NCBI GenBank assembly: GCA_023267275.1
Contig: JAHFNO010000009.1
Span: forward strand, 1-44,687
From: Candidatus Nomurabacteria bacterium
GTDB taxonomy: Bacteria; Patescibacteriota; Minisyncoccia; Phycocordibacterales; UBA9973
Reading direction: 5' to 3'
DNA: 44,687 bases
Part shown: in pieces, positions 1 to 44,687 of the stretch
Numbering within the stretch: position 1 is the stretch's first letter
Layout: each line of letters starts with the position of its first letter
Notes under the pieces: generated by a model
What the model was told of the DNA's origin: nothing
What the model saw: the letters and a program-made list of their open reading frames with translations, nothing else
Databases searched by the model: none
Made by a program: the position numbers and the translations under genes

Positions 1-1216
1 TGTGGGTGAATATCAAAACATGCTCTTCCTTGAAGCTGCACGTATGATGAAGCTTCGTCACCCAAAGGACGTAGCTTTTGTTATGGTTTCGTATTTGCCT
101 GTGCCAAGTAAGGTAGGGGAAATGAAAACCAAGCCTACTCAACATGCCGTACGCACACTCAATGCTTCAGGTATTCAGCCAGATATTATTGTGGCACGTA
201 GCAACGATCCACTCGATGAAAAGCGCAAAGAAAAATTGTCACTCTTCTGTAACATTCCATTTGGTCGTGTGATCTCTGCTCCTGATGTCGATAGTATTTA
301 CGACATTCCTGCCAATTTCGAAAAAGAACATCTCTCAGATATGCTCTGCGAAATTTTGTTTATGACTTGCAAGACATCTCGTGTGCAATCGGCAGAACAA
401 TGGGATATATTTACCAATCGTATCCATTCTGCAAATGCCGAATTGAAGATTGCTGTTGTAGGAAAATATTTTGATACCGGCAATTATGTTCTCTCTGATG
501 CGTATATTTCCGTGATTGAAGCAATTCGTCATGCTTCCTACGGAGAAAACAGAAAGCCCGTGCTCACTTGGATCAATGCTATCGATTTTGAAACCGACCC
601 AAGCAAAGTAAAAGAATTGAGCCAGTTCGATGGCATCATCGTTCCTGGTGGATTCGGTTCGCGAGGTATTGAAGGTCTTGTTTCTGTAATCCAATATGCA
701 CGAGAAAACAAGATTCCATATTTCGGACTCTGTTATGGTATGCAACTTGCGGTGATTGAATTTGCTCGACACAAACTCGGTTGGGCAGACGCAAATACAC
801 GCGAGGTCAATCCAAACTCAAGCCATCTGGTGATTGATATTATGGAATCACAAAAGAAAAAGCTTGATGCAAAAGATTATGGTGGCACAATGCGTCTTGG
901 AGCATATGAAGCATATATTGGCAAAGATACGATTGCGCGAGAAGCATATGGAACAGAAACAGTTTCAGAACGTCATCGCCATCGCTACGAAGTCAATCCA
1001 AAATACATTGCTGAGATTGAAAAAGCCGGATTGGTATTCTCGGGACGTTCTCCAGACGGCACTCTGATGGAGATTGCCGAATTGCCAAAGGGAGTGCATC
1101 CATTTTTCCTTGGAACGCAGTTTCATCCAGAATTTAAATCTCGACCACTCGCTCCACACAAATTGTTTACTGCATTTGCAAAAGCGTGTATTCAAGAAAA
1201 GAAAATTAAGAATTAA
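1..1216 (+). CDS. pyrG: CTP synthase, 3' part (N-terminus outside window)
   Basis: CTP synthase converts UTP to CTP with ATP and glutamine, the last step of de novo pyrimidine nucleotide synthesis. About 404 residues are visible, open at the window edge. The first ~140 residues are the end of the synthetase (amidoligase) domain, with the GEMKTKPTQH segment. The rest is the class I glutamine amidotransferase domain: the PGGFGSRG oxyanion region, the nucleophile elbow GLCYGMQ with its cysteine, and the HPEF His-Glu pair near the end. The gene stops at TAA 1214-1216 inside a 7-bp-periodic repeat and is followed by a strong bidirectional terminator. A normal full-length enzyme is expected; only the 5' end is missing because of the window. 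Confidence 0.97.
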   Translation, partial: VGEYQNMLFLEAARMMKLRHPKDVAFVMVSYLPVPSKVGEMKTKPTQHAVRTLNASGIQPDIIVARSNDPLDEKRKEKLSLFCNIPFGRVISAPDVDSIYDIPANFEKEHLSDMLCEILFMTCKTSRVQSAEQWDIFTNRIHSANAELKIAVVGKYFDTGNYVLSDAYISVIEAIRHASYGENRKPVLTWINAIDFETDPSKVKELSQFDGIIVPGGFGSRGIEGLVSVIQYARENKIPYFGLCYGMQLAVIEFARHKLGWADANTREVNPNSSHLVIDIMESQKKKLDAKDYGGTMRLGAYEAYIGKDTIAREAYGTETVSERHRHRYEVNPKYIAEIEKAGLVFSGRSPDGTLMEIAELPKGVHPFFLGTQFHPEFKSRPLAPHKLFTAFAKACIQEKKIKN

Positions 1217-1277
1217 GAATGAGGAATTAAGAATTGAATGCATTTCATTCCTAATTCTTAATTGATAATTCCTAATT
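1203..1277. repeat. 7-bp-periodic intergenic repeat (GAATTAA units)
   Basis: Heptads such as GAATTAA, GAATGAG and GAATTGA run rightward. They are followed by complementary heptads ATTCCTA, ATTCTTA and ATTGATA, so the block can also fold on itself. The repeat contains the pyrG stop codon. Similar 7-bp-periodic blocks with other unit sequences occur at 2065, 31256, 36711, 42220 and 43600, all in the flanks. Confidence 0.7.
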
Positions 1278-1279
1278 AA

Positions 1280-1314
1280 CTACAAAAAAATCCCTGTTGG
1301 GGATTTTTTTGTAG
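1280..1314. terminator. Bidirectional rho-independent terminator
   Basis: Perfect 15-bp stem (1280-1294 with 1300-1314) with loop TGTTG. The A7/T7 tracts inside the stem serve both strands. It ends pyrG on the plus strand and abuts the stop codon of the LOG-family gene on the minus strand. Confidence 0.9.
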
Positions 1315-2043
1315 TTAGTATTGTCCATCAATATCTCGTCCTTTGGCTTTTTTAATGATATCGATAACCTCGTCGTCGCTGTCGGTGATAGTAAACAGCG
1401 AAAGGTCTGCTGCATCAATCGTTTTGTATTTTTCTAGTAAGATTGTTTTGAAAATCTCTTGAAATGGTTTCCAGAATGCACTGCCATAAAGAATAACTGG
1501 AATCGGCTGCATTTTTTTTGTTTGCAAAAGAGTCAGTTGCTCAAAACATTCATCGAGTGTACCAAATCCACCAGGAAAATACACAAGTACTTCAGACGAG
1601 AAGGAGAGTGCCATTTTTCGTGCAAAGAAAAAATTGAATGGCACATCATCGGTAAGGTATGGATTTTCTTTTTGTTCCATCGGAAGCTTGATGGTGAGTC
1701 CGAGCGATTTTCCACCTGCTTCAAATGCGCCACGATTGCCCGCTTCCATGATTCCTGGTCCACCGCCGGTGACAATGGTGAGTCCGAGCTCTGTCGAAAT
1801 GCGGCCAGCAAGCACGCGTGCTTTTTCATAGAATTCATCACCTTCAGAAAAACGAGCAGAGCCATAAAATGTAACTGTATTTTTGTATGCAGACATTTCA
1901 TGAATCCCTTGCTGAATTTCTTCGTTGATTTGGCAGATGCGTACGCCCCCAGGCCCCTCGGCGTTTTTACAGACCTTTTGAATTTCCTCAGGTGATTGAT
2001 GGTGATGCGATACGATATTTTTGTTTGTTGGTTTGTCTGTCAT
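1315..2043 (-). CDS. LOG-family protein (TIGR00730-type nucleotide 5'-monophosphate phosphoribohydrolase)
   Basis: A 242-aa protein of the LOG/lysine-decarboxylase-like Rossmann family, whose members cleave the N-glycosidic bond of nucleoside (cytokinin) monophosphates. Visible hallmarks are VTGGGPGIMEA in the first half and the family signature PGGFGTLDE. The start is placed at ATG 2043 (MTDKPTNKN). An in-frame upstream ATG at 2073 would add ten residues that look non-coding. The N-terminal ~50 residues are extra to the catalytic core. The cellular substrate in this organism cannot be inferred. Confidence 0.85.
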   Translation of the reverse strand: MTDKPTNKNIVSHHHQSPEEIQKVCKNAEGPGGVRICQINEEIQQGIHEMSAYKNTVTFYGSARFSEGDEFYEKARVLAGRISTELGLTIVTGGGPGIMEAGNRGAFEAGGKSLGLTIKLPMEQKENPYLTDDVPFNFFFARKMALSFSSEVLVYFPGGFGTLDECFEQLTLLQTKKMQPIPVILYGSAFWKPFQEIFKTILLEKYKTIDAADLSLFTITDSDDEVIDIIKKAKGRDIDGQY

Positions 2044-2064
2044 GGTAACGACATCATAACATAT

Positions 2065-2098
2065 CCTAGGCATTAGGCTCTAGGCTTTAGGTGCTAGC
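2065..2098. repeat. 7-bp-periodic intergenic repeat (TAGGCAT/TAGGCTC units)
   Basis: On the minus strand this reads CTAGCACCTA followed by heptads AAGCCTA, GAGCCTA and ATGCCTA. The same opening (one mismatch) and the same heptads in shuffled order occur at 42220-42258, showing a related dispersed repeat. It lies in the upstream region of the LOG-family gene. Confidence 0.7.
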
Positions 2099-2168
2099 TT
2101 AAATTAGATTGCAAGCTTGAAAAAAGCCTTGTTTTAAGGTATTGTGGGGAAGTTGTTTCTTGTAATTG

Positions 2169-2199
2169 TGTCATTCCCGGCTCCGACCGGAAATCCAGG
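2169..2199. repeat. REP-like palindromic element
   Basis: Begins TGTCATTCCCGG and ends CCGGAAATCCAGG, an imperfect hairpin. It belongs to the same TGTCAT...CAGG style as elements at 28478, 30620 and 40111. It lies about 20 bp upstream of the tRNA. Confidence 0.6.
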
Positions 2200-2219
2200 T
2201 TATTAGAATAATAAAGTAT

Positions 2220-2290
2220 TGCCGGATCATCTAATGGTAGGATGTGACTCTCTGAAAGTCATCATCTTGGTTCGAATCCAAGTCCGGCAG
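2220..2290 (+). tRNA. tRNA-Gln (anticodon CUG)
   Basis: Full cloverleaf. The acceptor TGCCGGA (2220-2226) pairs perfectly with TCCGGCA (2283-2289), and discriminator G2290 and the U1-A72 pair are typical of tRNA-Gln. The anticodon arm TGACT-CTCTGAA-AGTCA gives anticodon CTG. The T arm is CTTGG-TTCGAAT-CCAAG. CCA is not encoded (CAA follows). Island genes begin directly downstream. Confidence 0.95.
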
Positions 2291-2492
2291 CAAAACAGTG
2301 AGACAGACCGAGAGGCTTATTTCTCAAGGTCGTTTCAAAATCTCAGTTCGCGACCGAGTCTCCCCAAATTTCACAAAACGTGAAAATGTTTTTTGGTAGC
2401 AACGTATTTTCTTGAATTCGCTCGGTTCGAGTCCAAGTTGGGTCTTCGTTCATAATAATTTTATATGCCGTATGGTAGAATAGACTCGTTTT
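2291..2492. other. Island left-border intergenic region
   Basis: No gene. It contains a GACC/GGTC plus GAGA/TCTC hairpin (about 2304-2335) enclosed by GAGAC/GTCTC arms. At 2421-2438 a segment matches the tRNA-Gln T-arm (2266-2283) at 16 of 18 positions. A TAGAAT hexamer lies near 2475, just upstream of the CD-NTase start, and is a possible -10 box. I see no full second cloverleaf. Confidence 0.45.
2421..2438 (+). repeat. tRNA T-arm-like fragment (possible att remnant)
   Basis: The segment reads CTCGGTTCGAGTCCAAGT. It differs from the T-arm end of the neighbouring tRNA-Gln at two positions, one of them in the T loop and one in the stem. The bases upstream do not form an anticodon arm. It could be a decayed duplicate of a tRNA 3' end left by integration, or a fragment of another tRNA. 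Confidence 0.4.
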
Positions 2493-3806
2493 ATGGATAC
2501 CATCGAAAAACAATTTGAAAAATTCTACGAGAATATAAAGCTTACCCCAGCCCAAAAGGAAGACGCTAAGACGAAATACAACGGCGTCTGTTCGAAGTTG
2601 CATGATTATTACTATCCGAATACGACCTATTCCGGTAGTACAAAACTTCTGATCGGGTCGTACGGTAAGCACACATCGATTCGTCCTGCGCGTGACATTG
2701 ACGTTATTTTTATCATGCCGCCGGAAAAGTTCGCGCAATACGACGACAACACATCAAACAAGCAATCCCAACTTTTGCAGGACGTAAAGAGAATTTTGGA
2801 AGAAAAATATCCGAATACGCCGATCAGTGCGTTCGGGAAGATTGTGAAGCTTGAATTTGCCGATACTAAACACGACGTTGAGCTTGTACCGGGCTGGGAA
2901 AACGACGATGGTACTTTCACTATCCCTGACTCAGAGAATGGGGGAAGGTGGCACAGACAGGACTACCGAAAAGAAATATCTGAAATTGCTGAATCTGACG
3001 CAACGACTGGAAAAACAAAATTCCTTATCCGTTCAGTTAAGAAGTGGTCAGACAACTGTACTGCACGCACCCGAACATTCGAGATCGAGCGTGTAGCTCT
3101 TTCGTTCTTTGCGAGTGGAGGTAAGGGTACAAGCAGTGCACAGCTCTTTGTGAATTTCTTCCAATACTTCCTGAACAGTACAACGGATGAGAGTCTCAGA
3201 AGCCATCTGAATACTGCTCTTGGCCGCGCGCAAAAGGCTCGCGCATTTGAGACTAATAGCAAATTTGAAGAAGCTGCCGACGAATGGAAAAAGATATTCG
3301 GTGACGATTTTCCTAAGACGATTAAAATTGCAACTCAGGAAATACCAGTTAGTGAGGGTGAGTTCGACAAGCTCACTAAGTTGACGCGTGACTATCCTTC
3401 TCCTGACGAAGAGCATCTTACAGACAAGCACGGAATACCCTTTGAAATTGACCCTATGTATTCGGTGTCCCTTGATGCGGATGTTGAACAGGACGGATTT
3501 AGGAAAAGTACATTACTCTCGTTTATTCAAAGCAGATTCCCATTGCGTAAAAGCAAAAAGTTGCTTTTTAGGGTAACTCACAATGTTCAGGGTCCATATG
3601 AAATAAAATGGAAAGTTCGCAATTTCGGGGAGGAAGCAAAGAGGGCTAATGGTCTACGTGGTCAGATTCATGACGATATGGGATCAGAAACAAGAAACGA
3701 AAGCACGCTTTATCACGGTGAGCATTATGTCGAGTGCTACATCATTAAAAACAACAAGTGCGTTGCAATCGGCAGAATTCTCGTGCCGATCGGCAAGGAC
3801 TATTAA
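2493..3806 (+). CDS. CBASS CD-NTase (SMODS nucleotidyltransferase with AGS-C sensor domain)
   Basis: A 437-aa cGAS/DncV-like nucleotidyltransferase, predicted to make a cyclic oligonucleotide alarm signal after phage infection. The catalytic signature is GS at residues 55-56, followed by D68-I-D70 in the ARDIDVIFIMP stretch, with the third carboxylate D128 in KHDVELVP. The C-terminal ~100 residues match my recollection of the AGS-C domain (RGQI, then E-T-Y-HGEHYVECYI and a final basic strand), found in CD-NTase-type proteins. The next gene, six bases downstream, is a SLATT effector, as expected of an operon. The signal type cannot be read from sequence. Another nucleotidyltransferase role is possible but less likely in this context. 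Confidence 0.88.
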   Translation: MDTIEKQFEKFYENIKLTPAQKEDAKTKYNGVCSKLHDYYYPNTTYSGSTKLLIGSYGKHTSIRPARDIDVIFIMPPEKFAQYDDNTSNKQSQLLQDVKRILEEKYPNTPISAFGKIVKLEFADTKHDVELVPGWENDDGTFTIPDSENGGRWHRQDYRKEISEIAESDATTGKTKFLIRSVKKWSDNCTARTRTFEIERVALSFFASGGKGTSSAQLFVNFFQYFLNSTTDESLRSHLNTALGRAQKARAFETNSKFEEAADEWKKIFGDDFPKTIKIATQEIPVSEGEFDKLTKLTRDYPSPDEEHLTDKHGIPFEIDPMYSVSLDADVEQDGFRKSTLLSFIQSRFPLRKSKKLLFRVTHNVQGPYEIKWKVRNFGEEAKRANGLRGQIHDDMGSETRNESTLYHGEHYVECYIIKNNKCVAIGRILVPIGKDY

Positions 3807-3811
3807 ATACT

Positions 3812-4363
3812 ATGGATAAAATCAATTTACAGGTTATACGAGAATCATTCGGGCGAGTTGTTTATTCACACAAAACTCACGAGAAAGAAGCGGAGGTTCA
3901 GAGTAAGAACGCCCATTGCTTCAAATGGTTAAATTTGATTGTCCTGATTTTGGGTTCTGGTGGCCTCTTGAGCACGTTGATTACGGATCAGAAGTGCTTG
4001 CTTGTCATTGGTGCAATTCTTACATTTATCGGCCTGGGTCTTGCTGTTTTTCAGATGAGCTTTAATCCAGAAGAAAAAGCCTACAAACACAAACAGTCAG
4101 CCCATCAGCTCTGGCAGGTGAGGGAAAGGTATACATGCCTCATTGCTGATATTATGAATCAGAAAATCACTGAGGAGAAAATAACTGAAAAAAGAGACCA
4201 GTTGCTCTGTGATCTCGACCTTATATACAAGAATGCTTTACCGACAAGTAGCAAGGCCTACGGGATGGCATCGAAAGCCTTAAAAAAAGATGAAGAGTTC
4301 ACGTTCTCTGATGCCGAGATTAATAAATTTCTTCCGAAGGATCTCTGGCTCAATCATGAATAA
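3812..4363 (+). CDS. SLATT-domain two-helix membrane effector of CBASS
   Basis: A 183-aa protein with two adjacent transmembrane helices (about residues 38-57 and 61-81), preceded by a basic amphipathic helix and followed by a helical cytosolic region. This is the layout of SLATT (SMODS/SLOG-associating two-TM) proteins. Members are thought to be membrane-disrupting effectors switched on by the nucleotide made by the neighbouring CD-NTase. ATG 3812 is chosen because it follows the CD-NTase stop by five bases; an upstream in-frame start would overlap the CD-NTase. Together the two genes make a minimal CBASS with no visible Cap2/Cap3 ubiquitin-like genes. Confidence 0.82.
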   Translation: MDKINLQVIRESFGRVVYSHKTHEKEAEVQSKNAHCFKWLNLIVLILGSGGLLSTLITDQKCLLVIGAILTFIGLGLAVFQMSFNPEEKAYKHKQSAHQLWQVRERYTCLIADIMNQKITEEKITEKRDQLLCDLDLIYKNALPTSSKAYGMASKALKKDEEFTFSDAEINKFLPKDLWLNHE

Positions 4364-4371
4364 ATGTTTGT

Positions 4372-4932
4372 ATGGAAAATAATGCTCACAAAGAAACGAA
4401 GGAGAAACGGTTAAAAAGATTTCAGGATAATCCGCCGTATGAAATCGTAGCAACCCTGCTCAATTCGATAGCCAATTTCTTTAATAACGAAATTGCGCTG
4501 ACTACCCAAGGGAATAATTATCAATCGTCATTGTTGCTTTTAGGCGTTCACTCAGTTGCGCTCACTGTTTCGGAAGGCCTATTTAATAAAAAAGGCTCAG
4601 AAGGCTACAAGCTATTTCTTGAAAAATTTGTTGACGGAGATACGGCTGATACAAAATTTTCCACGATTGCAAAACAGATTCACGATTGGAGAAATGTTCT
4701 AGCGCACCAGTGGATTGGATCGATTGGGCACTCGACTGGGTACGATTACCAAATGTCGTCTGGTTGGGAAGTGAGAGACGACGTTACTTTTATCAATCCA
4801 AGAATTTATCTCGAATACTATTTAAAAGCATTCAGAACTAACGGAAAAATTTGGGATTGGGAAACAATGCTCACTGAGTCAGAACAGGAGGAGACAAAAA
4901 CACGTTTGATTGAGAAATATTTATTGCGATAG
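4372..4932 (+). CDS. HEPN-like RX4H protein downstream of CBASS pair
   Basis: A 186-aa, mostly helical protein that I cannot assign by name. Residues 107-112 (RNVLAH) match the RX4-6H motif of HEPN ribonucleases, and the asparagine after the arginine is typical. The preceding helices (about 22-75) fit the HEPN four-helix fold. It starts eight bases after the SLATT gene on the same strand, so it is probably co-transcribed. It could be an extra RNase effector, a toxin-like accessory or a HEPN-fold partner without activity. Its stop codon directly touches the convergent recombinase gene. Confidence 0.6.
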   Translation: MENNAHKETKEKRLKRFQDNPPYEIVATLLNSIANFFNNEIALTTQGNNYQSSLLLLGVHSVALTVSEGLFNKKGSEGYKLFLEKFVDGDTADTKFSTIAKQIHDWRNVLAHQWIGSIGHSTGYDYQMSSGWEVRDDVTFINPRIYLEYYLKAFRTNGKIWDWETMLTESEQEETKTRLIEKYLLR

Positions 4933-6258
4933 TTATTGCAGTGCTATTTTCTTTTCTTTCAAAATCAGTTTACTCCGCAGATGGCTCAGTAGCTCTCGTT
5001 TCTCCCATATGCTTCGCTCGCGCAGTATATACTTCGCGTAGTTGCGGATGTCTATCTCCGTTACTTTAATCTTTTCCTTTGCCTTCTTGCCGAGCACCGA
5101 CTCGTTGAACTTCTGGTGTTGCTCAAGCTCCGCCTTAATCTTGTCTTTCATGCCTATGTCGTCCAAGTCTACTGTGTCGAGTATTGCGGCCAGTTGCTCT
5201 ATAAGCTCCTCCTCCCGTACATATCCACACGGGCAGTTCTTGTCTTTGAACTTCGTGCATCCGTAATACACATGTCGGTGTGTAGTGCCATCTTTTTGCT
5301 GTTTGAATTTCTCGTCCGCGCAGATGCCCGAGCCGCAGAGGCCGCAGGTGAGCATGCGCGTGAAGGCGAACTCCTTCGGCGGCACTCGCACCTTGTTTTG
5401 GCTCGTCGTTTTTTCTTGAACTAGATCGTACAATTCCTTGGCGATGAGCGGCTCGTACTTTCCCTTGTACCAGTTTCCGCTTCCTTTCGGATACTCGAAG
5501 TCGCCGTAGTAGAAGGTATTTTTTAGAAGTAGATATATGTTACTCAAGGTCAGCGGTTTTCCGCTCTTTGCTCGGAATCGGATATCGTCTTTCATCCAGT
5601 AGAATATTTTTCGTCCTGACCATCCGTCGTAAGCGACCTTTTCAAACATTTGTTTGATGACCATGCCGCGCAGGGGATCTACTATGGTCTCGCACTTCTT
5701 GTTTCGATCCGGATTTGCGAGGTAGCCGGTAGGCGGTACTGTCGGCCACATGCCCATCTCGCACCGCGCTCGCAGTCCGCGCTTCACGTTGACCATCTTA
5801 TTGTCATTCTCTAATTTCGCTTGGCTCCCTAAAATCATGAGCAGGAATTTCTCATTCGGGTTGTTCCCGAATCTCTGACCGTACGTTCTGATCTCGATGA
5901 GCAGTCCTTGATCCATGAGATCGACGACCGAGCCAAGGTCGCCCGCGTTGCGGCTCAGTCGGTCTGGTGCCCAAGTCAGGATGCCGTTGAATTTTCCGGC
6001 TCGGATTTCCGCTAGAAGCTCGTTGTAGACCGGTCGCTGGCCGACCTCTTTCGACGAGTGCGATTCTCTCTTGATCTCGGCGATTTCAAGCCCCTCGCGC
6101 TCGGCAAGTGCCTTCATTTCGTTGACCTGCGATTCGATTGATAATGCTTGCTTGTCTTCCTGCTCCGTACTCTTTCGAGCGTACAGGCAATACTTCACCT
6201 TTAATGGGGTTGTGTCCTTTGTCGGAACCCCTTCCGATATTTGTGCTGTATTTGTCAT
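4933..6258 (-). CDS. Large serine recombinase
   Basis: A 441-aa serine site-specific recombinase (448 aa if ATG 6279 is used). The N-terminal resolvase domain shows the catalytic YARKS serine and the DRLSR motif. A Recombinase domain follows, then a zinc ribbon (CGLCGSG ... YGCTKF, CPCGYV) and a helical C-terminus, as in phage and ICE integrases. It is slightly short for a large serine integrase. It is the only integrase-type gene in the window, so it is the best candidate for moving part of the island. It lies 2.6 kb inside the left border, between defence genes. Start choice is uncertain; no clear ribosome binding site precedes either ATG. Confidence 0.88.
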   Translation of the reverse strand: MTNTAQISEGVPTKDTTPLKVKYCLYARKSTEQEDKQALSIESQVNEMKALAEREGLEIAEIKRESHSSKEVGQRPVYNELLAEIRAGKFNGILTWAPDRLSRNAGDLGSVVDLMDQGLLIEIRTYGQRFGNNPNEKFLLMILGSQAKLENDNKMVNVKRGLRARCEMGMWPTVPPTGYLANPDRNKKCETIVDPLRGMVIKQMFEKVAYDGWSGRKIFYWMKDDIRFRAKSGKPLTLSNIYLLLKNTFYYGDFEYPKGSGNWYKGKYEPLIAKELYDLVQEKTTSQNKVRVPPKEFAFTRMLTCGLCGSGICADEKFKQQKDGTTHRHVYYGCTKFKDKNCPCGYVREEELIEQLAAILDTVDLDDIGMKDKIKAELEQHQKFNESVLGKKAKEKIKVTEIDIRNYAKYILRERSIWEKRELLSHLRSKLILKEKKIALQ

Positions 6259-6279
6259 ACAACACAAGGAATGACGCAA

Positions 6280-6303
6280 CCCCTCTTGTGAGTCTAGGAG
6301 GGG
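6280..6303. promoter_or_regulatory. Inverted repeat between recombinase and nuclease genes
   Basis: CCCCTC (6280-6285) and GAGGGG (6298-6303) flank a 12-bp spacer in the short gap between divergent genes. It could be an operator, or part of the recombinase attachment site, since att sites often sit next to the integrase gene. Confidence 0.35.
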
Positions 6304-6339
6304 CTGTTGGTAACTTTATGCTAAAATAACCGTCCAAGT

Positions 6340-7248
6340 ATGAGCGAAAAAATGAGCACAAAGAAAAAAGGAGATTTGCTCGAGGAGATCGTTGAAACCC
6401 TCTGTCAGGGTCTTGATAATGCCAAGGTTGAGCGCAACGTCAAAGTGAAGGGAAAGTCTGGCACCGACAGGCAGATTGATGTGCTTATTCAGGCTAACCA
6501 AAACGCCTTTGATATAAAAATTATAGTTGAAGCGAAAAACTATGCTGAAAAAGTTGGCATTGAGAAGGTTGAAGCGCTGAAGACCAAATTGCACGATGTC
6601 GGAGGCAACCTCGGCGTGATTGTTTGCCCACTCGGATTTACAGAGGGGGCGATAAATTCTGCTGAGCTGAATGACATTCAGTTGTTTCAAGTATTCGACA
6701 ACGATCTCGGCAACACGAGCCAGTTCATACCTTTTCGATATATTGTTCCTGACATACGAGGTACGGCTCCGGTCATCGAAAGCAGGTCGAGCGCGGCCGC
6801 TCCGTTCTCACTTTCAGTTAACAGATCAGATTGGAGATTTTATTACAAAGGCAATATATTCACTTTAGATGACCTCGAATTTTTCGCTTGGAATAATCAT
6901 ATGTTCCCGCACAAAGAGGGAGAACATACTGCAGATTTCGGAGTAGTTAAAATCGCGAATGCGGATAAGATTGATGATTTTTATTACGTCGAGTTCAAAC
7001 TTAATTTCTTGGTTACAGCTGATTACTACATGAAGCTTTTTCCGGTTTCGTATATGAAGAATATAAAGTCGGGTAAAGGTAAGCACAATCTCTTTATTGA
7101 CGCTTACTCAAAAAAAGAAGACATGATCGCTCACGGCTGGCGGTACTTTAAAACCGAAGAAGAAATGGAAAAGACGGCAGATCAATATGATACCTCAGAA
7201 GATGCGCGGAAATTGAGAATGACCCATGATTTTACTCTTGGTCACTAA
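6340..7248 (+). CDS. PD-(D/E)XK restriction-type endonuclease (Mrr-like fold)
   Basis: A 302-aa protein. The N-terminal ~115 residues carry the nuclease signature: D47 in RQIDVLI, then E64-A-K66 in IIVEAKNY. A later helix with K and E is also typical of Mrr-type enzymes. A central proline/serine linker (about 140-160) leads to an unassigned C-terminal domain, likely for target recognition. No methyltransferase is adjacent, so a type IV-like, stand-alone defence nuclease is the simplest reading. Start at ATG 6340; ATG 6352 is possible. Its 3' end overlaps the convergent neighbour by 17 bases. Confidence 0.75.
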   Translation: MSEKMSTKKKGDLLEEIVETLCQGLDNAKVERNVKVKGKSGTDRQIDVLIQANQNAFDIKIIVEAKNYAEKVGIEKVEALKTKLHDVGGNLGVIVCPLGFTEGAINSAELNDIQLFQVFDNDLGNTSQFIPFRYIVPDIRGTAPVIESRSSAAAPFSLSVNRSDWRFYYKGNIFTLDDLEFFAWNNHMFPHKEGEHTADFGVVKIANADKIDDFYYVEFKLNFLVTADYYMKLFPVSYMKNIKSGKGKHNLFIDAYSKKEDMIAHGWRYFKTEEEMEKTADQYDTSEDARKLRMTHDFTLGH

Positions 7249-7597
7249 CTGTATTTTTTGAACTAATTTCAAACTCGCGAATTTCTTTTTCTAACCTATC
7301 CATCTCGCATATAACCCGCACGAAAATTCGCCGTACCCGTTTCTTGTTAGGCTCTCCGTATAGTCCTGCGGCATAGTCTGCATCATCGTCCGGCACGAAC
7401 GTGGCGAGTGAGACGTAGTAAGCCGCGAGCTGTTGGATGCGCTCCTTGATCGCTCGCTTCACGTACTCCTTGGACTCTGGCAGGGAAGACAGCCGATTAA
7501 GCACGCCGAGATTTCTTCCCTCGGAGTACTTGTAGTGCTTGGCGGCTTCGATGACAGCGTCGATGTCTTCCACACTCAATTGAATGACGCAGACCAA
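7232..7597 (-). CDS. Small hypothetical protein
   Basis: A 121-aa, charged, helical protein with no family I recognise. The N-terminal half (AVIEAAKHYKYSEG) and the C-terminal basic/acidic coiled segment (KKRVRRIF ... DRLEKEIREFE) suggest a small protein- or nucleic-acid-binding protein. It is convergent with the nuclease gene and overlaps its end. It has no obvious promoter or ribosome binding site, so it may not be expressed. Confidence 0.45.
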   Translation of the reverse strand: MVCVIQLSVEDIDAVIEAAKHYKYSEGRNLGVLNRLSSLPESKEYVKRAIKERIQQLAAYYVSLATFVPDDDADYAAGLYGEPNKKRVRRIFVRVICEMDRLEKEIREFEISSKNTVSDQE

Positions 7598-7626
7598 TCT
7601 CGAAGTCTAGGCCAGAGGGTTAAACT

Positions 7627-7654
7627 TTGACATTTACCAAAATAGTTGTAGTAT
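7627..7654 (+). promoter_or_regulatory. Promoter for the Pif1-type helicase gene
   Basis: TTGACA (7627-7632), a 16-bp spacer and TAGTAT (7649-7654), 38 bases before the start codon. The same unusual -10 (TAGTAT/TAGTGT) with a TTGACA -35 occurs upstream of the RNase III and HARE genes. Confidence 0.6.
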
Positions 7655-7692
7655 GAGAAAAACATTGTTCACAAACCGCTTAATAACTAAAT

Positions 7693-9486
7693 ATGGAAAC
7701 TGCTATTCAAAGCCCAATTGTGGGTACACAAACAACATTTGTGGTGAATCCGATCAATGATATTCAGGCCAGTTTAGATAATTTCGGCTGGTATTATGAA
7801 TGGATTAAAACACAAAAACTCGAGTTCAATCTCGAGAGTACTGACGGCTCTCAAGCCGTAGAATTAATTAAGTGCAAGCCAGGAAAATTTGACGTCATTC
7901 TTAGAGAAATCGATGCAAGAGGGTATATGCCTGCGCCATCGCCGTATCTTTTGGGATTGGGAGTTCAATATCCACAAGTCATTAAAGAATATGGTTTAAT
8001 CGTTTCGCTCGATGAAAACAATCTATTGCCTCGAGAAGATAACCGACTGTGCTTTACGGGTCTTAGTTGGCGCAATCTGAATGTTCTCTATTTGGTTGAG
8101 ACAAGAACCAATTTCATTAACGGTTGGTGGTTTGCTGTACTTAAGAAAAATGCCATACAGCCGGTAGTATTAGACAAGCCCGTTCAGTTATTTGAGAATG
8201 CGTTATCAAATGTATTTTCAATGAACAAAGTAACCTTGACGAGAAGTCAAAAATTGGCCTATTTAAAAATTAAATCAGGACAAAATCTTTTTCTGACAGG
8301 CGTAGCGGGTACAGGAAAAACATTCCTGCTTAATCTGATAGAAAAGCTGACTGGCAAGCGAGTATTTCTGACGGCTTCGACCGGAGGAGCATCGCTTCAC
8401 CTTGAAAACGGGCGGACTGTAAGTTCGTTTCTGGGCTTAGGGCGTTACGATGAAGAAACCGCCTCTTTTAAATGTCACCACCGTCTGGATAACTCGATAC
8501 TGGTAATTGATGAAATTTCCATGATCGGAGTTGCTCAGTGGGATTACATTATGAGGTCTATCAAAAAGAACTCTACGGATTTCCGTACGGTTCAAATCAT
8601 CATCTGTGGCGATTTGTGGCAGATGCCGCCGATGCACTGGGATCAACCTCTCTTCAATGTGTATTCAGAGAAGGAGATATGTGATACCAATGAAATCATC
8701 GACATCATGGGTTACAAGATTCCTTACCTGCGACCAATCGAACCTACTGTTCCAGAGCTTGATTTTCAAATTTTGGAGCTGAAGGAAATTGTTCGCCAAA
8801 GCGATGCTGAGTTTATTTCAAAACTCATGGACATTCGTTTCTATGGTCTTAATGATCATTTACCCTGGCTATACAAAAATTCAGGTAATCCTGAAAAGCT
8901 TGGTATCACTCTGGTTTCCTCAAGGGAAATTATGAATGAGATGAACGAGACAATTGAAAAGGGAAGGATCGAGAGCCGTTATGAGCTTCTGGATATTGAA
9001 GACGATGACCGACCCTATGACAGGCTGGAATTATGGAAGGATATGAAAGTTATCATTACTTCCAATAATTTAAGGAAAGGGTATGTGAATGGTGACACTG
9101 GAAAAATTATGGGATTCGATAAGAAAAATGACGATGTTTTGATTCAGTTGGATCGAAACAATCAGATCGTTTCCGTACAGGAAGTAAGAAGAGAATATTA
9201 CAGAAATGTGTATTCCCTAGATAATGAGCAGAAGGAAATAATAGTTCAAGAAAAAGATTATTATTTCTACATGCCGCTTTTGTCAGCTTACTTTTTATCA
9301 GTTCGTCGTTCGCAAGGCTCTACTCTCGAATATGGGACGATTCACGAGTCTGTTTTGAAGGCAGTAGTGTGTAGACAGTACACCGCTCTGAGTAGGTTTA
9401 AATCTATAAAGAACGTCCATATTGAGAAGCGTAAGAAGAAGACTATCACTAAATCTCAGCCTGTGATTTTTAGAAAAAACCGATAG
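7693..9486 (+). CDS. Pif1/RecD-like superfamily 1 helicase with unknown N-terminal domain
   Basis: A 597-aa protein. The helicase part starts at about residue 180 (LTRSQKLAYLKI, Q-motif-like). It has Walker A GVAGTGKT (203-210), the TASTGGAS motif, Walker B VIDEIS, the GDLWQMPP motif and a C-terminal YTALSR motif VI: the set found in Pif1 helicases acting 5'-3' on DNA. The first ~175 residues form a separate domain that I do not recognise; its WRNLNVLYLVETRT stretch looks globular. It has its own promoter and a strong terminator at 9510. A role in element replication or in defence is possible. Confidence 0.85.
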   Translation: METAIQSPIVGTQTTFVVNPINDIQASLDNFGWYYEWIKTQKLEFNLESTDGSQAVELIKCKPGKFDVILREIDARGYMPAPSPYLLGLGVQYPQVIKEYGLIVSLDENNLLPREDNRLCFTGLSWRNLNVLYLVETRTNFINGWWFAVLKKNAIQPVVLDKPVQLFENALSNVFSMNKVTLTRSQKLAYLKIKSGQNLFLTGVAGTGKTFLLNLIEKLTGKRVFLTASTGGASLHLENGRTVSSFLGLGRYDEETASFKCHHRLDNSILVIDEISMIGVAQWDYIMRSIKKNSTDFRTVQIIICGDLWQMPPMHWDQPLFNVYSEKEICDTNEIIDIMGYKIPYLRPIEPTVPELDFQILELKEIVRQSDAEFISKLMDIRFYGLNDHLPWLYKNSGNPEKLGITLVSSREIMNEMNETIEKGRIESRYELLDIEDDDRPYDRLELWKDMKVIITSNNLRKGYVNGDTGKIMGFDKKNDDVLIQLDRNNQIVSVQEVRREYYRNVYSLDNEQKEIIVQEKDYYFYMPLLSAYFLSVRRSQGSTLEYGTIHESVLKAVVCRQYTALSRFKSIKNVHIEKRKKKTITKSQPVIFRKNR

Positions 9487-9509
9487 TTTTTAAAATGAAG
9501 AATAAGAAA

Positions 9510-9541
9510 TGCCCGACACAATGTGTCGGGCATTATTTTTT
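9510..9541. terminator. Rho-independent terminator between Pif1 and RNase III genes
   Basis: TGCCCGACACA pairs with TGTGTCGGGCA (9510-9520 with 9522-9532), followed on the plus strand by a T-rich run. It sits between two convergent genes. Confidence 0.85.
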
Positions 9542-9553
9542 GAGCAATTTTAC

Positions 9554-10288
9554 TTAAAACCAATTTTTTACTTCAAGGGCATTTCGAGCCGCTTGTTGCT
9601 CGGCCTCACTTTTTGATTTACCCGTACCTTTCGCTGGTTGAATGTCTCCAAAGTAGACTTCGACAATGAAAGTTTTGTCATGGTCTGAGCCAGTCTCACT
9701 AACTACATCGTACATTGGTGTAAATTTAAAGTGTTCCTGAGCTTTCTCTTGCAGGAATGACTTCGGATCACGCCAAAGTTTACATCTCACAATTTCATCT
9801 ATGCGAGGCAAAAGATTGCTTGCAATAAAGGCTTCAGCAACGCCATATCCCTGATCGAGATAAACGGCACCGACGAAAGCTTCAAAGGCATCAGCAAGAA
9901 TGCTTTGTAGAGATTTGTGGTTGTCCTTCTTTTGTCCCTCAGAAAGTAGTATGTAATTGTGCATACCGAGTTCCTGAGCGACCTCAGCAAACATCCTTGC
10001 GTTCACGAGGGCTGAGCGATAATTCGTCAGATCGCCTTCTGGGCAGTCAGGGTATTTCCTGTACAGGTAATTGGTGACGATCAGTTCGACAACCGCATCT
10101 CCAAGAAATTCCAGACGTTCGTTGCTTCCCGCGACCAATCCTCTGTTTTCGTTAAGGTATGATCTATGGGCGAAGGCTTGCTTCAGGATTCCTTTGTTTT
10201 GAAATACGATGTTTGTCTTTTGTTCGAATTTTCCGGGATCTTCCGCCGCTTTCTGGGGCAGAAAAATGATCTTGTTTGTTTGAGCCAT
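9554..10288 (-). CDS. rnc: Ribonuclease III
   Basis: A 244-aa double-stranded-RNA endonuclease. The catalytic domain has the signature NERLEFLGDAVVEL and the second acidic cluster DAFEAFVGAVYLDQG. A double-stranded-RNA-binding domain follows (about 165-240), ending in GKSKSEAEQQAARNAL. Length and residues are those of an active enzyme. It lies among island genes and shares their promoter type. It could be the organism's only rnc or an element-borne second copy; the window alone does not decide. The leader before its ATG (AATTCTTTAATATGG) nearly matches that of the HARE gene upstream. Confidence 0.95.
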   Translation of the reverse strand: MAQTNKIIFLPQKAAEDPGKFEQKTNIVFQNKGILKQAFAHRSYLNENRGLVAGSNERLEFLGDAVVELIVTNYLYRKYPDCPEGDLTNYRSALVNARMFAEVAQELGMHNYILLSEGQKKDNHKSLQSILADAFEAFVGAVYLDQGYGVAEAFIASNLLPRIDEIVRCKLWRDPKSFLQEKAQEHFKFTPMYDVVSETGSDHDKTFIVEVYFGDIQPAKGTGKSKSEAEQQAARNALEVKNWF

Positions 10289-10320
10289 ATTAAAGAATTT
10301 ATGAGTGATGATTAAAAATC

Positions 10321-10349
10321 ATACTACATACTTTATTAAAATATGTCAA
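10321..10349 (-). promoter_or_regulatory. Promoter for RNase III gene
   Basis: On the minus strand: TTGACA (10344-10349), a 17-bp spacer and TAGTAT (10321-10326). A second TTGACA lies 12 bases further upstream. Confidence 0.65.
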
Positions 10350-10363
10350 GAAATTTGTCAAAA

Positions 10364-10394
10364 TAAAAGACCGCCTGATAAAGACGGTCTTCTT
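10364..10394 (-). terminator. Terminator of the HARE-HTH gene
   Basis: AAGACCG/CGGTCTT stem (10367-10373 with 10385-10391), followed on the minus strand by a T-rich tract. Confidence 0.75.
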
Positions 10395-10409
10395 CAAACA
10401 TTTCTGTTT

Positions 10410-11465
10410 CTAATTCACTTTTTCGATTGCGACAGGGGAATACTTTCCTTGTGTGTCTTTTTTAAAACACGCTGGATCTTGCAGGGCTGCAAGAATCGTA
10501 TTCTGCTGAAGCACTCGTTTCTCAAGAACTTTGGATATGATCTCATTCTTGCTAAGAGCACCTTCTTTTTTCAGGAGTTCTCTTATCACATCGCGAGCAA
10601 ATCCCGGTGTGTATCCATTTTCAGAGAGGGCGTACGTGCCGCGACCTACGAGGACGATACGATCGTCTTTGATAAGTTCGTTATGGCAGGTAGCTGTGTT
10701 GCAAGGAATGTTAAACGTTGCTTTTATAGCTTTAGCTATCTCACCAAAATGCATGGGAACAGCGTTTTTCTTTAAAACAAGGTAAGCGTAATCTTTAACA
10801 CCGCTTACTTTTGCTCCGTTTGTAATGTCTTTGCCCCATTCTCCGAGAGGGTTTTTTACGATGTTCTTTGAAAATCCTAACCACCTTAAGGTGGTTTCTT
10901 TTCGTTTAAAGGTTACGCCGGAGGTTTCTAATACCTTTAAAAACCGATAAATGATTTCACTTTCATCAATGAGCTTAGTATCGGAGAGTTCCGTGTATAG
11001 TTGCTCAATGGAAGAGTGAACTTTGCATGAAAGATCTCTATTGATACTCCAGTGAGCGAGACAAATATCATCATCCTTCCATTTAATGAAATCATCATCC
11101 AAAGTGATAAAAAAAAGAATTTTATTCTGTATTTTTTTATCCTCAGAAATCGATAGCAATAATTCATTTTCGAGCAGTAACTGATCTTTTTCTTCAAAAA
11201 TAGCCTTGAGCATTTTTCTAACGGTTTGGCCGCTTTTGTACTCATCGCTTTCTTTGATGATGCGTAGTGCGTCCTGCTCAATCTGGCGGACACGTTCACG
11301 TGTAATGCTGTATCCTTCACCGATTGATTCGAGGGTTTGCGGCTCGCTATTTGAGCCTATCCCGAAACGATTTTCGATAATAAGGCGAGAGCGGGGATTG
11401 AGGAGTCCAAGGAAGTTGTCCAAGGCCCACTCTAGTGCGAACTGTATTTTTCTCTGTGAATCCAT
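10410..11465 (-). CDS. Sigma-region-4-like / HARE-HTH DNA-binding protein
   Basis: A 351-aa protein. Residues ~18-75 resemble sigma factor region 4: LLNPRSRLIIENRFGI, then the helix-turn-helix end TRERVRQIEQDALRII. The middle is unassigned. Residues ~220-320 match the HARE-HTH winged helix (DYAYLVLKKNAVPMHFGEIAKAI), a domain also found in RNA polymerase delta subunits and some restriction systems. There is no region 2, so it cannot act as a complete sigma factor. It may modulate RNA polymerase or compete for region-4 contacts. It lies between RNase III and the sigma-DnaA fusion, each gene with its own promoter and terminator. Confidence 0.75.
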   Translation of the reverse strand: MDSQRKIQFALEWALDNFLGLLNPRSRLIIENRFGIGSNSEPQTLESIGEGYSITRERVRQIEQDALRIIKESDEYKSGQTVRKMLKAIFEEKDQLLLENELLLSISEDKKIQNKILFFITLDDDFIKWKDDDICLAHWSINRDLSCKVHSSIEQLYTELSDTKLIDESEIIYRFLKVLETSGVTFKRKETTLRWLGFSKNIVKNPLGEWGKDITNGAKVSGVKDYAYLVLKKNAVPMHFGEIAKAIKATFNIPCNTATCHNELIKDDRIVLVGRGTYALSENGYTPGFARDVIRELLKKEGALSKNEIISKVLEKRVLQQNTILAALQDPACFKKDTQGKYSPVAIEKVN

Positions 11466-11495
11466 GTTAAAGAATTTTATGTGAAGTTTTTTATT

Positions 11496-11524
11496 ACACT
11501 ACATATATTATTTATATCTGTCAA
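11496..11524 (-). promoter_or_regulatory. Promoter for HARE-HTH gene
   Basis: On the minus strand: TTGACA (11519-11524), a 17-bp spacer and TAGTGT (11496-11501). This is one base off the TAGTAT -10 seen before rnc and Pif1. Confidence 0.6.
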
Positions 11525-11535
11525 TGACAAAAAAA

Positions 11536-11562
11536 TAGAGGGTTGCTAATAGCAACCCTCTA
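11536..11562 (-). terminator. Terminator of the sigma-DnaA fusion gene
   Basis: Perfect 13-bp hairpin (11536-11548 with 11550-11562), followed on the minus strand by a run of eight T. Confidence 0.9.
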
Positions 11563-11584
11563 TAAATTAATTAAATCAAAAGTC

Positions 11585-13279
11585 CTATGAAGCGATTTCA
11601 GAGTAAGAATTTAATAATTCTATAAGAAACTGAATGTCGCCTGAAAGCCCTTTGGTTTCGCGTGCGTCCTTCTCTATTTTAAAGTACGCGTGTCTAACTG
11701 TGGTGTGGTCTCTTTCGTTAAACTTACGAGCGATTTCGCTGAGAGAAAGTTTAAAGTGACCTCTGAGAATGTACATTGCGACATGTCGAGCAAGAACTAC
11801 ATCTTCTTTTCGGTTATCGCTACAGATGCTTTCTTCGGATATGCCGTAAAATTTACCGACAACTCCGATTGTGCGGGGGATTAATGATTGGTTAGTCGCT
11901 GCTTTAATTACTTGATCACTTCCAGCGAGCTGGGTTTTTTCTGTGACCTCTGTTTCAGCAAACTGCCTTTCCAAATATTCCTCTGCAAACTTTCGTAGTG
12001 CCGCATCATTTTTTACCTTTGCCAGTGCGATGGCTTCGATTTGTCGTATCCTTTCTCTGGTTACTCCAAACTCGTCACCGATCTCATTAAGTGTCATGTA
12101 CCGATTGTTGCTCAGTCCATAACGCTTATCAATAATTTGGTATTCTTTGATGCTTAAGTTTATCTTCATGCATCTGCGGATCTTTTCCTTAAGGATTTTG
12201 CGATCCACCATTTGTGTTGGTGTAATGTCGCGAGTATCGCCTAAGAAATCACCGATACCAGATCCTTCGCCGTCGTCATCGTCCTTGCCAGGTTCATCCA
12301 GGGAAATACCATTCTTAAAATGTTCAAGTTGTTCAAGGTCGAATACCTCATGCGTTTTAATTTCCATTCGTGCAGCGATTTCCGCAAAATTGGGTTTTTC
12401 TGCACCTCTGGCTTCCATTAAAGCAAACAACTTTCTGAATTTTGATAGCTTTTCATGAACATGGACAGGGAATCTCACTGTGTGCCCAAAATCTGCCATC
12501 GCCCTACCCATAGATTGCTCTATCCACCTATATGCATAAGTGCTAAAGCTAAAGCCAAGAGAGGGGTCAAACAACTCGATAGCCCGTTTGATTCCGAAGT
12601 TTCCTTCTTGAAGAATATCTTCAAGTTCAATTCCATGAGGCTTAAATCCCAACCTACTTTTGTACTTTCCACCTAGCTGGAGAAGCAGTTTTTGATTGTG
12701 CATGATGATCATATTTTGTGAATGAACATTACCCTGTTGGGCTTCTTCAATCAGCTTATATATGACATCTTTTGCAAGGATCTTGTGGTGCTTAACCGTT
12801 TCGGCGTACCAGTCGATTTCAGGGAATAAGAAATCAGAATTTTCTTTCGGGCTTCTTTCAATTTCGATCCGGACATACTTCTCGAGTTCGTTGAAATCAA
12901 CGGACTCGTTGGCTTTTGGTATTTGCCTGTGTTTAACCTGAGTCTTTGTGCGCGCGATTATCGTTTTAGACGCAATGGACTCAAGTGGCACAGCATTTGC
13001 ATTACCAATTTTTACGTCAAGTTCCTTGAACGAAACTTTTCTCTGAGTGACATACGTTACTGCAACTCCGTACTGGCCGAATATTTTGGTCAGGGAAGAA
13101 AGGGTGGTCGTAAAACGAAGCCCACCTTTCTTGTCGCGGGGAAGCAGGCGGATGATCTCAATCGTAGATATCTGTTTTTGGGCAAATATCCCTTCGAGCA
13201 TGGCGTGAGCGTTAGACGTCAGCCTGCCCGTAACTTGTTCTAAGGAGGGCAGAGCCTCCAAATAAGTGCTGTTTTCCAT
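11585..13279 (-). CDS. Sigma-70 family factor fused to DnaA domain IV
   Basis: A 564-aa protein. Residues ~188-262 are sigma region 2 (LEDILQEGNFGIKRAIELFDPSLGFSFSTYAYRW in outline, with the -10-melting aromatics). Residues ~295-325 are region 3. Residues ~365-425 are region 4, ending TRERIRQIEAIAL. After a ~40-residue linker, residues ~468-555 match DnaA domain IV, the DnaA-box-binding HTH: R490, the ARHVAMYI segment, SLSEIARKF and the signature RDHTTV at 523-528. The first ~85 residues resemble a winged helix. There is no AAA+ domain. I know of no sigma factor with this C-terminus. Inference: it may direct polymerase to promoters near DnaA-box-like sites, or couple transcription to replication of the element. 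Confidence 0.88.
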   Translation of the reverse strand: MENSTYLEALPSLEQVTGRLTSNAHAMLEGIFAQKQISTIEIIRLLPRDKKGGLRFTTTLSSLTKIFGQYGVAVTYVTQRKVSFKELDVKIGNANAVPLESIASKTIIARTKTQVKHRQIPKANESVDFNELEKYVRIEIERSPKENSDFLFPEIDWYAETVKHHKILAKDVIYKLIEEAQQGNVHSQNMIIMHNQKLLLQLGGKYKSRLGFKPHGIELEDILQEGNFGIKRAIELFDPSLGFSFSTYAYRWIEQSMGRAMADFGHTVRFPVHVHEKLSKFRKLFALMEARGAEKPNFAEIAARMEIKTHEVFDLEQLEHFKNGISLDEPGKDDDDGEGSGIGDFLGDTRDITPTQMVDRKILKEKIRRCMKINLSIKEYQIIDKRYGLSNNRYMTLNEIGDEFGVTRERIRQIEAIALAKVKNDAALRKFAEEYLERQFAETEVTEKTQLAGSDQVIKAATNQSLIPRTIGVVGKFYGISEESICSDNRKEDVVLARHVAMYILRGHFKLSLSEIARKFNERDHTTVRHAYFKIEKDARETKGLSGDIQFLIELLNSYSEIAS

Positions 13280-13297
13280 TGTTAACGATTTTCTTGA

Positions 13298-13361
13298 ATT
13301 TTACACTAAAAGCCAATAAAGTCAATAGATACATTGACTTTATTAACAACTATGCTAAAAT
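13298..13361. promoter_or_regulatory. Symmetric divergent promoters on a 12-bp perfect palindrome
   Basis: AATAAAGTCAAT (13315-13326) and ATTGACTTTATT (13333-13344) form a perfect inverted repeat with a 6-bp spacer. Each arm contains a TTGACT -35 box pointing outward. Plus strand: 13334-13339, 16-bp spacer, TAAAAT 13356-13361, for the helicase. Minus strand: 13320-13325, 16-bp spacer, TAAAAT read from 13298-13303, for the sigma-DnaA gene. A dimeric regulator bound here would block both. Confidence 0.75.
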
Positions 13362-13398
13362 ACAAAAAACTCAACTTAACAACTAAAAAATAGAAAAT

Positions 13399-15813
13399 AT
13401 GATAGAAACAGACTTCCAAACGGACATCAAACCCTACCTGTATCAGGAGGAAGCCCTTGAATGCATTGATAATGCAGAAAACCAAGGGAAAAAGCACGCG
13501 CTCATCATAATGGCGAGCGGTCTAGGTAAAACAATCGTAGCGGCATTGCACACAAAGCGGCGGCTCGATCGTAACCCAAAAACCCGTGTATTATTCTTCT
13601 GCCATCAAAATAACGTCTTGGAACAGGCACAAACCCGTTTCGAGTCGGTACTAGGTAGCGAAATAGCGTACGGATTTTTCCATGGGTATGAAAAAACACT
13701 CGATGCACAAATATTATTTGCATCATTTCAGACCATGAGAGACAACGTTGATAAGTTTGATCCGGAGGAGTTTGATCTTATCATTGTTGACGAAACCCAC
13801 CATGTGATGGCGGAGACCTATTTGCCCGCGTATCAGTACTTTAATCCGGAGTTTACTCTTGCGATTACCGCTACGCCGAAACGCAGTGACGACCAGGATA
13901 TCTCTGAAATCTATGGTGAACCCGCGTATGAGCTTCTATTGCCAGACGCGCTTGCTCGCGGCCTTCTATGTCCTATCGAGTATAAACTTATGACCGATGA
14001 AATATCGTCATTAAAGGTACTTGAGACGGAACACGGGAAAATGAGTGTTGGCAGATTGAATCGCCTAATATTCATGCCAAAGAGAGACGAGGAAATTGTG
14101 AGGCTTATCTTAGCCGAAATGGCTTTGATTGAAAATCCTCGCGTGATGATTTTCTGTTCCTCAATCGAGCACAGCGAACGTATGGCAGAATTCATCGAGG
14201 GCGCAGTTCCTATCCATTCTAAGGTGAGCCCGTCCGAGAAACGTGTAAGGGTTGAATTCTTCCGTCAGGGAGTTTTCCCAACAGGCGTTACTGTGGACAT
14301 GTTCAACGAGGCTTTGGATGTTGCTGAGATCAACCTTGTTGTATTCTTGCGAACTACAAACGAAGAAAGGATATTTCACCAACAGCTTGGAAGGGGATTG
14401 CGTCCTCATGAAAGCAAGACAAAGGTGGTTATTCTGGATTTTGTTGGAAATTGCGAGCGTGTCAGAACTATCGTCACCCTGTATAAAGAGGTTGAAGAAA
14501 GAAGACGCGATTACGAGAAAAAACAGACAGGAGATCGTACTAAAGTACCTCCATTTTTTCTCAATGTTGATTCGGAGGGCTTTAAGGAAAAAGTCATTCC
14601 GCTTATTGACTTGATTGGGCGCTTTGCGGCTTCGTTCTATCCAACTTGGAAAGAGGCTTCTGAGGCGGCTGCAAAATTGGGACTTAAAAATCCGACAGAT
14701 TACGAGTTCGGTTATAAAAAAGATGCACGTTTGCATTCAAGCCCAGTTTTGTATTATGACGATTATCCTGGGAAGCATGTCTTCTTTGGGAATGTCGTAA
14801 TTGAGGAAAACCAAACAAGTATCATTTGCGCTACGTGGAAGGAGGCTAGCGAACTTACAGCAAATTTGGATGTTGAGGATAGGGAAGAGTATCAGAAAAG
14901 GTATTTAAACTACAGTAGTTTGCCTGCTGATCCTTGGACTTATTACGCTGATTATCCAGGAGATGATGTATTTTTCAGAAAGCCCTACTCTACTTGGCAG
15001 GAAGCTTCGAAGGCCGCAATTGCCGTTGGTCTTACCGATGGCAGTAAATACCGTAAAGATTACAGAAAAGACCCTCGTCTTCCTCCTAAGCCCTATAAGT
15101 TTTACTCGGATTATCCTGGTTCAAAAAGTTTTTTCCCTACGTTTTATGTAACTTGGGCAGAGGCTTGCGAGGCAATTAAAAAATTGGACGTTGCTAATAG
15201 AACTGAATTTAGAGAAAAGCGCGAGCTTGACCCTAAACTTCCTTCAGATCCAGGTATCTATTATTCTGATTTCACTGGGTATCCATTTACAAAAAGGAAG
15301 ACTAGCCAAACAAAGTTCTATACCAATTGGAAAAGAGCCTCAGTTGCGGCCAGAAGATTGGGTATTACGAATAGCGGTGAGTATAAGCAATTAAGAAGTA
15401 AGGATCCTCTCTTGCCTTCTAATCCTTCTGAGTATTATCCTGATTATCCGGGACTTCCAGTCTTCTTAGATATGTACTACCGGACTTGGCAGAAAGCGGC
15501 ACTTGCGGCAAAAAAATTGGGGCTTACAACGAAGAGCGAATACTTCAAACGTTACAAAGAAGACAGCAAACTGGTTTCTTACGGTAATCTTCGACTACAG
15601 TATAAAGATTTCCCAGGATGCCGAATATTTTTTGGAGGGAAAAAGATGTATGAAACCCTCGAAGAAGTAATGGAGGTTGTTCACAAGTTAAAGTTGAATA
15701 CGAAGGATGAATATCAGCTTGCTCAAAAGCAAGATTCTGCATTGCCTAGTAATCCAGCAATAACTTATAAAACACAGTTTCCGGGCTGGCCGAAGTTTCT
15801 TGGCAAAAGCTAA
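13399..15813 (+). CDS. SF2 DEAD/DEAH-type helicase with seven INT_rpt-like C-terminal repeats
   Basis: An 804-aa protein. The N-terminal SF2 core has Walker A MASGLGKT (~residues 38-45), DETH (Walker B), the ATATP motif III and motif VI QQLGRGLRPHE (~330-340), as in type I restriction HsdR-like and XPB-like helicases. Residues ~414-802 are seven tandem ~55-aa repeats: a W/T-W-x-EA helix, then KLGL, Y, Dp-LPs-P, YYxDYPG and FFG. They resemble the phage-integrase repeat unit (INT_rpt) family as I remember it. No nuclease domain is visible. The gene is divergent from the sigma-DnaA gene. Likely a DNA translocase of an element or defence system; the repeats may bind DNA. Confidence 0.85.
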   Translation: MIETDFQTDIKPYLYQEEALECIDNAENQGKKHALIIMASGLGKTIVAALHTKRRLDRNPKTRVLFFCHQNNVLEQAQTRFESVLGSEIAYGFFHGYEKTLDAQILFASFQTMRDNVDKFDPEEFDLIIVDETHHVMAETYLPAYQYFNPEFTLAITATPKRSDDQDISEIYGEPAYELLLPDALARGLLCPIEYKLMTDEISSLKVLETEHGKMSVGRLNRLIFMPKRDEEIVRLILAEMALIENPRVMIFCSSIEHSERMAEFIEGAVPIHSKVSPSEKRVRVEFFRQGVFPTGVTVDMFNEALDVAEINLVVFLRTTNEERIFHQQLGRGLRPHESKTKVVILDFVGNCERVRTIVTLYKEVEERRRDYEKKQTGDRTKVPPFFLNVDSEGFKEKVIPLIDLIGRFAASFYPTWKEASEAAAKLGLKNPTDYEFGYKKDARLHSSPVLYYDDYPGKHVFFGNVVIEENQTSIICATWKEASELTANLDVEDREEYQKRYLNYSSLPADPWTYYADYPGDDVFFRKPYSTWQEASKAAIAVGLTDGSKYRKDYRKDPRLPPKPYKFYSDYPGSKSFFPTFYVTWAEACEAIKKLDVANRTEFREKRELDPKLPSDPGIYYSDFTGYPFTKRKTSQTKFYTNWKRASVAARRLGITNSGEYKQLRSKDPLLPSNPSEYYPDYPGLPVFLDMYYRTWQKAALAAKKLGLTTKSEYFKRYKEDSKLVSYGNLRLQYKDFPGCRIFFGGKKMYETLEEVMEVVHKLKLNTKDEYQLAQKQDSALPSNPAITYKTQFPGWPKFLGKS
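14638..15804 (+). repeat. Seven tandem protein repeats (INT_rpt-like) in the helicase gene
   Basis: The units start at the TWKEA/TWQEA/TWAEA-type helices and end at the YPG..FF motif. At protein level they are clearly related but diverged (unit 4 has lost the FFG end and unit 6 has a VSYGN insertion). The DNA is not tandemly identical, so the array is old. Confidence 0.8.
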
Positions 15814-15820
15814 AAATCAG

Positions 15821-15876
15821 CTTTTGTAATATTACAAAAGGCATTAATCACAGAGTGATTAATGCCTTTTCTTTTT
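15821..15876 (+). terminator. Palindrome overlapping a 16-bp hairpin terminator
   Basis: A perfect 20-bp palindrome (15821-15840) is followed by, and shares AAAAG with, a perfect 16-bp stem (15836-15851 with 15855-15870, loop AGA) and a T run. The two hairpins cannot form fully at the same time. It terminates the helicase gene. Confidence 0.85.
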
Positions 15877-15940
15877 AGGGTCGTTTTCCAAGGACTTCCA
15901 TAAAATTAAATTCTATGTTATTGTATGAAAAAACAATCAT

Positions 15941-16300
15941 ATGATGTTCATTATTCAATTAGCCTTTATACTTTTCATCGCATGGGCGATCGGAAGTGCT
16001 GTAACAGCAGGATGTAACTTATTTTTCGCAAAAAAGATTATTGACTATTCTGCTCAACACAAAACAATCGCGCACTCGGTATTGCTCAGGTTCCATAACG
16101 GAATATCAATATGCCAATGCACGACAGATGTCTCACGCTCTCTTTTGAGCATACAATGGAGTAAAACAGATGGTTGGAAAACTAGCTTTTTCTGGAAGAA
16201 AAACCAGAAAGATGGTTACGAACAAGGCAAGGTTTTCTTTTGGCAAGAGTGCCAATCCTTAGGTGGAAACAACGTTCGTTTTACAACCGGATTATGGTAG
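15941..16300 (+). CDS. Small single-pass membrane protein, unknown
   Basis: A 119-aa protein with an N-terminal hydrophobic helix (about residues 3-28), then a soluble domain rich in aromatic residues and cysteine (SICQC). I do not recognise a family. The start could be ATG 15941 or 15944. It stands alone between two terminators, so it has its own transcript. An effector or immunity role in the island is possible but unsupported. Confidence 0.55.
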   Translation: MMFIIQLAFILFIAWAIGSAVTAGCNLFFAKKIIDYSAQHKTIAHSVLLRFHNGISICQCTTDVSRSLLSIQWSKTDGWKTSFFWKKNQKDGYEQGKVFFWQECQSLGGNNVRFTTGLW

Positions 16301-16322
16301 TGGTGTCACTTCAAAAAATTTT

Positions 16323-16348
16323 AAACCGTCAGGAATGGCGGTTTTTTT
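16323..16348 (+). terminator. Rho-independent terminator
   Basis: AAACCGTC pairs with GGCGGTTT (one G-U) around a 6-nt loop, followed by T7. It ends the small membrane protein gene. Confidence 0.85.
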
Positions 16349-16389
16349 AATTGTTGGTAACTCGCTACACAATAAGATAGATTTGAGCT

Positions 16390-16644
16390 AGGATGGTCGA
16401 ACCTCGAAAAATGAGGTATAGTTTGGTTACAAATTAATAGACGGCCTAACCCCGAAAAGCCTTACGGTTTCTCGGATATGGTTGCAAAAACTCCTAGTAG
16501 AGATCAAAAGACTCCCAGTCAGAGTCACTCTACTAGGTCGTATCTGGAAACGGGTACGGGTAGAGCCGCAAGGTTCTATCGCGATGGCTGGGGGTCTTTT
16601 GATTATCTCGGAAGGCTCCCGCTCATAAAATCCTAGTAGAATTT
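16390..16644 (+). ncRNA. Structured leader RNA with competing long helices (candidate riboregulator)
   Basis: This gene-free stretch holds a dense set of hairpins. ACCTC/GAGGT is at 16401-16417. A 9-of-10 bp stem with TTAC loop and AACC/GGTT base lies at 16448-16483. A GNRA hairpin, TAGAGCC-GCAA-GGTTCTA, lies at 16561-16578. Helix A is 10 bp (16493-16502 with 16528-16537). Helix B is 16 bp with one G-U (16503-16518 with 16588-16603). A and B interlock with no linker, so they exclude each other. A second copy of the A strand (CCTAGTAGA, 16632-16640) ends four bases before ATG 16645 and can replace the first. This suggests a switch acting on translation of the following gene. I cannot assign it to a known RNA class. 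Confidence 0.6.
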
Positions 16645-17328
16645 ATGGAAAAAATTAAGAATTTCTTTGGCACAACCAAAGGCAAGGTTGTAGGTATTTT
16701 TGTAGTATTAATAATCATCGGCGGCATCGCCAGTTCGGATGATAAAAAATCACCGTCGAGCGAATCGCCAAAATCAACAGCATCCACCGTCGCCCCAGTC
16801 GATCCCGCCAAGCTCGAAGCCGACAAGGCACGGCTCGCCGAAATCAAAACAAAGTTCACGTACAAGTACGACGAGTTCGAGCAGAAAGGATGGTATACGG
16901 CAAAGACACAAGATCCCGGAACCACTTTCAATTCGCAAGTGCTTCAGCTCATGGTTAATAATAAAGGATATACATATCTCGTAGACCGCTACTACGGAAG
17001 CGATTGGCTATTCCATACCCGTACCGAAGTAAAGATCGGAGAGGCACTCTACAAGACGGACGATATTCCGTCGTATGACGACAATAACTCAAGCTGGAAT
17101 TCCGGTGGTAGTGTTTGGGAATCCATTAGCTACACGGCAGACAGAGACAACGGGATCATCAAGGCCATAGCCGAGAGCGGCGATACTCCGGTCAAAGTCC
17201 GCTTCGCTGGAGGCTCGGCTGGCGTAAAGGATTTCACCCTAACTAAGCGCGACCAACAGGCCATCAAAGACGCGTACGAGCTGTCGAACCTTATCAAGGA
17301 AACCGGAGACACCGGAACTACGAAGTAA
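16645..17328 (+). CDS. Membrane-anchored hypothetical protein
   Basis: A 227-aa protein with one N-terminal transmembrane helix (about residues 14-30), a serine/proline-rich linker (31-55) and a globular domain (about 60-220) with YLVDRYYGSDWLFH and GEALYKTDDI segments. I do not recognise a named family. The start ATG lies four bases after the repeated CCTAGTAGA of the structured leader, so that leader may control it. It is followed after three bases by the superinfection-immunity-like gene, so the two are almost certainly one transcript. Confidence 0.65.
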   Translation: MEKIKNFFGTTKGKVVGIFVVLIIIGGIASSDDKKSPSSESPKSTASTVAPVDPAKLEADKARLAEIKTKFTYKYDEFEQKGWYTAKTQDPGTTFNSQVLQLMVNNKGYTYLVDRYYGSDWLFHTRTEVKIGEALYKTDDIPSYDDNNSSWNSGGSVWESISYTADRDNGIIKAIAESGDTPVKVRFAGGSAGVKDFTLTKRDQQAIKDAYELSNLIKETGDTGTTK

Positions 17329-17331
17329 GCT

Positions 17332-17628
17332 ATGTGGATTCTGCTTATCATCATTCTGTATTTCCTTCCGACATTCAACGCGTACTCAAACAAGAAGCGG
17401 AACGCTGGGTCAGTTTTCATTATTAACTTCTTCCTCGGGTGGTCAATCATCGGCTGGATCGTCGCGCTCTCCATGTCGGCGGGTAAAGACGCGAAGCCGA
17501 CCGTGGTTGTCAAAGAGGTGGAAAAGAAAAGCTCGGCTTCCGATCTTATAGAACTCCATACACTCAAAGAGAAGGGTGCTATCACCCAAGAAGAATTTGA
17601 TGCCCACAAAAAGAAGATCCTAGGCTAA
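17332..17628 (+). CDS. Superinfection-immunity-like membrane protein with SHOCT domain
   Basis: A 98-aa protein. The N-terminal half has two hydrophobic helices with the pattern YFLPTFNAY ... NFFLGWSIIGWIVALS, as in the phage superinfection immunity (Imm-type) family that blocks DNA entry of related phages. The C-terminal ~30 residues are a SHOCT helix pair (LIELHTLKEKGAITQEEFDAHKKKIL in outline). It is three bases downstream of the membrane-anchored protein gene and overlaps the convergent TerL-like gene by four bases. The family is common in bacteria and is not proof of a phage function. Confidence 0.75.
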   Translation: MWILLIIILYFLPTFNAYSNKKRNAGSVFIINFFLGWSIIGWIVALSMSAGKDAKPTVVVKEVEKKSSASDLIELHTLKEKGAITQEEFDAHKKKILG

Positions 17629-18716
17629 TCCTCCGGCTCATATTTCACCACGACACCTGTGCCGTAATATCCGTAATGCCCGTCTAGGATTCTATACTCG
17701 TCTGCCTTCCGTTGCTCAGCGACTTCAACAGAGATTTCTTGGAACAGCCAATGCCCCGTCGGAGGCGTAGCCTTCAGTTCCTCCCGGTATTTCTCATGTA
17801 GATATTTCTTGTATTCTGCAACATCGCATGTGCCGTCTTCGCCTAGGAACCGCTTAGGCACCTTGAACGTCTCAATCGTATGTAGGAGGTATTTCAGCCG
17901 CCAAGCCTCATCGTCCCAATTCTTGAGCATCTCTTGGACTTCCAGTTCGGTGTACCTTCTTCGCCAGAGGCAGTCCTGATCGTCATCAAAAAGCGGACAT
18001 GGCACCGTTACCACATTGAAGGGCTTTCGGCGGTCGTTGTCAGTGCCTCGTTTGCGAATATCTTCAAATATATCCACATCGGAGTTCTTTTTGACCGTTC
18101 CAAAGACGATAGTCTTTTCATAGAAAAGCATGTCGTCGTAGAGTTCAGTTTCCATCCATCTGGTGATCGCTCTTGTGTCTGAATACAGGCATTCCAAGTC
18201 GCAGCCGATCACGATATCCGGGCTTCGACGCTTATGCCTGAACCTGCTCGGGCACATCGGGTACGTGGCGATGGAAATTCTCGCGTTGTATCCCGGTACA
18301 AAGATGTTCCAGCCGTCGCATGTGAATTTGGTAACTTTGTGATCAAACTTCCGCAATTCGGTGTTGTTGAGGAACTCATCCTTCATTTTTAGGTAGACTT
18401 CCTTCGCCTTCTCGCGCGTGCCGCAGACGATGACGCAGTTCGTGAACTTCTTTATGCCGAGCACGCTCCAGAGGACATAGGAGTACATGAATATTTCCTC
18501 GGCGTACGAGTCGGGATATGTCGGGCAGACGATATTTCGATCGTCGTTTTCTGCTTTTACCATCATGATCATCTGGAAGATCCCGAAGGGGTACTTGAAG
18601 AGATGCGACAGGCAGAAGAGCATGAAGTGACCTAGGCCTTCGTTGGCGAGCTTGTGCATCACCTCGGGGTGCTTGAGCATAAACTTCTTAACTTGTGGGA
18701 GGTTCTCTTTCTTCAT
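17625..18716 (-). CDS. Terminase large-subunit-like protein with degenerate P-loop
   Basis: A 363-aa protein. The order of segments follows a TerL ATPase domain: YVLWSVLGIKKFTNCVIVCGT then REKAKEVYLKMKDEF (~79-115), the RSPDIVIGCDLE Walker-B-like stretch (~164-175) and IVFGT motif III (~203-207). Where TerL proteins carry the Walker A (RGSGKS-type), this one reads CPTYPDSYAEEI (~64-75), with no GK[ST]. No nuclease domain is visible. It follows the TerS-like gene with a 29-base overlap. Inference: a packaging-type ATPase that has lost ATP binding, or a repurposed relative. Recognition is by motif layout only. Confidence 0.5.
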   Translation of the reverse strand: MKKENLPQVKKFMLKHPEVMHKLANEGLGHFMLFCLSHLFKYPFGIFQMIMMVKAENDDRNIVCPTYPDSYAEEIFMYSYVLWSVLGIKKFTNCVIVCGTREKAKEVYLKMKDEFLNNTELRKFDHKVTKFTCDGWNIFVPGYNARISIATYPMCPSRFRHKRRSPDIVIGCDLECLYSDTRAITRWMETELYDDMLFYEKTIVFGTVKKNSDVDIFEDIRKRGTDNDRRKPFNVVTVPCPLFDDDQDCLWRRRYTELEVQEMLKNWDDEAWRLKYLLHTIETFKVPKRFLGEDGTCDVAEYKKYLHEKYREELKATPPTGHWLFQEISVEVAEQRKADEYRILDGHYGYYGTGVVVKYEPED

Positions 18717-19059
18717 ACAGTTTTGGGTACGTTAGGCGGAAGAATTGATCGATAATCTCTTCCGGTATCGGCCGCATCTCATTCTTGGTAAATTCGACCT
18801 TTCGCTTATAACGCTCATTGTTGTTTGAGAGCCAGAATTTTACGGCTGCCATGTTGCCGTTCTTGATTCCCGATACCAGGTGCGACTCTGCGACATCGTC
18901 CACGACGGATCTGCCGGTCGTGAGCGCCTTATCCACCTCCGTTTTGAATTCAGGGAATTCTTCCATCCAGCGGTAATAGGTGGCGCGGTTTATGCCGATC
19001 TTCGAACACGCGGACTCTACTATGGGAGTTCGCTCAAGGTATTCGATCATTTTTTTCAT
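18688..19059 (-). CDS. TerS-like / transposase-type HTH protein
   Basis: A 123-aa protein. The N-terminal half is an HTH of the type seen in phage terminase small subunits (phBC6A51-like): TPIVESACSKIGINRATYYRW, then a helical stretch EVDKALTTGRSVVDDVAESHLVSGI and the NGNMAAVKFWLSNNNERY motif. ATG 19059 is used because it follows the upstream methyltransferase stop by one base (TAACATG). Alternative upstream starts would overlap that gene. Position before the TerL-like gene supports the terminase reading. Confidence 0.65.
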   Translation of the reverse strand: MKKMIEYLERTPIVESACSKIGINRATYYRWMEEFPEFKTEVDKALTTGRSVVDDVAESHLVSGIKNGNMAAVKFWLSNNNERYKRKVEFTKNEMRPIPEEIIDQFFRLTYPKLYEEREPPTS

Positions 19060-19060
19060 G

Positions 19061-19852
19061 TTAGCGTTGTTCCGCTTCATAGATGAGAGTCGCTTCAATG
19101 TTCGACATGGTCTCGAAGCGCAGGATCGCGGTCGTGGCGTACTCTAAATCAATTTCGACACCGTAGCACACGCGGCCGGTTTTTTGGCACGCCAGAATTG
19201 CGGTGCCCGATCCGATGAATGGGTCATACACTACGCCGCCGATGGGCGTGCTGTTGAGCACGAGCTGTGACACTAGGTTCAAAGGTTTTATGGTCGGATG
19301 TGCTTTGCTCTTATGCGGCTTCGGAAAGAAGAGTACGCTCTTGTCCTTTGCTTTCCGGAACGCATGTGTCCCGTGCCAGCCGTAGAGGATCAGCTCATGC
19401 TGGGGTGCGTAATCTTTCCGTGCGAGCGTCGCCTGGTTTTTGATCCAGATAATGAGCTGGGAGAAATATATACCGCACTCTTTCATAGCCTCGCGGAGCG
19501 CGAACGCCATCTTGTCGCAGTTGAAAATATAGATGCTGTTCTTTTTAGCGAGGAAGGGGACGGCAAGGCGCAGCCAGTCTTCGCTGAATTTTTTGTACCC
19601 AGCCTCGTCCGTGATGTCGTCGTTCCGAATGATCTTGTTTTTGGATACGCCGCCTGTGTCCGCTTTTGACTCGACGTACATAATGCCGTAAGGGGGATCA
19701 CTGACTATGGCGTCGATTTTTACGCCCTTCAGCAATTCCTGAACGAGTGTCGGATCAGTGCAGTCCCCAACGAGCAGGCGGCTCGCGCCGAGCTGCCAGA
19801 TCTGGCCTGACTTAACCGATTTTAACTGCCTTTTTTCCGGTGAGTTTTTCAT
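19061..19852 (-). CDS. DNA (N6-adenine/N4-cytosine) methyltransferase
   Basis: A 263-aa beta-class-like methyltransferase. It has the catalytic DPPYG motif IV (~52-56) and the SAM-binding motif DPFIGSGTAILA near the C-terminus, with HPTIKPLNLV before it. It starts inside the end of the ParB-methyltransferase gene (41-base overlap), so it is translated from the same operon. No cognate nuclease is adjacent. This is typical of phage or plasmid methylases that protect the element's DNA. Confidence 0.9.
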   Translation of the reverse strand: MKNSPEKRQLKSVKSGQIWQLGASRLLVGDCTDPTLVQELLKGVKIDAIVSDPPYGIMYVESKADTGGVSKNKIIRNDDITDEAGYKKFSEDWLRLAVPFLAKKNSIYIFNCDKMAFALREAMKECGIYFSQLIIWIKNQATLARKDYAPQHELILYGWHGTHAFRKAKDKSVLFFPKPHKSKAHPTIKPLNLVSQLVLNSTPIGGVVYDPFIGSGTAILACQKTGRVCYGVEIDLEYATTAILRFETMSNIEATLIYEAEQR

Positions 19853-21098
19853 GACGGTTTATGATTATTTGTGCGAATAAAGGAAAAATCTCGACCGTGT
19901 AGCACACGCGTTTTAACTGTTCACACGCGATGAGGCTGGATCCCGAGCCTCCATACCCGTCATATACCAAGTCGCCCGGCTTCGTCGTGCGGCGGAGCAT
20001 CTTCTCATAAAGAGATGGAGGCTTTTGGCACGCGTGCAGTTGCTCGGTTCCGTTTACGCGCTTCACTACCCAGAGATCGATGATGTCGAGGATGTCGTCG
20101 TACGCGCGGTTGCCCACGCCGATGTCCTTGTTCAGGATTTCGGTGAGGTTGAGCACCTTTTTGGACAAGTAAGGTTTTTTGATCGTTCCATACACACAAC
20201 TCTCCGTCGAAGCATTGAACGCCACGTTCGGAGTCGGATTGCCGTTGAGCTTGAACCACGAGCACAGGCGGCGGAGCGTGATACCTAGCTCCATGTATAA
20301 TTTTTGCGTCATCCAGACGTAGTTCTGCGAGCAGAACCAGAACCAATGGCTGTCTTTGGCGAGATGGGGGAATATGGCTTTCATACCATCGCGCACGAAG
20401 GCCTCGTACTCGGGAATGGATTTGTTATCGTCGATGGGGTTCTCGTTCGCGTAGTGTGCCTTGCCGCCCGCTCCGGCCATATAATCTAGCTTCTGATTAA
20501 AGGGGTTGTCACATGCCACGCAGTCTACCTTCCGCCCCTCGAACAATCGTTCAAGCAGGGCGGCGTCTCGGCAATCACCTACAGCCAAACGATGATCGCC
20601 CAACTGATAAATCTGTCCGACTTGGATGTCGGTCGTCTTCACCTCTGCAATTTCTTTTTCGAGGTCATGGTCATCGTCCTCGATTTCCAAATGGTCATCA
20701 AAGATGTTGGAAAGATCGGCCTCGTCGAATCCCGAGTTGAGAATGAGATCGAGATCGAAGTTGGCTAATTTTTGCCAATCAAAATCTCCATGCACGCGGT
20801 TGGCGATGAGGGAGTACTGATCGAATTCCTTTTTGGTCAGTTTGCGCGACGGTATGCGGATCTCGATCTCCTCGTCCTGTTTGCCTTCTTCGATCAGCAT
20901 GGCGAGTCGTTGGTTGCCACTGATCACCCTGCGATCGAAGTCGACGACTATTGGCTCGACGTAATCAAATTTCTGGTAACTTTTCTTCAGCTCGCTTTTC
21001 ATGCGCGGCGGCATGATGCGGGCGTTGTCTTCGTTTGCGATAAGATTGCCCACTTTGTCTAGGTCAGTTTTCCAACTGAGTTTCGGGAGTTTTTTCAT
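19812..21098 (-). CDS. ParB-N / DNA methyltransferase fusion protein
   Basis: A 428-aa protein. Residues ~15-110 are a ParB-like nuclease (ParB-N) domain (RVISGNQRLAMLIEEGKQ). Residues ~160-425 are a DNA methyltransferase with the GDCRD start and the glycine motif DGYGGSGSSLIACEQ. Motif IV reads DNPFNQ instead of DPPY, a change that may affect activity or base choice. First gene of a four-gene overlapping operon with the second methyltransferase, TerS-like and TerL-like genes. ParB-methylase fusions are common in phages, where they accompany packaging genes. Either one enzyme of the pair is inactive or they modify different sites. Confidence 0.85.
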   Translation of the reverse strand: MKKLPKLSWKTDLDKVGNLIANEDNARIMPPRMKSELKKSYQKFDYVEPIVVDFDRRVISGNQRLAMLIEEGKQDEEIEIRIPSRKLTKKEFDQYSLIANRVHGDFDWQKLANFDLDLILNSGFDEADLSNIFDDHLEIEDDDHDLEKEIAEVKTTDIQVGQIYQLGDHRLAVGDCRDAALLERLFEGRKVDCVACDNPFNQKLDYMAGAGGKAHYANENPIDDNKSIPEYEAFVRDGMKAIFPHLAKDSHWFWFCSQNYVWMTQKLYMELGITLRRLCSWFKLNGNPTPNVAFNASTESCVYGTIKKPYLSKKVLNLTEILNKDIGVGNRAYDDILDIIDLWVVKRVNGTEQLHACQKPPSLYEKMLRRTTKPGDLVYDGYGGSGSSLIACEQLKRVCYTVEIFPLFAQIIINRHEKLTGKKAVKIG

Positions 21099-21122
21099 AG
21101 CAATAAATAATTAATTGATAAC

Positions 21123-21140
21123 GATTTCCGGCCGGAGATC
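21123..21140. promoter_or_regulatory. Near-perfect palindrome upstream of the methyltransferase operon
   Basis: TCCGGCCGGA (21127-21136) is a perfect 10-bp palindrome inside a near-palindromic GAT...ATC frame, 25-40 bases upstream of the ParB-methyltransferase start. It could be an operator or a methylation site controlling the operon. The rest of 21099-21203 is AT-rich and holds nothing else I recognise. Confidence 0.35.
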
Positions 21141-21203
21141 TATCTTAATTAAGGCATACATTAGAATTTGCAAAAATGATGTAGTGAAACACCGAGCGCA
21201 ACA

Positions 21204-21230
21204 AAAAAGCCCCTTAGTTCAGGGCTTTTT
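21204..21230 (-). terminator. Terminator after the 199-aa gene
   Basis: AAAAAGCCC/GGGCTTTTT hairpin with a 9-nt loop, followed on the minus strand by a T run. It insulates the methyltransferase operon from the gene upstream of it. Confidence 0.85.
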
Positions 21231-21264
21231 GAATTTGGAAATCCACTACACCTAATGATTTCGC

Positions 21265-21864
21265 CTATCCGTTCATGTCGATTTGCCTGAGCCGAATGTA
21301 CGGGCTGAAGTTATATCGCTTGCCTTGTTCACCGCTGATGATCTTCTCTTTTTTCGATGCGTTCGGAATGACGCTAGCGATTTTTCTGTTGATGTCTAGA
21401 ATCGCTTGGCGCACGCTCGCGCTGTTTTTGTACTTGTATCCGATCTCTTCCGCCACGATGTCGAGACCGACGTTTACGTGCTGGTAGAAATACACGATGA
21501 GTTCGGCTTCGTTCTTGTTGAATTCCGCGAACGCGCCTGAGAGGTTCGGATTCATAAGAATCATGCGGCCGTCGTCCACCATGTGGTATTCAAGGACGAT
21601 ATATTTTTCCGTCAGTTTTTGTCCTTGCGGTATGCACGAGAGAATATCACTGACGTTCGTATCTTTCGTCAGGGTGTAGTACGCCTCCTCGATGAGCGTC
21701 ACTTTAATGATGTCCTTGTCGAAGTTCTCCTGCGCGAGCGTCACGAGCGTTCCTTTGGCAGAAATATACCGGCGACCCGCCGCTTTGCCTCGACGTCTGG
21801 CTTCCTCCTCGGCCTTGTCTTTGAAGGGGTAGTTGTATTTCGGTTTTGACTTCTTTTTGTTCAT
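21265..21864 (-). CDS. Hypothetical protein, possible winged-helix
   Basis: A 199-aa protein with a highly basic N-terminus (KKKSKPKYNYPFKDKAEEEARRRGKAAGRR in outline). Its C-terminal half looks like a helix-turn-helix (NEAELIVYFYQHVNVGLDIVAEEIGYKYKNSASVRQ). I do not recognise a family. The frame is open for 94 more codons upstream (to 22146). That stretch is Arg/Pro-rich, GC-rich and repeat-containing, so I take ATG 21864 as the start. It is expressed separately from the methyltransferase operon. It may be a regulator or a replication protein of the element. Confidence 0.6.
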   Translation of the reverse strand: MNKKKSKPKYNYPFKDKAEEEARRRGKAAGRRYISAKGTLVTLAQENFDKDIIKVTLIEEAYYTLTKDTNVSDILSCIPQGQKLTEKYIVLEYHMVDDGRMILMNPNLSGAFAEFNKNEAELIVYFYQHVNVGLDIVAEEIGYKYKNSASVRQAILDINRKIASVIPNASKKEKIISGEQGKRYNFSPYIRLRQIDMNG

Positions 21865-22046
21865 TGCCGTATCCAGTATACCCGGATTCCACGTTTTCGT
21901 GTCACTGTCGCATTTGTCGCACTTTTGGCGATTCAGCCATACGCGCCAATGCTCCCGCGTTTTCGCCGATTTCGGCAAAATACGCCACCGTCCGCGCGTC
22001 CGCCGTCCCGAAAATTCCCGCGCCCGAATCGCTCCAAAATTGCCCG

Positions 22047-22138
22047 ACCGAGTGGGGTCACGGCCGCTCACGGCACGGTGGTGGTTCGGCTCAAATGCTG
22101 GTATACTTCGTGAATATCGTATACCTACCGAGTGGGGT
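22047..22138. repeat. Paired 12-bp direct repeats around a palindrome (candidate operator/iteron)
   Basis: ACCGAGTGGGGT at 22047-22058 and 22127-22138, 80 bp apart, flanks GGTATAC-N12-GTATACC (22100-22125). The 80-bp spacing is close to a whole number of helical turns, so one protein could bind both on the same face. Confidence 0.5.
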
Positions 22139-22224
22139 AGACGCATGAGTAGAAGGCGCGGAGAGATACCCTTGTGTGGTCTAGCGAGGCGGGTTCGCGA
22201 CCGACCCCGTCAGCCAGTTTGAGC

Positions 22225-22241
22225 GCGCTCGAGACGCGTCG
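22225..22241 (+). repeat. 17-bp direct repeat, upstream copy flanking the RT gene
   Basis: GCGCTCGAGACGCGTCG. The second copy, GCGCTCAGGACGCGTCG, lies at 24328-24344, just downstream of the RT gene (15 of 17 identical). Both contain the palindrome GACGCGTC. Confidence 0.55.
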
Positions 22242-22280
22242 TTTGCTTTAAAAGTAAGCAAAATACAACTGAATATAAAA

Positions 22281-24296
22281 ATGAAAGATATTTCCAAGGT
22301 CGTAACTGAAGATTTGTTTATTAGTTCATATCAGATTTTGAATGATTTTGTAATTGAAAAAGCTGACAGTTTGCAGGATATTAATTTGATATTGATCTCA
22401 GATTATCTTACGGGACTAACTGTTCACCAGGTTAAAAAATTTTATAATAAATATATTAGTAATGGGTTGGTATATTCATTACCAGAATTTTTTGCGAGCG
22501 ATCTCGTAACAATACCTAAAGGTGTTTCAGATGTTCGAGAGTACAGATTTTTTTCTGCGTTTGGGATGATTTTATATAATGCGCTCGGCATTTTTTTTGC
22601 TGAGATGTGTGCTGAGATGGTAACAAATTTAAACCTTCAGGATCGAGGTATATATAGCTATGCTCCAACAAAATATACAAATCAAAATGCAAAGTGGAGA
22701 ATAAATAATAAATGGCAGCAAGAGTATGATAAATACAAAAACAAATTAAAAGAAACTGCCGAACAATCTGATCTTGTGCTTAGTATTGATATTTCAAATT
22801 TTTTTAAATCAATTAAGCATAAAAAATTAACAGAAACTATTAATGATTTTACTAGTGCTCAGAACCGAGAAAAGTATTCTTTCGATGGAAATTCAGAGGA
22901 TATTTTAAATCATTATTTTCTTTCAATGATGGGAGAGAACAAAGGTTTACCTCAAGGTAAAAAGAATTTTGCTTCTGATTATCTAGCATATCTTTATTTG
23001 GTGAATTTCGATATGGAGCTGGAGTCTCTAGTAGGTTCTGATTTATTTGAATTTGTTGCATCGGTTAGATACGTCGATGATGTTCACATTTTCTTTAAGA
23101 AGAAAAAAGAGTTATCGAACTCGAGTACATATAAAGAATTAAGTAAAATCGAGCATGGAATTAGTAAGTGGCTGTATAAAAAATTAGGACTTTATCTTAA
23201 TGATAAAAAAACATCCCGAAAAATTATTATAGAAAAAACCCAGAAGGATGAATTTATTAATAGCGCTAAAAAGAAAACCTCCGGTTCCGCACCATCTCCA
23301 ATAGTAAAAGAGGATCTTGATGAGAAAATTAAACTTTTCGCTGATGCCGTTGCTGGATTTGCCTACCCTAACACTCTAGATTTTACAGATGGCTTGATTG
23401 GAGGCAAAGATAGGGAAAATTTGAAATATATTTTTGATCTGTCTGTAAAGAACAAACTCGCTCAAAAATCGGAAGTAAAAAAAATGACTAAAGTTTTAAG
23501 TTTAGTTGATTTAGAGCTTTCGGCTACACAATTCAATATTTTTGGAGCGTTATTTGAAATTGGTAGTCAGGGTAAAAAACCTTATCGTTCAGTTTTGATT
23601 TCCTATTTTAAAAAGAATTTTGATCCTAGAGATAAACGTCACATACATATTATGTTAATTGCCAGTGCTGTTATGCTTAATCCTAATTTGTTCAGGAGCA
23701 TTGTGGATGAATATAAAAAAGAATTAATAAAAGATGATTATGGAAAATACTTGGTAGCGTATTATTTTCCAAAAAGCAAAAAGCAATTAGCCTCAGATAA
23801 TTACTGGACAATTAGCAACCGTGTGTACGAAAGAATTTGCGCAGAGAGGGATAATAAATTTAAAAATTTTCCTTTCCTTGGTGTAGGATGTTCCCATCCT
23901 TTCAAGTCAATTATTTTTCTAGATAAAACTCGTAATCTTGATTCTACCTATACGGCACTTTGTGGGTATGTGCATGAGTTTAGGTTTAGAAGATGGAGCG
24001 TGGCATTTAATAAATTACAAATGATTACCCATGAGAGTATTAAGTATTCTTTTAGGGAGGTTAAGGATACAGATAGCGGAAAAGAAATTATTAAAAAACT
24101 AATTAAGAACGGATTAATAATATCTACTTACGAGGAACGCGATTTTTTAAATTTTTGGGAAAGAAGAAATTTTAACCCGATATCTCATGGTAGTAAGAAT
24201 GGTTTGACTTCTCCTGAAGTTACATATAAGGAATTAACTGAGTGGGAGAGAAAGGTTTCTGTTTTGGTTGACAAAATATACCTCTTAAAAAACTAG
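22281..24296 (+). CDS. AbiA-like reverse transcriptase with C-terminal HEPN motif (anti-phage candidate)
   Basis: A 671-aa protein. The RT palm is shown by LSIDISNFF (D170), GLPQG (~225) and RYVDD with Y264-V-D-D267, followed by the LYLNDKKT thumb-side motif. The C-terminal ~300 residues are helical and end in a HEPN-like RX6H motif, R629-NFNPIS-H636, preceded by WER. RT plus C-terminal HEPN is the layout of abortive-infection AbiA-type enzymes, which are non-mobile and defensive. There is no intron, maturase or retron msr/msd signature that I can see. The gene is AT-rich by eye, unlike its GC-rich left neighbours, and is bracketed by 17-bp direct repeats, suggesting separate acquisition. Confidence 0.82.
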   Translation: MKDISKVVTEDLFISSYQILNDFVIEKADSLQDINLILISDYLTGLTVHQVKKFYNKYISNGLVYSLPEFFASDLVTIPKGVSDVREYRFFSAFGMILYNALGIFFAEMCAEMVTNLNLQDRGIYSYAPTKYTNQNAKWRINNKWQQEYDKYKNKLKETAEQSDLVLSIDISNFFKSIKHKKLTETINDFTSAQNREKYSFDGNSEDILNHYFLSMMGENKGLPQGKKNFASDYLAYLYLVNFDMELESLVGSDLFEFVASVRYVDDVHIFFKKKKELSNSSTYKELSKIEHGISKWLYKKLGLYLNDKKTSRKIIIEKTQKDEFINSAKKKTSGSAPSPIVKEDLDEKIKLFADAVAGFAYPNTLDFTDGLIGGKDRENLKYIFDLSVKNKLAQKSEVKKMTKVLSLVDLELSATQFNIFGALFEIGSQGKKPYRSVLISYFKKNFDPRDKRHIHIMLIASAVMLNPNLFRSIVDEYKKELIKDDYGKYLVAYYFPKSKKQLASDNYWTISNRVYERICAERDNKFKNFPFLGVGCSHPFKSIIFLDKTRNLDSTYTALCGYVHEFRFRRWSVAFNKLQMITHESIKYSFREVKDTDSGKEIIKKLIKNGLIISTYEERDFLNFWERRNFNPISHGSKNGLTSPEVTYKELTEWERKVSVLVDKIYLLKN

Positions 24297-24305
24297 TTTT
24301 TTAAG
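24284..24305 (+). terminator. Perfect 22-bp palindrome over the RT stop codon
   Basis: The sequence from CTTAAAAAAC to its complement is fully symmetric, and its centre contains the RT stop TAG. The right half ends in T6. It is AT-rich, so weak as a terminator; it may protect the transcript end. Confidence 0.5.
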
Positions 24306-24327
24306 AACGATTCATTCACCTCATGAT

Positions 24328-24344
24328 GCGCTCAGGACGCGTCG
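24328..24344 (+). repeat. 17-bp direct repeat, downstream copy flanking the RT gene
   Basis: GCGCTCAGGACGCGTCG, matching 22225-22241 at 15 of 17 positions. It lies 32 bases after the RT stop. Confidence 0.55.
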
Positions 24345-24424
24345 AAATGCTATACTGAAAATAGTCACGGAAGCCTTACAGGGTAACGAACCATTTGGTT
24401 CTAACACGAGACGCTCAGCAAACG
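24345..24424 (+). other. Hairpin-containing stretch downstream of RT, possible small RNA
   Basis: A TATACT box (about 24351) is followed by TTAC/GTAA and by the perfect palindrome GAACCATTTGGTTC (24387-24400), then the terminator hairpin at 24425. A ~90-nt plus-strand transcript could therefore exist. There is no coding potential that I trust. Confidence 0.3.
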
Positions 24425-24450
24425 AAAAAAGAGCCTCGCGAGGGCTTTTA
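24425..24450 (-). terminator. Terminator of the PhnA-like gene
   Basis: GCCCTCGCGAGGC-type hairpin read on the minus strand, followed by TCTTTTTT. It overlaps the gene's stop codon (24448-24450). Confidence 0.85.
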
Positions 24451-24687
24451 TGCTTTTCTGAGAAAACAGGTTTTGAGAACGAGATTTTTTAAACTGTCCG
24501 CGTTACATTCGATTTGCTCGGGGTCGTCAGTGAGTCGTATATTTTTGATTTTCAATCCTTGTTTCAATGTGACGGAACTCCCTTTCACTTTAAGGTCTTT
24601 AATAAGCATAACCGAGTCGCCATTCGCGAGTATGTTGCCATTGCTATCTTTGGTAATTTCGATTTCATCTTCTTCTGTTTCATTCAT
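24448..24687 (-). CDS. PhnA-like (YjdM) C-terminal-domain protein
   Basis: A 79-aa protein matching the C-terminal domain of PhnA/YjdM: DSNGNILANGDSVMLIKDLKVKGSS, then LKQGLKIKNIRLTDDPEQIECN. The usual N-terminal zinc-ribbon half (about 30 residues with CxxC pairs) is absent, replaced by a short acidic start. The start is ATG 24687; ATG 24711 would add eight unlikely residues. PhnA itself has no proven role in phosphonate use. This is the first gene on the right side of the island, so the short form could be natural or a trimmed remnant. Confidence 0.75.
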   Translation of the reverse strand: MNETEEDEIEITKDSNGNILANGDSVMLIKDLKVKGSSVTLKQGLKIKNIRLTDDPEQIECNADSLKNLVLKTCFLRKA

Positions 24688-24753
24688 GCGAGGATTATAT
24701 ACTCTTTGCAATCAAATTACCAAAATATGTATTTGTGGTAGAGTGTTTGGGTA

Positions 24754-26001
24754 ATGAACGAACGGACACCACACTACGATGTCATTGTTATCGGCGGAGG
24801 CGCGTCAGGTATGATGGCGGCTGGACGCGCGGGAGCACTTGGTAAAAAAGTGCTTCTTTTGGAAAAAAACAAACAACTTGGCGAAAAGTTGAAAATTTCT
24901 GGTGGGGGACGCTGTAATATCACCAATGCAACATATGACATTCATGAACTTCTTGCATTTTACGGCAAGGCAGCACCATTTTTATTTTCTCCATTTTCAC
25001 AGTTTGGCGTGAAGGATACGTTCACTTTTTTTGAATCACTCGGACTACCGCTCGTCGTGCAGGCACGCAACCGCGCATTTCCGCATACAGAAAAAGCGAG
25101 TGATGTATGCAATGCACTCATTGCTTATATGAAAAAAGGAAAGGTGACTATAAAAACTGGCACTCCGGTAAAAAAAATTACTTGTGACGATAGTGGTATT
25201 ACGAGTGTTGTGACTGGAGAGGGTACATACACTGCAGAAAAATATATTCTTGCTACCGGAGGACTTTCACATCCTGAAACTGGTTCTACTGGAGACGGTT
25301 TTAAATGGTTGAGTGAAATCGGTTATACAATAAAAAAACCAACTCCGACTATTGTTCCACTTGCTGTCTCTGATGAATGGGTACACATGCTCTCTGGTGT
25401 ATCGCTTTCATTTATGAAGATCACATTTTTTCTGGATGATAAAAAAGCATTTTCGAAAACAGGCAAAGTATTGTTTACTCATTTTGGACTTTCTGGTCCG
25501 CTCATTCTCAATTCGGCGGTGAAGATCGGAGAAATGCTTGAAGGTGGCCGTGTGACTGCAAAGATAGATGCATATCCAGATACAGAAATTGGCGCGCTTG
25601 ATAAAAATATCACCAAAACATTTGATTTATATAAAAATAAAATGCTCAAAAATATTTTAAAAGAAATTGTACCAGAAGGTATGGCTCCTGCGATTGCACA
25701 TCTACTCTCGGGTATTGGTTTGGATACGAAAGTACACAGCATAACAAAAGAGCAACGCAGAATTATTGTCGATACATTGAAAGGACTCCCCATAACCGTG
25801 ACTAGTTTGATGGGATATGACCGTGCAGTTGTGGCCGATGGTGGCATTGCTTTAGAAGACATCAATATGAAGACAATGCAAACAAAACGATTTTCCAATC
25901 TTTTGGTGACTGGAGATCTTTTGCATATCAATCGCCCTACGGGTGGTCAATCATTGCAATTGTGCTGGACGACTGGTTATGTCGCCGGATCAAACGTATA
26001 A
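24754..26001 (+). CDS. NAD(P)/FAD-dependent oxidoreductase, BaiN/HI0933 (YhiN) family
   Basis: A 415-aa flavoprotein. The N-terminal FAD-binding motif is IVIGGGASGMMAAGRAGALG, followed by LLEKN and the family hallmark KLKISGGGRCNITN. Near the C-terminus, GYDRAVVADGGI and TGDLLHINRPTGGQSLQLCWTTG close the FAD site. The substrate is unknown for most members; roles in flavin-dependent reduction are assumed. It starts the right-flank cluster with the VIT-type gene 25 bases downstream. Confidence 0.9.
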   Translation: MNERTPHYDVIVIGGGASGMMAAGRAGALGKKVLLLEKNKQLGEKLKISGGGRCNITNATYDIHELLAFYGKAAPFLFSPFSQFGVKDTFTFFESLGLPLVVQARNRAFPHTEKASDVCNALIAYMKKGKVTIKTGTPVKKITCDDSGITSVVTGEGTYTAEKYILATGGLSHPETGSTGDGFKWLSEIGYTIKKPTPTIVPLAVSDEWVHMLSGVSLSFMKITFFLDDKKAFSKTGKVLFTHFGLSGPLILNSAVKIGEMLEGGRVTAKIDAYPDTEIGALDKNITKTFDLYKNKMLKNILKEIVPEGMAPAIAHLLSGIGLDTKVHSITKEQRRIIVDTLKGLPITVTSLMGYDRAVVADGGIALEDINMKTMQTKRFSNLLVTGDLLHINRPTGGQSLQLCWTTGYVAGSNV

Positions 26002-26025
26002 ATTATTGTGATATAATGCTCGTCT

Positions 26026-26748
26026 ATGGATTTTTATCGTGACCCAATCGCTCATATTGAAACACAAGATTTTGGTAGTAACTCGCAGCTCAACTGGCTT
26101 CGGGCAGCCGTACTCGGTGCCAATGACGGAATCGTTTCTGTTTCTTCAGTAATAGTCGGTGTGGCTGGAGCAACGACACATCGCAGTTTTATTCTCACTG
26201 CCGGCGTGGCAGCACTTGTTGCTGGCGCACTCGCTATGGCTGTAGGCGAATATGTTTCAGTGAGTTCTCAGCGAGATACGGAAATGGCACTCTTGGAAAA
26301 AGAGCGCCAAGAAATTTTGAATGAACCAGAAAAAGAATTGGCAGAACTCGCACAGATTTACAAGAAAAAAGGCCTTTCAATAGAAACAGCACAACGTGTT
26401 GCAGAAGAGCTTACAAAAAATGATGCATTTGCTGCGCACATCGATGCCGAGCTTGGTATTGATCCCAACGATTTGACCAATCCACTGCACGCCGCATACG
26501 CATCAGGCGCTGCATTTTTTTGTGGAGCAATTGTTCCACTTCTTGCCGCAATTCTTTCTCCTGAAAAAATTCGCATCCCTATGATTTTTACTTTTGCTAT
26601 TCTTGCACTGTTTGTAACGGGTGGTTTGAGTGCTCATGTAGGTGGAGCACACAAGGGCCGAGCTATGGCACGTGTTGTTATTGGTGGAATTATTGCCATG
26701 GTTATTACTTTTGGAATCGGAAAACTATTTGGAGTTTCAGGTATCTAA
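26026..26748 (+). CDS. VIT1/CCC1-family metal (Fe2+/Mn2+) transporter
   Basis: A 240-aa membrane protein with five predicted helices. The first carries the family motif LRAAVLGANDGIVSVSSVIVGV, the second GALAMAVGEYVSVSSQRDTE. A cytosolic acidic helical stretch (about 85-150) would bind metal, followed by three C-terminal helices. Members move iron or manganese out of the cytosol. A TATAAT-like box lies just upstream at about 26011, between it and the flavoprotein. Confidence 0.92.
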   Translation: MDFYRDPIAHIETQDFGSNSQLNWLRAAVLGANDGIVSVSSVIVGVAGATTHRSFILTAGVAALVAGALAMAVGEYVSVSSQRDTEMALLEKERQEILNEPEKELAELAQIYKKKGLSIETAQRVAEELTKNDAFAAHIDAELGIDPNDLTNPLHAAYASGAAFFCGAIVPLLAAILSPEKIRIPMIFTFAILALFVTGGLSAHVGGAHKGRAMARVVIGGIIAMVITFGIGKLFGVSGI

Positions 26749-26751
26749 AAT

Positions 26752-27282
26752 ATGGCACGCCAAGTTCTTGTACAAAACAAAATGCAAAGGGGTTATCGGT
26801 ACATTTGTACGGAACCAGTAGGGAAGCATTTTGCCAAAGATTTCAAACCAGATCTCTCGCCCAAACAAATGCTTGCACTTGGCGTATTTGGTGGTGTGTA
26901 TATGCGTGATGCCACGAAAGAATATCCGAGCGATTGGTTTACAAAAGCAAAATTTGCTCCAAAAGAAACAGACAAGACCCGCAAACACTATCACGATCCT
27001 ACAATCAACTATTTCAAGGTTTCGGCAAGTCAGCCGCTTTCCGTGTGGAGAAAAAAGGGATGGATATACAAAGACGATCCGCGTGGTTGGTTTGAATGGT
27101 ACTGTCGCTACTACATGGGACGCAGAATTCCCGAAGAAGATGCTCGTCAGATACAACGTTGGTGTCAAATGACTCGTCATATTGCACAGGTGCGAAAATA
27201 TTGCAGGGTAGGTGAGGAACATTGTCGTCCGCGTCAACGCCAAGCACTTTTGCATTGGGCATACGATTCAAGAAAATTCTAA
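26752..27282 (+). CDS. Conserved hypothetical protein
   Basis: A 176-aa basic protein with the stretches SPKQMLALGVFGGVY, NYFKVSASQPLSVWRKKGWI and DPRGWFEWYCRYYMGRR, ending CRPRQRQALLHWAYD. I recall similar unnamed proteins in Patescibacteria and in some algae and viruses, always without a known role. No enzyme motif, signal or membrane segment is visible. The start is three bases after the VIT-type gene, so it is probably translated from the same transcript. Confidence 0.75.
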   Translation: MARQVLVQNKMQRGYRYICTEPVGKHFAKDFKPDLSPKQMLALGVFGGVYMRDATKEYPSDWFTKAKFAPKETDKTRKHYHDPTINYFKVSASQPLSVWRKKGWIYKDDPRGWFEWYCRYYMGRRIPEEDARQIQRWCQMTRHIAQVRKYCRVGEEHCRPRQRQALLHWAYDSRKF

Positions 27283-27320
27283 ACGCACCATTATTACTAC
27301 TCGAAACGTATATTAACTAC

Positions 27321-27785
27321 ATGCAAAAAATCTTTCTCTTTCTTAAAACGTATGGACCGAGCGTTCTTCGCTATGCCATGCCAGCGGTCATTCTCTGGTT
27401 TAGTATCCAACAATTTTTCCATACATCGCAGTGGACTGCATATGTTCCAGATTCTGCTACTGCAATGACTGGACTCAGTGCTACAGCTCTCGTGTATTTC
27501 AATGCTGTATTCGAACTCGTGTTCGGATTGATGCTTGTGTTTGGCTGGCAGACACGAATTGCCGCGCTTCTTCTTGGGCTTCACTTACTTGATATTATGT
27601 ACGTCGTGGGCTATGGAGAAATCGGTGTGCGAGATTTTGGACTTGCGATAGCAACACTCGTTGTTTTTATGAACGGTCCAGATCCGCTCTGCGTGCAACA
27701 ACCAGACATTTCACTGTCGACACCGAGTGCACAACCAATGCAATCACAACAGCAGTATGTGCAACCACGTAGACTTGTGCAATAA
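27321..27785 (+). CDS. DoxX-like membrane protein
   Basis: A 154-aa protein with four hydrophobic helices (about 13-30, 55-75, 82-98, 110-125), the second containing FNAVFELVFGLMLVFGWQTRIAALLLGLHLL, as in DoxX/SURF4-type proteins. The C-terminus is Gln/Pro-rich. The in-frame upstream ATG at 27222 overlaps the previous gene, so ATG 27321 is preferred. It is followed 21 bases later by the FMN-binding protein gene, suggesting a membrane redox unit. Confidence 0.75.
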   Translation: MQKIFLFLKTYGPSVLRYAMPAVILWFSIQQFFHTSQWTAYVPDSATAMTGLSATALVYFNAVFELVFGLMLVFGWQTRIAALLLGLHLLDIMYVVGYGEIGVRDFGLAIATLVVFMNGPDPLCVQQPDISLSTPSAQPMQSQQQYVQPRRLVQ

Positions 27786-27806
27786 TCCAGCAATAATTTT
27801 TATTTT

Positions 27807-28418
27807 ATGCAAACACAAATACAAAAAACAATAGGTACAGCACTCAGCCTTGTGGTTGTATTTTCTGTTGTCGCGGTTACAACATTTTCTGGAAACAATA
27901 CTCCAGATGCCACGATGACAACAACAGCTTCGCCAACAGCACAAACACAAACAAAAACAACAACTACACAAGGAACTACAACTACCGCATCCCCGGTCTC
28001 TCGATTTCAAGGTGATGAAGAAGATGGGGAAGATGACGGTGGTGGTGCGACAACAAAACCAGTTCCTCCGCCAGTAAAAGTATCAATTCCTCCCGCTGAT
28101 ACAACCAAGAAAACTGTATCGATGTATGTTGATGGTACGTATACGGCGACCGGTTCGTACGATTCTCCCGGTGGTTACGACCAACTCGATGTGAGTGTTA
28201 CGTTGAAGAATGATATTATTGTCGCCACATCAGTAAGTAATTTTCAAGGTGGACGAACATCACAGCGTTACATGAATATGTTTGCAAGTGGATACCAGAC
28301 ATATGTTGTCGGAAAAAATATTGCAAACGTACAACTCTCTCGCGTTTCTGGTTCATCTCTCACGCCAGCTGGATTTAATGATGCGCTCGCTCAAATAAAG
28401 AGTAAGGCAAAAGCGTAA
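27807..28418 (+). CDS. Secreted FMN-binding domain protein
   Basis: A 203-aa protein with an N-terminal signal/anchor helix (about 10-30), a Thr-rich linker (31-75) and a C-terminal FMN-bind domain (about 105-200). That domain starts DGTYTATGSYDSPGGYDQLDVSVTLKND. The motif VSGSSLTPAGF near the end matches the SGAT-type site where ApbE attaches FMN through a phosphoester bond to Ser/Thr. The next gene is an ApbE transferase, so the pair probably forms an extracytoplasmic covalent flavoprotein for electron transfer. Confidence 0.85.
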   Translation: MQTQIQKTIGTALSLVVVFSVVAVTTFSGNNTPDATMTTTASPTAQTQTKTTTTQGTTTTASPVSRFQGDEEDGEDDGGGATTKPVPPPVKVSIPPADTTKKTVSMYVDGTYTATGSYDSPGGYDQLDVSVTLKNDIIVATSVSNFQGGRTSQRYMNMFASGYQTYVVGKNIANVQLSRVSGSSLTPAGFNDALAQIKSKAKA

Positions 28419-28425
28419 ACGAGTT

Positions 28426-28465
28426 GAAAGTTCATAAAGTTCATAAAGTTTATAAAGTTAAAAGC
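28426..28465. repeat. Short-period intergenic repeat (TAAAGTTCA units)
   Basis: Units GAAAGTTCA, TAAAGTTCA, TAAAGTTTA (9 bp) and TAAAGTT (7 bp). It lies between the FMN-binding and ApbE genes and resembles in base content the 7-bp-periodic blocks at 36711 and 43600. Confidence 0.6.
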
Positions 28466-28477
28466 TTTTTGTATTTA

Positions 28478-28533
28478 TGTCATCCTGAACTTGTGAATCA
28501 GCAGATTCACTCTTGGAGCTTCAGGATCCAGGG
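28478..28533. repeat. REP-like palindromic element with internal hairpin
   Basis: Starts TGTCATCCTGAACTTG and ends CTTCAGGATCCAGGG. CCTGAA/TTCAGG form the outer stem and GTGAATC/GATTCAC an inner one. It is a longer relative of the elements at 30620 and 40111. Confidence 0.7.
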
Positions 28534-28549
28534 TTTTACTCATTTTATT

Positions 28550-29419
28550 ATGACCCAATTCAATTTCGGAGCCATTGGAACGAAATGGCAGATTGATATC
28601 TATCAACCTATATCTAGCGCGAAAGAAGCGGAGCTTCTTTCGCGCATAGAAGAACGTATTGAATCATTTGATAAAACATATTCCCGTTTTCGTGCAGACT
28701 CACTTGTAACAAAAATGGCAAAAGAGGGCGGTCTCTTTCAGTTGCCGGCCGATTCGCAAAAACTATTTTCCGTGTATCACGATGTCTACACTCGCACGAA
28801 CGGACTTGTCACTCCACTTGTCGGAAATATTCTTTCCGATGCTGGATATGATGCGCAATATTCTTTGCAACAAAAAAAGGATTTGACTGTCGCACCAGAG
28901 TGGGGAGAGATAATTGATTTTCAGTATCCAAACATACAAATAAAAAAACCTGCAATGCTCGATTTTGGTGCTGGAGGAAAAGGCTACCTCATTGATTTAG
29001 TCGCCGAGGTTATCGAAGCAAACGGTGTTCACTCATATTGTATTGATGCCGGCGGTGATATTTTACATAAAGGGAATACGCCTATTCGTGTTGGCCTTGA
29101 AAACCCAGACAATGTGGAACAGGTCATTGGCGTGTATCCATTACAAAACAGAAGTATTTGTGGCTCAGCTGGCAATCGGCGCGCATGGGCAGATTTTACC
29201 CACGTGATCAATCCAAAGACGTTGGTTTCGCCAAAACATATTTCTGCGGTGTGGGTCACTGCAAAGAGTGCTTTTATTGCAGACATCATTGCCACCGCGC
29301 TCTTTTTTGTGGAAGCCAAGACATTGAGCGATATGTATTCATTTGAATATTGTATTGTGCGAAATGATCACTCGGTTGAAAAATCTACTGGTTTTGTGGC
29401 AGAATTATTTACTTCTTGA
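28550..29419 (+). CDS. apbE: FAD:protein FMN transferase (ApbE family)
   Basis: A 289-aa enzyme that uses FAD to attach FMN to Ser/Thr of extracytoplasmic flavoproteins. Motifs: DKTYSRFRADS near the N-terminus, MLDFGAGGKGYLIDL, CIDAGGDILHKG, and the C-terminal THVINPKT with a following AVWVTAKSAFIADIIATALF helix. There is no lipoprotein signal. ATG 28550 is chosen because upstream codons lie inside the REP-like palindrome and encode no family sequence. The substrate is most likely the FMN-binding protein encoded just upstream. Confidence 0.9.
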   Translation: MTQFNFGAIGTKWQIDIYQPISSAKEAELLSRIEERIESFDKTYSRFRADSLVTKMAKEGGLFQLPADSQKLFSVYHDVYTRTNGLVTPLVGNILSDAGYDAQYSLQQKKDLTVAPEWGEIIDFQYPNIQIKKPAMLDFGAGGKGYLIDLVAEVIEANGVHSYCIDAGGDILHKGNTPIRVGLENPDNVEQVIGVYPLQNRSICGSAGNRRAWADFTHVINPKTLVSPKHISAVWVTAKSAFIADIIATALFFVEAKTLSDMYSFEYCIVRNDHSVEKSTGFVAELFTS

Positions 29420-29450
29420 TAACTCGGCAAGCATGCGTTAGGATAAAGCC

Positions 29451-30143
29451 ATGACAAAAACGATTATCTATACAATTATTGTTCTTGCAGTCGTTGTTGC
29501 AGGATTTGTTTATTATTTTAAAAGTGCAGACATGCCAAGTCAGGATTCGGATCTGCCACCGATAGGCTCGGTTACTAGCCCGGCAGCACAAACGCCACCG
29601 CCCTCAGATGCAAATGCGACAAAACAAAATAGTACGCCGTTATCAACTAATACCGATCAAAAAAATATGCATGCCACATTGCACACCACAAAAGGAGACA
29701 TCACATTAGAATTTTTCCCAAATATCGCACCAAATACCGTTGCCAATTTTATCAAGCTCGCAAAATCTGGATTTTATGATGGAGTAAAATTTCACCGAGT
29801 GATCAAGGATTTTATGATTCAGTCTGGTGATCCGCTTTCAAAAGATGATAGTAAAATGAGTAGTTGGGGAACGGGTGGACCAGGATATAAATTTGCTGAT
29901 GAAATTACACCAGAGAGCAAAAATGTATTGGGTTCGATTGCGATGGCAAATTCTGGAAAGAATACCAACGGTAGTCAGTTTTATATAAATGCAAAAGACA
30001 ACAATTTCCTTGATGGCGGATACACTGTGTTTGGAAAGGTAATAAAAGGTCTTGATGTCGCGCTTGCGATCGATGCTGTTCCTACGGATAGTTCAGACCG
30101 ACCAATCACTCCAGTTGTTATCAATTCGGTCACGGTAGAATAA
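29451..30143 (+). CDS. Membrane-anchored cyclophilin-type peptidyl-prolyl isomerase
   Basis: A 230-aa protein with an N-terminal hydrophobic anchor (about 4-22), a Pro/Ala/Thr linker, and a cyclophilin domain (about 75-230). The domain has the FHRVIKDFMIQSGDP catalytic region (Arg and Phe of the active site), the GSIAMANSGKNTNGSQFYI segment and the FGKVIKGLDV end. It would catalyse proline isomerisation during folding outside the membrane. It is a single gene ended by the hairpin at 30156. Confidence 0.95.
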   Translation: MTKTIIYTIIVLAVVVAGFVYYFKSADMPSQDSDLPPIGSVTSPAAQTPPPSDANATKQNSTPLSTNTDQKNMHATLHTTKGDITLEFFPNIAPNTVANFIKLAKSGFYDGVKFHRVIKDFMIQSGDPLSKDDSKMSSWGTGGPGYKFADEITPESKNVLGSIAMANSGKNTNGSQFYINAKDNNFLDGGYTVFGKVIKGLDVALAIDAVPTDSSDRPITPVVINSVTVE

Positions 30144-30155
30144 AAGAGAATTAAA

Positions 30156-30183
30156 AAAAGGCTTCACTTGCGTGAAGCCTTTT
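30156..30183. terminator. Bidirectional terminator
   Basis: AAAAGGCTTCAC/GTGAAGCCTTTT, a 12-bp perfect stem with loop TTGC. It serves the cyclophilin gene on the plus strand and the convergent small gene on the minus strand. Confidence 0.85.
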
Positions 30184-30184
30184 A

Positions 30185-30547
30185 CTATTGTTGTTTAATG
30201 AATTTGTTGAACGCATCAAGACTATTTGTGATTGCATCACTAAAATATTGCTTGATATCTCTCTCGTCTGCATATGCAAAACTTAATTCGGGCTTTCCAA
30301 TAAGCGATTTCGCATATTTAAAAAGGAGAATTCGTGCATCTATTGGTATTGCGCGATGAGCTATTTCAATTTCTTCGACGATTTCTCTGTGGGAAGGTAA
30401 GATAAATTCAAGCATTTTCATGCGAAGAATATCTTCCTTACCGCTCATGTCTCCATCGCGATTGATTCCATAAATAATATCTTTATAGTCTTTATTCAAC
30501 TTCCGCAGAAGTATAATCAATGAGCAAGTTTCGTATGTGCTAACCAT
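30185..30547 (-). CDS. Hypothetical helical protein
   Basis: A 120-aa charged helical protein (126 aa if the TTG at 30565 is used). Segments include LRKLNKDYKDIIYGINRDGDMSG and AIPIDARILLFKYAKSLIGKPEL. I recognise no family, and there is no signal or membrane helix. ATG 30547 is preferred over TTG. Confidence that it is a real gene rests on clean placement between a terminator and the REP element region. Confidence 0.6.
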   Translation of the reverse strand: MVSTYETCSLIILLRKLNKDYKDIIYGINRDGDMSGKEDILRMKMLEFILPSHREIVEEIEIAHRAIPIDARILLFKYAKSLIGKPELSFAYADERDIKQYFSDAITNSLDAFNKFIKQQ

Positions 30548-30619
30548 AGTATGTGATTTTTTCAAATACTACGATTTAATGAATCACTTGTCAACAACTC
30601 AAACTCCAAAAACCTGTTG

Positions 30620-30650
30620 GGTCATCCTGAACTTGATTCAGGATCCATAT
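30620..30650. repeat. REP-like palindromic element
   Basis: GTCATCCTGAACTTGATTCAGGATC-type palindrome: CCTGAA and TTCAGG arms around CTTGA. Read on the minus strand it supplies the stop codon (30622-30624) and the last residues of the membrane protein gene. Confidence 0.75.
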
Positions 30651-31206
30651 TTTTCTTGAACAAAATTATGATTGTCATACCAGTATTCATGATGATCATG
30701 ACGATAGAGTGCAGTGTTGTGGCGATGTTGTATGCTTGGAGCGAAAAGAGCATGAGAATATGTCGAAGTACATTCATGCCAAACAGCATGGGAGTTTCAG
30801 TGCGTGTGTCGAGCCAGGTTTTTCGTACTGTTGGCGCAAATGCACACAAATCGATTGCTACGGCGATGATGACAGAAATAGTAGGGTCGTGCGTGAGATA
30901 CCAGGGAATAAGACCGAGCAGTGCCACAATCAAAAATACTGTATCAATAGCGCGAATTTTTTTAAATCCGTATCGTAATGAAAAAAGAAAAATAATGACG
31001 GTAAATATTTCTGCAGCACCAGAACCGATTGCTCCGACACCGGCGCCTTTCGCGATTTGTCCGAAAAAAATAATACAAGAAACAATAGTCCATACGAGCC
31101 ACGTGTATGGATGTGGTTGAATTCGTTTTTTGATGATGTCGCGTAAATAGGGAATGTTGCCGATGATGGCAAAAATCCCAGCAAGAATAGCAATCGGAAG
31201 TTTCAT
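30622..31206 (-). CDS. PQ-loop-like integral membrane protein
   Basis: A 194-aa protein with six or seven hydrophobic helices. Two internal segments, GNIPYLRDIIKKRIQPHPYTWLVWTI and FAPTVRKTWLDTRTETPMLFGMNVLR, have the Pro-Tyr/Thr-x-x-R-K spacing of PQ-loop (SWEET/KDEL-type) repeats, suggesting a small-solute transporter. I am not certain of the family. The last residues MDPESSSG are encoded by the REP-like element, so the natural C-terminus may have been trimmed by its insertion. Confidence 0.7.
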   Translation of the reverse strand: MKLPIAILAGIFAIIGNIPYLRDIIKKRIQPHPYTWLVWTIVSCIIFFGQIAKGAGVGAIGSGAAEIFTVIIFLFSLRYGFKKIRAIDTVFLIVALLGLIPWYLTHDPTISVIIAVAIDLCAFAPTVRKTWLDTRTETPMLFGMNVLRHILMLFSLQAYNIATTLHSIVMIIMNTGMTIIILFKKNMDPESSSG

Positions 31207-31255
31207 GAGGTCAGTATACCATTTCTCTATTCTTTAACCCGTATGTATTTTTAAG

Positions 31256-31286
31256 ACTTTCGACTTTCGACTTTATACTTTATACT
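31256..31286. repeat. 7-bp-periodic intergenic repeat (ACTTTCG/ACTTTAT units)
   Basis: ACTTTCG twice, ACTTTAT twice, then ACT. It lies directly upstream of the DUF2231-type gene. Confidence 0.7.
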
Positions 31287-31293
31287 AAGGAAT

Positions 31294-31812
31294 ATGCTTA
31301 CATATAATATTCATCCATTGTTTGTGCATTTTCCTATTGCACTCTTGTTTTTGTATTCGATTAGCAAAGTGCTCCCGCTCAAGAAATGGTTTCCGAATGG
31401 TGCGTGGAAACATATCAAGCGAGCATTATTGTTTTTTGGTGTGCTTGGCGCGTTTGTAGCGCTTGCTACTGGAGATACTGCCGAACAATTGTTCCGTCCA
31501 AACCGCGCACTAGTAGAAATGCATTCGACATTTGCAGGAATCGCAACATGGATATACGCCTTGCTCCTTCTTGGTGAAATTGCACAAGTGATTCGCGCTG
31601 AATACGGAACAAAGATTCAATCAAAAACTATTTTGCAACTGTGTGCTTTTTTTGAAAAAGTATTTTGCGAAAAAACATTTTCAAAAATACTTGCTGTTGC
31701 CGGATTTATTGCCATTGCCGTGACGGGAATTCTCGGGGGAGTGATGGTGTACGGATTGTCAGCTGATCCATTTGCAGGATTTGTGTTAAAAATTCTCGGA
31801 TTACAAATATAA
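31294..31812 (+). CDS. DUF2231-type membrane protein
   Basis: A 172-aa protein with four hydrophobic helices. It opens with the family signature IHPLFVHFPIALLFLYSI, followed by LLFFGVLGAFVALATGDTAEQL and ALVEMHSTFAGIATWIYALLLLGE. The conserved histidines in HPLFVHFP and EMHSTF suggest heme or metal binding, as proposed for DUF2231 proteins. Function is otherwise unknown. Confidence 0.85.
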   Translation: MLTYNIHPLFVHFPIALLFLYSISKVLPLKKWFPNGAWKHIKRALLFFGVLGAFVALATGDTAEQLFRPNRALVEMHSTFAGIATWIYALLLLGEIAQVIRAEYGTKIQSKTILQLCAFFEKVFCEKTFSKILAVAGFIAIAVTGILGGVMVYGLSADPFAGFVLKILGLQI

Positions 31813-32019
31813 CCAAAAATAAAAAGCCTCGCAAGATAGTGTGGCTTTTGTAATGTACAAAAAAATTATATGTTAAGAATTTCATTCAGCTTTTTATTAA
31901 TTTCGAAAGCATTTGGATGAATGATTATGTTGTTACACAAGAGTCATTTGATGGGCTCTTACAGAGTCAATTTGGCAAAAGAAAAATCCACTCATTGAGT
32001 GGATTCAACATCTTCTTTT
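31813..32019. other. Intergenic region with two terminator hairpins
   Basis: AAAAGCC/GGCTTTT (about 31819-31850) ends the DUF2231 gene. AATCCACTCA/TGAGTGGATT (about 31986-32006) with a T run on the minus strand ends the convergent gene. Nothing else is recognised between them. Confidence 0.6.
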
Positions 32020-32706
32020 TTAAGAACTAAGTCTTTGTAACCGAGGCATAAAGCGCTCAGTCAATTCAGTAATCTTCAATTTTTTGAGGAGATCTTCTAC
32101 TATACAGAATCCCATTTCATCCCATTCTGTTAGTTTTTTCCCGTTTCTTGCTTCCATCCAAGCAATATCAGATTCCATCGCTCGCGCTAGCCTTTCTTGG
32201 AATTGCAAACTTTCTTTTATTTCCGGCTTGATATAATTCAAGGATTCAAAAAATAAGTGAAGTTTATTTATAAGAATTTTTACTTCAAGAATGGGAATCT
32301 CCAATTCGAGCGATTGCTTTTGAGCTTTAACTCGCATTTTTGACATACTATCTTGCCCGTATTGAAGTATTTTGAGTGGATCAAACCAAGCAACCGGAGT
32401 ATTTTTTCGTTCCTGTTCCCACTTGTCCCATTGTACGCAATCTAATGAAACTGCTTTTTCCATTAGTTTCAATGCTTCTTTTGCTTTTTCTTCAAATTCA
32501 ACAATTTTTGTTACCTGTTCCGGTAAAAAACTTTTTTCTTTGTTTATGAACAGTTCGGCGGCTATTGCTTTGGTTTCCCAAATCCGATCGGGACCATTTG
32601 CTTTTTTAGGTTTTTTTAAAAAAAGCGATTGCAATTTCTTTTTGAAAGCAAAACCAAGAATAATGCTTCCTATTAATGTGATTATTACAAATTTCAAAGT
32701 ATACAT
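32020..32706 (-). CDS. Membrane-anchored hypothetical protein
   Basis: A 228-aa protein with one N-terminal transmembrane helix (about 5-21), then a long charged, coiled-coil-rich region (KIVEFEEKAKEALKLMEKAV, KAQKQSLELEIPILEVKILINKLHLF). Ends in a helical segment rich in Leu. I recognise no family. The layout, short anchor plus long helical cytoplasmic part, would suit a scaffold or envelope-spacing protein. Confidence 0.65.
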   Translation of the reverse strand: MYTLKFVIITLIGSIILGFAFKKKLQSLFLKKPKKANGPDRIWETKAIAAELFINKEKSFLPEQVTKIVEFEEKAKEALKLMEKAVSLDCVQWDKWEQERKNTPVAWFDPLKILQYGQDSMSKMRVKAQKQSLELEIPILEVKILINKLHLFFESLNYIKPEIKESLQFQERLARAMESDIAWMEARNGKKLTEWDEMGFCIVEDLLKKLKITELTERFMPRLQRLSS

Positions 32707-32788
32707 GATATAACTGTTTTTGTTACTGAGACTCTAGCATACCTGTTTTGATAGTCAACACTTTGTGTTAGAATCCAAAAACCAAAGT

Positions 32789-33658
32789 ATGGAAACAAAA
32801 AATTACATCGTCATTTTATTCTACAAATTCATCGACATTGCCGACCCAGCAGGTTTTGTTGCTCTGCATAAAGCAAAAGCAGCGGAGCTCGGTCTCACGG
32901 GGCGCATGCTGGTAGCAGAAGAAGGAATCAACGGAACATTTGAAGGTACTCGAGAAAACATCGATGCATATATTGCATTTATGCGAAGCGATTCACGCTT
33001 TGCCGACATGCCGATCAAGGAGAGCGCTGGCACGGGAAATGCATTTGCAAAACTTAAAATAAAAGTGCGACCTGAAGTAGTCACACTCGGCGCCGGAAGA
33101 TTTGATGTGGCAAAAGAAACAGCACCAGAGCTTTCTGTTTCAGAGTTGCAAAAATGGTATGAGCAAAATGAAGATTTTGTTGTGCTTGATCTACGCAATG
33201 ATTTTGAAATTGAAAGTGGAAAATTTGATCGCACTGTCGATCCAAAGCTTGAGCACTTTCGTGATTTGCCAGGAAAACTTGGAGAAATGCAGGATTTGAA
33301 AAATAAAAAAGTCGTGACCGTGTGCACTGGGGGAATTCGTTGTGAAAAAGCGACGTGTCTTTTGAAACGCGAAGGTTTTACTGACGTGTATCAGCTCAAA
33401 GATGGTATTCATACCTATATGAAGGAATATCCTGGTGAACATTTCAAGGGAACATTGTTTGTGTTTGATGATCGCATGACGACTGATGTCGTACCTATCC
33501 CCGAAAAAGAAATTATTGGAAAATGTGTGTTTTGCGGAGAGACAACAGAGCAATACTGTTCAGATGACAGTGTCCGCCCGTCAAAAAAGATTTTGTGTTG
33601 CAACGCCTGTTACGAAAAAGAAGGCAGTCGCTTGCGCCAGTCATCGCTTGAAAAATAG
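32789..33658 (+). CDS. trhO: tRNA uridine(34) hydroxylase TrhO (rhodanese-related, UPF0176)
   Basis: A 289-aa enzyme of the YceA/TrhO family, which hydroxylates U34 of certain tRNAs with oxygen. The N-terminal acylphosphatase-like domain has LVAEEGINGTFEG. The rhodanese domain has the catalytic loop VCTGGIRCEK with Cys179. A C-terminal Cys-rich tail (CVFCGE ... CCNACYEKEG) probably binds zinc. ATG 32789 gives the normal family start; an upstream in-frame start would add eight unlikely residues. Confidence 0.92.
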   Translation: METKNYIVILFYKFIDIADPAGFVALHKAKAAELGLTGRMLVAEEGINGTFEGTRENIDAYIAFMRSDSRFADMPIKESAGTGNAFAKLKIKVRPEVVTLGAGRFDVAKETAPELSVSELQKWYEQNEDFVVLDLRNDFEIESGKFDRTVDPKLEHFRDLPGKLGEMQDLKNKKVVTVCTGGIRCEKATCLLKREGFTDVYQLKDGIHTYMKEYPGEHFKGTLFVFDDRMTTDVVPIPEKEIIGKCVFCGETTEQYCSDDSVRPSKKILCCNACYEKEGSRLRQSSLEK

Positions 33659-33662
33659 ATAT

Positions 33663-33704
33663 AAAAAATACTCCAACATTCTTGAGAATGTTGGAGTATT
33701 TTTT
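33663..33704. terminator. Bidirectional terminator
   Basis: A 19-bp perfect stem (33663-33681 with 33686-33704) with loop TTGA, flanked by A6/T8. It lies between trhO and the convergent small gene. Confidence 0.95.
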
Positions 33705-33711
33705 TTGGTAA

Positions 33712-34065
33712 TTATTTCTTTGTAGCTTTTTTGGCTGGTTTACTTTTTGCCATTTTTTCCATTGCACGCCAGTTCTTTTTGAGTTCCGCAACTTCTTTTG
33801 TAAGCATTGCCGTATCGACATGTTTCATTGTCTTGTATTTTGCTTCGACAGCATCTACGATTTCTGCATATTTGTCAGCACTGATATCTTTTGCTTTCTC
33901 CATTTTTTCCATCACCTCGGCTTTCATCTTGATCATCCAGCTTTTTAGATCTTTCTGGTGTTTTTTGCCTTCCGGTCCAAAAAGGAGATATGCTGCTGTC
34001 CCGAGTGCAATAATGCTTGCGCCGACCGCTACTGCCTTTGCTGTGTTTGTATTTTTCTTTTTCAT
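33712..34065 (-). CDS. Small membrane-anchored hypothetical protein
   Basis: A 117-aa protein with one N-terminal helix (about 8-27, AVAVGASIIALGTAAYLLFG) and a Lys/Ala/Met-rich coiled-coil-like region (KAEVMEKMEKAKDISADKYAEIVDAVEAK). The tail is basic (AKSKPAKKATKK). It resembles YtxH-type stress or gas-vesicle-associated proteins in layout, but I cannot confirm this. It may bind DNA or other polyanions through its lysine-rich end. Confidence 0.6.
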   Translation of the reverse strand: MKKKNTNTAKAVAVGASIIALGTAAYLLFGPEGKKHQKDLKSWMIKMKAEVMEKMEKAKDISADKYAEIVDAVEAKYKTMKHVDTAMLTKEVAELKKNWRAMEKMAKSKPAKKATKK

Positions 34066-34120
34066 AAAGAGACTTGTTTCATTTACTTAATTGGTAATAT
34101 GGTAAGTATACAGGCAGATC

Positions 34121-34381
34121 CTATTCCTTCCTACGAGAAGCACTTTTTTTCTTGTTTCCAAAAAAGAAGCGGAAAAGAGCGCTTTCCTTGATTGCATGAT
34201 ACAAACTGTCAGTATGTGCACTCGCGTTCTCGATTTGTCGCTCTATTGTATCGGAAGCCTTTTTGATATTTCGAAGTATTCCAATAATATAGAAAAAACA
34301 AATACTGCCAAGAATAAGAAACACAACCACGGCGATGCTAGTAATAAAGAAAAATATATTTGCTTGAATAAGAGTATTCAT
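34121..34381 (-). CDS. Small single-pass membrane protein
   Basis: An 86-aa protein with a long hydrophobic helix (about 9-36) followed by a charged helix (RNIKKASDTIERQIENASAH) and a basic tail. It is in tandem with the 117-aa gene downstream, and both may be envelope proteins. Its start codon lies inside a long imperfect inverted repeat (34374-34517). Confidence 0.6.
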   Translation of the reverse strand: MNTLIQANIFFFITSIAVVVFLILGSICFFYIIGILRNIKKASDTIERQIENASAHTDSLYHAIKESALFRFFFGNKKKSASRRKE

Positions 34382-34517
34382 CCGGTAGTGAGAAATGGCA
34401 TAGCCTTGCAGCTAAATAGGTACCATTATTATTAACTAATAAAGAAATAATTGATCGTGATAATTATTGAATCACGGTAGTTTACCGCAATGCCATTATC
34501 TACTACCGGATTCATAC
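34374..34517. repeat. Imperfect 28-bp inverted repeat spanning 144 bp (MITE-like or regulatory)
   Basis: Arms 34374-34401 and 34490-34517 match in 22 of 28 positions (ATGCCATT and ACTACCGGAT blocks). Between them are nested arms AATAATT/AATTATT and CGTGAT/ATCACG. No ORF lies inside, and I see no clear target-site duplication. The left arm overlaps the start codon of the 86-aa gene. Confidence 0.5.
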
Positions 34518-34633
34518 TTTTTAGTATACAGGCAAAGGTCTATTTGTAAAATTAACATTCCATTCCTTTTGATTGCAATTGATAGGAGGTATAATGAGAC
34601 TTGTCGATTACAAACGTAGTCATTTTAAATTGT

Positions 34634-34915
34634 ATGCAAAAATCATCATCAAAAACTATTGGTATTGTCGTAGTTATCATCATCGTCATTATTGGAGTCT
34701 GGCTAATGACTCGTGGTGGATCTGATGACTCAAAGAATTATCAGCCAGTTGCACCAACGACTTCAGATGTCACTCCACAATCTACAGCTCCAATGACTCC
34801 TGAGCAAAAAATTTCAGGTAGTGGTATTTCAGATTCTGCATTGAATCAAGATACAGCTGCTATTGATGCACAGTTGGGAGGTCTCAAGACTGATTCAACC
34901 GCAGCAGCACAATAA
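34634..34915 (+). CDS. Small secreted/anchored hypothetical protein
   Basis: A 93-aa protein with one N-terminal hydrophobic helix (about 8-24, IGIVVVIIIVIIGVWLM), then a Ser/Thr/Asp/Gln-rich disordered tail. ATG 34634 is chosen because the eleven preceding in-frame codons look non-coding. It is followed 42 bases later by the secreted coiled-coil gene; the two could form a surface-protein pair. No family is recognised. Confidence 0.6.
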   Translation: MQKSSSKTIGIVVVIIIVIIGVWLMTRGGSDDSKNYQPVAPTTSDVTPQSTAPMTPEQKISGSGISDSALNQDTAAIDAQLGGLKTDSTAAAQ

Positions 34916-34957
34916 GCGAAATACAATTATCAATCATCTAATACAATAAATTTATTT

Positions 34958-35845
34958 ATGAAAAAACAAACTATTCAAAAAATATCTGCAGTGCTTGTGC
35001 CTGCTGCACTCCTTTTTAGCCTTGTAACACCAGTGTTTGCTGAGGATTCAACAGTGCGTACAGCAACAGGAAATACAACTACAGGTATCAAAGCTCCAGT
35101 AAAGACTGGTGCAATGGCTCGTGCTGCACAAGAAATCAAACAGCGTGAGGATGATCTTTCTGCTCTTTTGACTCGCATCCAAGATATGGCGCATGTCAGT
35201 GATACAGTAAAGACAAATATTTCTGCTTCAGTACAAAGTACTATTTCAAGTCTCAACGCACTTCAGACAAAAATCGAAAATGATACTGACAAGACTGTCT
35301 TGAAAGAAGACATGAAAGCAATTACAGAAAACACTCGTGTATATATGCTCGTTGCACCACAGGCTCGCATCCTTGCAGCTGCAGATCGTGTAAACACAGT
35401 AGCTGACATGATCACTGCAATGAATGCAAAGTTGCAGACACGCATTACCGCAGCAGAAGCTGCTGGAAAAGATATGACAACAATTACGTCGTCAGAATCT
35501 GACATCACTGCAAAACTTGCTGATGCAAAGACACAGGCAACTGCCGCAATCAATGCAGTCTCAGGACTTGTTCCAGATAATGGAGATGCTGCAAAGATAA
35601 AAACAAACCAGGCTTCTCTAAAGACTGCTCGTACTGCAATCGCTACTGCTGAAAAAGATCTCAACGCAGCACAGAAAGATGTAAAAATGATTACAAAAAC
35701 ATTGAAGACCGTTCACCCAAACAATGGCGAAGGTGATAAAAACAAGAACGAAGGAGAAAAAGATAAAAATTCAGAAGGAAATGCAAACAGCCAAGGTGAT
35801 GCCAACAAGGCTCCAGAAGGTAACACTGGAAACACAAATCAATAA
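34958..35845 (+). CDS. Secreted coiled-coil protein, unknown
   Basis: A 295-aa protein with a classical signal peptide (about 1-29, ending PVFA|EDS). An Ala/Thr/Asp/Lys-rich, heptad-like helical region follows (about 50-250), then a hydrophilic Lys/Asn/Glu/Gly tail. It resembles the secreted coiled-coil proteins of Patescibacteria. It is presumably exported through Sec and sits on or outside the membrane. No enzyme motif is visible. Confidence 0.75.
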   Translation: MKKQTIQKISAVLVPAALLFSLVTPVFAEDSTVRTATGNTTTGIKAPVKTGAMARAAQEIKQREDDLSALLTRIQDMAHVSDTVKTNISASVQSTISSLNALQTKIENDTDKTVLKEDMKAITENTRVYMLVAPQARILAAADRVNTVADMITAMNAKLQTRITAAEAAGKDMTTITSSESDITAKLADAKTQATAAINAVSGLVPDNGDAAKIKTNQASLKTARTAIATAEKDLNAAQKDVKMITKTLKTVHPNNGEGDKNKNEGEKDKNSEGNANSQGDANKAPEGNTGNTNQ

Positions 35846-35896
35846 TCATAGATTTCAAAAAAAGCTCCCTAAACCAGCTTTACTGGTCGGGCGAAC

Positions 35897-35925
35897 AAAA
35901 AACACCAGAATTTCTGGTGTTTTTT
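35897..35925 (+). terminator. Rho-independent terminator
   Basis: A 14-bp perfect stem (35897-35910 with 35912-35925), with loop closed by T and a T6 end. It closes the secreted-protein unit. Confidence 0.9.
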
Positions 35926-35971
35926 GTTGTAGCCCCCGCTTTTTTTGAAATCATGCTAGTATGCATATTAT

Positions 35972-36727
35972 ATGCGAAATGAAACAATTTACATGTATGG
36001 CCGACACGCGCTTGTTGAAGCGTTGCAGTCACGACCGGAAATTATCGAGCACGTATACCTTTCTGAAAAACCAGACGGGGATATTGCGCTTTTGATGCAA
36101 CAATCTGGCATCGCATACTCACGTTTTGAAGAAAAAACATTGCCGCGCGGAGTGGAACCATACGCAAATCATCAGGGATATATTGCAGCAATCAAGCTCG
36201 GCCGTCTTGTAAAAGAATATGGTGATTTTGTTACCGATCTCGCTGTTTCAAACGATACCGCCCTTGTTGTTTTGGGAGAGGTACAAGATCCGCAAAATGT
36301 CGGAGCGATTATCCGCACCGCTGCAGCTTTTGGTATTTCCGGCGTGCTCATCCCCGAGCATAATCAAGCGCAGATCACTGGTTCGGTTGTAAAAGTTTCT
36401 GCTGGTATGGCATTTCGTGTTCCACTCGTTTCGATTGGAAATGTAAATGACACAATTCGTGATTTGAAAAAACGCGGATTTTGGATCTATGGACTCGATG
36501 GGGAAGCAAAACAAAAAATTACTGAAGAAGCTTTTGAAGCTCCAACCGTCTTTATTCTAGGAAATGAAAGCAATGGTATTCGTGCAAAGACGCTCGAGCT
36601 TTGTGATATTCCACTCGTTATTCCAATGAGTCCCGACTGTGAATCGCTCAACGTGGCAGCGAGTGCAGCTGTGGCTCTCTATTCATGGAGTACAAAACAT
36701 TCTAAAATTTTAAAAGCTAAAAGTTAA
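35972..36727 (+). CDS. TrmH/SpoU-family 23S rRNA (guanosine-2'-O-) methyltransferase, RlmB-like
   Basis: A 251-aa protein with an N-terminal substrate-binding domain (YGRHALVEALQSRPEIIEHVYLSE). The SPOUT methyltransferase domain has DPQNVGAIIRTAAAFG (motif 1 with the catalytic Arg), ILGNESNGI (motif 2) and CESLNVAASAAVAL (motif 3, SAM-binding knot). It would methylate 2'-O of a guanosine in 23S rRNA; the exact position is assumed from homologues. Its stop codon lies in a 7-bp-periodic repeat. Confidence 0.9.
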   Translation: MRNETIYMYGRHALVEALQSRPEIIEHVYLSEKPDGDIALLMQQSGIAYSRFEEKTLPRGVEPYANHQGYIAAIKLGRLVKEYGDFVTDLAVSNDTALVVLGEVQDPQNVGAIIRTAAAFGISGVLIPEHNQAQITGSVVKVSAGMAFRVPLVSIGNVNDTIRDLKKRGFWIYGLDGEAKQKITEEAFEAPTVFILGNESNGIRAKTLELCDIPLVIPMSPDCESLNVAASAAVALYSWSTKHSKILKAKS

Positions 36728-36745
36728 AAGCACAAAGCATAAAGT
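36711..36745. repeat. 7-bp-periodic intergenic repeat (TAAAAGC/TAAAAGT units)
   Basis: Five successive heptads: TAAAAGC, TAAAAGT, TAAAAGC, ACAAAGC and ATAAAGT. It covers the rRNA methyltransferase stop codon and ends seven bases before the ZIP-type start. Confidence 0.75.
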
Positions 36746-36752
36746 ATTTCGT

Positions 36753-37478
36753 ATGACTATTATCTTACTCGCAATTGCAACATTTGTTTCTACATTGCTC
36801 GGAGGCTTTTTCTCGTTGAAAAACAAAGATAGCCTCCATCTCATTATGGGATTTACTGCCGGTGTTTTGCTTGCTGTAGTCGCGTTTGATATTTTTCCTG
36901 AAATCATCAATGAAATCATTCGCACAGGATACAATCCGCTCTACGCGATGATTGCGCTCGTTGTTGGTTTTCTTCTTTTTCATATTCTCGAAAAATCAAT
37001 CGTGATGCACCACTCGCACGAAGATGAGTATGCAGATCATAAACATCCACATGTAGGCGTTGCTTCAGCACTCGCGCTTGCCGGACACAGTTTTATGGAC
37101 GGCGTCGGTATTGGACTCGGTTTTCAAGTGTCGCCAGCTGTTGGAATTTTGGTTGCCGTCGCAGTAATCGCGCACGATTTTACCGATGGCATGAATACCA
37201 TCACACTTATGCTGACACATAAAAATACCACAGCAAAAGCCCGATGGTTTTTGCTTGTCGATGCGCTCGCTCCAGTACTTGGTGCCGCTTCAACACTCTT
37301 TTTCACTGTTTCGAGTAATTTTCTTATTCTCTACCTCGGATTCTTTGCGGGATTCCTCTTGTACATCGGCGCATCGGACATTCTTCCCGAAGCACACAGC
37401 AAGCATAGTTCTTGGAAGACCGTAGTACTCACCGTGCTCGGTGTAGTCTTCATTTTTGTTATTACTCGATTTGTGTAA
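36753..37478 (+). CDS. ZIP-family divalent metal transporter
   Basis: A 241-aa protein with eight hydrophobic helices. The metal-binding helices carry AGHSFMDGVGIG and VIAHDFTDGMNT (the H-x-x-x-D-G motifs of ZIP transporters). A His-rich loop MHHSHEDEYADHKHPH lies between helices 3 and 4. It is predicted to take up zinc or a similar ion. The following terminator at 37499 makes it a single-gene unit with the methyltransferase at most. Confidence 0.92.
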   Translation: MTIILLAIATFVSTLLGGFFSLKNKDSLHLIMGFTAGVLLAVVAFDIFPEIINEIIRTGYNPLYAMIALVVGFLLFHILEKSIVMHHSHEDEYADHKHPHVGVASALALAGHSFMDGVGIGLGFQVSPAVGILVAVAVIAHDFTDGMNTITLMLTHKNTTAKARWFLLVDALAPVLGAASTLFFTVSSNFLILYLGFFAGFLLYIGASDILPEAHSKHSSWKTVVLTVLGVVFIFVITRFV

Positions 37479-37498
37479 AATCAAGCGCTGTTTTCTTT

Positions 37499-37531
37499 CA
37501 CAAAAACTCCTTTTTTATAGGAGTTTTTGTG
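37499..37531 (+). terminator. Rho-independent terminator
   Basis: CACAAAAACTCC/GGAGTTTTTGTG, a 12-bp stem with a 9-nt T/A loop. Confidence 0.8.
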
Positions 37532-37544
37532 TTATAAATACGGT

Positions 37545-40127
37545 ATGAAAACCAAGAAAAAAAGCAACCAATCTATTCGTCTTTCTCAAAATATAACCCC
37601 GTTACACTATAGTATTTTTCTCCATCCTGACCTTGAGACTCATGTGTTTTCTGGTGAAGAAACAATTACACTTTCAATTCAAAAACCAACAAAAGAAATC
37701 ACACTTCACTCACTCGAGCTCGCAATCGAGAGTGCTATGATTGCTGTAGGTAAACAAAAAATTTCTGCACAAAAAATTTCGTACGACGAAAAAAATGAGA
37801 CAGCTACGTTTCATTTTGAAAGAGCGATTCCAAAAGGCAAAGCAAAACTCTCGCTTTCATTCTCTGGAATTTTAAAAGACAATATGCGCGGGTTCTACAA
37901 ATCTCGATATGAGGTTGAAGGGAAGGAGCGATTTATGGCTACCACGCAGTTTGAGGCGACGGATGCTCGCCGTTGTATTCCATGTTTTGATGAGCCTGCA
38001 CACAAGGCCGTATTCGAAGTTTCACTCGCCGTTGCTCCGGACAAAACAGCAATTTCAAATACACTTCCAGTTTCTATCAAAGAACATGAAGCTGGATATA
38101 AAATAGTTTCTTTTGCACCGACTCCAAAAATGTCGACATACCTTCTCGCATTTATTGTGGGTGATTTTGAATGGGTAGAGAAAAAAACAAAAGGAGGTGT
38201 GCTTGTTCGCGTAATGACCGTGCCGGGCAAATCGCATCAAGCAACATTTTCACTCGATGTGACTGTTCGTTGTTTGGAGTTTTACGAAAAGTATTTTGCA
38301 ATTCCATATCCACTTAACACACTCGATATGATTGCGATTCCAGATTTTTCATCACTTGCGATGGAGAACTGGGGAGCGATTACATTCCGTGAAATCGGGC
38401 TTCTGCTTGATGAACAACTCTCTTCTACTTCTTCAAAAGAAATGATTGTTGAAGTGATCGCGCATGAGCTTGCACATCAATGGTTTGGAAATTTGGTAAC
38501 CATGGAGTGGTGGACGCATTTGTGGCTCAACGAAGGCTTTGCTTCTTATATTCCATATCTCGCAATCGACGAGCTTTTTCCAGAATGGAATATGTGGGAT
38601 ACATTTGCTACTGATACACTTATGACGGCGCTCAAGCTTGATGCATTTCTACATACGCATCCAATTGAAATTGAAGTACATCATCCGAATGAAATTGGTG
38701 AAATTTTTGATGCAGTTTCGTATCGAAAAGGTGCATCGGTTATTCGGATGCTTGCTGAATATCTCGGGCCGAAAGATTTTCGTGACGGATTGCGTTTTTA
38801 TTTGAAAAAGCATAGTTATAAAAATACGAGCACTGTTGATTTGTGGGATGCTTTTGAAAAAGTGTCTGGCAAGCCAGTCAAAAAAATGATGGCCGTCTGG
38901 ACAAAAACTTCGGGGTATCCAATGATTACTGCTTCTGCAAAGGGTTCAAAAACAACACTTTTACAGAAGCGATTTTATTCAAGCGCGCAGAGTGTAAAAA
39001 AATCGAAAGATACAACAACGTGGCCAATTCCACTTTCATGTGTAAGTGAAGCCGGTGAGCAACAGCTTGGTTTAATGACGAAAAAATCTGTTACGTTGCC
39101 CTTGCAAAAAGGTGAGTGGTTTAAATTGAACGCGTATGAATGCTCACTGTATCGTACTCAATACAAAGGTGAGTTGCTCGGTTCGCTTATTGAACCGATT
39201 ACCACAAAAACAATGCCACATTCGGACCGTCTCGGTGTTATTCGTGATTTGTTTTCTTTCGCTGAATCTGGTGATGGTGATACGGTAACGGCACTTGAAA
39301 TGGCGCTCGTGTATAAAAATGAAACTGAATACATTGTGTGGACGGAAATTATGCTCGGACTTCGCTTCATCAACAATTTGCTTGCTGATGGAAAATCGTC
39401 AGAACAATTCAAATCATACGTACGAAATCTTACAGAAAAAATAGTTGATCATGTAGGCTGGGAGCAAAAAGAAGGCGAATCGCACAATGATACGCTTCTT
39501 CGTCCTCTTATACTTGGAAGCGCATCATTGTATGGGAACAAAAAAGTAATAGACGAAGCACTCCGTCGCTTTGCAAACCGATCAAAAAATCCGATTCATG
39601 CCGACTTGCGTGGAATTGTATACAACACCGTTGCACGTGAGGGGGGAGAAAAAGAATACGAAACTATTTTAAAAATGTATCGAGCAGAAACATTACATGA
39701 AGAAAAAGAGCGATTGCTTGCGGCGCTCGGTGCGTTTCGCAATAAAAAATTGCTCGCACGAACACTTGATTTTATTATGACCGATGAAGTTCGCATGCAA
39801 GATCGCAACGGGGGATTTGCGAGTGTACTCATCAATTCTGTTGGACGAGATCTGGGTTGGAAATTCTTAAAAAAGAATTGGAAAAAAATCGGTGAAGCAT
39901 ATGGTGATGGAAACCATCTCCTGTCTCGCCTTATTGGAGTTCTCAATCGCAATACAACTCGCGAGGCATACGATGATATTAAAACCTTTTTCAAAACACA
40001 CAGTGCACCAGCCGCAGAGCGTACTGTACAGCAAACACTTGAACATATCGATTCCAACGTACGCTGGCTCGCTCGTGATGGTAAAAAGATAGAAGCATGG
40101 CTCCGTTCTGTGTCATCCCGAACTTGA
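37545..40127 (+). CDS. M1-family zinc aminopeptidase
   Basis: An 860-aa enzyme. The N-terminal beta domain is followed by the exopeptidase motif LAMENWGAI (GAMEN variant) and the zinc site HELAH-x18-E (His307, His311, Glu330: HQWFGNLVTMEWWTHLWLNEGF in outline). The C-terminal half is the alpha-helical ERAP1-like domain. It removes N-terminal residues from peptides, providing amino acids or trimming peptides. The last residues RSVSSRT and the stop are provided by the REP-like element at 40111, so the natural 3' end may have been altered. ATG 37545 is used rather than an upstream in-frame start. Confidence 0.95.
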   Translation: MKTKKKSNQSIRLSQNITPLHYSIFLHPDLETHVFSGEETITLSIQKPTKEITLHSLELAIESAMIAVGKQKISAQKISYDEKNETATFHFERAIPKGKAKLSLSFSGILKDNMRGFYKSRYEVEGKERFMATTQFEATDARRCIPCFDEPAHKAVFEVSLAVAPDKTAISNTLPVSIKEHEAGYKIVSFAPTPKMSTYLLAFIVGDFEWVEKKTKGGVLVRVMTVPGKSHQATFSLDVTVRCLEFYEKYFAIPYPLNTLDMIAIPDFSSLAMENWGAITFREIGLLLDEQLSSTSSKEMIVEVIAHELAHQWFGNLVTMEWWTHLWLNEGFASYIPYLAIDELFPEWNMWDTFATDTLMTALKLDAFLHTHPIEIEVHHPNEIGEIFDAVSYRKGASVIRMLAEYLGPKDFRDGLRFYLKKHSYKNTSTVDLWDAFEKVSGKPVKKMMAVWTKTSGYPMITASAKGSKTTLLQKRFYSSAQSVKKSKDTTTWPIPLSCVSEAGEQQLGLMTKKSVTLPLQKGEWFKLNAYECSLYRTQYKGELLGSLIEPITTKTMPHSDRLGVIRDLFSFAESGDGDTVTALEMALVYKNETEYIVWTEIMLGLRFINNLLADGKSSEQFKSYVRNLTEKIVDHVGWEQKEGESHNDTLLRPLILGSASLYGNKKVIDEALRRFANRSKNPIHADLRGIVYNTVAREGGEKEYETILKMYRAETLHEEKERLLAALGAFRNKKLLARTLDFIMTDEVRMQDRNGGFASVLINSVGRDLGWKFLKKNWKKIGEAYGDGNHLLSRLIGVLNRNTTREAYDDIKTFFKTHSAPAAERTVQQTLEHIDSNVRWLARDGKKIEAWLRSVSSRT

Positions 40128-40140
40128 TTCGGGATTCAGG
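40111..40140. repeat. REP-like palindromic element over the aminopeptidase stop codon
   Basis: TGTCATCCCGAACTTGA then TTCGGGATTCAGG: CCCGAA/TTCGGG arms around CTTGA. It supplies the TGA stop of the M1 aminopeptidase gene. Confidence 0.75.
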
Positions 40141-40191
40141 ATTTTATTTGTATGTGATACACTATATGTATTATAAAACTAACTCCCATCT

Positions 40192-41325
40192 ATGAATAAA
40201 AAAGGAATTATTATTGCACTGATTGTGATAGTGTTTGGACTTGTGGGGTATATTCTTTTGCTGAATCAAGACATAATAAAAATATCGAATTCAACTAATC
40301 AAAAGGTGAATTCATCAGTATCTTCAACAGAAGATACTACTTCAACCAAGTTTTCAGTTAATAGTGGCACATATGCAGGATTAACATCCCACTCTCTAGT
40401 AGGGGATTTTGCATATCTTAAGAGTAATGTTCTTTGGATTGTTGGTAATGGGAATTCTCCTAAAGAGGTTACAATTTTACCGAATGATCCGGGTGGTTTT
40501 GATTATACGTATCCATCCATTTCTGCTGATGGAAAACAGATAGCCTATTTTGCTAGCAATCAATTTGTTTCAAAAGCGCCGAATGTTTTTCGGGCTAATC
40601 CATCGATTCAGCTTTGGGTGATCAAGAATGATGGAACTGGTAAAAAAATGGTTGCTGATCTTACAGAAAAATATAGTCTTACGCAGTATGGATTATTCCC
40701 TTTGATTCCTGTAACTTGGTCAATAGATAATACTAAGTTGTATGCATTAGTTGTCCCCGGACGTGATCATGGTGTCACTTCGCAAGGAATGATTTCTATT
40801 GATATGAAGACAGGTGCTATAGAAAAAACTATAATGCCAGATGTTGTAGGTATTGGCCATGTTTCATTTTCTCCAGACAGATCACAAATTGCGTATGTCA
40901 CTTTTAATCCTGGACAAGGATATACTGACTGGAAACCTCCATATACAATTGGAATTGCAGATTTAAAAAATAAAACAGTTAAAACGTTACTCCAGAGTAA
41001 TACTGATTTGTATGGAAATGTAATTTGGTCACCAGATGGAAAAGCACTTACTTATAGTATTAATAAAATTTCAACCGGCGGTATATTTAATTTGAACATC
41101 ACAACGAATGAGTTTAAAAAGATTTTTACTCAAACTACATTAGGTCCTGTGTATCCTATAGCATGGCTTTCTAACAATACTATTGCTTATGATGTAGTTG
41201 ATTATTCATCTGGTCCCGATAGTGCCAGTTTGTATACGATGAATACAGATGGTACAGACAATAAACTGATTGCAAGTAATGGCGATGGAAATATACTTAC
41301 ATTGCTTGGAATAAAACTCCCATAA
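40192..41325 (+). CDS. Membrane-anchored TolB-like beta-propeller protein
   Basis: A 377-aa protein with one N-terminal helix (about 5-24), a Ser/Thr linker and repeated TolB/DPP-IV-type blades: YPSISADGKQIAYFASN, VSFSPDRSQIAYVTF, VIWSPDGKALTYSI and the last blade with LYTMNTDGTDNKLI. Blades of this kind bind other proteins or ligands. No catalytic motif is visible. It is presumably outside the membrane. Confidence 0.8.
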   Translation: MNKKGIIIALIVIVFGLVGYILLLNQDIIKISNSTNQKVNSSVSSTEDTTSTKFSVNSGTYAGLTSHSLVGDFAYLKSNVLWIVGNGNSPKEVTILPNDPGGFDYTYPSISADGKQIAYFASNQFVSKAPNVFRANPSIQLWVIKNDGTGKKMVADLTEKYSLTQYGLFPLIPVTWSIDNTKLYALVVPGRDHGVTSQGMISIDMKTGAIEKTIMPDVVGIGHVSFSPDRSQIAYVTFNPGQGYTDWKPPYTIGIADLKNKTVKTLLQSNTDLYGNVIWSPDGKALTYSINKISTGGIFNLNITTNEFKKIFTQTTLGPVYPIAWLSNNTIAYDVVDYSSGPDSASLYTMNTDGTDNKLIASNGDGNILTLLGIKLP

Positions 41326-41333
41326 AGTTTATT

Positions 41334-41363
41334 AAAAAATCCCGCTTTGAGGCGGGATTTTTT
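41334..41363 (+). terminator. Rho-independent terminator
   Basis: AAAAAATCCCGC/GCGGGATTTTTT, a 12-bp perfect stem with loop TTTGAG. It ends 17 bases before mutY. Confidence 0.95.
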
Positions 41364-41379
41364 GTGCTAAAATTGGCGG

Positions 41380-42204
41380 GTGAAAACGGAAAAAATTGCA
41401 CAATTTCAGAAAACCATTTGGAGTTTTTACAAAAAAGAGGGAAGGCATGATTTGCCTTGGCGGCAGACGAGTGACCCATACAAAATCCTCGTTTCTGAGG
41501 TGATGCTCCAGCAGACGCAGGTTGATCGTGTAGTACCAAAATACAAGGCATTTTTGAAGCAATTTCCTACCATAGAGTCCCTCGCCCGAGCACCCCTTCA
41601 GGAGGTACTTTTAGGGTGGAGTGGTCTTGGATACAACCGTCGAGCTTTGTATCTCCAGAGAGCAGCACAGGCCGTTGTACATGATTTTAAAGGCATATTT
41701 CCCAAGGATCCCGAGGTACTAGAGACCTTGCCGGGAGTCGGTCCGTATACGGCAAAAGCCATTGCAACTTTTTCATTCGATGCACCGTATACGTTTGTAG
41801 AGACGAATATTCGTCGAGTTTTTATATATACATTTTTTCCGAAGGGAGGAAACGTTTCTGATGAAAAACTCATTCCGTATATTAAAGAGGCGCTCCCAAA
41901 AAGAAAAAGTGCAAAAGAATGGTATTGGGCACTTATGGATTATGGGAGCTATTTAAAATTAACCATCAAAAATCCAAACCAGCGGAGTGCTCATTACGTA
42001 AAACAAAGTACTTTCAAAGGTTCAGTGCGTGAATTGCGTGGAGAATTTTTGCGAATGTGTAGTAAAGGCTCAATCGCAAGAAAAAAACTACTTGCATCGT
42101 ATAAAAAACTTGATAAAATTCGTGCAGAAAAAGCACTTGAAGGTCTTGTACGAGACGGGTTGCTTGAAATATATTCGAGCGGGATTGTTCGTATTAAACA
42201 TTAG
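41380..42204 (+). CDS. mutY: A/G-specific adenine DNA glycosylase (MutY-type) without Fe-S cluster
   Basis: A 274-aa protein with a GTG start. It removes adenine opposite 8-oxoguanine in base-excision repair. The catalytic Glu40 lies in SEVMLQQTQV and the HhH motif is LPGVGPYTA (117-125); the Tyr after it (not Lys) fits monofunctional glycosylases. The residue usually Asp (in VDTN/LDGN) is Glu141 in VETNIRRV. The four cysteines of the [4Fe-4S] loop are absent: after MDYGSYLKL comes a Lys/Asn-rich stretch. The C-terminal MutT-like 8-oxoG-recognition domain is also missing. Cluster-free MutY proteins occur elsewhere, so activity is still likely. Confidence 0.9.
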   Translation: MKTEKIAQFQKTIWSFYKKEGRHDLPWRQTSDPYKILVSEVMLQQTQVDRVVPKYKAFLKQFPTIESLARAPLQEVLLGWSGLGYNRRALYLQRAAQAVVHDFKGIFPKDPEVLETLPGVGPYTAKAIATFSFDAPYTFVETNIRRVFIYTFFPKGGNVSDEKLIPYIKEALPKRKSAKEWYWALMDYGSYLKLTIKNPNQRSAHYVKQSTFKGSVRELRGEFLRMCSKGSIARKKLLASYKKLDKIRAEKALEGLVRDGLLEIYSSGIVRIKH

Positions 42205-42219
42205 TAATAATTGTCTTCT

Positions 42220-42258
42220 CTAGCGCCTAAAGCCTAATGCCTAATGCCTAGAGCCTAG
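42220..42258. repeat. 7-bp-periodic intergenic repeat (NNGCCTA units)
   Basis: CTAGCGCCTA followed by AAGCCTA, ATGCCTA, ATGCCTA, GAGCCTA and G. It is a shuffled relative of the block at 2065-2098 read on the minus strand. It ends five bases before the HtrA-type start. Confidence 0.75.
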
Positions 42259-42263
42259 TATAT

Positions 42264-43574
42264 ATGTTTACAAAAGATTCACTCAAAAATTTTTTTAATC
42301 CAGAAACTGTAAAAATAATCGGTGTCACTGTCGGTACGATGATTGTTGTCTTTGCAATTTTGTTCGGAATTGTTTGGAAAAATCGCGCACACATCTTTGG
42401 TTCTTTTGCGACAAAGTATGCGCAATCAATCGCATCTGCTGAAGTAAAAAAAGATCCTGAGACTGGTCTTGTTTTGCCAAATCCGGAACTACCCGCAGTA
42501 CTGTCAAACGAATCATTGGTAGAAAATTCTGTAGCACATGCAAATCCTGCCGTGGTTGCGATCACTATTACAAAAGATGTTCCAAAATATAAAACATCAT
42601 ATCAACAGCAAGTAGATCCATTTCAACAGTTGTTCGGTGACAATAGTCCGTTTGGAAATTTCAATTTTCAAATTCCAATCCAAACTCCAGATGGCACTGA
42701 AAAACAGCAAGTCGGTGCCGGATCTGGATTCCTTGTTTCGCCTGATGGTTTGATTGTGACAAACAAACACGTTGTTGCAGATAAAACAGCAGAATATGCT
42801 GTGGTGCTCTCAAGTGGTAAAAAATACACAGCGACTGTTCTTGCACGTGATCCGATTCTTGATGTTGCGATTGTAAAAATTTCTGCAAGCGGACTACCAT
42901 ATCTTTCGCTCGGCAATTCGGGTGCATTGAAACTCGGTCAAAGTGTTGTTGCTATTGGTAATGCGCTCGGACAATTCCAAAATACTATTTCTGTTGGAGT
43001 TGTTTCAGGACTTTCACGTTCTATCACTGCTGGTGATGGGGGGGGAATGTCTGAAGCGCTCGATCATGTCATTCAAACCGACGCGGCAATCAATCCAGGA
43101 AACTCTGGCGGACCACTTCTTGATCTTTCTGGAAATGTGGTTGGGGTGAATACCGCTATTGTACAAGGTTCACAAAATATTGGCTTTGCTCTGCCAATCA
43201 ATAGTATCAAATCAGTAATCAGTTCTGTGCAAACGACTGGCAAGATCGTTCGACCATATGTTGGTATTCGCTATCAAGCAGTGACTCCTGAAATGAAAGA
43301 TGCGAACAATCTCACTGTCGATTATGGTGTGATTGTAAAAGCCGGACAGAATACAAACGAACTCGCCGTGATTCCAGGTTCTCCTGCGGACAAAGCTGGT
43401 CTTGTTGAGAATGATATTATTCTCGAAGTGGATGGTGTAAAAATTGATGCTGACCATGACTTTGCACAAACGATTCGTGCAAAAAATGTAGGCGACAGTG
43501 TGGTGCTCACCGTGCTTTCAAAAGGCACACAAAAGAAAGTAACACTGAAGCTCGAAGCCGCCCCGCAAGAGTAA
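42264..43574 (+). CDS. HtrA/DegP-type serine protease with PDZ domain
   Basis: A 436-aa protein with an N-terminal transmembrane anchor (about 15-36). The trypsin-like domain has the triad His169 (TNKHVV), Asp200 (LDVAIVKI) and Ser281 (GNSGGPL). A C-terminal PDZ domain (about 330-430) contains VIPGSPADKAGLVENDIILEVDG. It degrades or holds misfolded proteins outside the cytoplasmic membrane. The gene ends inside a 14-bp hairpin. Confidence 0.95.
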   Translation: MFTKDSLKNFFNPETVKIIGVTVGTMIVVFAILFGIVWKNRAHIFGSFATKYAQSIASAEVKKDPETGLVLPNPELPAVLSNESLVENSVAHANPAVVAITITKDVPKYKTSYQQQVDPFQQLFGDNSPFGNFNFQIPIQTPDGTEKQQVGAGSGFLVSPDGLIVTNKHVVADKTAEYAVVLSSGKKYTATVLARDPILDVAIVKISASGLPYLSLGNSGALKLGQSVVAIGNALGQFQNTISVGVVSGLSRSITAGDGGGMSEALDHVIQTDAAINPGNSGGPLLDLSGNVVGVNTAIVQGSQNIGFALPINSIKSVISSVQTTGKIVRPYVGIRYQAVTPEMKDANNLTVDYGVIVKAGQNTNELAVIPGSPADKAGLVENDIILEVDGVKIDADHDFAQTIRAKNVGDSVVLTVLSKGTQKKVTLKLEAAPQE

Positions 43575-43595
43575 CGACAGAGTCGTTACTCTTGC
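43565..43595 (+). terminator. 14-bp perfect hairpin over the HtrA stop codon
   Basis: GCAAGAGTAACGAC (43565-43578) pairs with 43582-43595, loop AGA. There is no T run, so it may act as an RNA-stability element; the terminator at 43631 follows. Confidence 0.6.
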
Positions 43596-43599
43596 AAGG

Positions 43600-43627
43600 T
43601 AAAAGTTGAAAGTTATAAAGTGAAAAG
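43600..43627. repeat. 7-bp-periodic intergenic repeat (TAAAAGT/TGAAAGT units)
   Basis: Four successive heptads TAAAAGT, TGAAAGT, TATAAAG and TGAAAAG, between the HtrA hairpin and the next terminator. Confidence 0.7.
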
Positions 43628-43630
43628 AAA

Positions 43631-43662
43631 ATTCCCCGGTTCGCTAATGCGAACCGGGGAAT
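43631..43662. terminator. Bidirectional terminator
   Basis: ATTCCCCGGTTCGC pairs perfectly with GCGAACCGGGGAAT around TAAT, followed by a T-rich tract. It is shared by the HtrA gene and the convergent last gene. Confidence 0.85.
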
Positions 43663-43677
43663 GATATTTTTATTTTG

Positions 43678-44658
43678 TTATGATGCAAAAGTGTAAGGAA
43701 ATAAAGATAATAGCAATTCTCTTAAAAATATGATTAGCACTCGAACTCCAAGACCAACCAAAAACCATAATCCGACAATGAGATACGAATGCGTGAATGC
43801 GTGGAAAATAATTGCGTAGTAAATGAAAACTATGACAATCCATCGCGTATAGCTAGTTTTTTTCATAAATATTTCCATTTGCTTCGGTAGATTTCCCTTC
43901 ATTAATACTGTAAGTGCGAATTCAAGAAGTCCACAAGCAATGAATATTCCGCCCGAATTAAAAATTAAGCCAACAGGGTTTCTTTGTGTGTACAGATACA
44001 AAGCATTGCGCAATTCTGTAAAACCGGTAGAGGTACTTAAATAAGAGATTGTAATTACTACAACAGGAAAAACAATTCCAATAAGCATTGTAAGAAAATA
44101 CCGAGTTGCGTCATTTGACCATTCGCTTTTAACATTCGACCAGACAATTTTTGATTTAAAAATCGCTAGGAAAATAATAACTATAAGCATTATTCCAAGA
44201 CTTGCAATTGAATTGCAGGTTGTCGGGGTGGAGTCAGTTTCAAGGATCGATGTTATTCCGGCTTTTTCACTGTAGGCAGTTTTTTGATATTTTCTTGTCA
44301 CAATTCCATTCAAGCCGAGTTTTCCATATACAGATATCTCGTATGCAGTATATTTATATTTTTGTGGGCCGGATACGTAAGTATTTTTTGCAACAATCAG
44401 AGGAATAGTTGTTTCTTTTGTAACTATTTTTACGAGTGAATCCACTTTTGTGGAATATGGACGAAATTTTTCCACATTTGGCACTCCTGCTTGTTCATAA
44501 TACCAGGTATGGATAAACCATACTGTTGTCGGATTTATTTCTTCGGCAATTACCTCATTCGTGTGTTTTACCAGTACAGTATCGGAGGTATTTTGTGCAT
44601 TCGATTTTAAGCCCATAATGCAAAAGGCTGCGATTAGAATGTAAATGAACTTTTTCAT
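43678..44658 (-). CDS. Polytopic membrane protein with signal peptide, unknown
   Basis: A 326-aa protein. The N-terminal signal peptide (about 1-21, ending SNA|QN) is followed by a ~125-residue extracytoplasmic domain with many Thr/Val/Tyr, then about five transmembrane helices (the first about 150-167, others at ~187-208, 230-250, 270-285 and 290-315). I recognise no family. The signal sequence ending in AQN looks like those of Bacteroidetes proteins, which hints at transfer but is weak evidence. Its promoter region lies at the window edge. Confidence 0.7.
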   Translation of the reverse strand: MKKFIYILIAAFCIMGLKSNAQNTSDTVLVKHTNEVIAEEINPTTVWFIHTWYYEQAGVPNVEKFRPYSTKVDSLVKIVTKETTIPLIVAKNTYVSGPQKYKYTAYEISVYGKLGLNGIVTRKYQKTAYSEKAGITSILETDSTPTTCNSIASLGIMLIVIIFLAIFKSKIVWSNVKSEWSNDATRYFLTMLIGIVFPVVVITISYLSTSTGFTELRNALYLYTQRNPVGLIFNSGGIFIACGLLEFALTVLMKGNLPKQMEIFMKKTSYTRWIVIVFIYYAIIFHAFTHSYLIVGLWFLVGLGVRVLIIFLRELLLSLFPYTFAS

Positions 44659-44687
44659 GAGCGGTCAATTTTGGGATGAGACCGAAT

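Follow-up and report, generated by a model that had tools for sequence, protein, structure and literature searches.

In this work we have analysed a window, by which we mean the whole stretch of 44,687 nucleotides of contig JAHFNO010000009.1 from a Candidatus Nomurabacteria bacterium, a small-genome member of the Patescibacteria, with particular attention to a gene at positions 11585-13279 of the minus strand. Its open reading frame starts with ATG, has no internal stops and encodes a protein of 564 aa, which we describe here as an accessory sigma-70 factor carrying a DnaA domain IV at its C-terminus. Its divergent partner, on the plus strand at 13399-15813, encodes an SF2 helicase of the ResIII type (804 aa) with C-terminal INT_rpt repeats, as judged by Pfam. 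Between the two genes lie putative back-to-back divergent promoters (13298-13361), with a -35 element TTGACT, a gap of 16 nt and a -10 element TAAAAT on each strand, and both -35 elements sit within the inverted repeat AATAAAGTCAAT-agatac-ATTGACTTTATT, the spacer of which is 6 nt long. Beyond this -35 repeat, no upstream element shared by the cassette promoters was found. Terminator-like hairpins of the intrinsic kind bound the pair at either end, one right after the sigma gene (11535-11563, minus strand) and one past the helicase gene (15836-15870, plus strand). The first of these stands between the sigma gene and a gene for a protein that joins sigma region 4 to a HARE-HTH domain (sigma4-HARE), and since this hairpin is strong, an operon of the sigma gene with the sigma4-HARE and RNase III genes is unlikely.

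The pair is part of an island that lies between a tRNA-Gln(CTG) gene (2220-2291) and core genes that begin at about 24.7 kb. The island also encodes a CBASS nucleotidyltransferase with a SLATT effector, a large serine recombinase, an Mrr-type endonuclease, a RecD/PIF1-like helicase, two N6/N4 methyltransferases, a reverse transcriptase and several proteins of unknown function. The RNase III (9554-10288) and sigma4-HARE (10410-11465) genes, both on the minus strand, are second, divergent copies and belong to the context, outside the cassette; the native sigma4-HARE gene is on contig C14 and the other RNase III gene on contig C21, and nearly all relatives checked have a single copy of each. The CBASS-like pair (2493-4363) lies beside the tRNA-Gln gene and consists of a SMODS nucleotidyltransferase with an AGS_C sensor, followed by a SLATT_4 effector with two transmembrane segments. 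A small membrane protein (17332-17628) matches the phage superinfection-immunity family phrog_1039 in its N-terminal part, and its last part matches two other PHROGs at their C-termini. The reverse transcriptase (22281-24296, 671 aa, RVT_1) is found at the right end of the island, in DNA with a GC content of about 0.35, and is possibly of the defence type.

The contig belongs to its genus and its middle is an island, since on either side the genes run in the order of a genus mate and the part between differs. In the left flank, the CTP synthase and LOG protein genes are 76-90% identical to those of the genus mate G005 and 63-83% to those of the genus mate G004, with the same tRNA-Gln beside them in both genomes. 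For most of the right flank, from 26 to 34 kb, the identity to the same G004 contig (C7) is 59-74%, with the gene order broadly kept; across both flanks the identities to G004 are 82-83% for CTP synthase, 73% for VIT1 and 59-74% for the other genes. At the same tRNA-Gln, G004 has a different island (L366 13468-15161 and 1288-1378), whose serine recombinase is 40% identical to that of the window (4936-6315) and whose far side repeats the 3' end of the tRNA together with the downstream flank. The tRNA-Gln locus is a hypervariable integration site. The second RNase III and sigma4-HARE copies had raised the suspicion of a mis-binned contig in this MAG, the contamination figure of which is 4.09%, and we rejected this possibility on the basis of the CTP synthase, which is 89% identical to that of a genus mate, and of the colinearity of the flanks with contig C7 of G004.

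The domain structure of the 564-aa protein agrees with the preliminary description, which had reported complete sigma regions 2 to 4, a linker and then the DnaA-box-binding domain, without an AAA+ ATPase. Pfam places Sigma70_r2 at residues 192-259 (E 1.6e-11, 44.2 bits against a cut-off of 24), Sigma70_r3 at 279-357 (19.7 bits, below the cut-off of 25.3), Sigma70_r4 at 375-423 (E 2.3e-14, 53.1 bits) and Bac_DnaA_C at 471-535 (E 3.4e-22, 78.7 bits against a cut-off of 31.5), so that the assignment of the tail stands. Region 3, weak as it is in Pfam, is probably present, because the NCBIfam profile TIGR02393 (RpoD_Cterm) spans residues 189-431 unbroken (E 1.5e-54); the NCBIfam DnaA profile TIGR00362 matches residues 449-554. 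Neither the DnaA AAA+ domain (Bac_DnaA) nor a Y1/HuH nuclease domain was matched by Pfam in this protein, and the motif RDHTTV is indeed found at residues 523-528. Along the minus strand we distinguish an N-terminal domain (residues about 1-110, 12950-13279), sigma regions 1.2 to 4 (about 150-427, 12000-12830, from the NCBIfam profile and residue comparison), a linker (about 428-454, 11918-11997, from the AlphaFold2 model) and DnaA domain IV (455-564, 11588-11917, with the Pfam core at 11675-11869). In the full-length AlphaFold2 model, built from an alignment of 16 rows, the sigma domains are well formed, the linker is helical and domain IV is modelled with confidence (pLDDT 93-98 for residues 465-560), whereas residues 1-153 are modelled poorly. 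The model predicts that the linker is a long helix (426-449) followed by a flexible break (450-454). By sequence comparison, the last 110 residues find solved DnaA chains, with 1j1v (E. coli domain IV) among them. The comparison of a predicted structure with DnaA domain IV, which the preliminary description had proposed, gave the same answer: residues 445-564 modelled alone align with 3pvp and 1j1v, the M. tuberculosis and E. coli DnaA domains IV bound to DNA, with an rmsd of 1.2-1.5 A and a TM score, normalised by target length, of 0.91-0.92. The presence of a sigma-70 core and of DnaA domain IV in one protein is confirmed and is far beyond chance.

The protein is an extra sigma factor, since the genome encodes its own RpoD (contig C21), DnaA (contig C23) and a short sigma as separate genes elsewhere. 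Its halves are also not copies of the host genes. The identity to the host RpoD is 37% and that to the host DnaA 32%, and a tree built from 92 domain IV sequences puts the domain of the window outside the DnaA clade of the order, which has a support of 100/98 and includes the genome's own DnaA; a chimera of the host rpoD and dnaA was rejected on these grounds. Among the residues that would contact DNA, the -35 reader of region 4, TRERIRQIEA, is as in all RpoDs compared, with TRERIRQI identical. Region 2.3 is different (STYAYRWIEQSMGR in the window sigma and STYATWWIRQSITR in RpoD): it contains STYAYRWIEQ where every RpoD compared has STYATWWIRQ, and the wedge tryptophan, W433 in E. coli numbering, is replaced by Arg, unlike in each RpoD compared. 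Promoter melting by the window sigma may therefore be impaired or altered. In domain IV, a gap-free alignment with 1j1v shows R399, L422, D433, H434, T435 and T436 to be identical, with K415 changed to R and P423 to S; these eight, in E. coli numbering, are DNA-contact residues of DnaA. Both DNA readers look functional in view of the retained -35 helix and contact residues, and a DnaA-box specificity of domain IV would be possible. The sequence holds the parts that would bind core RNA polymerase and read -10 and -35 elements, together with a second, putatively sequence-specific reader, domain IV, on a short tether.

A related cassette occurs in G035, a genome of the same family from another genus, where the same divergent sigma-helicase pair is found. 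The helicase at 13399-15813 is 46% identical to the one divergent from the G035 sigma gene, and the intergenic arrangement of the TTGACT inverted-repeat core with its 6-nt spacer is identical. The N-terminal domains of the two sigma factors are homologous, with 27% identity over 99 aa (BLAST E 4e-9) and an alignment score of 97 against a maximum of 58 in 2000 shuffles; no similarity of this domain to region 1.1 of the genome's own RpoD was detectable. The G035 sigma (L076 1959-3524) has no DnaA tail, and instead has two repeats of the homing-endonuclease-associated HNH_repeat type between its N-terminal domain and region 2. In the sigma tree, the branches are too long to place the sigma domains of the window and G035 as nearest relatives or otherwise. 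Judging from these two members, the sigma-helicase cassette is probably an older unit onto which extra DNA-binding domains have been swapped.

How rare is the combination of a complete sigma factor with this tail? We found one instance. No second complete sigma with a DnaA tail was present in about 1,100 different sampled genomes, or in the viral contigs, phages and plasmids searched; the genome samples overlap and comprise 60 relatives, 397 genomes of the order, 384 of the class (among the matches listed) and 380 of the phylum, and the search of the 397 used a strict threshold that is able to hide divergent fusions. No relative was obtained from scans of genome and viral contigs with the whole protein, of 197 genomes of the order with the N-terminal domain, or of viral contigs with the helicase. 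An alignment search with the sigma pair yielded one viral sigma, which matched in region 4 and nowhere beyond, and the viral proteins with Bac_DnaA_C are small and lack sigma region 4. The full architecture is likely absent elsewhere.

The last part of it, however, recurs on other backbones. Sigma region 4 followed directly by DnaA domain IV forms the C-terminus of five patescibacterial GHKL-ATPase proteins, encoded in G745 and on JACQRW010000021.1, JAIETW010000001.1, JAQULQ010000005.1 and JAHJQT010000032.1 (GHKL/MORC-like fusions at L160 1735-4536, L161 2996-5896, L223 5983-8817, L224 5502-8318 and L071 2612-4807). The G745 protein is MORC-like and has 731 aa; the other four, from Sungbacteria, Colwellbacteria and two further patescibacterial MAGs, have about 930-970 aa and share a conserved upstream gene (218-242 aa, 34-54% identity) that had no Pfam match in the two cases scanned. 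One of the five adjoins a DUF4268 gene and an apparent serine recombinase, the latter judged from its sequence only. None of the other members of this GHKL family that we identified in other phyla and in two other patescibacterial groups carries this tail. The occurrence in five GHKL proteins makes the pairing of sigma region 4 with DnaA domain IV a recurring module and not an artefact; of the fusion sought in related genomes, the region 4-DnaA_C part was found, on other backbones, and the complete sigma with its tail was not seen in those sampled. All five lack sigma region 2 and therefore cannot be sigma factors, and it may be that the tandem serves general DNA targeting rather than promoter choice. 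Separately, we noted a 247-aa protein in the relative G011 (L073 2276-3019) in which Bac_DnaA_C, situated in the C-terminal half, is the sole domain, another use of domain IV outside DnaA.

What could a sigma factor do with domain IV? The reading that we prefer, to which we would give about an even chance, is that the protein is an island-encoded accessory sigma-70 whose domain IV holds the holoenzyme to the DNA upstream of the -35 element, so that promoters are chosen by a composite site. It would be an accessory, non-housekeeping sigma of a mobile defence island, working from a compact divergent cassette with its SF2 helicase. In the holoenzyme, the sigma domains would recognise the -10 and -35 elements, and a further site upstream of -35 would be read by domain IV, which would act as a built-in activator and narrow the choice to a few island promoters; the divergent promoter pair of the cassette itself would be the first and obvious candidate for a target. 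With less assurance, we suggest that the site of domain IV may be a DnaA-box-like or an evolved sequence and not necessarily a replication origin, and that the cassette may take part in the defence or mobility functions of the island. More tentatively, at a low level of confidence, sigma region 4 with DnaA domain IV might be a recurring patescibacterial composite head that reads a joint site made of a promoter and a DnaA-box-type sequence, for example at replication-linked promoters, arming a sigma holoenzyme here and GHKL ATPases elsewhere. If this were true, it would mean that islands carry a new class of systems able to sense, or to make use of, the replication-transcription state of DNA.

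Could domain IV simply still read DnaA boxes, with the sigma sending RNA polymerase to the promoters beside them, such as those at oriC and dnaA, and thus linking transcription to the replication state? Most of the DNA-contact residues are kept, boxes are present at dnaA-dnaN, and a scan by pattern search and inspection of short stretches gave about 48 sites of TTATNCACA in the genome, compared with 34 when the pattern was reversed as a control. However, the region 13280-13398, the sole promoter region attributable to the cassette, has no consensus box and contains only the one-mismatch near-matches TTTTACACT and TTATTAACA, of which 0.36 would be expected by chance, and the single TTATNCACA of the whole window lies within the SLATT gene. 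Outside long open reading frames we found 26 of the 47 boxes checked, few of which had even a weak promoter-like match nearby, and none stood out or was convincing. In addition, the Bac_DnaA_C domains of Y1 transposases go with target repeats that are unlike DnaA boxes (PMC6006769). We therefore regard this explanation as unlikely. The preliminary description had suggested a tie between promoter choice and DnaA boxes, for which the scan of the genome that it proposed, for boxes beside promoters, gave no support. Its wider alternative, a tie to the replication state or to a mobile element, holds in the second part, with a variable tRNA-Gln island, a serine recombinase and defence genes; a link to replication is possible but unsupported.

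It is similarly improbable, in our estimate, that the tandem is the composite DNA-sensing head of anti-phage or anti-plasmid proteins, which would recognise incoming DNA by one of its replication or promoter sites and trigger defence genes here or aim the ATPase in the GHKL proteins. This would suit the company of CBASS, Mrr, two methyltransferases and a reverse transcriptase, the DUF4268 and apparent serine recombinase genes beside one GHKL fusion and the conserved upstream gene of four. It would also suit the matches to the MZA system, MzaA being the best NCBIfam and PADLOC match of the sigma part and MzaB being matched by the MORC-like fusion of G745. Both matches are nevertheless far under their cut-offs, and a neighbourhood on an island is weak evidence of function. 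Perhaps the protein serves the island itself: domain IV would bind the origin of the island or the sites at which it recombines, and the sigma would transcribe genes for excision or replication. The different island at the tRNA-Gln of G004, with its related serine recombinase and tRNA-end repeat, and the INT_rpt (integrase repeat) units of the partner helicase would fit, but no replication initiator or origin repeat was identified in the island and no copy of the cassette promoter motif was found at the serine recombinase, so we consider this very unlikely. A dead gene, or an artefact of assembly or binning, might be suspected from the contamination figure, the extra gene copies and the fact that the full architecture was found once, but can be practically dismissed, given the intact reading frame, the flanks that follow a genus mate's contig in order, the distance of both halves from the host genes and the tandem in five other assemblies.

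The preferred reading, a sigma factor with an additional anchor, can be set against several known systems. The protein resembles RpoD and the group 2 sigma-70 factors in having regions 1.2 to 4 in order, with region 3 probably included, and a canonical -35 helix, and differs from them in its DnaA domain IV, its N-terminal domain and the change of W433 to Arg; it also scores far below the RpoD equivalog cut-off (185 against 354 bits). From ECF sigma factors, which have only regions 2 and 4, it is set apart by the RpoD_Cterm match that runs through region 3. With DnaA it shares the fold of domain IV and most DNA-contact residues, but without the AAA+ domain III and DnaA_N it cannot be a DnaA-type initiator. 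In MZA there are likewise a sigma-70 protein (MzaA) and an ATPase (MzaB), so that sigma-like and GHKL proteins stand on both sides of the comparison; the match to MzaA (NF041931) reaches 195.4 bits against a cut-off of 800 and is confined to the conserved sigma core, and no MzaB-E genes were found among the eight window neighbours scanned with PADLOC. The five GHKL proteins have the same C-terminus on a GHKL body that lacks region 2. The Y1 transposases of TnpA-REP subclass 2.1.2 also reuse DnaA domain IV as a C-terminal tail, on a HuH nuclease instead of a sigma factor (PMC6006769). Sigma factors with an added C-terminal regulatory domain are already known (PMC8999054); those extensions bind ligands or proteins, whereas the tail in the window has the fold of a sequence-specific DNA-binding domain, and its sigma probably has region 3. 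Reuse of domain IV on other proteins is not new, and a sigma factor with such a DNA-binding tail seems undescribed: in agreement with the preliminary description, we found none in the literature searched, which takes in few of the subscription journals. The tail would provide the sigma with another DNA address, covalently attached, as if nature had fused an activator to RNA polymerase, and the pairing of sigma region 4 with DnaA domain IV in unrelated ATPases points to an unnoticed DNA-reading module in a very large and poorly understood phylum.
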